Shown here: piece by piece, positions 1 through 43,733 of the stretch
How the letters are laid out: every line of letters starts with the position of its first letter
How positions within the stretch are numbered: position 1 is the first letter of the stretch
Source of the DNA: an uncultured Bacteroidaceae bacterium
GTDB taxonomy: Bacteria; Bacteroidota; Bacteroidia; Bacteroidales; Bacteroidaceae
Direction of reading: 5' to 3'
Assembly: GCA_905234125.1 (NCBI GenBank)
Contig: CAJOGQ010000007.1
Span: forward strand, 1 to 43,733
Length of the DNA stretch: 43,733 bases
Notes under the pieces: generated by a model
Databases searched by the model: none
The model's input: only the letters and a program-made list of their open reading frames with translations
What the model was told of the DNA's origin: nothing
Translations under genes and position numbers: made by a program

Positions 1-97
1 CTGACCAATGATTCTCATACGACTCACGTTCATTTTCTCGTTCTTCTTCGGCATCCAGCTCGGACATCACGAACCACATAAAAGGATCAAAACTCAT
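1..97 (-). CDS. Hypothetical small acidic protein, 3' end outside window
   Basis: An ATG at 97 (minus) opens a frame that runs off the left edge. The 32 visible residues begin MSFDPFMWFVMSELDAEEE and are rich in Glu. No domain is recognised. A TAnnTTTG box at 139-146 (minus) lies just upstream and gives a plausible leader of about 35 nt, so the gene may have its own promoter as well as read-through from the SLOG gene before it. The total length cannot be judged. Confidence 0.5.
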   Translation of the reverse strand, partial: MSFDPFMWFVMSELDAEEERENERESYENHWS

Positions 98-132
98 AGT
101 CCGTTTATATTATAAGGTGAAACATATTTTAG

Positions 133-597
133 TCAATACAAAGGTAAGCATTTTAATTTATTCGACCATTGTTGTTGCAATTCGTATAGAGAACTGGTTT
201 CTGTCACTCCGACAAAGAGAATCTGGTCAGCCAATTCGCAGATATATTTGTTGCGAGCATGGGCTGTTGCTTTCGATTGGCGTACAGCAGAGGAGGTCGA
301 GATAATGAGAAGGCGACCTTGTGCTAATGGCTCTTTCAGTTCTTCGGGCAGCTCCTTATACATCTTGCGTGCTATAACAAGGATGATGGGTTGCTTACCT
401 TGGGCAAGGAAATGGAACACCTCTCGCTCCAAATGGGAGCTGAAACCGCTAATGACGCACTTGCCTTCTTTCGCCATCCTTATCGCCCAATCATACACGT
501 TAAGCACTTCCTCTGGCAGAATGGTGCTGGAGGCCAAGAATGCCGTCTTGGGCACATTTAGAAGTTCTTTATTGCCAAGATATTCAATCATGATCAT
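133..597 (-). CDS. DprA/SLOG-like Rossmann-fold protein
   Basis: This 154-residue protein resembles the Rossmann core of DprA/Smf and other SLOG-superfamily proteins. The visible signs are the strand-loop segment CVISGFSSHLEREVFHFLAQ (about residues 48-67), a hydrophobic strand PIILVIARKM, and the DprA-type segment with ATAHARNKYICELAD near residues 110-124. It lacks the extra DprA domains, so transformation is an unlikely role. Its ATG overlaps the stop of the DUF2442-HTH gene (ATGA), implying coupled translation. SLOG domains in defence loci often bind or process nucleotide-derived ligands; that role here is inferred from its neighbours. A second in-frame ATG two codons later is an alternative start. 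Confidence 0.7.
   Translation of the reverse strand: MIMIEYLGNKELLNVPKTAFLASSTILPEEVLNVYDWAIRMAKEGKCVISGFSSHLEREVFHFLAQGKQPIILVIARKMYKELPEELKEPLAQGRLLIISTSSAVRQSKATAHARNKYICELADQILFVGVTETSSLYELQQQWSNKLKCLPLY
139..146 (-). promoter_or_regulatory. Bacteroidetes -7 box for the partial gene at 1-97
   Basis: The minus strand reads TACCTTTG, a full match to TAnnTTTG. It lies inside the last codons of the SLOG gene. No clear -33 TTG is seen at 19-20 bp, so the call rests on the -7 box and its position before an ATG. Confidence 0.4.
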
Positions 598-1022
598 ACG
601 GCAATCAGTTGATGCCCTATGTCATGCATCGCCAACTTTATTTGTGAAAGTCGTTCTTCGCTGGGCTTTTTCACGCCATAGATATACTTGGCAAGCAAAC
701 TCTTGTTGATGCCCATATAACGTGCCATCTCCGACACGTTCAATTGTGGAAATCTCCTGAAAAGTTCACCTACCTCATTGTCTGGATTAGGCTCAGCCTT
801 CTCATGGAAACTGGACACATGAATATCCTCATCAAGACCTTCCCATCGGATGTCATCGCCAAAACGTCCTATTTTGAAATCAAGACGAGCTTGTTCCGTT
901 GCTTCCATCAGGACAGGGAATGCTTCTAAGGGACGACTGAGGGTTTCCCCAGCATCCGTCATGATAAAGATGCGATTTGCATCAAACCATACTTTCACAA
1001 TCTTTTCCATATCTAAATTCAA
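594..1022 (-). CDS. DUF2442-like protein with C-terminal helix-turn-helix
   Basis: This 142-residue protein has two parts. Residues 5-75 look like DUF2442: a short beta-rich module with PLEAFPVLMEAT and the family-typical WEGLDEDIHV near the end. Residues 90-140 form an XRE-like helix-turn-helix, with LNVSEMARYMGINKSLLAKY as the helical pair. The start codon overlaps the DUF4160 stop and the stop overlaps the SLOG start, so all three are probably translated together. DUF2442 and DUF4160 genes are commonly adjacent in a toxin-antitoxin-like layout. The HTH makes this protein the likely repressor at the palindrome in 1292-1309. That regulatory role is inferred. Confidence 0.75.
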   Translation of the reverse strand: MNLDMEKIVKVWFDANRIFIMTDAGETLSRPLEAFPVLMEATEQARLDFKIGRFGDDIRWEGLDEDIHVSSFHEKAEPNPDNEVGELFRRFPQLNVSEMARYMGINKSLLAKYIYGVKKPSEERLSQIKLAMHDIGHQLIAV

Positions 1023-1258
1023 TTAGCGTCAATATGTTCATGCCATTTCGCCACAAAATCCTCCTTGAACGTCTCACATAGCACTTTCGCTTTCTTCAAA
1101 TCTTTGGATTTCATACCCTCGTTCTTGATAAGAGTGACATCTGGTTCTAATGCAAATTTTGCTCTTCCATCGCTGTTTTCAACGTGAACGTGGATGGGCA
1201 GATGTTCCTCCGAGTAGAAGTAGAAGCGCAGTCCAAATGCTAATAATATTGTAGGCAT
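1019..1258 (-). CDS. DUF4160 protein
   Basis: This 79-residue protein shows the family signature: an N-terminal RFYFYSEEHLPIHVHVENSD with closely spaced His residues, then a beta segment (AKFALEPDVTLI), and a C-terminal helix ending in KWHEHIDAN. It is the first gene of a three-gene unit and overlaps the DUF2442-HTH gene by four bases. DUF4160 proteins are usually paired with DUF2442 partners and are suspected toxin-antitoxin components. Neither which partner would be toxic nor any mechanism can be read from the sequence. Confidence 0.8.
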   Translation of the reverse strand: MPTILLAFGLRFYFYSEEHLPIHVHVENSDGRAKFALEPDVTLIKNEGMKSKDLKKAKVLCETFKEDFVAKWHEHIDAN

Positions 1259-1283
1259 AATAGTCTCATTTATAATTCTGCTG

Positions 1284-1315
1284 CAAATATGGGGATAATT
1301 TTTTATCCCACAAAA
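1284..1315 (-). promoter_or_regulatory. Promoter with palindromic operator in its spacer
   Basis: On the minus strand, TTTG (1311-1314) and CATATTTG (1284-1291, one mismatch to TAnnTTTG) are separated by 19 bp, the usual Bacteroidetes spacing. The spacer is almost wholly a perfect inverted repeat, GGGATAA-4 nt-TTATCCC (1292-1309). A protein bound there would block RNA polymerase, so the HTH protein of this operon is the likely ligand. The DUF4160 start lies 26 bases downstream of the -7 box. Confidence 0.65.
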
Positions 1316-1329
1316 TATTTTTCCCTTTT

Positions 1330-4300
1330 TTATTCATTATTATCTAATTCATCACCCATGCGGTATTTAATGTCGTAGTTGATGATGAAGTCCAGTTCTT
1401 CTTCCGTAAAGCCGTAATGTTTGGCAAGGACTTTGTCAATCTCGTCGATAATGGGTTTGGAGAGTTTCATATAGAATTCATCGTATTCTACTCGACCAGA
1501 GGTTTTATAATTATAGACGCGTCTTACGCTTTTTTTTAGCATATCCTTTGCAAGAGTATCGGCGAGTTTACAAATGCTGGCAACATCCTGACTAGTGTAT
1601 GAATATCTAAAATTCATTATCTCAGACTTATTAAGATGATAACAATCTGAATTGCATACCCACCAGATAAAGAATAGTGAGCTGTTGATAAGAGAACTTG
1701 CAATTTTTGCTTTATCTTTCGTATCAAAAGCAATGTCCTTTAGCTGTGTTGTTATACCTTCTCCATCCCGCTCACTACAAAAATACGGAATGAAAGAATG
1801 CGATCTAATCCAATTAACTGGAGCATTATGATAAAGGCATTTAAAATTACCTTTCTCCGTAAAGAAAAACATTTTTTGTTTATTGACCTTTTCGATGGCA
1901 CTGATAAAATGCTTACTTGGAACTTTGGGGACAATGTTTTGATAGCTATAGTCCCCAACAAAATTATATTGAATTAATGCGTTAAACAAAGATTTCCTTT
2001 CTTCCGCTAACCATCTTGTATATTTGGTAGAATATGTGCCTTTACTATTATTTGTAACAAAGAAAATTGCTAAACGAAATTTTACACCCTCAAAAAGTCT
2101 TTGAGGGTTTGCATCTGCACTTAGATTCAAATGTAGATGTAAATTAAAAGTATTATAGAAGTGAGAAACAAGGGAAGACATCCTTTCTGTGCTGTGACCA
2201 CTAAGCGGAACTATCATACTGATGTATCCGATTTTCATCAATACTGCTTTGCTTCTTTCCATAACGTATGCATAAAGATTTCCACAATCAATGGTTGTAT
2301 ATCCTTTTAGTTTGTATATATCGGAAACAGCAACACCTTGAACTTTCTTGTTGTATTCCACATACGGAGGATTCCCAATTATCACATCAAAACCACCATT
2401 TCCATTGATGATGTCGTAGTATTCAGCCAGCCAATGGAAGGGTTGATGAGATTTCAGCCAAGCATCGTATGTCAAAGCAGAAGAGGTAGCTGTGGATGCG
2501 TAAAGTTTGCGATTGAGCAAATCATCCAGTTTCTTAAGCCTATCTTTCAGTTCTTTCTTGGCATTACGGAAGGTTTCGAGGTCACTACTCTGTTCTAACT
2601 GAACCTTCTTGAATGTACTATAAGCATGAGCTACAACATCCATTTCTGTATGCACCTTTTCTTTGAACTCCTTACTGGCATACATATCGCCAAACTTCAA
2701 ATCATTCTCCAAATCCTCTGCTGTTGCATATCCTACCAACGTATTGCCACAACGGATATTGAAATCGATATCTGGCAATGGATCAAGTCCTAAGTTGGAA
2801 TCACGAGGATTGACATCCACCACAGCTACCATCTTCAGGAACAGGCGCAGTTTGGCGATTTCTGTGGCTTCCACCATAATATCGACTCCATAAAGGTTGC
2901 GCAGAATGATATTCTTGTAGATGAAGTATCTGATGTTGGAACGATACTTGCCATTCAGTTCTTCCAACTCTTCCTTGAACAGATTTGGGTTGTCATTGTT
3001 CCAACCTTGCATCCTATCAATACAAACCTCATAAAGAGGCTCAAGAATATTGAGTGCTGCAAAGAGGAAAGCGCCAGAACCACAGGTTGGGTCTAGAATG
3101 GTCACCTTACGTAGTTGAGCATAGAAATGCTTTACAAATAAGTGGTCATCCGTTGTTGCCAACAAGTCTTGCACGAATTGGCGAATATCCAAATTGTAGG
3201 TGATGAAATCGTTGATTTCTGTAATCTCTCCATTCTCTATCTTCTTCTTGATGTTCTCGTAGCGTTGCAGTCGCTCAATCGTTTCTCGCCAAATCTCTGT
3301 TGGCAAGGCAAAGGCTTCTGGTGTTTTTTCGTTCCAACGGCTTCGACGCTCCAACAAGTTGGGTTTCGAGGTGTCAATACCCTTGGCTATTTCTTCTGGT
3401 ATCTCCAATCCTGCTCCCTTCTTCACCGCATCGTAAATGTAGGCATCGCCACTCTCACACAGGAACTGCCACACCTCACCTGTCGGTTTGAAGGGGCGTT
3501 CATCCACTTTCTTCGTGGCATCCATCAGGAAGGGCAGGATGGTGTTTCGCCCAATATACTCTGTGATGTCCTCCTTGGTGTAGTAAGCACCCATTTGAGC
3601 GCGGTCATTGATATACTGTTCGAAAATGTAACCCAACACATCGGGGTTGATGTCCTTTCCGCTGGCTGTGAGACGGTCGTCCAGATGCCAATGCCATTGG
3701 TCGAAGAAGGCAAAGAGGCTCACGAAGGCTTCGTCTGCAATATCCAGTTTGGGATAATTCTCTTCCAATTCGTGGATGCTGAACATACCTCCATTCAAGT
3801 AGGGAATACGCCCGTACTTCTGCACGAAATCTTGCTGATGACGAGGAGAGTTCAAGCCATCGTGGAAGAGGCTCACCAAGAAACCTTGGTAGAAAGAGCC
3901 GTAAAAGCGATTCGCTCCCTTTTCCTGCTTCACCCAATTCAGTTTGTCGCGCAGATAGTTCACGTTCCTGTCGAGGAAGCCCTTCTTTTGGATGAAGTAG
4001 CAGAACATCAGACGGTTGAGCATCACAGACGTGTACCATTGCTTGTTGCGATTGGCTTTCAAGTCTTTAATCTCGTCATCGATGCCTGTAATGTATTTGG
4101 CAAAGTTGGTGTGCTCCTTACGGAAACCTGTATAGAAGTCTTTAGTAATCTTTTCAGAGTTGATGATGAAGCCAGCCTGCACCTTCTCCTTCACGTCCAT
4201 GATGGTAGTGCGTTCATCGAAATCGAAACACAAATCAGACATCTTTTCGAACAAAAATCCTGCTTTCTCTGCCGTTTCGTATTCCACCAGCACCAAGTCA

Positions 4301-4623
4301 CGCTTCTCCACCTTCTTTACAGGTACAACCCACAAGTGATGTTCTGAGTGCGACAGATGATAGATGCAGATGTAATCGTTGGCCGTCTTGCGCAGACGGG
4401 TGTCTATTTTCTTGCATAGGGACGAGGTGGGCATATCCTTCACCTCGCAAGTCAGCACCTGAAAGCCGTTTCTGTCAGCTATCTGCTGAAACTCATAGGT
4501 GGTGTCCTCTATCGTGAGGTCGAACATGGTTTGTCCCTTTGGGTTGTTCCAACCCATCTCGCGAATGAACAACTCCTGAAAATTACTCTCTGCTATATAT
4601 TGGTTGAATGTTCTCTTGTTCAT
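1330..4623 (-). CDS. Eco57I-like adenine-specific DNA methylase (RM or defence)
   Basis: This 1097-residue N6-adenine methyltransferase works with the PLD-helicase encoded 51 bp upstream. Motif I is DPTCGSGAF (511-519) and the catalytic motif IV is NPPYVEY (751-757). A segment AYYTKEDITEYIGRN (346-360) marks the usual helical lead-in of type I/IIG methylases. Residues 1-190 are a separate N-terminal domain containing EVKDMPTSSLCKKID; it may be structural or nuclease-related, and no PD-(D/E)XK motif is certain. Residues about 790-1050 are the target-recognition region. DNA for that part (roughly 1500-2330) is clearly AT-richer than the rest, as expected for exchanged specificity domains. A stand-alone type IIG enzyme is an alternative. 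Confidence 0.85.
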   Translation of the reverse strand: MNKRTFNQYIAESNFQELFIREMGWNNPKGQTMFDLTIEDTTYEFQQIADRNGFQVLTCEVKDMPTSSLCKKIDTRLRKTANDYICIYHLSHSEHHLWVVPVKKVEKRDLVLVEYETAEKAGFLFEKMSDLCFDFDERTTIMDVKEKVQAGFIINSEKITKDFYTGFRKEHTNFAKYITGIDDEIKDLKANRNKQWYTSVMLNRLMFCYFIQKKGFLDRNVNYLRDKLNWVKQEKGANRFYGSFYQGFLVSLFHDGLNSPRHQQDFVQKYGRIPYLNGGMFSIHELEENYPKLDIADEAFVSLFAFFDQWHWHLDDRLTASGKDINPDVLGYIFEQYINDRAQMGAYYTKEDITEYIGRNTILPFLMDATKKVDERPFKPTGEVWQFLCESGDAYIYDAVKKGAGLEIPEEIAKGIDTSKPNLLERRSRWNEKTPEAFALPTEIWRETIERLQRYENIKKKIENGEITEINDFITYNLDIRQFVQDLLATTDDHLFVKHFYAQLRKVTILDPTCGSGAFLFAALNILEPLYEVCIDRMQGWNNDNPNLFKEELEELNGKYRSNIRYFIYKNIILRNLYGVDIMVEATEIAKLRLFLKMVAVVDVNPRDSNLGLDPLPDIDFNIRCGNTLVGYATAEDLENDLKFGDMYASKEFKEKVHTEMDVVAHAYSTFKKVQLEQSSDLETFRNAKKELKDRLKKLDDLLNRKLYASTATSSALTYDAWLKSHQPFHWLAEYYDIINGNGGFDVIIGNPPYVEYNKKVQGVAVSDIYKLKGYTTIDCGNLYAYVMERSKAVLMKIGYISMIVPLSGHSTERMSSLVSHFYNTFNLHLHLNLSADANPQRLFEGVKFRLAIFFVTNNSKGTYSTKYTRWLAEERKSLFNALIQYNFVGDYSYQNIVPKVPSKHFISAIEKVNKQKMFFFTEKGNFKCLYHNAPVNWIRSHSFIPYFCSERDGEGITTQLKDIAFDTKDKAKIASSLINSSLFFIWWVCNSDCYHLNKSEIMNFRYSYTSQDVASICKLADTLAKDMLKKSVRRVYNYKTSGRVEYDEFYMKLSKPIIDEIDKVLAKHYGFTEEELDFIINYDIKYRMGDELDNNE

Positions 4624-4630
4624 GATACTC

Positions 4631-4672
4631 TTCTCTAAACATTATTCTCTAAACTCTAATCCCTCAACTCTA
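4631..4672. repeat. Three 14-bp tandem units between helicase and methylase genes
   Basis: Between the helicase stop and methylase start the plus strand reads TTCTCTAAACATTA, TTCTCTAAACTCTA, ATCCCTCAACTCTA. The 14-bp period is exact, with substitutions. No terminator or promoter is seen, so the two genes are likely co-transcribed. Confidence 0.6.
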
Positions 4673-4674
4673 CA

Positions 4675-7600
4675 CTAATCTTTCCAACGCAGTCCCATCG
4701 AACAAATGATGGTGGGGTCTTTCTGCTTGTTCCTGTCCTCGTCTATACGACAAAGAGTGCCATTCTTGTGCATTTCAAGAATGGATTCCACAATATCGTC
4801 ATTGTTGCTGGTACGCAACATGCGACCAAGCATGAACTTGGTGCCTTCGAGCAGTTGGTAGTTGTACACATCGTCGATGGCCAGTTTCAGCATCTGCTTT
4901 TTCTCACCATCGAAGAAGATGTTGGGTGGCTGCTGGTAATAGTGTTCCAAGAGGTCGATGATGCGATAGCGTGTACTGAATCGATTGCCCAAGATGCCAC
5001 TCACGCCTGTCGTTTCCTGCTTCATTCCCTCCACAGCTTTCTTCACCAAGTCGAAATGGTTGTCGAGTGCTGGCAAGGCAGGTTCCTTTGCGGAACAGGC
5101 GAGTGCCTGAAGAATCTTCTTCTGCGACTGGCTGATGATTTCCCCTTTGGAGTTATACCACGTCAGCACGTCATAGTCATTATAGGTCTTGGCGTATGTG
5201 ATGACACCATCTTCCAATGCGTTGGTTGCCTGTTTGGTGGAATAGATGATGTCGCTCAGCGCTGGGATGATCTGCTTCAGTTTTGGGTTGGCATCTGTGG
5301 CGTTCTTCCATATCTGGTAGGCTTGCGAAGCGAGGTCAACGTCGTTGTCATCCTCATCATCGAGCGAACCACTCTTCTCGTTGTACATGTCTCTCAGGTT
5401 CTTCTCGTTGCCCTCGAAGAACACCTCGTCACTACCCACAATGTTGGCATTTTCGTTGATGCGGTCATTCAACCGTTTGCGCAGACGGATGATTTTCTCC
5501 ACTCCTTCAGCAGGGAAGAACGAATAGCAGAAGATTTCTTCTGCCTCCTGCCCGATACGATCCACACGTCCTGCCCTCTGAATCAGTCGGATAATCGCCC
5601 AAGGCAGGTCATAGTTCACAATGACATGGGCATCTTGCAGGTTCTGACCCTCAGACAGCACATCTGTGGCGACCAAGATGCGCAATTCCTTGTCAGGCGA
5701 CACGTCCGCCTTGTTGCTCAGGGGTGAGAAGTGTTCCACTATGCTGGTGGGGTTCTTGCTTCCTCCTGTGGCTCTGTCCACATGGGTGAAGCCACGTTTG
5801 CGTAATTGACGATAGATGTAGTTGGCTGTATCTGAGTATTGGGTGAAGATGAGCACCTTGTCTTTGGCATGCGTCTTGTTGAGCAATTGCTCCAGCATGT
5901 TCAGCTTCTGGTCAGTCTGCGGATTCCATTTGTCGCAGAGCAGAATCATCCTGATAATCTGCTCGCAGTCCTGTTTTAGGTGCGACTTGAGGGTACGCTT
6001 GAAGTAGGTCGATTCTATCCATGCGACATTATTCTTCTGAGTCAGCAGCATATAGTATTGGCGAGCCTTGTCCATATAGACCTTCATGTCTGTGGGAATC
6101 TCTATCAGCCCATCACCTCCCATGCGGTCTTCCTCTTCGTTGTCGTGGCTGAAGATGTCGTTGATGTCTTCATCTTCTATCCATTCCTCTGGCAAATCGT
6201 TTTCATCACCAATGGGCAACGGCAGTTTGTTCTCGATGGCATAGATAAAGACGGCATTTCGCAGGATGTGGCGATAGAGTGTCAAGAGGAAAGAGAAACC
6301 ACTACTGTCAATACGCTTGAAGAAGGTGCTCTTGCAGAAGCCCATCATGCGCTGACCTGCACGAGAGAGATTTTCCAGCAGATGTTTGTCTGTTATGGAA
6401 GCTGTGGCAGTCTTGCCAGTATCCTCGTATTGGGAGAGTCCGTAGCGAGGCAAGCGCAGTTCTTCCATCATCGCTATCATGTCTTCTGAATAGAGCCGGC
6501 TGTACTGGTCGCCTGGGGTGGTATCAAACTTGATGGCCTTGGGCTTGCGTTCAGGGAAGAAGTTCTTGCGTCCATCGTTGAACTCCAAATATTTTCTGCC
6601 TGTTGCCTCATCCGTCTTGGCATAGTTGTCTTTAATAAAGGTACGTGTACGACGAACAAGGAAGAGTTTCATCAGTTCCTGCCAATCGTCAAGGCTGGTG
6701 CTCTTCTCGAAGGCCTTGATGCTACGGATGAACACCTCGCTGTGCTTTTGCAGGAAAGCGCGGTCACCTCCCAACTCACGGATGTATTCCTCTGGACGGA
6801 TGCCCAAGTCGTCATCCTCGCTGATGAAAAGTTTCAACTGACTGCTCAAGTCGGAGAAGTCCTTGTTATAGGGTGTAGCTGTAAGAAGAAGCACCTTGCA
6901 GTCCTGCCGTTCGATGAGCGCCTTGATGTTCTGGTAGCGTTTGCCACTCTCATTGCGCAGGTTGTGACTTTCATCCACGATAATCAATCGGTAGTATCGC
7001 GCATTGTCGATGTCAATCGGTTTGGCGATGGACATGATGTCTGCCTTCAGGTCGTAACGCTTGCGATATTTGTCCCACATGTCTTGCAGGTTGGCTGGAC
7101 AGATGATGAGGGTACTGCTGGCGTAGGTCATCTCATAGATCTTGGCTATGGCACAGGCTGTGATGGTCTTTCCCAATCCCACCACATCGCCAATCATGGC
7201 ACCACCACGCTTCTCGCTGTTCAGATGGCGGGCAGCAATCTTGACGGCTGTCTGCTGGAAGTCGAACAATTCACGCTGAAACTCTGGTGGCAAGGTGAAC
7301 TCCTTCACACCACTTCGAGCATCGGCACTCAGGTGATAGGCTGTCTTTAGATAAATATAATAAGGTGGAATGATTTCTTCACCAGCCCAACTGTGGTCGA
7401 TGACCTCAATGAGCTCTTGGGTGATGTCAATACAGAAGCGGTCTTCCCAACGATCGTTGAACCATTCGGCCAACGCTTCCAAATCGCGATTGTTCTCGAT
7501 GTCGGCATCCAGTTCTCCCTGTTTGGTCAATCCTGAATAAGTGAGATTACTGCTACCCAAGATGGCAGAAATCTTGTTGCGGTTGGAGTCAGGACTGTAG

Positions 7601-8055
7601 GCAAGGTAGAGTTTGGCATGAAGGGGTTCTGCCACATAGAGCTTCACGCACACCTTCTCCTCCTTCAGCTGGGCAGAAAGACGGCGAAGCGTCCATTCGT
7701 CACGCTGGGTGGGAAGCCCCAAGAGCAGTTGTTTCTTGAAGTCGTGTGCAATCTGGAGTTTACATTGTTGCACGTATGCAGAGTCAGGCATCTGCTGAGT
7801 GGAATAGAGGCGGCGCACCAATTCCTCCTCTGGCTGATGCATGCCAATCAGCAAGCGACAGCGACGGAACTGTTGCTTGTCTCTCTCATAGATATAATCT
7901 CCTGGGATTTGGTCTATCTGATTCACCACCAAATCCCAACCACGCAGGTTGAAGTAGCCGACGCAGAAATCCACACGCTTGATGCCTACATCCGTGATGA
8001 GTTCCTGCAGGCCTTGTACAAATTTCGACTCGATGTTGTCGTAAATCTTAGCCAT
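4675..8055 (-). CDS. PLD-nuclease / SNF2-type helicase (defence-associated)
   Basis: This 1126-residue protein fuses a nuclease-like domain to a superfamily 2 helicase. The PLD-like part (about 1-200) has HAK at 146-148 followed by GSSN (167-170) and an acidic residue, the usual HxK...N...E pattern of one half-site. The helicase has GDVVGLGKT (289-297), DESH (361-364), TATP (392-395) and QRAGRVDRIGQ (826-836). It probably translocates on DNA and cuts, with specificity from the methylase encoded next. The frame stays open 50 codons further to 8205, but that stretch lies inside a candidate structured RNA; the ATG at 8055 begins MAKIYDNIESKFVQGLQELI and matches the natural domain start. Split type ISP-like restriction is the best analogy; DISARM and BREX partners are absent. 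Confidence 0.85.
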   Translation of the reverse strand: MAKIYDNIESKFVQGLQELITDVGIKRVDFCVGYFNLRGWDLVVNQIDQIPGDYIYERDKQQFRRCRLLIGMHQPEEELVRRLYSTQQMPDSAYVQQCKLQIAHDFKKQLLLGLPTQRDEWTLRRLSAQLKEEKVCVKLYVAEPLHAKLYLAYSPDSNRNKISAILGSSNLTYSGLTKQGELDADIENNRDLEALAEWFNDRWEDRFCIDITQELIEVIDHSWAGEEIIPPYYIYLKTAYHLSADARSGVKEFTLPPEFQRELFDFQQTAVKIAARHLNSEKRGGAMIGDVVGLGKTITACAIAKIYEMTYASSTLIICPANLQDMWDKYRKRYDLKADIMSIAKPIDIDNARYYRLIIVDESHNLRNESGKRYQNIKALIERQDCKVLLLTATPYNKDFSDLSSQLKLFISEDDDLGIRPEEYIRELGGDRAFLQKHSEVFIRSIKAFEKSTSLDDWQELMKLFLVRRTRTFIKDNYAKTDEATGRKYLEFNDGRKNFFPERKPKAIKFDTTPGDQYSRLYSEDMIAMMEELRLPRYGLSQYEDTGKTATASITDKHLLENLSRAGQRMMGFCKSTFFKRIDSSGFSFLLTLYRHILRNAVFIYAIENKLPLPIGDENDLPEEWIEDEDINDIFSHDNEEEDRMGGDGLIEIPTDMKVYMDKARQYYMLLTQKNNVAWIESTYFKRTLKSHLKQDCEQIIRMILLCDKWNPQTDQKLNMLEQLLNKTHAKDKVLIFTQYSDTANYIYRQLRKRGFTHVDRATGGSKNPTSIVEHFSPLSNKADVSPDKELRILVATDVLSEGQNLQDAHVIVNYDLPWAIIRLIQRAGRVDRIGQEAEEIFCYSFFPAEGVEKIIRLRKRLNDRINENANIVGSDEVFFEGNEKNLRDMYNEKSGSLDDEDDNDVDLASQAYQIWKNATDANPKLKQIIPALSDIIYSTKQATNALEDGVITYAKTYNDYDVLTWYNSKGEIISQSQKKILQALACSAKEPALPALDNHFDLVKKAVEGMKQETTGVSGILGNRFSTRYRIIDLLEHYYQQPPNIFFDGEKKQMLKLAIDDVYNYQLLEGTKFMLGRMLRTSNNDDIVESILEMHKNGTLCRIDEDRNKQKDPTIICSMGLRWKD

Positions 8056-8130
8056 GTCTGCACGATAGGTTTTGGAGCGAAAGGACTTGTTCGGATGAAA
8101 AGGGTCTATGCGATAAGACCTCAGGACACG

Positions 8131-8350
8131 AAAAAGCGTGAAACCGCTCTTATCGATGTCCCAAGGTCCTCGGATGACCCTCTTATATAGATAAGCCCAG
8201 CCCACGCTATCGCATGGGCGCTGGCACTTATTCGTTATATAAGATGTCTATTGAATTTCCGAGGTTCAGGGACATCACCGAATAGCACTAACGCTATAAT
8301 TAATTCCACAATGTCACACCAGCACCTCCACCGAGGCAAACGCCGATGAT
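8131..8350 (-). ncRNA. Candidate rod-shaped structured RNA (6S-like?)
   Basis: The segment folds into one long hairpin. Nested arms in plus coordinates are GATGTCCC 8155-8162 with 8269-8276, CCTCGG 8168-8173 with 8259-8264, TCTTATATA 8181-8189 with 8236-8244, ATAAG 8191-8195 with 8227-8231, and an apical GC stem 8200-8207 with 8212-8219. The apical C/A position is a G-U pair only in the minus-strand RNA, which fixes the strand. A consensus promoter lies at 8357-8387. The 3' end has a short hairpin (8135-8148) running into five U. The predicted length is about 220 nt. The closing stem, internal bubble and terminal stem resemble 6S RNA, but a leader or MITE is possible. Confidence 0.5.
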
Positions 8351-8356
8351 TGGTTG

Positions 8357-8387
8357 CAAAAGTACAACAAAAGATTGGAACGACAAA
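8357..8387 (-). promoter_or_regulatory. Consensus promoter for the structured RNA
   Basis: The minus strand has TTTG (8384-8387), a 19-bp spacer and TACTTTTG (8357-8364) followed by CA. This is a full Bacteroidetes -33/-7 match. Transcription should start near 8350 and run through the hairpin region towards the helicase gene. Confidence 0.65.
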
Positions 8388-8468
8388 GAGTTTTGGAAAT
8401 AAATCGAGAAAAAAACATTAAAACCACCCCAAAAGGGATGGCTTTGTGAAATATAGACGTGACTGATA

Positions 8469-9221
8469 CTATCCTCGTGGCGACATGAAAGGAGTCTCGG
8501 TGAGTCCACCATAGCTATCTGCGGCTCTCTCCAAAGCATCCTGAGTGGTATATTGTTGGTACAACGTGCAGCGAGTGACGATGGTTTGTGGCGAACAGCG
8601 GTTGTCCATCACCTTTACCAATGCCCAGCCTTTCATCTCGTCGGCAAACTCTTCGCCCACGAGTGCCAGACGACCATCCTCCACAATCATATCATTCCAC
8701 CACGATACCTCGCGCATGCTGAACCGTACACGTGGCAAGTCCCCATTCTGTATGGTCTGCACGGCTGTATAAAGTCGCAATTTCGCATGCTGCATTCGGT
8801 CGCCTTCCTTCAGATCGGTCAGTAACGCAGGCATACCATCTACTTCGCCCAACTCCAGCTTCACCGTCGGCAGTACTCCATCGCTCATCGGAATGCCGGG
8901 CATCAGAAACGATGCATGATTCATCATTCCGTCGTCAGGTACAAACACCGCAGGCAATTGGTTCGCCAGCGATGCGAAATTCTGAAAGGCCGTCCGACGC
9001 TCCGTGAACATCATGTCGCAATCCCGCAGCATCTTCCATAGTGCCGTCGTGTGCCGCATCTTCTGCCGCTGCACAAACTGCGGCAGTGTGTTGCTACGCT
9101 TCTCGTGTGTGGAAGACTCTCGTCCGATCACTTGTCCGTTACGCAGGTAAAAAGTTATTCCTGCAAAACGCATCCTCTTGGGAATCGTCATTCCCAACCC
9201 TGTGCTGTCTTTCTTCTTCAT
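8469..9221 (-). CDS. Conserved Prevotella-type protein of unknown function
   Basis: This 250-residue protein has no recognised catalytic motif, signal peptide or membrane segment. It begins with a basic stretch (MKKKDSTGLGMTIPKRMRFA), continues with a Gln/Arg/His helix (FVQRQKMRHTTALWKM) and ends with WALVKVMDNRCSPQTIVTRC and a YGGLTETPF tail. I recall similar proteins occurring in several copies in Prevotella genomes, but assign no function. An AGGAG lies 12 bases before the ATG. Its promoter appears to be at 9569-9599, giving a leader of about 340 nt that carries the 11-bp repeat array. A second array locus at the right end of the window has no such gene beside it. Confidence 0.7.
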   Translation of the reverse strand: MKKKDSTGLGMTIPKRMRFAGITFYLRNGQVIGRESSTHEKRSNTLPQFVQRQKMRHTTALWKMLRDCDMMFTERRTAFQNFASLANQLPAVFVPDDGMMNHASFLMPGIPMSDGVLPTVKLELGEVDGMPALLTDLKEGDRMQHAKLRLYTAVQTIQNGDLPRVRFSMREVSWWNDMIVEDGRLALVGEEFADEMKGWALVKVMDNRCSPQTIVTRCTLYQQYTTQDALERAADSYGGLTETPFMSPRG

Positions 9222-9328
9222 TGTTCTTTTCTCCTATATTTAATTCATTATAATGATATACATGTTATAGACCTCTCATATCTCTCTCCATTGCTTCTCA
9301 TGCTGACCTCCACTCTACCTATACCTTA

Positions 9329-9515
9329 GCTCCGGTCTTGCTCCGATGTTCCTCCCATTCTTGTCCGCTACTTGTTCGCTATATGCTCGGTACTTGTCCG
9401 GTCAAACACCGAACATCTACCGGACAAGTACCGGACATCTACCGAACATAAATGGGAGATAACCCCTCGCTGCATCCTTGTTACATTGGAGCTGCTTACT
9501 GGTTATATTGGAGAT
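9329..9515. repeat. 11-bp phased mosaic repeat array, left locus
   Basis: From 9329 the plus strand splits into 11-bp units with no slippage. Eleven consecutive units up to 9449 carry CCG, TCG or CCC at positions 4-6. Examples are GCTCCGGTCTT, GCTCCGATGTT, TGTCCGCTACT, CTACCGGACAA, GTACCGGACAT and CTACCGAACAT. Units in the left half read as TTGTCCGGTA-like and those in the right half as their reverse complement, so the array is also an imperfect palindrome. In the same phase the series continues to ACATTGGAGCT (9483) and ATATTGGAGAT (9505). The anchor TAAATGGGAGATAAC sits at 9449-9463. Eleven is not a multiple of three, so this is not a coding repeat. Confidence 0.8.
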
Positions 9516-9568
9516 GTTCTATTGAAAAATATGAGATTGTCTGTACTTAAACTTTGGCTTTCACATTG

Positions 9569-9599
9569 CAAATTTACGCCTTTTTTCTGACATACACAA
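9569..9599 (-). promoter_or_regulatory. Promoter reading through the 11-bp array into 8469-9221
   Basis: The minus strand has TTG (9597-9599), a 20-bp spacer and TAAATTTG (9569-9576) followed by CA. The transcript would start near 9562, cross the array, and reach the ATG at 9221. Confidence 0.6.
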
Positions 9600-9674
9600 G
9601 TATTTACTGATTTGTTTTCAGTAAATTATGCACTTTTTTTCGTGATTCAATGGAACACCAATATTGCCAAGGCA

Positions 9675-9947
9675 TCAGAAGTTGCGTCCCACGATGATTT
9701 TCTTTCTGCCTTTGATGTACACCCCCTGCTGCGTGGGGATGCCGTTGAGCTGGCGCCCCATGAGGTCGAAGCAGGGTTCATCCGTCGTAGTGGCTGTGGT
9801 GGGTTTGATGCCTGTGGGGTCATCGAGTTGGAATGAACACGAATGTGAACAACCGAGTGCGGTTCGATTGCCATCAATCCACTCGCCCACGTATGATGCC
9901 AAAACATATTCACCCTTGCGGCTTAGATCCGGCTGTATTGGATGGTG
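9675..9947 (-). pseudogene. C-terminal remnant of a secreted surface protein
   Basis: The minus frame ends with DDPTGIKPTTATTT, FDLMGRQLNGIPTQQGVYIK and GRKKIIVGRNF. This linker-plus-sorting tail is typical of Prevotella secreted proteins, where MGR-L...GIYI and KIVV precede the stop. The part upstream, about GEYVLASYVGEWIDGNRTAL, still reads like a beta-rich ending but has no in-frame ATG after the promoter at 9948-9978. Only the last 70-90 codons of a larger gene remain. I judge it a relic, probably of a leucine-rich-repeat or glycoside hydrolase surface protein. Confidence 0.6.
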
Positions 9948-9978
9948 CAAAATTACAAACTTTTCTGATAAACACAAA
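9948..9978 (-). promoter_or_regulatory. Consensus promoter before the surface-protein remnant
   Basis: The minus strand has TTTG (9975-9978), a 19-bp spacer and TAATTTTG (9948-9955) followed by CA. The promoter is intact although the frame it faces lacks a start codon. Confidence 0.55.
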
Positions 9979-10043
9979 GGATTTGAAGAAAAAATGGTGG
10001 GTTATCTCCAAAGTTTCTTTACCATGTCAGCGTCTGGGCAATG

Positions 10044-10076
10044 AAAAAGGAGCATCCGATGGTCGGGTGCTCCTTT
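10044..10076 (-). terminator. Intrinsic terminator of the esterase gene
   Basis: The 13-nt arms AAAGGAGCATCCG (10046-10058) and CGGGTGCTCCTTT (10064-10076) pair with one imperfect position. On the minus strand the stem is followed by five T (10048-10044). It lies 20 bp past the esterase stop. Confidence 0.8.
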
Positions 10077-10096
10077 GGTGTTCTTCTATTTGCCTC

Positions 10097-10987
<891 letters not shown>

Positions 10988-11060
10988 TTAGATAATGAAT
11001 GATTAAGATGAGTTACATGCTTTTTGACTCTTCAATCACTTCAGGGTTTAAAGAATATTC

Positions 11061-12080
11061 TTATTCTTTGGCGCTGTTCTTGAATTTCTTCAGCTCGTCG
11101 GCCACCACGTCGAAGTCGTCGGTGAGGGTGAGCTGCAGGTTCTTGTACTTGCCCATCTCAACAAGCTGCTGGAGGAATGGGTAAACAGGCATCTCCTTGG
11201 TCCAGAAGTCGGTGCCGAGGAAAATCATAGGACTTGCGAAGCCGAAGGACTCGTAGTGGTTCTGCACAGCGTCCTGGAAAATCTCCTGCATGGTGCCTGC
11301 GCTGCCTGGGGTGTAGATGATGCCGCCGAAGGCAACGGTGAGGATGAGGTCTTCGCGGATGCTGTTCTCGAAGAACTTGGCGATATGGGTGGCGAAGGGA
11401 GCTGATGGCTCATGGCCATAGAGGTAGGTGGGGATGCCGAGGCTGACATAGTCGCCCTCGAGCGGGTATTTCTTCATCACCTCGAAGGAAGAGGCCAGCC
11501 AGCCTTCGTCCTTAAACGACGGTGCCTTGGAGAGCATCTCTACAGCATCGTCCACGTCGGCCTCTGTTCTGCCTGCCATCCATGCGCCCAGATGGGTTGC
11601 TTCCATCGCACCAGGGCCACCACCGCTGAGCATGATGAAGCCTTCTTCAGTGAGGCGCTTGCTGAGGAGAACGACTTTCTTGTACATGGGGTCTGTGCGC
11701 AGGAGGGCATGTCCACCCATGATGCCGACACAATTGCGTGAGTCATGTTCCTTGAAGAACGCATCGAGTGCCACGTGGATGGCGTGGTCGTGCAGGGTGC
11801 GGGCGAGTGACTCTTTCACGTCAGAAGTTTGTTTGCCCATGGACATGTAATGCTGATACGCTTTGGTGTCGTAGCAGGTTTCGAAGGTCTCTGGCTTTGC
11901 GGGGTCGTAGCCTGCATAGAGTTCTTCGGCACTGTAGAGCGCCGTGCGGTTCAGGTCGTAAGGAACGGTGTCGAGATAGTCCAGTTCTTCTTGGCTGAAA
12001 AGCTGGGCGTGGTTGATGGGTTTGTTGCAGGATGTCACTGCAGCAAGTAGCGTAAGTGCCACGAAATAGATTTTCTTCAT
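11061..12080 (-). CDS. LOG-family Rossmann protein with lipoprotein signal
   Basis: This 339-residue protein starts MKKIYFVALTLLAAVTSC, a lipoprotein signal with the lipidated Cys at residue 18. The frame is open further upstream, but that stretch runs into the TamB gene, and the signal peptide fixes the start at 12080. The body has the LOG/SLOG nucleotide-binding signatures SGGGPGAMEATH and, near the C-terminus, YTPGSAGTMQE, the counterpart of PGGxGTxxE with Gly changed to Ser. Cytosolic LOG proteins release cytokinin-type bases from nucleotides. A membrane-anchored, exported member is unusual, and its substrate is unknown. It lies 61 bp downstream of tamB. Confidence 0.8.
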   Translation of the reverse strand: MKKIYFVALTLLAAVTSCNKPINHAQLFSQEELDYLDTVPYDLNRTALYSAEELYAGYDPAKPETFETCYDTKAYQHYMSMGKQTSDVKESLARTLHDHAIHVALDAFFKEHDSRNCVGIMGGHALLRTDPMYKKVVLLSKRLTEEGFIMLSGGGPGAMEATHLGAWMAGRTEADVDDAVEMLSKAPSFKDEGWLASSFEVMKKYPLEGDYVSLGIPTYLYGHEPSAPFATHIAKFFENSIREDLILTVAFGGIIYTPGSAGTMQEIFQDAVQNHYESFGFASPMIFLGTDFWTKEMPVYPFLQQLVEMGKYKNLQLTLTDDFDVVADELKKFKNSAKE

Positions 12081-12141
12081 TGTTGTTTGGATTTTTAGGT
12101 GAATAAATAAAATTGAGTTATAAGTGGTTGAATTGTTTGTC

Positions 12142-15100
12142 TTATTGCTTTCCAGCTTTCTCATCCTCTTTCTTCTTGAGCCTGCGCCGGATGCTCTCGA
12201 AGTCATGTCGCCATGAGAGTCCGACTCCCTGTGTGTTGAGGGTGGCCTTGGTGAAGTAGCGGTCGTTGGTCTGGTTGTAGGCTTTCACATAGAGGGTGCC
12301 TTTCTTGTCCATTCTCCACTTCACCTCGAAGTCGCCGATGAAGCTGGTGTGGTTGGTCAGGGCATTGTCGCGATAGCCAAAGGCACCATTGATGAGGAGG
12401 CGCTCGTTGAGCAGACGGCCTTCGAGCAAGCCCTCCACGTCGAGATCGTCCCATCCTCTTTCGCCTGTGGTGAGCGATGAACCGAAGTTCCAGTTGCTTT
12501 CGCGTCCGATCATGTTGGTAAGCATCTGGTTGATTTGTCCGCTCAGGGTGGAGGAGAGTAGGGAGTTCATGGCTTGGCTGGAATTGCCATTGCCGTTGGC
12601 GCGTGCATATTCTGTAGGATAGAAACGTCCAACTCCGAGCAGGTAAATCATCTGGGTGTTCATCTCCTCCTCAGAGTTAATCATGGAACGCACCAGCTGG
12701 CGCACCTCTTCGTTGACGTTGGGAATGTCCATGTTGAAGGCGAAATCCATATTGCCCAATTTTCCTGTAATGTCGAGGATGCAGATGACCTTCACCTTAT
12801 TGTTCTGGGAGAAAGCGGTCGTGTTGGTCAGGTCGCTGAGGGGCACGGAGTTGATGGTGTGGTGACAAATGAGATGGATGTTGGCATCGAAGGGATTGCC
12901 GTTGAACTCCACCATGGAACCAGGTTGCAAGGCGAGATCGCGGAAGATGATGTCTTGCAGATAGAGCCTGTAGGAGCCAGAGGAGATGTTGTAGTTGCCA
13001 AACATCTGGAAGGAGCCTTTGTTATACCATCGGGCAGTGATCTGTGCATTGCCGAAGGTGCGCATGTAGCCATCCTCGATGTTGTCCATACGGAGTTTCA
13101 CTTCGCAAGCCGGCGTGAGGTTGATATCGAAATTGATGAAGATGTCGCTGTTGTAGTTCTTCTTGGCCTCCTTCACGATGGTGAGCGAGTCTTTCTGGAT
13201 GGGTGTCTCTGGCTCTTGCAGGTGTAGGTCAGCCAATTTTGGCTTGAGTGTCAGCACAGAATCACGATCACGGAACTCGATGAATGAACTGCCTGTGATG
13301 GCATCTGGCGTGGCGGCATCATAGGCAAAGACTGAACCACGGGTGGGGGTGACACTGGCATTGACATAGAGTGGGTGACCATCAGAACCGTCGATGGTCA
13401 GGTCGCCATCAGCAAAGACGGTGGCCAAGAACTTGTCGCTGTTGAAAGTGGTCTCATCGTAAGCAAGCAGTTCGTGGAGGTCAGCCTTGAAGTGATAGGC
13501 GAAATTCTTCATGTTGCGATGCGTCACCTGTCCATTGATGGTGGAACGATGCCCAAAGCGGTCGTAGATGCTGATGTTGGGGAAGTCGAACAGATAGGGA
13601 CGCAGACGAAGTGTGTCGCCTTCGATGTGATAGGGCACGTTGGTGGCTCTCAGGCGCAGGTTCATGTTGGGCACGGCATCACCCACGATATTGACGTTGT
13701 TCATAGGGCCGATGATGCTGATTGGGCCTGTGACATAGCCAGAAACCTCCTTGAACACACCCTTCAGGAATCCATGGATGAACTCCGCATTGGTGTTGTG
13801 CGTGTTGACATCCAAACGCATATCGTTCTTGGCCAACGAAATCCATCCATTCACGGTTGTGGTGCCAGTCACGCTCTTCTCTTTGCCTGTCAGCCCGTCT
13901 GGCACTTCGTAGTGGTCAACGATTTCGCCTTTGACAGAGATTCCATCCACATCCTTGTCCCAATGTGCCATGATGTTGGCATCGCCGAGAGGTCCTTCTT
14001 GAACGGACAAGTCTTCCACAAACAGTTGGGTCTTCACATCAGGCACTCCACCGCCCAGCACATTGTTCACGACAGCGTGCCCGGATGCTTTTCCTGCAAA
14101 TCGCACGACGTTCCAATTAACCAGCGACATGATGTATTTGATTTCGAGGTTTTTCAGCGTGGCCACCAATGAATCAGCCGGAGAATCAGAGGCTTTTCCG
14201 TCGATGGCCAAGAAACTGTTGGTATTGTCGTTTGCGAATCGGATGTCATGACATTCGATGTTCTTCTTGTAGAGTTGGATGCGCGAAGGGGAAACCGTCC
14301 AGGTTGTATCGTTGATGACGGCTGTGGATTTTCTCAAAGCGATGTCAGTCTTCATGCTTCCTGCTGAATCGCTCAATTGAATGATTGGCAAGAGTTGAAG
14401 CATGATGTTGTTGCTACCAGTCATGTTCAGATACAGGTCGCTGACTATGCGGTTGTTGTGCACATCGGCCATCACGTCCAGCTTTGTGGAGGTGGAGGGT
14501 TTCTCATCATCTGTGCTCTGATTGAAAGTGGAGGCAATGGCATGCACATTCATGTTGTCAAAGGACGAGTTGCAAGCGACAGCGATGTTATCGTATGGAT
14601 TCTCATTGTAGATGATATGGGGGACATCGAGCTGGAAAGACATCTTGTCTTCTAAGGCATCCAGATCGCCAAAAATGCGGATAGGGGAGGTGATGCTGTA
14701 ATCGGCATCGATGAGATGGTGCAGAATGGGGGCGTCCGTCAGAGTGAGGTCGTAAGTGAAGTGATTCGTGTGAGAGGTCGTTTCAGATTGAGGCTTGAAG
14801 ATGATGGGCAGGTGGCGTGACATTTGCTGCGTGAAACTTTGGGCTATTTCGGCCAGCGTCGTCTTTCCTTGAATTTGGCCAGAAAGGATGTCGCTCTTCA
14901 CGACATACAGGCTTTCTCCATTTTCCTGCTTCTCGGCATTGAACATGATGCCATTAAGGTGGAATGTGTCTGTGGGGGTGGCGAGGCTGATGTCTTGCAG
15001 GGCGGCATTGCCATACAGATGATTGAAATCCACGCCTTGCAGATGGATGGCACTATTGAGGGCAAGGCTCTCATACAGATAGTCATCGGTGAGATGGAGA

Positions 15101-16662
15101 GAGTGGGGGTTGAAGTGCTCCAACAAGAGGCTCAGATCCATGTCCTTGATGGGACTGTCGGCATAGGTGAAATCTGCATCGGCCTTCACGTTCTCATCAT
15201 CGATGCTGACTGTTCCTTCCAACTGTTTGGAGGTGCTTCGTGCATCTAAAGTGATGTTCTTGTAGTTGTAACCGTTGTAGTGAAAGTTGTAAATGGTACC
15301 TGTGACTTTGCCCGCAGGAAAAGGTTTGAGATCATCGAGGTTCATGGCCAAATCGAGGTCGAACGAAGTGGTTCCGAATTGCCCGTTGTCTTGCAGTTCG
15401 CCGATGTTGATGCTGTCACCTTTGAGAGTGCCCATGAGAAAGTGTTCTTGATCATAGGTCAGGTCGTAGGAGGCATTCCCCAGGCCTGTGGAGATATTGC
15501 CTTGCGAACTGATTTCCCCTTGCACATAATCGATTGTTCCTTCGTAGGTGACATTCTTTATAGCACGAAAAAGACGCTCTTGATGATGCTCTGGTGCCAA
15601 GAGATTTGCCCAAGTCTGCAAATCGCTGCTGTTGATTGATAATTGGCTGATTTCTGCATGGATAGCACGGTTTTCTTCGTCGAGAGGTTGAGCAATCCAT
15701 GCATTGGTTTGAAGCATCATGCCGTCGCCTTCCGTATCGACTTGACAGCGCTTCAGCTGCACATTCTTTTCGTCTCCCTCAATGGCAATGCTGATGTTGA
15801 CAGCAGGCGTTCTTGGAAACTTCTTTCCTAAGAGAGGGGCTATGTCGCTGGGGGTGATGTGTCCCGTGATGGTGCTGGTGTAGAAAGTGAAGGCACGGTC
15901 ACTTTTCCAATGTTCGTAGTTGACGGCTATCGTGTCCACCATCATTTGCGAGTGTGGCATTTCCATGACCAGATCTGTCAATGTGGCTTGTTGACGATTG
16001 CCGATGAGTTTCAGTTTGGTGTCACGAATCGTAAGTCCTGAATAAAGATCTTGGGCTTGCAGACGTCGAACGGTCATGTTGAGCGAGTCGTCTGTCAGGC
16101 ATCGCAGCACCACATTCATGCCAACATCGTGAAGATTCAGATGATGAGTGTCTAATTTCTTGGTTTGGAGTGGGGCAGACATCACATCGTATCTCACGTC
16201 TGCATGACGCATGATGAGAGAACCGATGTGCAGGTTCAATGGGCTTTTCTCTTTCTTTTCTTTCTTAGAGAACGCATCTACGATGAATTGGAAGTTGGGT
16301 TTGCTGTCTGGCGTCTCTTTGTAGAGTGTCGCTTTTACTCCGAAGAGTTGTGCCGTGCCGATATTCACCTGACCATCCAGCAAGGAAAAGAGATTGATGC
16401 TCGCTGCCACACGTGCGATGCTGGCCATCTTTTTGCCATCTGGCTCATAGATGGTCATGTCGTTCACGACCACACGATTGAGGAAGCCAAGGTTGACGCT
16501 TCCTATTTCTATTTTCGATTTGAGCTGTTCTGTGAGAATATTAGCCGTCCAGCCTGCCAATGCACTTTGCATAAAGGGCAAACTGAATAGTAGGACGATG
16601 CCAGCATAGATGGCGATGAGGATGCCTACAACGTTCACTAATATTTTCTCAAATCTTTTCAA
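12142..16662 (-). CDS. tamB: TamB-like translocation and assembly module protein
   Basis: This 1506-residue protein has one N-terminal inner-membrane helix (about residues 8-30: VNVVGILIAIYAGIVLLFSL) followed by a very long beta-strand-rich periplasmic part, as in AsmA/TamB bridge proteins. The conserved C-terminal TamB domain is clear: ITGKLGNMDFAFNMDIPNVN, the EEVRQLVRSMINSEEEMNTQ helix and LLGVGRFYP near residues 1290-1350. TamB-type proteins span the envelope and carry phospholipids or help outer-membrane protein assembly. No TamA/Omp85 gene is in the window. It starts 3 bp after the ribH stop, so it is almost certainly co-transcribed with ribH. Confidence 0.88.
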   Translation of the reverse strand: MKRFEKILVNVVGILIAIYAGIVLLFSLPFMQSALAGWTANILTEQLKSKIEIGSVNLGFLNRVVVNDMTIYEPDGKKMASIARVAASINLFSLLDGQVNIGTAQLFGVKATLYKETPDSKPNFQFIVDAFSKKEKKEKSPLNLHIGSLIMRHADVRYDVMSAPLQTKKLDTHHLNLHDVGMNVVLRCLTDDSLNMTVRRLQAQDLYSGLTIRDTKLKLIGNRQQATLTDLVMEMPHSQMMVDTIAVNYEHWKSDRAFTFYTSTITGHITPSDIAPLLGKKFPRTPAVNISIAIEGDEKNVQLKRCQVDTEGDGMMLQTNAWIAQPLDEENRAIHAEISQLSINSSDLQTWANLLAPEHHQERLFRAIKNVTYEGTIDYVQGEISSQGNISTGLGNASYDLTYDQEHFLMGTLKGDSINIGELQDNGQFGTTSFDLDLAMNLDDLKPFPAGKVTGTIYNFHYNGYNYKNITLDARSTSKQLEGTVSIDDENVKADADFTYADSPIKDMDLSLLLEHFNPHSLHLTDDYLYESLALNSAIHLQGVDFNHLYGNAALQDISLATPTDTFHLNGIMFNAEKQENGESLYVVKSDILSGQIQGKTTLAEIAQSFTQQMSRHLPIIFKPQSETTSHTNHFTYDLTLTDAPILHHLIDADYSITSPIRIFGDLDALEDKMSFQLDVPHIIYNENPYDNIAVACNSSFDNMNVHAIASTFNQSTDDEKPSTSTKLDVMADVHNNRIVSDLYLNMTGSNNIMLQLLPIIQLSDSAGSMKTDIALRKSTAVINDTTWTVSPSRIQLYKKNIECHDIRFANDNTNSFLAIDGKASDSPADSLVATLKNLEIKYIMSLVNWNVVRFAGKASGHAVVNNVLGGGVPDVKTQLFVEDLSVQEGPLGDANIMAHWDKDVDGISVKGEIVDHYEVPDGLTGKEKSVTGTTTVNGWISLAKNDMRLDVNTHNTNAEFIHGFLKGVFKEVSGYVTGPISIIGPMNNVNIVGDAVPNMNLRLRATNVPYHIEGDTLRLRPYLFDFPNISIYDRFGHRSTINGQVTHRNMKNFAYHFKADLHELLAYDETTFNSDKFLATVFADGDLTIDGSDGHPLYVNASVTPTRGSVFAYDAATPDAITGSSFIEFRDRDSVLTLKPKLADLHLQEPETPIQKDSLTIVKEAKKNYNSDIFINFDINLTPACEVKLRMDNIEDGYMRTFGNAQITARWYNKGSFQMFGNYNISSGSYRLYLQDIIFRDLALQPGSMVEFNGNPFDANIHLICHHTINSVPLSDLTNTTAFSQNNKVKVICILDITGKLGNMDFAFNMDIPNVNEEVRQLVRSMINSEEEMNTQMIYLLGVGRFYPTEYARANGNGNSSQAMNSLLSSTLSGQINQMLTNMIGRESNWNFGSSLTTGERGWDDLDVEGLLEGRLLNERLLINGAFGYRDNALTNHTSFIGDFEVKWRMDKKGTLYVKAYNQTNDRYFTKATLNTQGVGLSWRHDFESIRRRLKKKEDEKAGKQ

Positions 16663-16665
16663 TCT

Positions 16666-17154
16666 TTAGCCCATCCTCCTCTTGAAGTCCACCATCTTGA
16701 TGGCTGTTATTGCACATTCGTCGCCTTTGTTGCCCATCTTTCCTCCAGCACGTTCTTCTGCCTGCTCCATATCGAGGGTGGTGATGAGTCCGTAGATGAC
16801 AGGAACATCCTGAACGGCATTCAGACGAGCCAATCCGTAGGTGACGCCCTGACAGATGTAGCGGTCGTGTGGTGTGTCGCCACGAATGACGCAACCGATG
16901 GCAATCACGGCATCCATGCCTGTCTTCACCATTTGTGATGCACCATATACCAACTCAAAACTACCTGGTACAGTCATGACGGTGATGTCTTCAGGAAACA
17001 CACCGTTTTTCATCAGGGTCTGTTTAGCACCATCCAACAGGGATGCTGTGATGTTTTCGTTCCATTCAGCCACGACAATGCCGAATTTCATACCTGTTGC
17101 GTCTGGCACAGAATTGATGTCGTAGTCGGAAAGGTTGTGATTCTTTGTAGCCAT
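16666..17154 (-). CDS. ribH: 6,7-dimethyl-8-ribityllumazine synthase
   Basis: This 162-residue enzyme makes lumazine, the riboflavin precursor, from 5-amino-6-ribitylaminouracil and 3,4-dihydroxybutanone phosphate. Family motifs are AEWN (29-32), VPGSFELV (62-69), [11 protein letters not shown] with catalytic His96, and the C-terminal [11 protein letters not shown]. The family usually has HFDYV where this protein has HDRYI, as seen in Bacteroidetes members. Length is typical. It is followed after 3 bp by tamB. A long inverted repeat (17173-17255) separates it from the TPR gene upstream. No FMN riboswitch is evident. Confidence 0.95.
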
Positions 17155-17172
17155 AATTTCCCCTTTAATGAG

Positions 17173-17255
17173 GAATTAGGAATGAGGAATTAGGAATTGA
17201 TGCTCATCCATCAGACGGTGGCAACAAACAATTCCTAATCCCTCATTCCTAATTC
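17173..17255. repeat. Long inverted repeat between TPR gene and ribH
   Basis: A 26-nt arm (17173-17198, starting GAATTAGGAATGAG) pairs with 17230-17255 with one mismatch around a 31-nt loop. The arms themselves are 14-bp direct repeats of GAATTAGGAAT. No T-run follows on either strand, so it is not a classic terminator. It could fold in the transcript between the two genes. Confidence 0.8.
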
Positions 17256-17270
17256 CTAATTCTTGAAATG

Positions 17271-17951
17271 TTATTTAGTTGCTCTTTCGATGTACATGTC
17301 CATTTCTTGTGCCAGAGGACTGCGGAAGTACTGCTTCTTGATCTTGTTGTAGAGTTCCACTGCTTTGTCGTTCTGGCCAAGTGACTCGTAAATCTCGCCT
17401 GCCTGCAAAAGGAATACGGGGCTTACAGCATCATTGTCTGCTTCCTCGGCAGCCTTGAGAAGTGTTTTCAGACCCTTTTCGTTGTCGCCTTTCTGCACGT
17501 ACAGGTTACCCAATGCAGCGATGGCTGCGGGTGAAACCATTTCGTCATCCTGTGTGGAGAAACTTTCCAACATCTTGATGGCTTCGTCCACCTTGTCAGT
17601 CTTAGCGTATGCCAATCCAGCGTAAAGCTTAGCCAAGTTAGCAGTTTCTGTACCACTGAACTCGTCAATGATCTTCAGGAAGCCTTTGCTGTTGCCTTCG
17701 CCCTTCAATGCCTGCTCATACTGTTGCTGTGCAAATGCGGTCTGCGCACTGGCAATAGCCTTCTGAGCTTCTTTCTCCTTGCCATCCATGTAGTGCTTGT
17801 AAGCGTAAACGCCAGCGACAATCACGATGATGGCACCGAGCACAATAGCGATTTTCTTCCAATTCTTTTCGATGAAAGCCTCGCCCTTGCTCAGTTGTAC
17901 ATCAAGTGCGATAGGCTCATCCGTTACTTGTTGTTTTTTGTTTTTTGCCAT
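17271..17951 (-). CDS. Membrane-anchored tetratricopeptide protein (YfgM-like)
   Basis: This 226-residue protein has a short cytoplasmic Lys-rich N-terminus, a single membrane helix at about residues 34-51 (IAIVLGAIIVIVAGVYAY), then helical pairs that read as TPRs (for example NLAKLYAGLAYAKTDKVDEA, AIAALGNLYVQKGDNEKGL and FLLQAGEIYESLGQNDKAV). The layout is that of YfgM, which assists secreted proteins near the translocon, but the partner is unknown here. A -7 box lies at 17994-18001. It probably leads a unit with ribH and tamB. Confidence 0.8.
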   Translation of the reverse strand: MAKNKKQQVTDEPIALDVQLSKGEAFIEKNWKKIAIVLGAIIVIVAGVYAYKHYMDGKEKEAQKAIASAQTAFAQQQYEQALKGEGNSKGFLKIIDEFSGTETANLAKLYAGLAYAKTDKVDEAIKMLESFSTQDDEMVSPAAIAALGNLYVQKGDNEKGLKTLLKAAEEADNDAVSPVFLLQAGEIYESLGQNDKAVELYNKIKKQYFRSPLAQEMDMYIERATK

Positions 17952-17993
17952 AATATGTTTTGAATTTGAATTTTAATTCGCACAAAAATCATG

Positions 17994-18001
17994 CAAAATT
18001 A
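17994..18001 (-). promoter_or_regulatory. -7 box for TPR-ribH-tamB unit
   Basis: The minus strand reads TAATTTTGCA, a full TAnnTTTG match about 45 bp before the TPR gene start. The -33 element is weak. Confidence 0.5.
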
Positions 18002-18042
18002 CAACATTTTGTTGGAATGAGAAAGAGTTTTCCTGAAAATAT

Positions 18043-21018
18043 TCATTTTTTTAGTGTCTTCTGTGCTTCACTGAGGCGTTTGAGGGCTTTTTCGATGAGG
18101 TCATGTGTACCAGAACCGTCATTTACATACTGCACCACCATGTCAGCATAGTCGATAGCTTCGCGCAGTTCTGTAGTTTTGTTACGGATGTTTTTTGTCT
18201 CTGTAAGCAATGGCAGCAATTCGCTGAGGTCTTCTGGTTCGGCGAGGTTGCCGGGACGCATGGTGTTGATGGCCATGTTGAGGGCGGAGGTGACTGCATT
18301 CACTTCTTCTTGTTTCAGTTCCTTAACCGATTTGCTGACAATCTTCTCGGCAGTCTCCATCTGAGTGAGCAGACGGGCATAGCCATTGGGAGCCCATGGA
18401 GAGAAGGCGGGCACCTTCACGGCGAGGGCATTCCATGCGTTTTGGCTTTCCACACGTTCCTTGGCAATCTGGAGTGCCTGTTCAAGATTGGTCTTGTCAA
18501 CACCTCTCTTGGTCTTTTGTTTGGCACCAGTTGACACGTTCAGACGTAGGTAGTGAGTGGAGTGGTCGGTCTGGTAGTAGTCTGGCTGGAATTGCTTACC
18601 ATTGAGAGTGAGGGTGAAGAGGTTGTCACCATACTTGCTGTCGAGAGTGGCGGCGTTCAACTGAATCTCGTTGAGGTTGGACGAGAGGGCGAAGTCTGCA
18701 TCTTTCCATTCCTTCACGTCAGGGGTGGCCATGACCAGTGGTCCATACATGATAGCGCCCACCCATTGTGGGTCGAACGGAGTGCGTGTCTCGTTCTTGC
18801 CTGTGGCAGCGAGATCCATCTTGTCAGGCCCCCAATTGATGTGCTTGGTGAAGGGCATGAAGACTTCAACCCTGTCCCCATCTTGCCATTCACGGTTGGG
18901 TATCTCCACGTATGAGCAAGGTTGGTAGGTCTTGGCAATGGACTTCCCATTTAGCTTCACATCGAAGCCCTTTGTTGCCCAGTAGGGTACACGCAGTTTG
19001 AGCGTAAAGGTGGCACCTTTCGTCTTGTCGGTTCGCCTCACGGTCAGCGTGCTGTTCTCTGCTGGCCACTGGCAATTCTGTTCGATGGTCACGCCTTGCT
19101 CTTCCCATTGTGCGACAGTGGGCAGATAGAGTGCCACCCACATCGTCTTGTCATTCACGAAGTAGGCAGCCTCTTGATACTTCACATGGTTCTCCACACC
19201 AGTACCACCACAGCAAGTGGCCTGTGGGGTCTCGTTGCCGTATGGCTTGATGGCGTTCATTCCTACTGCATATTGATAAGTAACGCCCCAATAGTCAGGA
19301 TGCACAGAACCGACAATCTGGTTGTAGAGGATGCGCTCGTAGTAATCCATATATTCCGCATTGTCAGGGTCGAAGCAGTTGAGGTCTTTCGTGAGTTTTG
19401 CGAGATTGTAGGCACAGCAGGTCTCGTTGATGTCGGGATTTGGATACATGTTACGCTGATGGTCGCTCATCACGCTGGTGTTCATCGAGAGTATCTGCGA
19501 GTAGGGCTGACGGAACATTTCACCATTTCCCACGCCACCCATAGCGTATGCATAACGTCCCTGCACCAGATTCCAGAAGTTGTAGGCAAGGTTGTAGTAA
19601 TAAGGATTGCCGTTGGTGATGTAAGAACGTAAGGCGCCGACAATCATGGGGATGTGTTGGTTGGCGTGGCGTGTGCGGATGTCATCCACATTCTTAGCCA
19701 CAGGGTCGAAGAACGCTGGGGAGTCGAAGCAGTTGGATGCCTCGATGAGGTGAGCTTTTTCGGTGGGGTCGCTGACCATTTCTGCCAGACGTGCCAACGA
19801 TTCTGCCATACCTCCCACTTCGCCAGCGATGTACATGTTCCACATCTCGTAACGGTTGCCAGGCTTTGCCTGCCTCTCTGCCTTGTCGCCATCTGCCTTG
19901 ACGTAGGTGCGGTAGTGCATGCGGTTCCAAACCCAAAGTCCCATGTCTTTGGCAATGAGGAGGGCTTTGGCTGAGATGTCCTTATCGTCGATGTTGTTGG
20001 CGATGTCGATGAGACCAGCCAGTTGCTTGTGGATGGTGTAGTAAGGAGCCCACACCCAATCTTCATTATTGTACGCGCGATAACATTCGATGAGGGCAGG
20101 GTGGGCGGCAGGGATGGCATTCAGATAGCCATAACCATAGTGGCGGTAGTCCTTCTTGTATTCGTCGAAGGCCTTCCAATTGCCTTTCATATCCTTGAGT
20201 ACTTCCTCTGGTGCATAATCGCGTGCTTCCCAATAGCGGTTCAATGTGCTGTCCCATACGAAGGTGCGCTCCTGGCATGCACGCAGTTCATCCACCATGC
20301 GACGGATGCGTTTCATCAGTTCTGCTTTCTGGGCTGGATCTGTGGCTGATGCGTAAGCAAAAGCTAACGCACTCATGTAGTGCCCAGACCCATGTCCCTT
20401 CAGTTTCGTAGTGGGGGAGTCCCAACCGTCAGACCTCTTATAACCTTCGGTCGGGAGTCCGTAAGTGTCTCGGTAGTTGTAGAGTTGTTGGGTGACGTCC
20501 AATTCCAAGAGGGTCTTGGTGTCCAAATCCTTATTGTGTGATAACCGATTGTCTTTCTGTAGATAAACTTTGTTTAGCGGAAGTGGTTGTGCAATGGGAG
20601 TTTTCTGAGGGACATCCCAAGGTTTGCTGGTTACCGTGACATTAGCTGTGATGGGATAGCCGTTTTCGGTGGTGTTGTCGCCAATAATGAAACCATTCAC
20701 TGCGTAGGTCTTTCCCACAGGTGTGATGTCAGGGTTGGCTTCCTGTTGCTCGATGGAAAGAAGAGCATTCGTCCATTTGGTTTGGCGCCATTCGTGGGTG
20801 CCGTCGCTGTAGGTAACCCACACCTGCCAAGGCAGACGGGGTGCTGTGCCGACAGGCGTTTCCACTTGGATGGGCTCCACTTTCACGATGGTGCGCTGTT
20901 TGGCTTTCGATGCAGCCAGGGGAGCATGGGCAGGGGTAGTGGAGTCCTTCGCCGATAGGGGCAAGGAGAGGCAGAGTCCTACGGCTCCGCAGAGGATAAG
21001 TTTGTAGTTTTTCGTCAT
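18043..21018 (-). CDS. GH127-type beta-L-arabinofuranosidase, multi-domain
   Basis: This 991-residue secreted enzyme (signal peptide about 1-23) belongs to the DUF1680 glycosidase group (GH127, possibly GH146). By comparison with the known HypBA1 site, Zn ligands are Glu532 and Cys534 in NETCCAYN and Cys602/Cys603 in ATCCGGTG. Cys602 would be the nucleophile, and Glu500 in GVGNGEMF is the probable acid/base. Residues 40-135 form an Ig-like domain (VWVTYSDGTHEW) placed before the catalytic core. The last 130 residues are a helical FIVAR-like tail. It should release arabinofuranose from plant arabinans or extensin-type glycans. No SusCD pair or other CAZyme adjoins it, so it is not in an obvious polysaccharide locus. 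Confidence 0.88.
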   Translation of the reverse strand: MTKNYKLILCGAVGLCLSLPLSAKDSTTPAHAPLAASKAKQRTIVKVEPIQVETPVGTAPRLPWQVWVTYSDGTHEWRQTKWTNALLSIEQQEANPDITPVGKTYAVNGFIIGDNTTENGYPITANVTVTSKPWDVPQKTPIAQPLPLNKVYLQKDNRLSHNKDLDTKTLLELDVTQQLYNYRDTYGLPTEGYKRSDGWDSPTTKLKGHGSGHYMSALAFAYASATDPAQKAELMKRIRRMVDELRACQERTFVWDSTLNRYWEARDYAPEEVLKDMKGNWKAFDEYKKDYRHYGYGYLNAIPAAHPALIECYRAYNNEDWVWAPYYTIHKQLAGLIDIANNIDDKDISAKALLIAKDMGLWVWNRMHYRTYVKADGDKAERQAKPGNRYEMWNMYIAGEVGGMAESLARLAEMVSDPTEKAHLIEASNCFDSPAFFDPVAKNVDDIRTRHANQHIPMIVGALRSYITNGNPYYYNLAYNFWNLVQGRYAYAMGGVGNGEMFRQPYSQILSMNTSVMSDHQRNMYPNPDINETCCAYNLAKLTKDLNCFDPDNAEYMDYYERILYNQIVGSVHPDYWGVTYQYAVGMNAIKPYGNETPQATCCGGTGVENHVKYQEAAYFVNDKTMWVALYLPTVAQWEEQGVTIEQNCQWPAENSTLTVRRTDKTKGATFTLKLRVPYWATKGFDVKLNGKSIAKTYQPCSYVEIPNREWQDGDRVEVFMPFTKHINWGPDKMDLAATGKNETRTPFDPQWVGAIMYGPLVMATPDVKEWKDADFALSSNLNEIQLNAATLDSKYGDNLFTLTLNGKQFQPDYYQTDHSTHYLRLNVSTGAKQKTKRGVDKTNLEQALQIAKERVESQNAWNALAVKVPAFSPWAPNGYARLLTQMETAEKIVSKSVKELKQEEVNAVTSALNMAINTMRPGNLAEPEDLSELLPLLTETKNIRNKTTELREAIDYADMVVQYVNDGSGTHDLIEKALKRLSEAQKTLKK

Positions 21019-21142
21019 AGTTGTGAATCTAACAGTTGAAAATTTTTGGTAAAATTAGGTATTTCCTATGATATAAGGTGTATGCGAAGAAGAAAAAACA
21101 TGAAATTCGTATTTTTGTCTTATCTTTTTGGATTATTTTGCC

Positions 21143-21150
21143 TAACTTTG
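21143..21150 (+). promoter_or_regulatory. -7 box for the 21284-24192 unit
   Basis: TAACTTTG followed by CAG is a full match. The transcript would have a leader of about 130 nt that includes GGGAAATTCCCC (21174-21185), a short palindrome. The -33 element is not convincing. Confidence 0.45.
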
Positions 21151-21283
21151 CAGTCGAAGAATGGGGTTTTAGGGAAATTCCCCTTCACGGTAGGGATTTG
21201 TATCATGGCAGAGAATTGGATTGTCCTTACATTTGCAATGGTAAAAAATATCTGTAACTTTTAAGAAAAAAATGACAGGAGAT

Positions 21284-22522
21284 ATGAAAAGATTACTGAC
21301 TTTGATTTTGGCGATTGTTCCATTGCTCAGCATGGCACAGGATGACCTCTATTTCACTTCTTCCAAGAAGGAGAAGGAAAAGCGTCAGCAAACGACTTCG
21401 GCATCAATGGCCGCAAGGACAACAACCGTCGTTGCTCCCACCACGGTGGACTACAATAGCAATCGGCGTAGTGAGGATGAATACAACCGCCGTTATGTGT
21501 ATGGCGGTGAGTACCAAAACGCAGGTGGTGCGTATGCCGAAGACACAGCAAGTGTAGACTCTGTGGAGCCCCGTTACGACCTTGAAGATCCAGAATTGGA
21601 TTATCGCTTCTCGCGTCGTATCGTTCGCTTCCACAACCCTCGGCTCTATGCTTTGGCCAGTCCCTATTATTGGGATCTCTACTATGGCTATGGGGCTTGG
21701 GATTACCTCTACGACCCATGGGATCCTTGGTACTGGCACTATGGCTGGGGCTATGGTTGGACTTGGGGACCTTGGGACTGCTGGTATGGCAGTATATGGG
21801 GATGGCACCATCCTTATGCCTGGTCTTATTGGGGATGGGGACCCAGTTGGGGTGGCACCGTTCATTACACCCACTATCGCAACACGTTGCCTCGCATGGC
21901 CAACTCTGCACGTGGACACATGGCGGCCAACAACCGCATCCGCACGAATGCTTTGGGAGGACGCACCATGATGGCTTCCCGTGCCAATTCCTTGACGGGG
22001 GGGCGAACCAATGCCTCTGCACGTGGAGGCCGCGCTGTTGTCCAGAATGGTCGCACCAACGTCGTCGGTACACGTACCAGCGCACAGGATATCCGTGGTC
22101 AGCGTAGCGGCACATCCTACACCGACTACGCCAATACCCGAACAGGACGTTCTACTGTCTCTGCCGAAGGTGCCCGTGCACAGGTGTTTAATCGTACTCG
22201 TGAAGGTGCTAACCAGCATGGTACCGCCACACGTGGCGGGATGAATCCGACAATGCGTTCCAACAGCAATCAGAACAGCAGTAGTCGCATCAATGTTTAT
22301 ACACCTAACAACACGCAGACGCGCACACAGGTTCAGACACAAACCCGTACTCAAACTCAGACGCCTGTCCGCACTCAGACCCCAACTCGCACCTATACTC
22401 CCACCACGCGTAGTTCTTCCTCCATGGGAGGAGGTAGCTTCGGAGGCGGTAGTCGTGGTGGCGGCAGCTTCGGAGGTGGAGGCGGTAGCCGTGGTGGAGG
22501 TGGCGGTGGTGGTCGCCGTTGA
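21284..22522 (+). CDS. Secreted Trp/Tyr- and Gly-rich low-complexity protein
   Basis: This 412-residue protein has a signal peptide (MKRLLTLILAIVPLLSMAQ). The start at 21284 is preferred over the ATG at 21272 because AGGAG lies 3-7 bases before it and the signal begins there. The mature part has three zones: an acidic/basic linker to about residue 125; an aromatic block with many W, Y, G and D residues (about 128-200); and a long Arg/Asn/Thr/Gly-rich tail with QTRTQTQT runs, ending in GGGSFGGGSRGG-type repeats. No family is recognised. Such composition suits a surface, adhesive or matrix protein. It stands 59 bp before the FadL-type porin gene, likely in one transcript. Confidence 0.65.
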   Translation: MKRLLTLILAIVPLLSMAQDDLYFTSSKKEKEKRQQTTSASMAARTTTVVAPTTVDYNSNRRSEDEYNRRYVYGGEYQNAGGAYAEDTASVDSVEPRYDLEDPELDYRFSRRIVRFHNPRLYALASPYYWDLYYGYGAWDYLYDPWDPWYWHYGWGYGWTWGPWDCWYGSIWGWHHPYAWSYWGWGPSWGGTVHYTHYRNTLPRMANSARGHMAANNRIRTNALGGRTMMASRANSLTGGRTNASARGGRAVVQNGRTNVVGTRTSAQDIRGQRSGTSYTDYANTRTGRSTVSAEGARAQVFNRTREGANQHGTATRGGMNPTMRSNSNQNSSSRINVYTPNNTQTRTQVQTQTRTQTQTPVRTQTPTRTYTPTTRSSSSMGGGSFGGGSRGGGSFGGGGGSRGGGGGGGRR

Positions 22523-22581
22523 TACCCATGCTTTCAGAGATGACACAAATGAATGTTACACATTATTAATATAAAAGACAC

Positions 22582-24192
22582 ATGAAGACATTTGGAAAAT
22601 ATATCTTGTTGAGCGCCCTGCTGAGCATGCCAGGCATGATGCATGCGCAGGCCGTCTATTCACAGGACAGTTATGATGCGCAGACGATGGCCAACAGCGA
22701 CCTGAATGGAACGGCTCGTTTCATCTCGATGGGTGGTGCGCTGGGCGCCTTGGGTGGCGATATCAGCGTGATGAGCACTAATCCCGCTGGAACGGGCATG
22801 TATCGCAAGAGCGATGCGGCCATCAGTTTCAGTGGCGTCTTTGCCGGCGAGGGTGCGAGAGGACACGATGGTTCACGCATGTCGTTAGACCAGGGTGGTG
22901 TGCTCATCGCCTTCGATATGGATGCTCCCACCAGCAAGGGGCTTCAATTCGTCAATTTTGGTGTAAACTATCAGAAGAAGCGCAACTTCTTGGGCAATCA
23001 CCACATCAATGTGCAGAACCTGGGTGGCATCTACGGCCAAACCAATCAGATTGCCGACCTGTGTTCCTATGCATGGGATGACACCTATACCAGTGGTTAC
23101 AATTGTTATGGTACATTGGCCGACATGAGTGCGTGTATCTTTAATTCACCCAACCGTCGTGACGGCATTCTTTATGAGTCCTATTATGACAAGGATGGAA
23201 ATTTCCTTGGCGATGACCTGTTTGATCCGGACAGTCCCGACTATCTCACCAAAGCCAACGAAGAGAAGGTTGCTCAGATTGACTATCAAGGCATCGGTGC
23301 AGAGAGTGCTTATTATGAGCGAGCCACATACGGTGCCAACGTTCAGGCCGACCTCAACTTGTCGTTCAACGTGAGCGACCAGTTCTTCATCGGGGCTTCC
23401 GTGGGTGTTTACGACATTGACTACAGTCGTGAATCCTTCTATCAGGAGCATGATGTGGATGGTTATGTGTACGATTTCTCCAACTGGTACAAGACCACTG
23501 GCGACGGATTTGATGTCAAGCTGGGTTTCATCTGTCGTCCTATGGAGGACAGTCCCTTCCGCATTGGTGCCTACGTACATACCCCCACATGGTATCGCAT
23601 GACCGACTCCAATGGCTCCACGCTCTATATGGATGACAATTTCATTGCAGATCGCTATAATTCCGAATTTGAATACAAGTACCGCACGCCTTGGAAGTTC
23701 GGCTTCAGCCTTGGACACACCATCGGCAACAAGGTCGCCCTTGGCGCAGAGTATGAGTTTCAGGATTTGGGCTCAGCTCATTACAGCGAGAAGGACGGCC
23801 ATTCTTCGCTCTATTACAAAAACATGAACCAAATCACCAAGAAGACGCTTCGTGGACAGCACACCTTGAAGTTGGGTGCTGAGTTCAAGCCTGTCGAGGC
23901 TTTCTCCATCCGTTTGGGTTACAACTTCGTCTCCTCACCCTTCAAGAACGATGCCTTCCGCACGATTGGCTACGACAGCGCCTACACTGAGACCGACTAC
24001 ATCAACTGGAAAGCCATCAACCGCTTTGCTGTAGGTCTGGGCTATCGCTACAAGAGTGGCTATATGGATCTCGCTTGGCAGTATCAAGCACAGAAGGGCG
24101 ACTTCTACGCCTTCGATGAGGTGAATCTCGAACCCACCAAGATCAGCGCCAACCGTTCACAACTGCTGGCCACCTTTGGATTCAGATTCTAA
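22582..24192 (+). CDS. FadL/OmpP1/TodX-family outer-membrane channel
   Basis: This 536-residue protein has a signal peptide ending MHA-Q (about residue 22). It carries the FadL family N-terminal hatch motif with GTARFISMGGALGALGGD and MSTNPAGTGMYRKSD. The rest is strand-rich with aromatic girdles and ends in ATFGFRF, a typical outer-membrane C-terminal Phe signal. FadL channels import hydrophobic compounds. Bacteroidetes relatives are often labelled hemin receptors without proof. The substrate is not visible. It is convergent with the GIN-domain lipoprotein gene, with 8 bp between the stops. Confidence 0.82.
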   Translation: MKTFGKYILLSALLSMPGMMHAQAVYSQDSYDAQTMANSDLNGTARFISMGGALGALGGDISVMSTNPAGTGMYRKSDAAISFSGVFAGEGARGHDGSRMSLDQGGVLIAFDMDAPTSKGLQFVNFGVNYQKKRNFLGNHHINVQNLGGIYGQTNQIADLCSYAWDDTYTSGYNCYGTLADMSACIFNSPNRRDGILYESYYDKDGNFLGDDLFDPDSPDYLTKANEEKVAQIDYQGIGAESAYYERATYGANVQADLNLSFNVSDQFFIGASVGVYDIDYSRESFYQEHDVDGYVYDFSNWYKTTGDGFDVKLGFICRPMEDSPFRIGAYVHTPTWYRMTDSNGSTLYMDDNFIADRYNSEFEYKYRTPWKFGFSLGHTIGNKVALGAEYEFQDLGSAHYSEKDGHSSLYYKNMNQITKKTLRGQHTLKLGAEFKPVEAFSIRLGYNFVSSPFKNDAFRTIGYDSAYTETDYINWKAINRFAVGLGYRYKSGYMDLAWQYQAQKGDFYAFDEVNLEPTKISANRSQLLATFGFRF

Positions 24193-24200
24193 AAGGTAAG

Positions 24201-24929
24201 TCACTTTTCAGCTAATTCGTTGAAAAGGTTCTTGTCGTTCGGATTCTTGATGTGCGTCTCCTTCGCCTTGCCCGTCAGCTTGATTGTTTGAGTGCCGTCG
24301 TTGAGGATGGTGAGCACATCCACATCCACGTTCAGATTGATATGCGCTGAACTGCGCGAATAGACAGAGGCATCCTGAGCATGCAAATCAGCGATGTTCA
24401 CCTCTCCCACATGGGTGGATTGCAGACTGAAAGTCATGCAGTCCACCTTTCCTATGTTCATCGACCCCGTGCCGAGCACACCCAACTGCAGGTCATCCAC
24501 CAGCCAGGTGTCCCGACTCGTGAATCCGCCGTTGCCACACACGCTCACGCATTGTAGGGTAGGGCACGACACATACATCTTCACGTTGCTCGTGTTGCCA
24601 TAGAGGTTGAAGTCGTTGTTGCCCTCATTGCCTACGCTCACCGTCAGCAGGTTGCTGTCGAAGTCCGCCTTCACATAGTTGAGCGTGACGCTGTCGCCCT
24701 CCATCTCCACGTTGTAGTCGCCCTGCGTGTAGTACACGTCGATGCTTCCCAGGTTCGTGAGGTAGTTGAAGTCCTGAGGAACGTGGATGTTCCTCCTGAC
24801 AATGTTCCTTTTCTTTTCCGTCTTCTCCGTCGTTGGCTGAGTTTCCTGTCCCTCCTGCTTGGGGGCATCCTTACGGCAAGCACCCAACAGCACCAACGTC
24901 GCGACGGTCATAATCAATCCATATTTCAT
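24201..24929 (-). CDS. GIN-domain (DUF2807) lipoprotein
   Basis: This 242-residue protein starts at 24929 with MKYGLIMTVATLVLLGAC, a lipoprotein signal with LGAC lipobox. The ATG further upstream (24977) falls upstream of the -7 box and cannot be used. After a polar linker (QTTEKTEKKRN type), the body is a right-handed beta-helix-like repeat of short strands (LQLGVLGTGSMNIGKV, FSLQSTHVGEVNIADL), as in head-GIN/DUF2807 putative adhesins. Function in this family is unproven. A consensus promoter lies at 24948-24978. Confidence 0.78.
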   Translation of the reverse strand: MKYGLIMTVATLVLLGACRKDAPKQEGQETQPTTEKTEKKRNIVRRNIHVPQDFNYLTNLGSIDVYYTQGDYNVEMEGDSVTLNYVKADFDSNLLTVSVGNEGNNDFNLYGNTSNVKMYVSCPTLQCVSVCGNGGFTSRDTWLVDDLQLGVLGTGSMNIGKVDCMTFSLQSTHVGEVNIADLHAQDASVYSRSSAHINLNVDVDVLTILNDGTQTIKLTGKAKETHIKNPNDKNLFNELAEK

Positions 24930-24947
24930 AAGTTCCAAAATTTCTTG

Positions 24948-24978
24948 CAAAGGTACGATTAAGTGCGCACAATACAAA
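24948..24978 (-). promoter_or_regulatory. Consensus promoter of the GIN-domain gene
   Basis: The minus strand has TTTG (24975-24978), a 19-bp spacer and TACCTTTG (24948-24955) followed by CA. It lies 18 bp before the ATG at 24929, giving a very short leader, and rules out the start at 24977. Confidence 0.7.
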
Positions 24979-25147
24979 AGAAAAACCTTTTTTCTCTCAA
25001 CTTTTCATCATTTTCCATTGGCATATGGCCTGTTTTGCCTACCATTTGCAATGGCAAAACAAAAGACAGAACTAATATTTCATTGATGAATTTGATTAGA
25101 TTAACATCCTTTAACAGAATTCATGCGTGTATGTCATTAAAACTTCG

Positions 25148-25155
25148 TACCTTTG
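25148..25155 (+). promoter_or_regulatory. -7 box of the tRNA-Glu pair
   Basis: TACCTTTG followed by CA, 24 bp before the first tRNA. The -33 element is weak. Confidence 0.55.
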
Positions 25156-25179
25156 CACCCGCAAACGGAAAAAGGTAAT

Positions 25180-25251
25180 GGCGCTTTCGTCTAGCGGCTA
25201 GGACACATGCCTCTCACGCATGGAACACGAGTTCGATTCTCGTAGGCGCTA
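25180..25251 (+). tRNA. tRNA-Glu (anticodon CTC)
   Basis: A complete 72-nt cloverleaf. The acceptor GGCGCTT pairs with AGGCGCT (two G-U pairs). The D arm is GTC...GAC, the anticodon stem CATGC/GCATG with loop CTCTCAC (anticodon CTC, codon GAG), and the T stem ACGAG/CTCGT with loop TTCGATT. CCA is not encoded. It is the first of a tandem pair. Confidence 0.93.
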
Positions 25252-25285
25252 CATAAATTCCGGAATCAAGCCTTCATGGGCAAAG

Positions 25286-25357
25286 GGCGCTTTCGTCTAG
25301 CGGCTAGGACACATGCCTCTCACGCATGGAACACGGGTTCGATTCCCGTAGGCGCTA
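25286..25357 (+). tRNA. tRNA-Glu (anticodon CTC), second copy
   Basis: Identical to the first copy except for a compensatory pair in the T stem: ACGGG/CCCGT replaces ACGAG/CTCGT. The gap between the copies is 34 nt. A strong terminator follows four bases later, so both are probably one transcript. Confidence 0.93.
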
Positions 25358-25360
25358 CTA

Positions 25361-25395
25361 AAAACAGCAGAATCCACATCGGGTTCTGCTGTTTT
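25361..25395 (+). terminator. Intrinsic terminator after the tRNA pair
   Basis: Perfect 12-bp stem AAAACAGCAGAA (25361-25372) with TTCTGCTGTTTT (25384-25395), ending in a T-run. Confidence 0.85.
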
Positions 25396-25470
25396 CGTAT
25401 AGATTTTAATAATTCCGTAACGAATTGTTTCGGAAGTGTCATGCCAAACGAAAGCTTGATGGCATAAGAA

Positions 25471-25501
25471 AAGGGGAAGATCGAGATGCGATCTTCCCCT
25501 T
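25471..25501 (-). terminator. Terminator of pgk
   Basis: Perfect 13-bp stem AAGGGGAAGATCG (25471-25483) with CGATCTTCCCCTT (25489-25501), loop of five. On the minus strand it runs into TTTTCTT. It is symmetrical enough to act in both directions. Confidence 0.85.
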
Positions 25502-25524
25502 GATTTTGTCTGTGCGGGAATGGA

Positions 25525-26793
25525 TTATTCGCCCTTGACGGCTGCGATGCCGGGGAGAACCTTGCCTTCGATGGCCTCGAGGAGGGCACCACCACCTGTG
25601 GAGATGTAGGACACCTTGTCGGCCAGACCGAACTTGTTGACGCATGCCACTGAGTCGCCACCGCCAATGAGGGAGAAGGCGCCTTCCTGAGTGGCCTTGG
25701 CTACTGCCTCACCTACGGCACGTGAACCTACAGCAAACTCATCGCTCTCGAAGCAGCCTGCGGGACCGTTCCAGAGGATGGTCTTGGCACCTTCGATGGC
25801 CTTAGCGAACTTGGCCTGGCTCACAGGGCCAACGTCGAGACCTTCCCAACCGTCCTCGATGGCGTTGGATGGGAATATCTTCTTCTCAGCACCGGGCTTG
25901 AGAGAGAATGTGGAGAAGTCGAAGCCGTTGCAGCATACGGAATCCTCACCGAGCACGAGCTCTACACCGTTCTTCTTGGCGAGTTCCTCAACGCCGAGGG
26001 CGATGTCGAGCTTGTCGAGCTCAACGATGGAATTGCCGATTTCGCCGCCGTGAGCCTTCATGAAGGTGTAGGTCATGCCACCGCAGAGGATGAGCTTGTC
26101 CACCTTGCCGAGGAGGTTCTCGATGATGCCAATCTTGGTGGAAACCTTGGAACCACCCATGATGGCTACGAATGGGCGCTTGATGTTATTGAGCACGTTG
26201 TCAACAGCTTGCACTTCCTTCTCCATGAGGAGACCGAGCATCACGTCGTTCTTGTCGAAGTAGTCGGCGATGACAGCGGTGGAAGCGTGCTTGCGGTGAG
26301 CGGTACCAAAGGCGTCCATCACCCAGCAGTCGGCGTAGGAAGCGAGCTTCTTGGCGAACTCCTTCTGGCTTGCCTTCATAGCCTTCTTGGCCTCGTCGTA
26401 CTCGGGAGTGCCTTTCTCCACGCCTACTGGCTTGCCTTCCTCTTCGGGATAGTAACGGAGGTTTTCGAGCAGAAGCACTTCGCCTGGCTTGAGGGCTGCG
26501 GCCTGAGCGTCAGCCTTCTGACAGTCGTCGGCGAACTGAACTGGAACACCAAGTGCCTCGCTCACGGCTGGAACGATCTGCTTGAGTGAGAGCTCGGGCT
26601 TCACCTTACCCTTTGGCTTGCCCATGTGAGACATGATGATAAGGGCGCCGCCTTTCTCAAGGATGAGCTTGAGGGTGGGGACAGCACCGCGGATGCGAGT
26701 GTCGTCGGTGATGACGCCATTCTGGATTGGCACGTTGAAATCTACACGCACGATTGCCTTCTTACCGGCAAAGTTGTACTCATTGATAGTCAT
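25525..26793 (-). CDS. pgk: Phosphoglycerate kinase
   Basis: This 422-residue glycolytic enzyme transfers phosphate between 1,3-bisphosphoglycerate and ADP. Visible motifs are the N-terminal RVDFNVP (residues 16-22), SHMGKPKG (55-62), the AHRKHAST substrate loop, the central [12 protein letters not shown], and the C-terminal nucleotide-site [13 protein letters not shown]. Length is slightly above the bacterial norm of about 390-400. It lies 74 bp downstream of panB with no promoter visible, so read-through from panB is possible. A strong hairpin ends it. Confidence 0.97.
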
Positions 26794-26867
26794 AATCGCT
26801 GAATGTTTTTAAGAGTTAATAATATAGTTTCCTGTTGATTTCAAGAATCACCCAGCGCATGGGCTGG

Positions 26868-27689
26868 TTAATATTGTTCGTTCTCGTTGGGGAAGTTGCC
26901 TTCCTTCACGTCCTCGACGTAGTGGCCGATGGCATCGGTCATAATGGTGTTGAGGTCGGCATATCGGCGGAGGAACTTGGGAGAGAAGCCACGGGTCATG
27001 CCCAGCATGTCGGCAATCACCAGAACCTGTCCGTCGCATCCGCCACCGGCTCCGATGCCAATCACGGGAATCTTCAGCTCGCTGGCAACCTGAGCGGCCA
27101 ACTTGGCTGGAATCTTCTCGAGAACTACAGCGAAGCACCCTGCGTCTTCCAATGCGTGGGCATCGGTGATGAGCTTCTTGGCCTCAGCCTCTTCCTTGGC
27201 ACGGACGGTGTAGGTGCCGAATTTGTTGATGGATTGGGGAGTCAGGCCGAGGTGTCCGCAGATGGGGATGCCTGCGGCGAGAATCTTTTTGACTGCTGGA
27301 ATGATTTCCACGCCACCCTCAAGCTTGAGGGCATCGCAATGGGTCTCCTTCATGATGCGGATGGCATTGCTGACGGCTTCGGTCTCATTCACCTGATAGG
27401 TGCCAAAGGGCATGTCGCAAATGACCAGGGCTCGCTTCACACCACGCACCACGGCCTTAGCGTGGTAGATCATCTGGTCGAGGGTGATGGGTAGAGTAGT
27501 CCAGTTTCCTGCCATCACATTGCTGGCGGAATCACCCACGAGGATGATGTCGATGCCTGCATTGTCGGTGATAGTGGCTGTTGTGTAATCATACGAAGTC
27601 AACATGGCAATCTTCTTGCCTTCCGACTTCATTTGAATCAATCTGTGAGTTGTGACCTTGCGTTGGTCTTCTACTAAATATCCTGCCAT
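26868..27689 (-). CDS. panB: 3-methyl-2-oxobutanoate hydroxymethyltransferase
   Basis: This 273-residue enzyme carries out the first committed step to pantothenate, adding a hydroxymethyl group from methylene-THF to ketoisovalerate. It has [10 protein letters not shown], the metal-site [43 protein letters not shown] and [13 protein letters not shown]. The frame opens 11 codons earlier at 27722, but that ATG falls inside the -7 box at 27720-27727. The ATG at 27689 (MAGYLVED) is therefore the start. A small hairpin (CCAGC...GCTGG) follows the stop. The other pan genes are not in the window. Confidence 0.96.
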
Positions 27690-27719
27690 TGTTTTTTGCG
27701 GTTTTATCTTAAAGAGCGA

Positions 27720-27749
27720 CAAAGGTACACATTATTCTTAAAACTCAAA
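27720..27749 (-). promoter_or_regulatory. Promoter of panB
   Basis: The minus strand has TTTG (27746-27749), an 18-bp spacer and TACCTTTG (27720-27727). The -33 element lies on the last codons of the TonB-dependent receptor gene. It decides the panB start. Confidence 0.65.
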
Positions 27750-30170
27750 CAATAAACGTGCATTTATTTGCCTTCCCGTCAGATAATTTGGCACCGCATA
27801 CTGATGATTTGTAATGTCGGTCACCCAATAATAACTGTTCACATTCGAAATGTCGAGGATATTGAAAGCATCCACTCCCAACCAGATATTTCTGAACGCA
27901 CGACCCACGACTGTATAGATATGGCGATCTTCGTTCTTGAGCAGACGGTAGCTGATGCCGATGTCCACACGGCGATAACTTGTCATACGGAACACCTGTT
28001 CCTCACGACCGGAGTGGGGTGGGCCAAAGGGAAGTCCACTGGCATAATGTCCCTGCAAAGTCATCTTCCAACGGTCTGTGTTGGGGAAATAATCGCTGAA
28101 GAACAAGCCCAAATTCAGCAGCTGGTCGGTAGGGCGGGGCACATACTTGCTTCCATTGATTTTCTCCTCCGTCTTCATGATGCCCACACTCAGCCATGAA
28201 TCCGTCTTTGGTACAAACTCTCCGTAAATCTTCAAGTCCAGCCCGACAGCATAGCCCTTTGAGATATTACCACCATAATAGACCACTCTGACGTTATCGA
28301 CATTGTATGGAATCAGATTGCTCAACGCCTTGTAGTAAGCCTCGGCCGTGAACTTGAAGGGGCGCATGTCCACCCTGAATTTGTATTCCATGCCTGCCAC
28401 GAAATGGATGCTTCGCTGTGACTTGATGTCCTTGTTCAGAAACGCCACCGTGTTGCCATCCACTTTCATCGTGTCGCGCATCTCCTTGTAGAACGGAGTC
28501 TGATAATACACGCCCGTGGAGAAACGGTATGTCACGTTATCATGATTGGCTGGCGTGAAGGCAATCGTGGCACGAGGTGAGAAGAGCGTTTCCTTGTTCC
28601 AATCCCAATGCGTCACTCTCGCACCATAGTTCAGGACCAGACTTCCTTCGTCAAATTCCTTGCGATAAGTATCCTGTAAGAAAAACTCATAATGCTTTGA
28701 TTTCTCGCTATTTACAGAAACCATATTATAGATGAGGTCTAATCGATCAGCAGAGTGGGGGAGTGAGTAGCCTGCCGAATCCCGCATCTCCCATTCACGC
28801 ATGGTCTCATCCACTTTTTCCATCTTCATCAGGAATCCATATCGAATCTGATGGCTGGTCAAACGGTGATTTCCGGTGATGCCCACATTGATCATACTGG
28901 CATTGAGACGATTTCTGGCATGCTCATGATACGTGCCGATGCCCAAGCTTTCGCTTTCGCCATCATTGTTTAGCCAATACTCACCATTGATGTCGTATGT
29001 CTCTCGTTCCTGTGTCTTGAATCCCGAAAAATTGAAGGTCAACGAGTTCATTTTGTTGAAGTTATGGGTAGCAGAGAAGGCTCCAAAATAGGTGTAGAAC
29101 TTGTCTCGTTCACTGCCATCGAAATACACTTTGAACTCCTTTACATCCTCCGACGTACCAAATTTTGTTGTTCTGTCTTTGGGCGTGAACTTGTAGTCAT
29201 TCGTCGAGATAACGCCCATCAAATCGAACGTCCATCGCTGATTCGGACTCCAGCTTATATAGGTCTGATAGTCAAAGTCCCTTGGGTCGTATTCACCCTT
29301 AGTATCTAAGGTTCCCAACAGATTCTTCATCGTCTTGTAGCGGATAGCATGGGTCATCGAAAATTTCTCATTACCAAATCCCACATAACCGCTTGCTCCC
29401 AATAAACTGCCACTGACACTGCCTTCAAACCCGTTCACTTTCTTGTAAGTGATGTCCAGCACACTCGACATCTTCTCTCCATATCGTGCTTCAAAACCAC
29501 CTGCAGAGAAGCCGATTCGCTCAACCATATCAGGATTGATGATGCTCAAGCCCTCTTGCTGACCACTGCGAATCAATAGGGGACGATAAACCTCTATGCC
29601 ATTGATATACACGGAGTTCTCATCGAAAGAACCACCTCGCACATTATACTGAGAAGACAATTCATTGTGCGTCGAAACACCTGCCTGACTGGTAATGAGT
29701 CTTTCCACGCCACCTCCGCTGGCATTTCCCATGTGCTTCATGTCGTTCATGTTCACATCCGTCATCGTGCTTGTCTGCCTACGAATGTCCGTCACTTCCA
29801 CATCTCCCAACTCATATCCCAAAGAGGGCAACATTATGTTAAGTACGACCGAGTCACCGGGATTCTCAAGCACTCGCTTTCTCGTCTCATAACCAAGCAT
29901 CGAAAAAATGACCACCATAGAGTCAGCACTCTCACAAGAGAATCGGTATTCTCCCTTCAGATTGCAAACAGCTCCACATCCTGTGCCTTCCACACGAACC
30001 TGAGCTAATTCCAAGGGTGCTTTCTTGTCATCTGTCACTTTACCTTTGATGACAACCGACTGAGCATGAACACCCAACGCTCCACACAACATCAGTCCCC
30101 AAATGGCCAAGCATCTGGCGATAGACAATAGGGCATTCTTCCTATTTATATATATTATGTGTTGTACCAT
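27738..30170 (-). CDS. TonB-dependent outer-membrane receptor with N-terminal CarboxypepD_reg domain
   Basis: This 810-residue protein has a signal peptide ending GVHA-Q (about residue 36). A carboxypeptidase-regulatory-like beta sandwich (IKGKVTDDKKAPLELAQVRV, about 40-118) follows, then a plug domain with VERLITSQAGVSTHNELSSQ and YNVRGGSFDENSVYINGIEV, and a 22-strand-type barrel ending LLFEF. Such receptors take up siderophores, cobalamin or glycans using TonB energy. No SusD gene adjoins it, which argues against a SusC-type glycan importer; the ligand is unknown. Upstream AT-rich DNA (30171-30340) holds ACAATAT...ATATTGT but no clear minus promoter. Confidence 0.88.
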   Translation of the reverse strand: MVQHIIYINRKNALLSIARCLAIWGLMLCGALGVHAQSVVIKGKVTDDKKAPLELAQVRVEGTGCGAVCNLKGEYRFSCESADSMVVIFSMLGYETRKRVLENPGDSVVLNIMLPSLGYELGDVEVTDIRRQTSTMTDVNMNDMKHMGNASGGGVERLITSQAGVSTHNELSSQYNVRGGSFDENSVYINGIEVYRPLLIRSGQQEGLSIINPDMVERIGFSAGGFEARYGEKMSSVLDITYKKVNGFEGSVSGSLLGASGYVGFGNEKFSMTHAIRYKTMKNLLGTLDTKGEYDPRDFDYQTYISWSPNQRWTFDLMGVISTNDYKFTPKDRTTKFGTSEDVKEFKVYFDGSERDKFYTYFGAFSATHNFNKMNSLTFNFSGFKTQERETYDINGEYWLNNDGESESLGIGTYHEHARNRLNASMINVGITGNHRLTSHQIRYGFLMKMEKVDETMREWEMRDSAGYSLPHSADRLDLIYNMVSVNSEKSKHYEFFLQDTYRKEFDEGSLVLNYGARVTHWDWNKETLFSPRATIAFTPANHDNVTYRFSTGVYYQTPFYKEMRDTMKVDGNTVAFLNKDIKSQRSIHFVAGMEYKFRVDMRPFKFTAEAYYKALSNLIPYNVDNVRVVYYGGNISKGYAVGLDLKIYGEFVPKTDSWLSVGIMKTEEKINGSKYVPRPTDQLLNLGLFFSDYFPNTDRWKMTLQGHYASGLPFGPPHSGREEQVFRMTSYRRVDIGISYRLLKNEDRHIYTVVGRAFRNIWLGVDAFNILDISNVNSYYWVTDITNHQYAVPNYLTGRQINARLLFEF

Positions 30171-30340
30171 ACAATATCGTCTTATCTATTTAAATAACGA
30201 TAATACTCTCAACATATTGTATCATCCTCTCTTTTTCTTATTTAACATAATCGGCATTATACACATTAAGCTTGATTGAAAAATCATACATTTCTCAGTA
30301 ATCTTTGTAGTGGAGGAAGAAATCAATGAGTTTCTTTTCT

Positions 30341-30368
30341 TTTGTTCGGAAAATTTGTCGTACCTTTG
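30341..30368 (+). promoter_or_regulatory. Promoter of the M15 peptidase gene
   Basis: TACCTTTG (30361-30368) followed by CA, with TTTG at 30341-30344; the spacer of 16 is shorter than usual. The transcript would start near 30375, so translation must begin at 30387 or 30393 and not at the upstream ATG 30342. Confidence 0.55.
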
Positions 30369-30386
30369 CACCTGACAAAAAGATTC

Positions 30387-31106
30387 ATGATTATGCGAAC
30401 AATTCTATTATCTATTATTGCTGTCCTCTGTAGTATGTTCTGCAAGGCGGACGACAACGAGGTGCTAAGAACATGGACACCTGCAACCGTGGTAAGCGAC
30501 GAAGCGATCAAAGCTTACGGCATCGATTCATGTTTCACGATCAGTCCCATCAGCGACGCAATCTTCAGTCGCATGCAGGGCAAGTCGTTCAAGAAGAACT
30601 GTACCGTTCCACGTTCTACGTTGCGCTATGTGAAAGTGCTTCACCGCAATATCGACGGCAAGACCCAGTTGGGCGAAATCGTATGTAACCAGAGCATCGC
30701 CACCGACCTCGTCGACATATTCCGAAAGCTTTACGATGCGGGCTACAAGATTGAGCGCATCACCCTCGTAGATGACTATGACGGCGACGATGAGCGCAGC
30801 ATGGCGGCCAACAACACATCGTGCTTCAATTTCCGCGTCGTCTCAGGAACTACCACCCTATCGCGCCATGCTCAAGGGCGTGCCATCGACGTAAATCCCC
30901 TCTATAATCCTTACATCCACTTGAACAACGGTAAGGTCGAGCCAGCCAATGGCAAGCCTTACGCCACCAATCGCACAGCACAAAGAAAAACGCCTGTGCC
31001 GTTTATCGACACAAGCGATCTTTGCTATCGTCTCTTCATCCAGCATGGGTTTCGCTGGGGAGGATCCTGGCGCACCACGAAGGACTATCAACACTTTGAC
31101 AAGTGA
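30387..31106 (+). CDS. M15-family (VanY/D-Ala-D-Ala carboxypeptidase-like) metallopeptidase
   Basis: This 239-residue exported protein has a hydrophobic N-terminus (MIMRTILLSIIAVLCSMFC), either a plain signal peptide or a lipoprotein signal. The M15 zinc site is clear: SRHAQGRAIDVNP gives His161 and Asp168, and the end FRWGGSWRTTKDYQHFD gives the third ligand, His236. It should cut peptidoglycan stem peptides in the periplasm. Two ATGs, at 30387 and 30393, are equally possible. Its stop is 1 bp from the convergent dapA stop, with no terminator between. Confidence 0.85.
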   Translation: MIMRTILLSIIAVLCSMFCKADDNEVLRTWTPATVVSDEAIKAYGIDSCFTISPISDAIFSRMQGKSFKKNCTVPRSTLRYVKVLHRNIDGKTQLGEIVCNQSIATDLVDIFRKLYDAGYKIERITLVDDYDGDDERSMAANNTSCFNFRVVSGTTTLSRHAQGRAIDVNPLYNPYIHLNNGKVEPANGKPYATNRTAQRKTPVPFIDTSDLCYRLFIQHGFRWGGSWRTTKDYQHFDK

Positions 31107-31107
31107 A

Positions 31108-32010
31108 TCAGCACTTGATGTTGAGCTCCTTGATGATGGCGGAAATCTTCTCGAAGGTGGAGATGCGTGAAGGAACGAGGGGTAAACGCAATTCGTTCTC
31201 GATAAGCCCCATCGAATTGAGCATCGCCTTCACTCCAGCAGGATTGCCATCGACAAAAAGGAGCTTAAACAGTTCCGTGAACTTGTGGTGAATGGTTAGC
31301 GCATTCGGATAATCACCATTCAATGCCAAACGAACCATACGACTGAACTCCTTAGGCAATGCGTTGCCGATGACGGAGATGACACCTACGGCTCCTAACG
31401 TGATGAGCGGGAATGTGATGCCGTCGTCGCCTGAAATCACATCAAAATTATTCGGTTTGTTCTTGATGATGTCGTCTATCTGGGTGAAATTACCTGAAGC
31501 CTCTTTGATGGCAACAATATTTTCACACTCGTTTGCAAGACGAAGCGTCGTTTCTGCAGTCATGTTGACGCCAACACGTCCCGGCACGTTATAAAGCACT
31601 ACAGAAAGATTGCGTGTGGTTGCTGCGGAAGCAATAGCCTTAAAATGCTGAAAAAGCCCTTCTTGAGAAGGTTTGTTATAATAAGGACAAACGCTGAGGA
31701 TTCCTTCGATACCTTTGAAATCGCCAGTCTTTATCTGTTCCACGATGGCGGCGGTGTTATTGCCTCCACAACCCATGAGGATGGGCACTTGCCCGTTCAC
31801 CTTCTCCACCACCAAATCCTTCACCTGCTGGCGTTCCTCTGCAGAAAGCGTCGGAGTCTCTGCTGTTGTGCCCAACAGACAGATGAAATCCACCCCGTTG
31901 GAGAGTTGATAATCGAGCAGTCGGCGCAATGCGGTGAAATCCACCATGCCCTCCTTCGTGAAAGGAGTGATGAGCGCAACGCCCAATCCTTTGAATTTGT
32001 TATGTATCAT
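31108..32010 (-). CDS. dapA: 4-hydroxy-tetrahydrodipicolinate synthase
   Basis: This 300-residue aldolase-fold enzyme condenses pyruvate with aspartate semialdehyde in the lysine/diaminopimelate pathway. Seen are the GTTAE loop (47-51), CPYYNKPSQEGL, the tyrosine of VVLYNVPGR (about Tyr140) and the Schiff-base Lys169 in VAIKEASG. Length is typical. A consensus promoter lies at 32054-32085. The facing M15 peptidase also acts on DAP-containing peptidoglycan, but the two genes are convergent. Confidence 0.95.
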   Translation of the reverse strand: MIHNKFKGLGVALITPFTKEGMVDFTALRRLLDYQLSNGVDFICLLGTTAETPTLSAEERQQVKDLVVEKVNGQVPILMGCGGNNTAAIVEQIKTGDFKGIEGILSVCPYYNKPSQEGLFQHFKAIASAATTRNLSVVLYNVPGRVGVNMTAETTLRLANECENIVAIKEASGNFTQIDDIIKNKPNNFDVISGDDGITFPLITLGAVGVISVIGNALPKEFSRMVRLALNGDYPNALTIHHKFTELFKLLFVDGNPAGVKAMLNSMGLIENELRLPLVPSRISTFEKISAIIKELNIKC

Positions 32011-32053
32011 ATTATATAATATGTGAAAACGTTTACATTTTGAAATTCGGGTG

Positions 32054-32085
32054 CAAAGTTACGAATAAACGAGTGAAAAGCCAAA
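32054..32085 (-). promoter_or_regulatory. Promoter of dapA
   Basis: The minus strand has TTTG (32082-32085), a 20-bp spacer and TAACTTTG (32054-32061) followed by CA. The leader of about 40 nt contains ATATTATATAATAT, a 14-bp palindrome. Confidence 0.7.
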
Positions 32086-32091
32086 TAAAAA

Positions 32092-33717
32092 TCACAAAAA
32101 ACCTGTGCCACCCTTAAAAAAGTCCTCTTTCTTGAATTTCCTCAATAGGACATCAAATTCCCGTTCCGCATAGTCGCCCCACTGACTCACAGGTATGTTG
32201 TCTGGGAAGTAGATTCCGTACACTTTTTTGATCAGGTCGGGGGTCTCGTGACAAGCTTCCTTGAAATTGTCCAGGAACATCTCAGCATTTCCCAACTTCA
32301 GATATGTCAACGATTTGGCTGCCGGAATGTTCTTGACATACGGGCTATGGGTGTTGTTAGCTATATTGGTGATGGCATTCAGCACATCGAGACCGAACTG
32401 ATCAAAATCGTTCAGAATGAAGGTCAACGCAATATCAAGCCCCATCATAATCTGGTCATGAGCTGTCTGGAGTGCCAATGCCAAATAATGTGCGGATTCC
32501 TCATAGTTGCGAATCGTGAGATAGTCGATGCCCAGCATAAAGAAAGCCTCTGGACACTTGGGGTCAACCTTCAAAATCCGCTTGTTGATGTCGATGCTCT
32601 GCTCAATACACCCTTTGTGGTGATAAAGGTCGCTGATATCGATGTGGATACGCTTGTAGAGATCGATGAAATCCTCATAGACATCGCGCTCATGCTCCAG
32701 TGACTCTTCATCCAACTGCTTTATCTGTGCCGACATCCATCGTTTCAGAGCCTTTTTCCGATCCCGCTCAAACAAATTAGCCAACCACTGCAATTCCTTC
32801 ACAGCAGATTTTGAATCGCCAACCACAAACAACGTCTCGGCGTATGGAATCGCCTGAATGGACTCCCCACCCTTGTCTAAATATTCCTTGAAGAAAGGCC
32901 CCGCTAAATCCTTCGCATCCATGGCGTAATAGGTATGTGCTTTAGTCAGTATCGCCTCCATGTCATTGGGATTGATGGCCAATGCGAAGTCGCATGATTC
33001 GAGTGCCTGGTCATACCGCTGCATGAGGAACTGGGAGAGCGCAAGCGTAGACCATCCCTTGTTCAGATAGGGATGTTCCTCCAGCACTTGTGTCAGTACG
33101 TCACACATCACATCGGCTTGGTCGTTATCTCGACATAGGTCGACCAACTGCAAGTCCTCATCATACTTACCAAGTGGTTGGAACTTGTCGATATACTCAC
33201 GAATCCATCGATGGGCACACTCTTTCTCTTTCGACAAGTCTTCCTTTGTCTCATCACGCAACTCCACTAATGACGAGATGATGTGGATATAGTTCTCGCG
33301 CCGACGTTCATCGGACAGGAACTCATCTTCCACCATTGCCAACCATTCACGCCAAATCTTCTCAGCTTTAGTTATCCGACCTTTTTGTGCATACTCTAAT
33401 TGCGCAACCTGATATTTGACGTCAGAATTCTCCTCTGCATCGAGCGTCTTCAGAATCTCTCGTGCCTTGTCGAACTGACGTTGGAAAATGTACGCTGCAC
33501 TTCTCACAATCAGCAGAACTTCCTCATCAGGATGAATCTGCAAGCCCATGTCGATTGCCTTCATGGCCTTCATAGGCTTGTTGTTAGTCAAGTAATAATC
33601 AGCGATGTCGGCAAAGTCGTCAGCATCTAAATAGATACTTCGGTCTTTGTCGCCACGCTTCTCGTAACTGGCCAAGATCTCCTTGAATTCCTCTGATTGG
33701 AAATAGTCGTTTGTCAC
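32092..33717 (-). CDS. Tetratricopeptide-repeat protein
   Basis: This 541-residue soluble protein lacks a signal peptide or membrane helix. Helical pairs of TPR type recur: ADIADYYLTNNKPMKAMKAI near 30-55, WSTLALSQFLMQRYDQALES, ILTKAHTYYAMDAKDLAGPF and FFMLGIDYLTIRNYEESAHY. It ends with a charged tail. No catalytic domain is seen. Its start lies 6 bp after the glnS stop, so it is co-transcribed with glnS; whether the functions are linked is unknown. Confidence 0.85.
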   Translation of the reverse strand: MTNDYFQSEEFKEILASYEKRGDKDRSIYLDADDFADIADYYLTNNKPMKAMKAIDMGLQIHPDEEVLLIVRSAAYIFQRQFDKAREILKTLDAEENSDVKYQVAQLEYAQKGRITKAEKIWREWLAMVEDEFLSDERRRENYIHIISSLVELRDETKEDLSKEKECAHRWIREYIDKFQPLGKYDEDLQLVDLCRDNDQADVMCDVLTQVLEEHPYLNKGWSTLALSQFLMQRYDQALESCDFALAINPNDMEAILTKAHTYYAMDAKDLAGPFFKEYLDKGGESIQAIPYAETLFVVGDSKSAVKELQWLANLFERDRKKALKRWMSAQIKQLDEESLEHERDVYEDFIDLYKRIHIDISDLYHHKGCIEQSIDINKRILKVDPKCPEAFFMLGIDYLTIRNYEESAHYLALALQTAHDQIMMGLDIALTFILNDFDQFGLDVLNAITNIANNTHSPYVKNIPAAKSLTYLKLGNAEMFLDNFKEACHETPDLIKKVYGIYFPDNIPVSQWGDYAEREFDVLLRKFKKEDFFKGGTGFL

Positions 33718-33723
33718 ATTCTT

Positions 33724-35505
33724 CTATTTATTGATTTTCTTCCAAGCGTCTGTCAAACCGACTGTGCGGTTGAAAACCAGATGCTCAGGAGTGGAATCAG
33801 GGTCAATATTATAGTAGCCAATGCGTTGGAACTGGAGGTAGTCCATCGGCTTGCGCGTCAGGAGCCATTCCTCCACGTATGCCTTTTTCACCTCTAAACT
33901 GTTCGGATTCAAGAACGGCCTCATGGCTTCGATGCCACGTACATCACCATGTTCCTTTGAGTAGGCTGCCACCTCGTCACGCGGATTCTCCACCATCCAC
34001 AGACGGTCGTAATTTCTCACCTCCGCTTCGAGACAGTGTTGACAACTTACCCAGTGGATGGTCTTACCCTTGATTTTCATGTCGCTGTTCGCCTGACCAG
34101 TCTTCGTCTCAGGAATCAGTTCGGCATGAATTTCCACGATGTTACCCTCAGCGTTTTTCACCACGCAGTCCTCGATATTCTCAGGACATTGAATGATGTA
34201 AGAGTTCTTCAAACGAACTTGCTTGCCAGGACCCAAACGGAAGAATTTCTTCGGCGCATCCTCCATGAAGTCCTCACGCTCAATCCACAACTCACGGCTG
34301 AACACAATCTCATGCGTTCCATCTGCCTCGTTCTCTGGATTGTTGATGGCGGTATATGTTTCCGTTTCCCCTTCAGGGAAGTTGGTGATGACCAGCTTGA
34401 CAGGATTGATGACAGCACTCACACGCAGAGCACGCTTGTTGAGATCGTCACGCACAGCCGATTCAAAGAGCGACATCTGATTCAAAGCGTCAAACTTGGT
34501 GTAGCCAATCTTATTAATGAAGGAAAGAATACCTTCAGGACTGTAGCCACGACGGCGGAAACCACAAATGGTTGGCATGCGTGGGTCATCCCAGCCCTTC
34601 ACCACTCCTTCCTGTACAAGAACGAGCAGATTGCGTTTCGATAACAGAATGTGTGTCAGGTTCAGTTTGTTGAATTCCGTCTGACGTGGACGGTTATCGT
34701 CGATAGGATTGTCCGTTCCATCCGTTTCCTTCGCCCAATCCACAAAGAGGTCGTACAAAGGGCGATGACTCACGAACTCCAGCGTACACCACGAGTGGGT
34801 CACACCCTCCCAATAGTCACACTGTCCATGCGTGAAGTCATACATCGGATAGGCATTCCATGTGTTGCCTGTGCGCCAATGTGGCATATTCAGTACGCGA
34901 TACATGATGGGGTCACGGAAATGCATGTTGGGATTCGCCATATCGATTTTGGCACGCAACACCATCTTGCCTGGCTCCATCTTGCCAGAATTCATCTCAC
35001 GGAACAATCGGAGACTCTCCTCTGCAGGACGGTCTCTGTAGGGCGAATTCGTTCCAGCCTGTGTGGGTGTACCCTTCTGCTCGGCAATCTGTTCAGCCGT
35101 CTGCTCATCAATATATGCCCTACCCTGCTTGATCAATGCCTCGGCAAAGTCCCACAGTTTCTGAAAGTAATCACTGGCATAGTAGATGTTGCCCCATTTG
35201 AAGCCCAGCCATTCGATGTCGCGCTTGATAGCTTCCACATATTCCGTGTCCTCCTTCTGCGGATTCGTGTCATCCATGCGCAGGTTGCAAACGCCACCAT
35301 ACTTCTGAGCCAGACCAAAGTCAAGAGCTATCGCCTTTGCATGACCAATATGCAAATAACCGTTAGGCTCAGGTGGGAAACGCGTCTGCATCCTTCCACC
35401 GTTTTTGCCTTCGGCCAAATCCTTCACCAGTTGTTCTTCAATAAAGTTGAGCGACTCCTTCTTGCCCTCATCTCCTTTGATCTCTTCTGATATTTCTTCA
35501 CTCAT
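33724..35505 (-). CDS. glnS: Glutaminyl-tRNA synthetase
   Basis: This 593-residue class I synthetase charges tRNA-Gln. It has FPPEPNGYLHIGHAKAIA with the HIGH motif at 52-55 and the KMSKS counterpart as LLSKRNL. The C-terminal anticodon-binding beta-barrels follow (LELKNS-type segment VRLKNSYIIQCPENIEDCVV). The 30-residue N-terminus is acidic and Lys-rich. The enzyme's presence shows direct charging of Gln, without the Glu-tRNA(Gln) amidation route. It leads a unit with the TPR gene. Confidence 0.96.
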   Translation of the reverse strand: MSEEISEEIKGDEGKKESLNFIEEQLVKDLAEGKNGGRMQTRFPPEPNGYLHIGHAKAIALDFGLAQKYGGVCNLRMDDTNPQKEDTEYVEAIKRDIEWLGFKWGNIYYASDYFQKLWDFAEALIKQGRAYIDEQTAEQIAEQKGTPTQAGTNSPYRDRPAEESLRLFREMNSGKMEPGKMVLRAKIDMANPNMHFRDPIMYRVLNMPHWRTGNTWNAYPMYDFTHGQCDYWEGVTHSWCTLEFVSHRPLYDLFVDWAKETDGTDNPIDDNRPRQTEFNKLNLTHILLSKRNLLVLVQEGVVKGWDDPRMPTICGFRRRGYSPEGILSFINKIGYTKFDALNQMSLFESAVRDDLNKRALRVSAVINPVKLVITNFPEGETETYTAINNPENEADGTHEIVFSRELWIEREDFMEDAPKKFFRLGPGKQVRLKNSYIIQCPENIEDCVVKNAEGNIVEIHAELIPETKTGQANSDMKIKGKTIHWVSCQHCLEAEVRNYDRLWMVENPRDEVAAYSKEHGDVRGIEAMRPFLNPNSLEVKKAYVEEWLLTRKPMDYLQFQRIGYYNIDPDSTPEHLVFNRTVGLTDAWKKINK

Positions 35506-35567
35506 GTTGTTATTTATCTTAATAGTCTTCTAATATAAAATATGTGTCATGAATCCAATATTAGGTG

Positions 35568-35575
35568 CAAAAGTA
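35568..35575 (-). promoter_or_regulatory. -7 box of glnS
   Basis: The minus strand reads TACTTTTG followed by CA, about 62 bp before the glnS ATG. The -33 element is not clear. Confidence 0.5.
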
Positions 35576-35649
35576 CGAAGAATTTTCCTTGTTAGAAGCA
35601 TCTTGACACATAAAAATGATGAAAAAAAGCAAATTGAGCGAAAAAGGGC

Positions 35650-36393
35650 TCAATCAGCATCTTGTGAATCGCCTTTCTTCTGTTCTTCCCTTGTAGGGAA
35701 ATGCCCGAGCCACTTCATCTGCCGTAAACACCAAGACTGACGTTTGTACATATAGCGCGTAGGGGAAGATGAATTCATCTTGAGAGGATTTGGAAGCGTG
35801 ATGGCGATCATGGCACATTGGTTGCGGGTCAGTTTGATGGCGTCACATCCAAAGTGTTCTTGCGCCACAGCTTGGGCACCATAGATGCCATCGCCCATCT
35901 CTATCGTGTTGAGATAGACCTCCATGATGCGTTGCTTGTCCCACAAAAATTCCATCAGCACCGTGAAATAAGCTTCCACTCCTTTACGGAACCAAGCCAA
36001 TTTGCCCGTGGATGATGTGGGGAAAAGGAACACATTCTTGGCCGTTTGCTGACTGATGGTGGAACCTCCACGAAAACGTTCCCCCTCCTCTCGTTCTTCT
36101 ATCACCTTCTTGATGGCATCCCAATCAAATCCATTGTGTATGAGGTAGTTCTGGTCTTCACAAGCCATGACGGCCAAAGGAAGGTCTGCAGACATTTCCT
36201 CGAGCGGAACCCACTGATGGTGCCAACGAATCTGTTCGCCACGACTCACCTGCTGATAGGCACGGATGAACATCAGTGGCGACACATAAACTGGAACGTA
36301 TCGGAACAGCAAAACAAGGAGGATGCTCCCCGCCACAATGACGATGAGCATCCACTTGATAAAGTTCCCTGTCTTAGAAAAGAATTTACCCAT
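35650..36393 (-). CDS. mtgA: Monofunctional peptidoglycan glycosyltransferase
   Basis: This 247-residue inner-membrane protein has one helix at about residues 12-32 (FIKWMLIVIVAGSILLVLLF) and a GT51 domain. Motifs are EDQNYLIHNGFDW with the catalytic Glu, GGSTISQQTAKNVFL, and EFLWDKQRIMEVYLNTIEMG with GIYGAQAVAQEHFG. It polymerises lipid II into glycan strands and has no transpeptidase domain. The neighbouring OmpA-type lipoprotein gene (33 bp upstream in the transcript) would bind peptidoglycan, so the pair is envelope-related. Confidence 0.94.
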   Translation of the reverse strand: MGKFFSKTGNFIKWMLIVIVAGSILLVLLFRYVPVYVSPLMFIRAYQQVSRGEQIRWHHQWVPLEEMSADLPLAVMACEDQNYLIHNGFDWDAIKKVIEEREEGERFRGGSTISQQTAKNVFLFPTSSTGKLAWFRKGVEAYFTVLMEFLWDKQRIMEVYLNTIEMGDGIYGAQAVAQEHFGCDAIKLTRNQCAMIAITLPNPLKMNSSSPTRYMYKRQSWCLRQMKWLGHFPTREEQKKGDSQDAD

Positions 36394-36426
36394 TCAGTAA
36401 TTCTAAATACGTGATATTATCGGTAT

Positions 36427-37149
36427 TTACTGAAGTGTTCCAGCCTCTGCCGACTTCACCATATCTTCTGAAGCGTAGAGGTAAATCTCCACACGGCGGT
36501 TCTGCTGACGGCCATCAGCAGTTTCGTTGCTTGCCACAGGATTCTCTTCGCCAAAGCCCACACTGCTCTTGATTTGATTCACACCAGCGCCCTTGGCCAG
36601 CAGGAAAGACTTCACGGCATCAGCACGATCCTGACTGAGCTTGATGTTCTTCTGGATGCTCTCCTCTGCTGTGGAACCCTTGAAGCCTGTATTGTCCGTG
36701 AAGCCCTGAATGGAAACGTCGCAATCAGGATTGGCCTTCAGCACATCGTTAGCAAAAGTGGTGAGACTCTCCATCGATTCTTTGCTCAGAGAAGATTTGC
36801 CTGTTGGGAAAAGCACACCCGATGCCAGCGTCACCTTCACAGCGTCAAGACCATTGGCGTCCTTCACAGTTTCCACCTGTGCATCGGCCACAGCGGCCTC
36901 TGCCTGTGCCTTCAGCTTGTCCATCTTCTTACCGATGAGCAAACCTGCACCTGTACCTACTGCTGCACCGATTGCTGCACCTGCCAGAGTGCCACCTGCA
37001 TTTCTGCCGATAAGATTACCGACCAAAGCTCCGATACCAGCACCGGCACCACCACCAATTAAACCACCCTTTGCTGTGTTGTTCATACCACAACCAGAGA
37101 AAATCATAAGCGCGGACATAACAAATGCGCCAAGCTTCATTTTTTTCAT
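36427..37149 (-). CDS. OmpA-family lipoprotein with glycine zipper
   Basis: This 240-residue protein starts at 37149 (MKKMKLGAFVMSALMIFSGC) with the lipidated Cys at residue 20. The longer frame to 37401 is rejected: it overlaps the proS start and lacks sense. Residues 28-76 form glycine-zipper repeats (GGGAGAGIGALVGNLIG, AGAAIGAAVGTGAGLLIG) that can insert in a membrane. The C-terminal OmpA domain binds peptidoglycan: VLFPTGKSSLS, IQGFTDNTG and NRRVEIYLY. It likely tethers the outer membrane to the wall. Confidence 0.9.
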   Translation of the reverse strand: MKKMKLGAFVMSALMIFSGCGMNNTAKGGLIGGGAGAGIGALVGNLIGRNAGGTLAGAAIGAAVGTGAGLLIGKKMDKLKAQAEAAVADAQVETVKDANGLDAVKVTLASGVLFPTGKSSLSKESMESLTTFANDVLKANPDCDVSIQGFTDNTGFKGSTAEESIQKNIKLSQDRADAVKSFLLAKGAGVNQIKSSVGFGEENPVASNETADGRQQNRRVEIYLYASEDMVKSAEAGTLQ

Positions 37150-37320
37150 TTTAATTACAATTTTTACGTTATTATTTTGTTGTTGAATCTTAATGTTAAA
37201 TTGACGACTTTTGTCACCTATTGATTCGTCATCAAGTGCAAATATCGGTATTTTCGTCGATATAATTTGTGATTGTGGCAAATAAAATGAAAAAAACACG
37301 TCAAATTCATAAATAATCCG

Positions 37321-37328
37321 TAATTTTG
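37321..37328 (+). promoter_or_regulatory. -7 box of proS
   Basis: TAATTTTG followed by TAG, about 48 bp before the proS ATG. The -33 element is not clear. The region 37150-37320 is AT-rich and probably holds the divergent promoter of the OmpA-type gene as well. Confidence 0.5.
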
Positions 37329-37375
37329 TAGCTTGAATTTGAATTAACAATAACAAAAAACAACATAGAAGTAAT

Positions 37376-38854
37376 ATGGCAACAGAACTGAAAGACCTCA
37401 CGAAACGTGCAGAAGACTACTCAAAGTGGTATAACGAACTGGTCGTGAAGGCAGAGTTGGCTGAACAAGCCGATGTGAGAGGATGTATGGTGATTCGTCC
37501 CTACGGATATGCAATCTGGGAGAAGATGCAACGTGTACTCGATGACATGTTCAAGGAGACAGGCGTGCAGAACGCTTACTTCCCTTTGCTCATTCCAAAA
37601 AGTTTCCTGAGCAAGGAGGCTGAACATGTGGAGGGATTCGCCAAAGAGTGCGCTGTGGTGACTCACTACCGTCTGAAGACGAACGAAACCCACGACGGCG
37701 TGGTGGTTGACCCCGCAGCCAAGTTGGAGGAGGAACTCATCATCCGTCCCACGTCCGAGACGATTATCTGGAACACCTATAAGAATTGGATCAAGTCCTA
37801 TCGCGACCTCCCCATCCTGTGCAACCAGTGGTGTAACGTGATGCGTTGGGAGATGCGCACACGCTTGTTCCTGCGTACATCTGAATTCCTTTGGCAGGAG
37901 GGTCACACGGCTCATGCCACTCGCGAAGAGGCAGAAGACCGTGCCAAGCAGATGCTGAAGATATATGCGAAGTTTGCAGAGGAGTACATGGCGGTGCCTG
38001 TCATTCAGGGTGTGAAGAGTGAGACGGAGCGTTTCGCTGGAGCCCTCGACACCTATACCATCGAAGCTATGATGCAGGATGGTAAGGCTTTGCAGAGCGG
38101 TACAAGCCACTTCCTCGGACAGAACTTCGGAAAGGCCTTCGATGTGCAATTCCTCAACAAGGAGAATCAGGTGGAATATGCTTGGGCAACCTCTTGGGGC
38201 GTTTCAACCCGTCTGATGGGTGCACTCATCATGACCCACTCCGACGACAACGGCCTTGTCTTGCCTCCAAAGCTCGCTCCGCTGCAGGTGGTCATCATTC
38301 CTATTGGCAAGGGCGACCAGATGGCTGTGCTCAATGAGAAGGCAGAGGCTATTGTGAAGAACCTCAAGGCAATGGGCATCAGCGTGAAGTACGACAATGC
38401 CGACAACAAGCGCCCAGGCTTCAAGTTTGCAGACTACGAACTGAAGGGCATTCCTGTGCGCCTCGTTTTGGGTGCCCGCGATTTGGAGAAGGGACTTGTG
38501 GAGGTGATGCGCCGCGACACGTTGGAGAAGGAGAATGTTTCCATCGAAGGCATCGAGGAGTACATCAAGAACCTTTTGGACGACATCCAGCAGAACATAT
38601 ACAAGAAGGCTGTCACCTTCCGCGATGCACACATCTACGAGTGCGACAACTACGACGAGTTCAAGGAGCGCATCAAGGACGGAGGCTTCTTCCTCTGCCA
38701 TTGGGACGGCACAGAAGAGACCGAGGCTCGCATCAAGGAAGAAACGCAGGCAACCATCCGTTGCGTGCCCTTCATGTTCGAGCAAACCGAAGGCATCGAT
38801 ATGGTGAGTGGCAAGCCTGCCAAAGCCCGTGTGCTGATCGCAAGAGCCTACTAA
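37376..38854 (+). CDS. proS: Prolyl-tRNA synthetase, short (eukaryote/archaeal-like) type
   Basis: This 492-residue class II synthetase lacks the large editing insert of typical bacterial ProRS. The class II motif 2 region is [20 protein letters not shown] with [10 protein letters not shown] after it. The anticodon-binding domain begins near residue 300 ([12 protein letters not shown]). The C-terminal extra domain ends LIARAY, with the terminal Tyr usual in this type. Divergent from the OmpA-type gene. Confidence 0.95.
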
Positions 38855-38906
38855 CTCCCCATTCATTCCCATAATTCCCATCAATTCTCATAATTTTCAT
38901 TACCCC

Positions 38907-40205
38907 ATGAAGCGACTGAGCATATCCATTCTTTTCGTGTTGACCGTCATTGGACTCTCAGCACAAACCCTGCCCACCACATTCTTGAAGCGACTTACAG
39001 CATTGAATGGAGTGAGCGATGTGAAACCATTGGAAACCAACAAGTTCAAGGAAAAGTATGTCCTGAAGATGGAACAGCAGGTGGATTGGCTGACACGGAC
39101 GAAAGGAACGTTCAAAGAGCGCATCATCGTCGGCATCAAGGGATTGGACAAGCCCACCGTGCTGGTGACAGAAGGTTACTTTGCCGACTACGGATTGCGG
39201 ACAGACTACGAAGAGGAACTGAGTGCGCTGTTCGATGCCAACGTGGTGCTGTGCGAGTATCGTTACTTTGCCGAGAGCGTGCCTGTGCCCACTAATTGGG
39301 ACTACATGACCGTCGATAACTCGCTGGGCGATTACCATCATGTTCGCCAGGTGTTTGGACAACTCTTCACGGGCAAATGGATCAGCACGGGCATCAGCAA
39401 GGGCGGTCAGACAACGATGTTCTATCGTGCCACCTTCCCTGACGATGTGGATGTGAGCGTGAGTTATGTGGCTCCCCTCAATCGTGCTGTGGAGGATGGA
39501 CGTCATGAGAAGTTCTTGGCCAAGCAGGTGGGCACCAAGGAGGAACGCAAGATTATCAAGCAGGCCATGCAGGAGTTGATGAGACGTAAGCCAGAACTCA
39601 TGGACGATTTCCACAAGTACAACGAGAAGAATGGCTACCATTTCTACCTGCCCGAGGAGGACATCTACGACTACTGCGTGTTGGAGTATCCTTTTGCCCT
39701 GTGGCAATGGGGCACCCCTGTCAGCACCATTCCTTCGTTAGATGCCGACAATCAGCAATGGTTCTCCACCCTCACCGAGGTGGCAAGCCCCGACTACTTC
39801 TCCTACCCCAACCGCTTCGAGCCTTTCGATGTGCAGGCCAGCCGTGAGTTGGGCTATTACGGCTATTCGCTTAAGGACATCAAGAAGTGGACTTCGCTCA
39901 AGACCACCAAGGGCTATCTGAAGGACATCATGTTGCCCGACAGTCTGCGTAACTACACCTTCGACCCCACCCTATACAATCGCACCGTCAAATTTCTCAA
40001 GGAGGAAGACCCTACACATATATTTATATATGGAGAGATTGATCCTTGGAGCGCCAGCGGTGTGTGCACCTGGCTCGACTGCAAGAAGAAGCAGAACATG
40101 CGGGTGTATGTGCAACCACGTGGCAGTCACAAGGCTCGCATCAACAACATGCCACCAGCCATGAAGGAGGAAATCATCCAAAGACTGACAAAATGGCTGG
40201 AATGA
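38907..40205 (+). CDS. S28-family serine peptidase (secreted tripeptidyl/prolyl aminopeptidase type)
   Basis: This 432-residue exported peptidase has a signal peptide ending LSAQ (about 1-19). The alpha/beta-hydrolase triad reads Ser164 in GISKGG, Asp379 in GEIDPWSA, and His408 in RGSHKARI. The N-terminal part YRYFAESVPVP is typical of the bacterial PS-10/S28 group, which trims proline-containing peptides. Gene spacing (52 bp after proS) permits read-through. The exact specificity is not visible. Confidence 0.88.
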   Translation: MKRLSISILFVLTVIGLSAQTLPTTFLKRLTALNGVSDVKPLETNKFKEKYVLKMEQQVDWLTRTKGTFKERIIVGIKGLDKPTVLVTEGYFADYGLRTDYEEELSALFDANVVLCEYRYFAESVPVPTNWDYMTVDNSLGDYHHVRQVFGQLFTGKWISTGISKGGQTTMFYRATFPDDVDVSVSYVAPLNRAVEDGRHEKFLAKQVGTKEERKIIKQAMQELMRRKPELMDDFHKYNEKNGYHFYLPEEDIYDYCVLEYPFALWQWGTPVSTIPSLDADNQQWFSTLTEVASPDYFSYPNRFEPFDVQASRELGYYGYSLKDIKKWTSLKTTKGYLKDIMLPDSLRNYTFDPTLYNRTVKFLKEEDPTHIFIYGEIDPWSASGVCTWLDCKKKQNMRVYVQPRGSHKARINNMPPAMKEEIIQRLTKWLE

Positions 40206-40295
40206 CGGATTAGGCATCTGTTTTGCGACTTTCATTCGGTTTGTGGTGGCATAGCCATCATCAACCATCATAAAAACGCTTATTCTCTCAATTGA

Positions 40296-42827
40296 ATGAA
40301 TTACAAATATTCCGATAGAGTAACACGCATTTTGGGTTACAGCAAGGAGGAGGCTCTGAGGCTCAACAACGACTACATTGGCCCCGAGCACCTGATGCTG
40401 GGACTGATTCGCGATGGCGAGAGCCGTGCCATCGAAGTGCTGAAGAAGAATTTCTACGTGAACATTTCCAACGTGAAGGAGGCATTGGAACATGCAGTCA
40501 GGGACTTTGGCTTGAACCTGAAATCCAGCGACATTGCGCTGAATCAGAAGTCAAGCATGATCATGCGCCTCACCGTGCTGGAGGCTCGTCTGCTGAAGAG
40601 CGAGGAGACCGATGCCGAACACATGCTGCTGGCCATCCTCAAGCAGAACGACAATCGTGTGGCCAGGCTCCTGAACGAGTGCGATGTCACCTACAAGGCA
40701 CTCTACGACTCGCTGACCACCCAAACAGCATCCACGCCAGTCGAGAACAGCGTGGATTACGACGAAGAGGATGAGGAGGAAGAGGAAGAGGATGCTCCAC
40801 CCCCATCGAACGAGAAAGCCTCCTCGTCAGCCTCCAATGCAGGCACCACCACCAAGACAACCAAGAAAGGCAATACCGACACGCCTGCCATCGACAAGTT
40901 CGGTTTCGACCTGACACACGCGGCAGCCGAAGGCAAGCTCGACCCCGTGGTGGGACGCGAGAAGGAGATAGAACGCTTGGCACAGATACTTTCCCGACGT
41001 AAGAAGAACAACCCCGTGCTCATTGGCGAGCCAGGCGTGGGCAAGAGCGCCATCGTGGAAGGCTTAGCCACACGCATTAACGAACGTAAAGTGGCGCGTG
41101 TGCTCTTTGGCAAGCGCATCATCAGCCTCGACATGTCGAGCGTGGTGGCAGGCACCAAATATCGTGGACAGTTTGAGGAGCGCATGAGAAGCATCATCAA
41201 CGAACTCCGTTCCAACCCCGACATCATCGTCTTCATCGACGAGATTCACACCCTTGTGGGCGCAGGCAATCAGGCAGGTCAGATGGATGCCGCCAACATG
41301 ATGAAGCCAGCTTTGGCACGTGGTGAATTGCAATGCATCGGCGCCACCACCCTCGACGAATATCGCAAGAGCATCGAGAAAGATGGAGCCTTGGAACGCC
41401 GATTCCAGAAGGTGATTGTGGAGCCGACCACCACAGAAGAGACCCTCACCATCCTCCACAACATTAAAGACCGCTACGAGGAGCACCACAACGTCACCTA
41501 CACCGACGAGGCGCTCATGGCGTGTGTCAAATTGACAGAACGGTATGTCACCGACCGCAGTTTCCCCGACAAAGCCATCGACGTGCTCGACGAGGTGGGC
41601 TCGCGTGTACGCATCAAAAACATCTGTGTCCCCAAGGAGATTGAAGACAAGGAGGCAGAGATAGTACGGCTCAACAAGCAGAAGGAGGAAGCTGTCAAAG
41701 ACGAGAACTACTCCTTGGCCAGCACCTACCGCGACCACGCAAAGATAATGACCGAAGAGCTGGAGCGCATGAAGAGACGCTGGGAGGCATCGTTGGAAGA
41801 CAAGCGCCAGAAAGTGACCGAAGCAGATGTCGCCACCACCGTCTCGATGATGACAGGCATCCCCGTCAGCAAGATGGCCAGCGCAGAGGGCATCCGCATG
41901 AAAGGCATGCGTGAGGAACTGAAGAGCAACGTCATCGCTCAGGACAGCGCAGTCGACAAACTCGTCAACGCCATCCAGCGCAGTCGTGTAGGCCTCAAAG
42001 ACCCCAACCGCCCCATCGGCACATTCATGTTCCTTGGCCCCACAGGTGTGGGAAAGACCTTCTTGGCCAAGAAGTTGGCAGAGCACATGTTTGGCACAGC
42101 CGATGCCCTCATCCGCATCGACATGAGCGAATACATGGAGAAGTTCACCGTCAGCCGACTGGTAGGTGCGCCTCCAGGCTATGTGGGCTACGAAGAAGGA
42201 GGCATGCTCACCGAGAAAGTGCGCCGCAAACCCTACTCCATCGTGCTCCTCGACGAGATAGAGAAAGCCCATCCCGATGTATTCAACCTGCTCCTGCAAG
42301 TGATGGACGACGGGCGTCTGACCGACACACAAGGTCGCACCATCGACTTCCGCAACACCGTCATCATCATGACCAGCAACGTGGGCACACGCCAACTGAA
42401 AGAGTTCGGACGTGGAGTCGGATTCGCCACGATGGCAGACAAAGACGACAAGGAAGTCTCCCGTTCCGTCATCCAGAAGGCGCTCAACAAGCAGTTCTCG
42501 CCCGAGTTCCTCAACCGTGTCGATGAAATCATCACCTTCGACCAGCTCGAGCTCCCCGCCATCCTCCAGATCATCGGCATCGAGCTTCGAGGCCTCTACC
42601 GACGTGTTGAAGAGCTGGGCATGACCCTCGAAATCACCGACTCCGCCCAGAAGTTCATCGCAGAGAAAGGCTACGACAAGCAGTTTGGAGCCCGTCCCCT
42701 TCGCCGAGCCATCCAGCAGCACCTCGAAGACCGCATCAGCGAAATGATTGTCGAAGAGGAAGTCAAAGCCGGCGACACCATCCTCGCCGACATGCAGGAC
42801 GACAAAGTGGTGGTGAGCAAGAAATAA
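40296..42827 (+). CDS. clpC: ClpC-type AAA+ unfoldase subunit
   Basis: This 843-residue chaperone feeds proteins to ClpP. It has the Clp N-domain repeats (1-140), an unusual linker with eleven consecutive or near-consecutive acidic residues (about 155-166) plus Ser/Thr-rich sequence, AAA-1 with GEPGVGKS (244-251) and a short UVR-like middle domain ([20 protein letters not shown]). AAA-2 carries GPTGVGKT (about 581-588). The ClpP-docking loop is probably the VGF in GRGVGFAT. ClpC rather than ClpB because the middle domain is short. A strong terminator follows. Confidence 0.94.
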
Positions 42828-42836
42828 GCAATATAG

Positions 42837-42872
42837 AAAGAAGCACACCCTTTTTGGATGTGCTTCTTTTTC
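42837..42872 (+). terminator. Intrinsic terminator of clpC
   Basis: Perfect 11-bp stem AAAGAAGCACA (42837-42847) with TGTGCTTCTTT (42859-42869), followed by T-rich sequence. It starts 10 bp past the clpC stop. It also ends leftward (minus) transcription weakly. Confidence 0.88.
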
Positions 42873-42932
42873 TTTTGAGTTGTTCCAGGATGCCCTACTG
42901 ATGTTTTTGCCACTTTTGTGGAAAATGAGGAT

Positions 42933-42998
42933 GGTAGTTTCTCGTAACCTAACTGGTAGTTTGTCGGTAAGAAACCATACGTTTCTCGTAATGTTTCC
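42933..42998. repeat. 11/22-bp alternating repeat array A
   Basis: Six units of 11 bp alternate in type: GGTAGTTTCTC, GTAACCTAACT, GGTAGTTTGTC, GGTAAGAAACC, ATACGTTTCTC, GTAATGTTTCC. Odd units resemble each other and even units begin G(G)TAA, so the period is 22 with an 11-bp substructure. No gene is seen between 42828 and 43649. Confidence 0.7.
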
Positions 42999-43039
42999 AC
43001 CCTCTTGTTGCTTTGGCTCAATTATGACTAAAAAGCACT

Positions 43040-43094
43040 TTAATTAATTCAAATCATCAAATGAATTAATTCAATCGATGATTTGAATTAATTC
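43040..43094. repeat. 11/22-bp alternating AT-rich array B with perfect palindrome
   Basis: Five 11-bp units: TTAATTAATTC, AAATCATCAAA, TGAATTAATTC, AATCGATGATT, TGAATTAATTC. The flanks form a perfect 17-bp inverted repeat (43042-43058 with 43077-43093). It is too symmetrical and lacks a T-run, so it is not a terminator. Confidence 0.8.
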
Positions 43095-43229
43095 ACGGTT
43101 TTCCATTCCTTTCCACTCATCGGGAATACTGACACGAACCTTACCGACGGAACGGGTGACGAGGTGGGCACTTCGGCCTTCCTTTGACGTACCTTCGATT
43201 TAGCTTTAGGTTCATCACCCCTTGCAGAT

Positions 43230-43383
43230 CCATCGCTATCCCATCGCCACTCCATCGATGGGTCTTGGTCACCCCCTTGGTAAATGGGAGTTAACTCGGA
43301 GGAAACCCAAGGGTGCTATAGACTTGGTATAGAGTTGGTATAGCCTTAGTATAGAGTTGGTATAGAGATGGTGTTGGGGTGCT
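43230..43383. repeat. 11-bp mosaic repeat array C/D
   Basis: Fourteen 11-bp units in one unbroken phase, with adjacent units alike in small groups: CCATCGCTATC, CCATCGCCACT, CCATCGATGGG; TCTTGGTCACC, CCCTTGGTAAA; TGGGAGTTAAC, TCGGAGGAAAC; CCAAGGGTGCT; ATAGACTTGGT, ATAGAGTTGGT, ATAGCCTTAGT, ATAGAGTTGGT, ATAGAGATGGT; GTTGGGGTGCT. The anchor TAAATGGGAGTTAAC (43281-43295) differs by one base from that of the left locus. Confidence 0.8.
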
Positions 43384-43439
43384 TTGGAAACTATGGCTTC
43401 CTGAATATGAATAATATGGAATCCATATTTTTCCGGGTG

Positions 43440-43470
43440 CAAAGTTACACTTTTTTATGGGTGATATCAA
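43440..43470 (-). promoter_or_regulatory. Consensus minus-strand promoter reading into array C/D
   Basis: The minus strand has TTG (43468-43470), a 20-bp spacer and TAACTTTG (43440-43447) followed by CA. No protein gene lies downstream on this strand before clpC, which is on the other strand, so the product would be a noncoding transcript of up to about 600 nt. Confidence 0.6.
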
Positions 43471-43527
43471 GCTTTTCGGGAAAAATTTCACTTGCTTCTC
43501 TCGATTTTTCCTCTCTCCATTTTTTGG

Positions 43528-43588
43528 GGAGTGCACTCCATATCTTTTTTCTCTGCATTGGAAAAAGTTTTTCTGTGCAGAGAAAAAA
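43528..43588. repeat. Two perfect palindromes before the window end
   Basis: GGAGTGCACTCC (43528-43539) is a 12-bp palindrome. A 13-bp inverted repeat follows: TTTTTTCTCTGCA (43545-43557) with TGCAGAGAAAAAA (43576-43588), and its loop holds GAAAAA-G-TTTTTC. Both strands would end the hairpin in A, not U, so it is not an intrinsic terminator. It may be a protein-binding site. Confidence 0.6.
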
Positions 43589-43649
43589 TGAACTCATAAA
43601 GTACGTCAAATAGTGATGTGTGATGTACTTTTTTAAAAACATCGAGATT

Positions 43650-43727
43650 ATGGCAAATCAAGCAACATTATCAAATTTAGATAATGTTTCGAAGTTTGTC
43701 ATAGAGATAATACCATGTGAATTGTAG
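43650..43727 (+). CDS. Possible short ORF near the right edge
   Basis: ATG at 43650 opens a 25-codon frame, MANQATLSNLDNVSKFVIEI followed by IPCEL and TAG. The codons look natural for Bacteroidetes, but no homologue is recognised. It could be a true peptide, the start of a gene broken by the TAG, or chance. The 43600-43649 leader has no clear promoter. Confidence 0.3.
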   Translation: MANQATLSNLDNVSKFVIEIIPCEL

Positions 43728-43733
43728 TTGCCG

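Follow-up and report, generated by a model that had tools for sequence, protein, structure and literature searches.

What is a stretch of DNA that keeps an exact eleven-base rhythm while its letters change? The question is raised by positions 43230–43383 of the window, that is, the whole 43,733-nucleotide contig CAJOGQ010000007.1 of assembly GCA_905234125.1 from an uncultured Bacteroidaceae bacterium (contig C7 of a 2.7 Mb draft genome in 107 contigs; other contigs of this genome are numbered in the same way). An earlier note, made from the sequence alone, described 14 units in one unbroken 11-bp phase whose sequence drifts stepwise, as repeated local duplication would leave, and proposed that the spacing itself is selected. 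Our analysis identifies the array as the leader of an uncharacterized bacterial gene family (DUF6266; PF19781); many leaders of that family with unrelated letters keep the same rhythm, so the spacing itself may be what matters.

We first asked whether the periodicity is real, and the observation in the note stands. The identities at lags 11, 22, and 33 are.573,.530, and.463; lags 11, 22, 33, 44, 66, and 55 are the six best of lags 1–69. The mean identity at lags 11/22/33 is.522, compared with.251 ±.022 in dinucleotide shuffles (z 12.3); none of 5000 shuffles scores as high, and none of 1000 reaches the best single lag in the range 5–39. The note had named equal scores for randomized sequences as an outcome that would refute it; randomized sequences do not score equally well. 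The recurrence of CCAAGGGTGCT and GTTGGGGTGCT ‘six units apart’ is present, but it is one loose match and was not assessed on its own. The note's ‘first array’ (9320–9515) is equally strong (z 13.5).

We then asked on which strand the array is read and to which unit it belongs. Read on the minus strand, the array stands just behind TTG-N20-TAACTTTGC, a Bacteroidota-type promoter, as a 5′ leader; the note missed this promoter, as well as the gene family and the strand polarity. The features of the window are as follows:

43230–43383, minus strand: the 11-nt mosaic array (14 units); the sense units run ACCATCTCTAT / ACCAACTCTAT ... GATAGCGATGG.
43173–43506, minus strand: promoter plus leader, homologous (82% identity by BLAST) to the leader that precedes the DUF6266 gene in the copy in contig C29.
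43468–43470, minus strand: TTG of the −33 element, 20 nt before the −7 box.
43439–43447, minus strand: the −7 box TAACTTTGC, the same in the copies in contigs C65, C36, and C29, and TACCTTTGC in the same-genus genomes G018 and G037.
43108–43161, minus strand: a scrap of the 3′ part of the lost DUF6266 gene, next to the leader (a deletion remnant), 85% identical to positions 1036–1089 of the C29 locus (L004), inside its DUF6266 ORF (566–1108).
43042–43095, no strand assigned: a further 22-nt (2 × 11) palindromic array beyond the gene scrap, with a counterpart in the copy in contig C78; whether it belongs to the unit was not established.
9320–9515, minus strand: the first 11-nt mosaic array, the leader of the P0001 gene, with inverted arms.
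9419–9448, minus strand: the 5′ arm of the inverted array of the first leader.
9373–9402, minus strand: the 3′ arm of the inverted array of the first leader.
9568–9576, minus strand: the −7 box TAAATTTGC of the first leader.
8469–9221, minus strand: P0001, 250 aa, a distant relative of DUF6266.

Five more copies or parts of the leader are located in the same draft genome: C36 (92% identity), C65 (87%), and C29 (82%), with parts in C1 and C78. In C29, where the 11-nt phase can be followed by eye close to the start codon, the leader runs into an open frame of 180 aa whose protein matches DUF6266 with 56.4 bits (cut-off 23.4); the family match runs over a stop, so that frame ends early. In G037 and G018, the same leader (75% and 73% identity, respectively) directly precedes an open DUF6266 frame of 202 aa, and both proteins score over the cut-off. 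The window copy itself does not hold the gene: its homology to C29 covers only the promoter and leader and the 54-bp scrap, so the array is an orphan leader. The palindromic array beyond the gene scrap differs in sequence between the window and the copy in C78: the window reads AATTAATT three times and C78 (locus L011, about 1781–1834) reads AGTTAACT three times, that is, all three units changed in concert and on both palindrome arms. In C36 (locus L002, about 1775–1868), the gene-less leader is likewise followed by another 11/22-phase palindromic array (GAGCCGGTGGCTCAAGGGCGTT). Closer to the contig end, the window contains an imperfect palindrome, TTTTTTCTCTGCA...TGCAGAGAAAAAA (43546–43588).

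The first array precedes P0001, a protein with no Pfam, NCBIfam, or convincing PHROG match. P0001 does not reach the DUF6266 family score, and none of the eight members of its alignment (P0001 and seven relatives) matches any family at E ≤ 1; the relationship to DUF6266 is seen only by profile comparison (probability 88.7%, E 2.6e-6). The named relatives of one of the window's genes are found largely in ruminant-gut Prevotella and other Bacteroidales draft genomes, from which we infer that the host is very probably of that kind. A search of Rfam 15 identified only two tRNAs in the window and nothing at the arrays, and a sigma-70 promoter scan, which does not cover Bacteroidota promoters, gave no more than chance.

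To determine whether the rhythm is a family trait, we scored the 400 nt before each gene for every period from 7 to 20, with.44 as the threshold. Of 79 relatives of P0001 in named genomes, 78 pass at period 11, whereas other periods reach 0–2 of 79 and period 11 downstream reaches 0 of 78; these loci are from the best 80 of 142 relatives, with L224 omitted (too little upstream DNA), and the single failure is L220 (.424). Of 85 DUF6266- and P0001-type loci from the order (L078 and L029 were omitted for the same reason), 37 pass at period 11, that is, 24 of 71 DUF6266 and 13 of 14 P0001-type; any other period gives 0 or 1 of 85, and period 11 gives 0 of 70 downstream and 0 of 85 in gene bodies. 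Thus, 47 of 71 DUF6266 loci do not pass; this count of arrays is somewhat low, because L056 is scored as lacking an array although an 11-nt array with CGAAG cores (about 810–930) lies about 600 nt before its DUF6266 gene, outside the 400 nt scored (beyond that gene, at about 2250, L056 also has strong period-8 repeats similar to AAAGTGGC). L018/L019 and L137/L138 are near-copies. Of 20 DUF6266 loci taken from 33 hits outside the order, five pass at period 11 and two at period 10. Unit sequences look unrelated between DUF6266 lineages, while the P0001 family shares a core near TGTnCGGT in the 5′ arm and its complement in the 3′ arm.

In 444 kb of the same genome, period-11 islands occur only at these leaders (the window twice, C18, and a truncated one at the end of C19), apart from one coding false positive (L111:3895); this sample is not random, because stretches of C18 and C14 were selected for containing P0001 relatives. 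Contig C19 begins inside a P0001-type array (L114:1–130), and several contigs end near such leaders, perhaps because repeats break the assembly. One further island, L011:4707, is A-rich low-complexity DNA. No island is found in 226 kb of a genus-mate without DUF6266 or P0001 hits; the 371 kb of flanks of the 80 named loci contain three, all at or beside leaders. Strong 7- and 14-nt tandem repeats, unrelated to the 11-nt arrays, occur in both genomes sampled from this genus (L097:786, L132:9098; e.g., GTTTAGAGTTGAGG in contig C1).

How exact is the period, and where does it begin and end? In 78 P0001-family leaders, the pooled identity is.526 at lag 11 but.265 at lag 10 and.261 at lag 12, and.472 at lag 22 but.269 at lag 21 (baseline.262); it falls with distance (.399 and.353 at lags 33 and 44) and is still.295 at lag 121. 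The 24 DUF6266 arrays show the same shape, although weaker (lags 10, 11, 12, 21, and 22:.288,.436,.276,.293, and.388; baseline.276). The spectra of single arrays are noisier, with blurred peaks (medians 11.19 and 10.72; only 35 of 78 and 2 of 24, respectively, fall within 10.8–11.2). The −7 box TAnnTTTGC is found in 42 of 77 P0001-family upstream regions of 420 nt, never nearer than about 160 nt to the gene; the box also occurs in 26 of 76 downstream controls, so the box alone proves little, but the periodic signal is near background before it (.26–.31) and rises after it (.37 from 22 nt on, up to.53). The last 33 nt before the start codon still match the sequence 11 and 22 nt upstream (.42–.43 compared with.31 at other lags). 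The periodic stretch therefore coincides roughly with the untranslated leader, although no transcript was measured. An SD-like motif at −20 to −5, thought to be unusual in Bacteroidota, is present upstream of 52 of 78 P0001-family genes, compared with 2 of 24 and 3 of 45 in DUF6266 leaders with and without an array, respectively.

Many of the leaders also contain inverted arms. We examined 103 leaders, which are not a random sample (78 named P0001 loci plus 25 leaders selected among those with arrays); in 90 of these (78 of 85 P0001-type and 12 of 18 DUF6266) an ungapped inverted repeat scores 14 or more, whereas none of the 103 shuffle controls (the mean of five column shuffles each) and 5 of 89 downstream stretches do. 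The 3′ arm is the more purine-rich in 78 of 78 P0001-type and 10 of 12 DUF6266-type leaders with such arms. Predicted RNA folding is better than chance over the set (median z −3.3 of 103, and −3.2 against a null that keeps the 11-nt column make-up), but mismatches in the arms show no clear wobble preference (260 G-U, 223 A-C). The first array of the window has strong arms (score 22; 0 of 200 column shuffles as high); the array at 43230–43383 has no significant inverted repeat (score 10; 25 of 200 as high), and neither it (z −1.15) nor the leaders of its sisters in C29, G037, and G018 (z.44, −.44, and −1.84) fold unusually well. L016 and L017 have weak arms.

The note had also specified that indels between strains should almost always be of 11 or 22 bp if it was correct, with random lengths counting against it; we therefore examined how related arrays differ in length. 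In five copies of the array at 43230–43383, the in-array length differences are about 21 nt at the 5′ edge (C29) and 11 nt (G037); the other gaps are located at or before that edge. Across 23 disjoint pairs of leaders, 14 of 29 array events are multiples of 11, compared with 37 of 338 for simulated random-length indels (binomial p 5e-7 against the simulated rate) and 2 of 11 outside arrays; over 90 overlapping pairs the count is 95 of 158. Of the 23 pairs, 22 are P0001-type, that is, of the first array's family; the one DUF6266 pair (G037/G018) has a single event, a net 7 nt at the edge of the array, counted as outside. These pairs were restricted to 78% or more identity and at most seven events, with neighboring gaps merged, and this filter was chosen after a first comparison of 39 disjoint pairs at 72% or more, in which pairs of low identity gave meaningless gap lists and 28 of 225 gaps of 4 nt or more were multiples of 11, no better than the simulation (22 of 177). 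In another set of 15 pairs, 7 of 16 gaps of 4 nt or more inside arrays and 5 of 38 outside are multiples of 11 (Fisher p.03), and indels of 1–3 nt number 15 per 284 substitutions inside and 36 per 347 outside (Fisher p.04), about half as many. The indels are thus enriched for whole units but are not ‘almost always’ 11 or 22, and about half of the array events are not multiples of 11.

Taken together, these results partly support the interpretation in the note: both tests that it had named come out mainly in its favor, and selection on spacing is supported by the same exact period in leaders of unrelated sequence and by about half as many 1–3 nt indels inside arrays, but neutral unit turnover is not excluded. 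Its suggestion of DNA curvature is not supported: the lag profile gives a period of 11, not 10.5, and A4/T4 tracts occur at.59 per 100 nt in P0001-family arrays compared with 1.76 in DUF6266 leaders without an array (DUF6266 arrays, at 1.94, are not poor in them); no curvature model was run. On a tree of 70 DUF6266 proteins, the presence of an array requires 13 changes (at least 11 forced by well-supported branches), compared with 20.1 when shuffled (0 of 500 shuffles as low), so arrays are partly inherited but often lost, decayed below threshold, or gained.

The sequences themselves establish the anatomy, that is, a unit of promoter, 11-nt mosaic leader, and DUF6266-type gene in which the period is kept from just after the promoter box (where one was found) to the start codon while unit sequence turns over, most P0001-type and about two thirds of the DUF6266-type leaders examined have a pyrimidine-rich 5′ arm and a purine-rich 3′ arm, and length changes are enriched for multiples of 11. 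The mechanism is our inference, and we propose it only tentatively: the leader would act as a gene-specific, multivalent recognition track in the nascent or finished transcript, with one recognition core per 11 nt (one turn of an A-form helix, or one protein footprint, either of which fits the exact 11 better than relaxed B-DNA). Paralogues in one genome have different units (e.g., the loci of genome G168, or P0001 compared with C18 and C29), and relatives in other genomes keep theirs, so a reader of the sequence should travel with the gene; the gene's own product, perhaps through its N-terminal part, is the simplest candidate, setting its own expression. In this view, units are gained and lost by whole-unit slippage, and selection on spacing keeps the phase. 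Binding of the product to its leader was not measured; the only hint is weak, in that array-unit distance follows protein distance, somewhat more for the N-terminal 80 residues (partial r.287) than for the rest (.160), a difference that is not significant (100 of 1000 permutations). No function is known for DUF6266 (the Pfam description names none), and no nucleic-acid-binding domain was recognized: the structure model (pLDDT 88.9) predicts a small N-terminal part with helices and a C-terminal FnIII fold, the matches at the head of the PDB list are FnIII domains and similar beta-sandwich parts, and a viral structure library gave FnIII-type hits and one uncharacterized viral protein (E 9.9e-5). 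The P0001 model is poor (pLDDT 53.5) and was not searched. In genome G134, a 491-aa protein with an N-terminal DUF6266 part and an InlB B-repeat-like end follows a DUF6266 gene (L235:7821–9296).

The main rival, which we consider doubtful but not far behind our own model, is a neutral minisatellite leader: an ancestral 11-nt tandem array is inherited with the gene, slippage adds and removes whole units, point mutations make the units drift, and the period survives only because slippage works in unit multiples. The enrichment of 11-multiples among indels, the greater likeness of neighboring units, and the clustering of arrays on the DUF6266 tree agree with this explanation; period 11 in leaders of unrelated sequence with other periods almost never seen, the reduced frequency of 1–3 nt indels, the inverted arms (not expected from slippage), the constant purine polarity, and the confinement between promoter box and start codon speak against it. 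A structured RNA, in which a long hairpin presents the same face at each 11-bp turn (one turn of A-form RNA) and structure rather than a protein track controls translation or stability, agrees with the folding scores and the inverted arms; however, G-U is not clearly preferred over A-C, the periodic part continues to the ATG, and some leaders have weak arms. The array at 43230–43383 and its sisters also do not fold unusually well, and we regard this explanation as unlikely.

A DNA-level array, that is, phased sites for a DNA-binding protein or a bending/supercoiling signal with one site per helical turn, is also unlikely. Sites occur in both orientations, and a weak 11-bp bias in bacterial genomes is commonly linked to supercoiled DNA (PMC4132750), but lags 10 and 21 are near background whereas relaxed B-DNA has about 10.5, the arrays lie behind the promoter box and show strand polarity, and P0001-family arrays have few A-tracts. 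Least likely is a mobile element in which the unit is a transposon or an integration hot spot and the array its iteron or end. Several copies are present in one genome at 82–92% identity, some without the gene and several near contig ends; however, the copies end at different points on both sides, and no common terminal inverted repeat or target duplication was seen by eye, without a formal search, so a classical transposon is not shown but is not excluded either. Searches with the G037 protein in plasmid and phage collections, and with the P0001 alignment or one core DUF6266 protein in viral contigs, gave no hits.

We compared the leaders with the closest known systems. Minisatellite/VNTR arrays in leaders share head-to-tail units and changes in whole units (here only about half of events), but the units here are not homogeneous (neighbor identity.44–.57), they flip orientation, and unrelated arrays share one exact period. 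Iteron arrays of replication origins and phased operator arrays have repeated sites spaced by about one or two helical turns, whereas the arrays here are behind the promoter box, exactly 11, and not conserved in sequence between lineages (a Rep gene was not specifically sought). TRAP-type leader RNAs, with repeated triplets bound by a multimeric protein, would provide the analogous logic of evenly spaced short recognition cores in a transcript leader, although with different spacing, host group, and protein family; homology was not examined. The genome-wide 11-bp periodic bias (PMC4132750, PMC1242344, PMC516772) shares the nominal period but is a statistical bias spread over whole genomes, reported as mainly ApA/TpT in E. 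coli, and not discrete arrays tied to one gene family. We found no paper on DUF6266 or on 11-nt mosaic leaders in this group among open-access PMC articles. It is possible, although we consider it doubtful, that these leaders represent a new class of cis element whose conserved information is a spacing of exactly 11 nucleotides rather than a sequence: each DUF6266-type gene would carry its own transcript-borne track of 11-nt sites, sequence and reader would diverge together, and the paralogues of one cell would thereby ignore each other. If so, selection can hold a rhythm while letting the letters go, in leaders across a bacterial class, and an uncharacterized, often multi-copy protein family gains a testable function as the reader of its own leader; if the neutral explanation is correct, these leaders are still an unusually clean natural record of whole-unit slippage. 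The period also provides a search handle, because it points to members that the family model misses, such as P0001.
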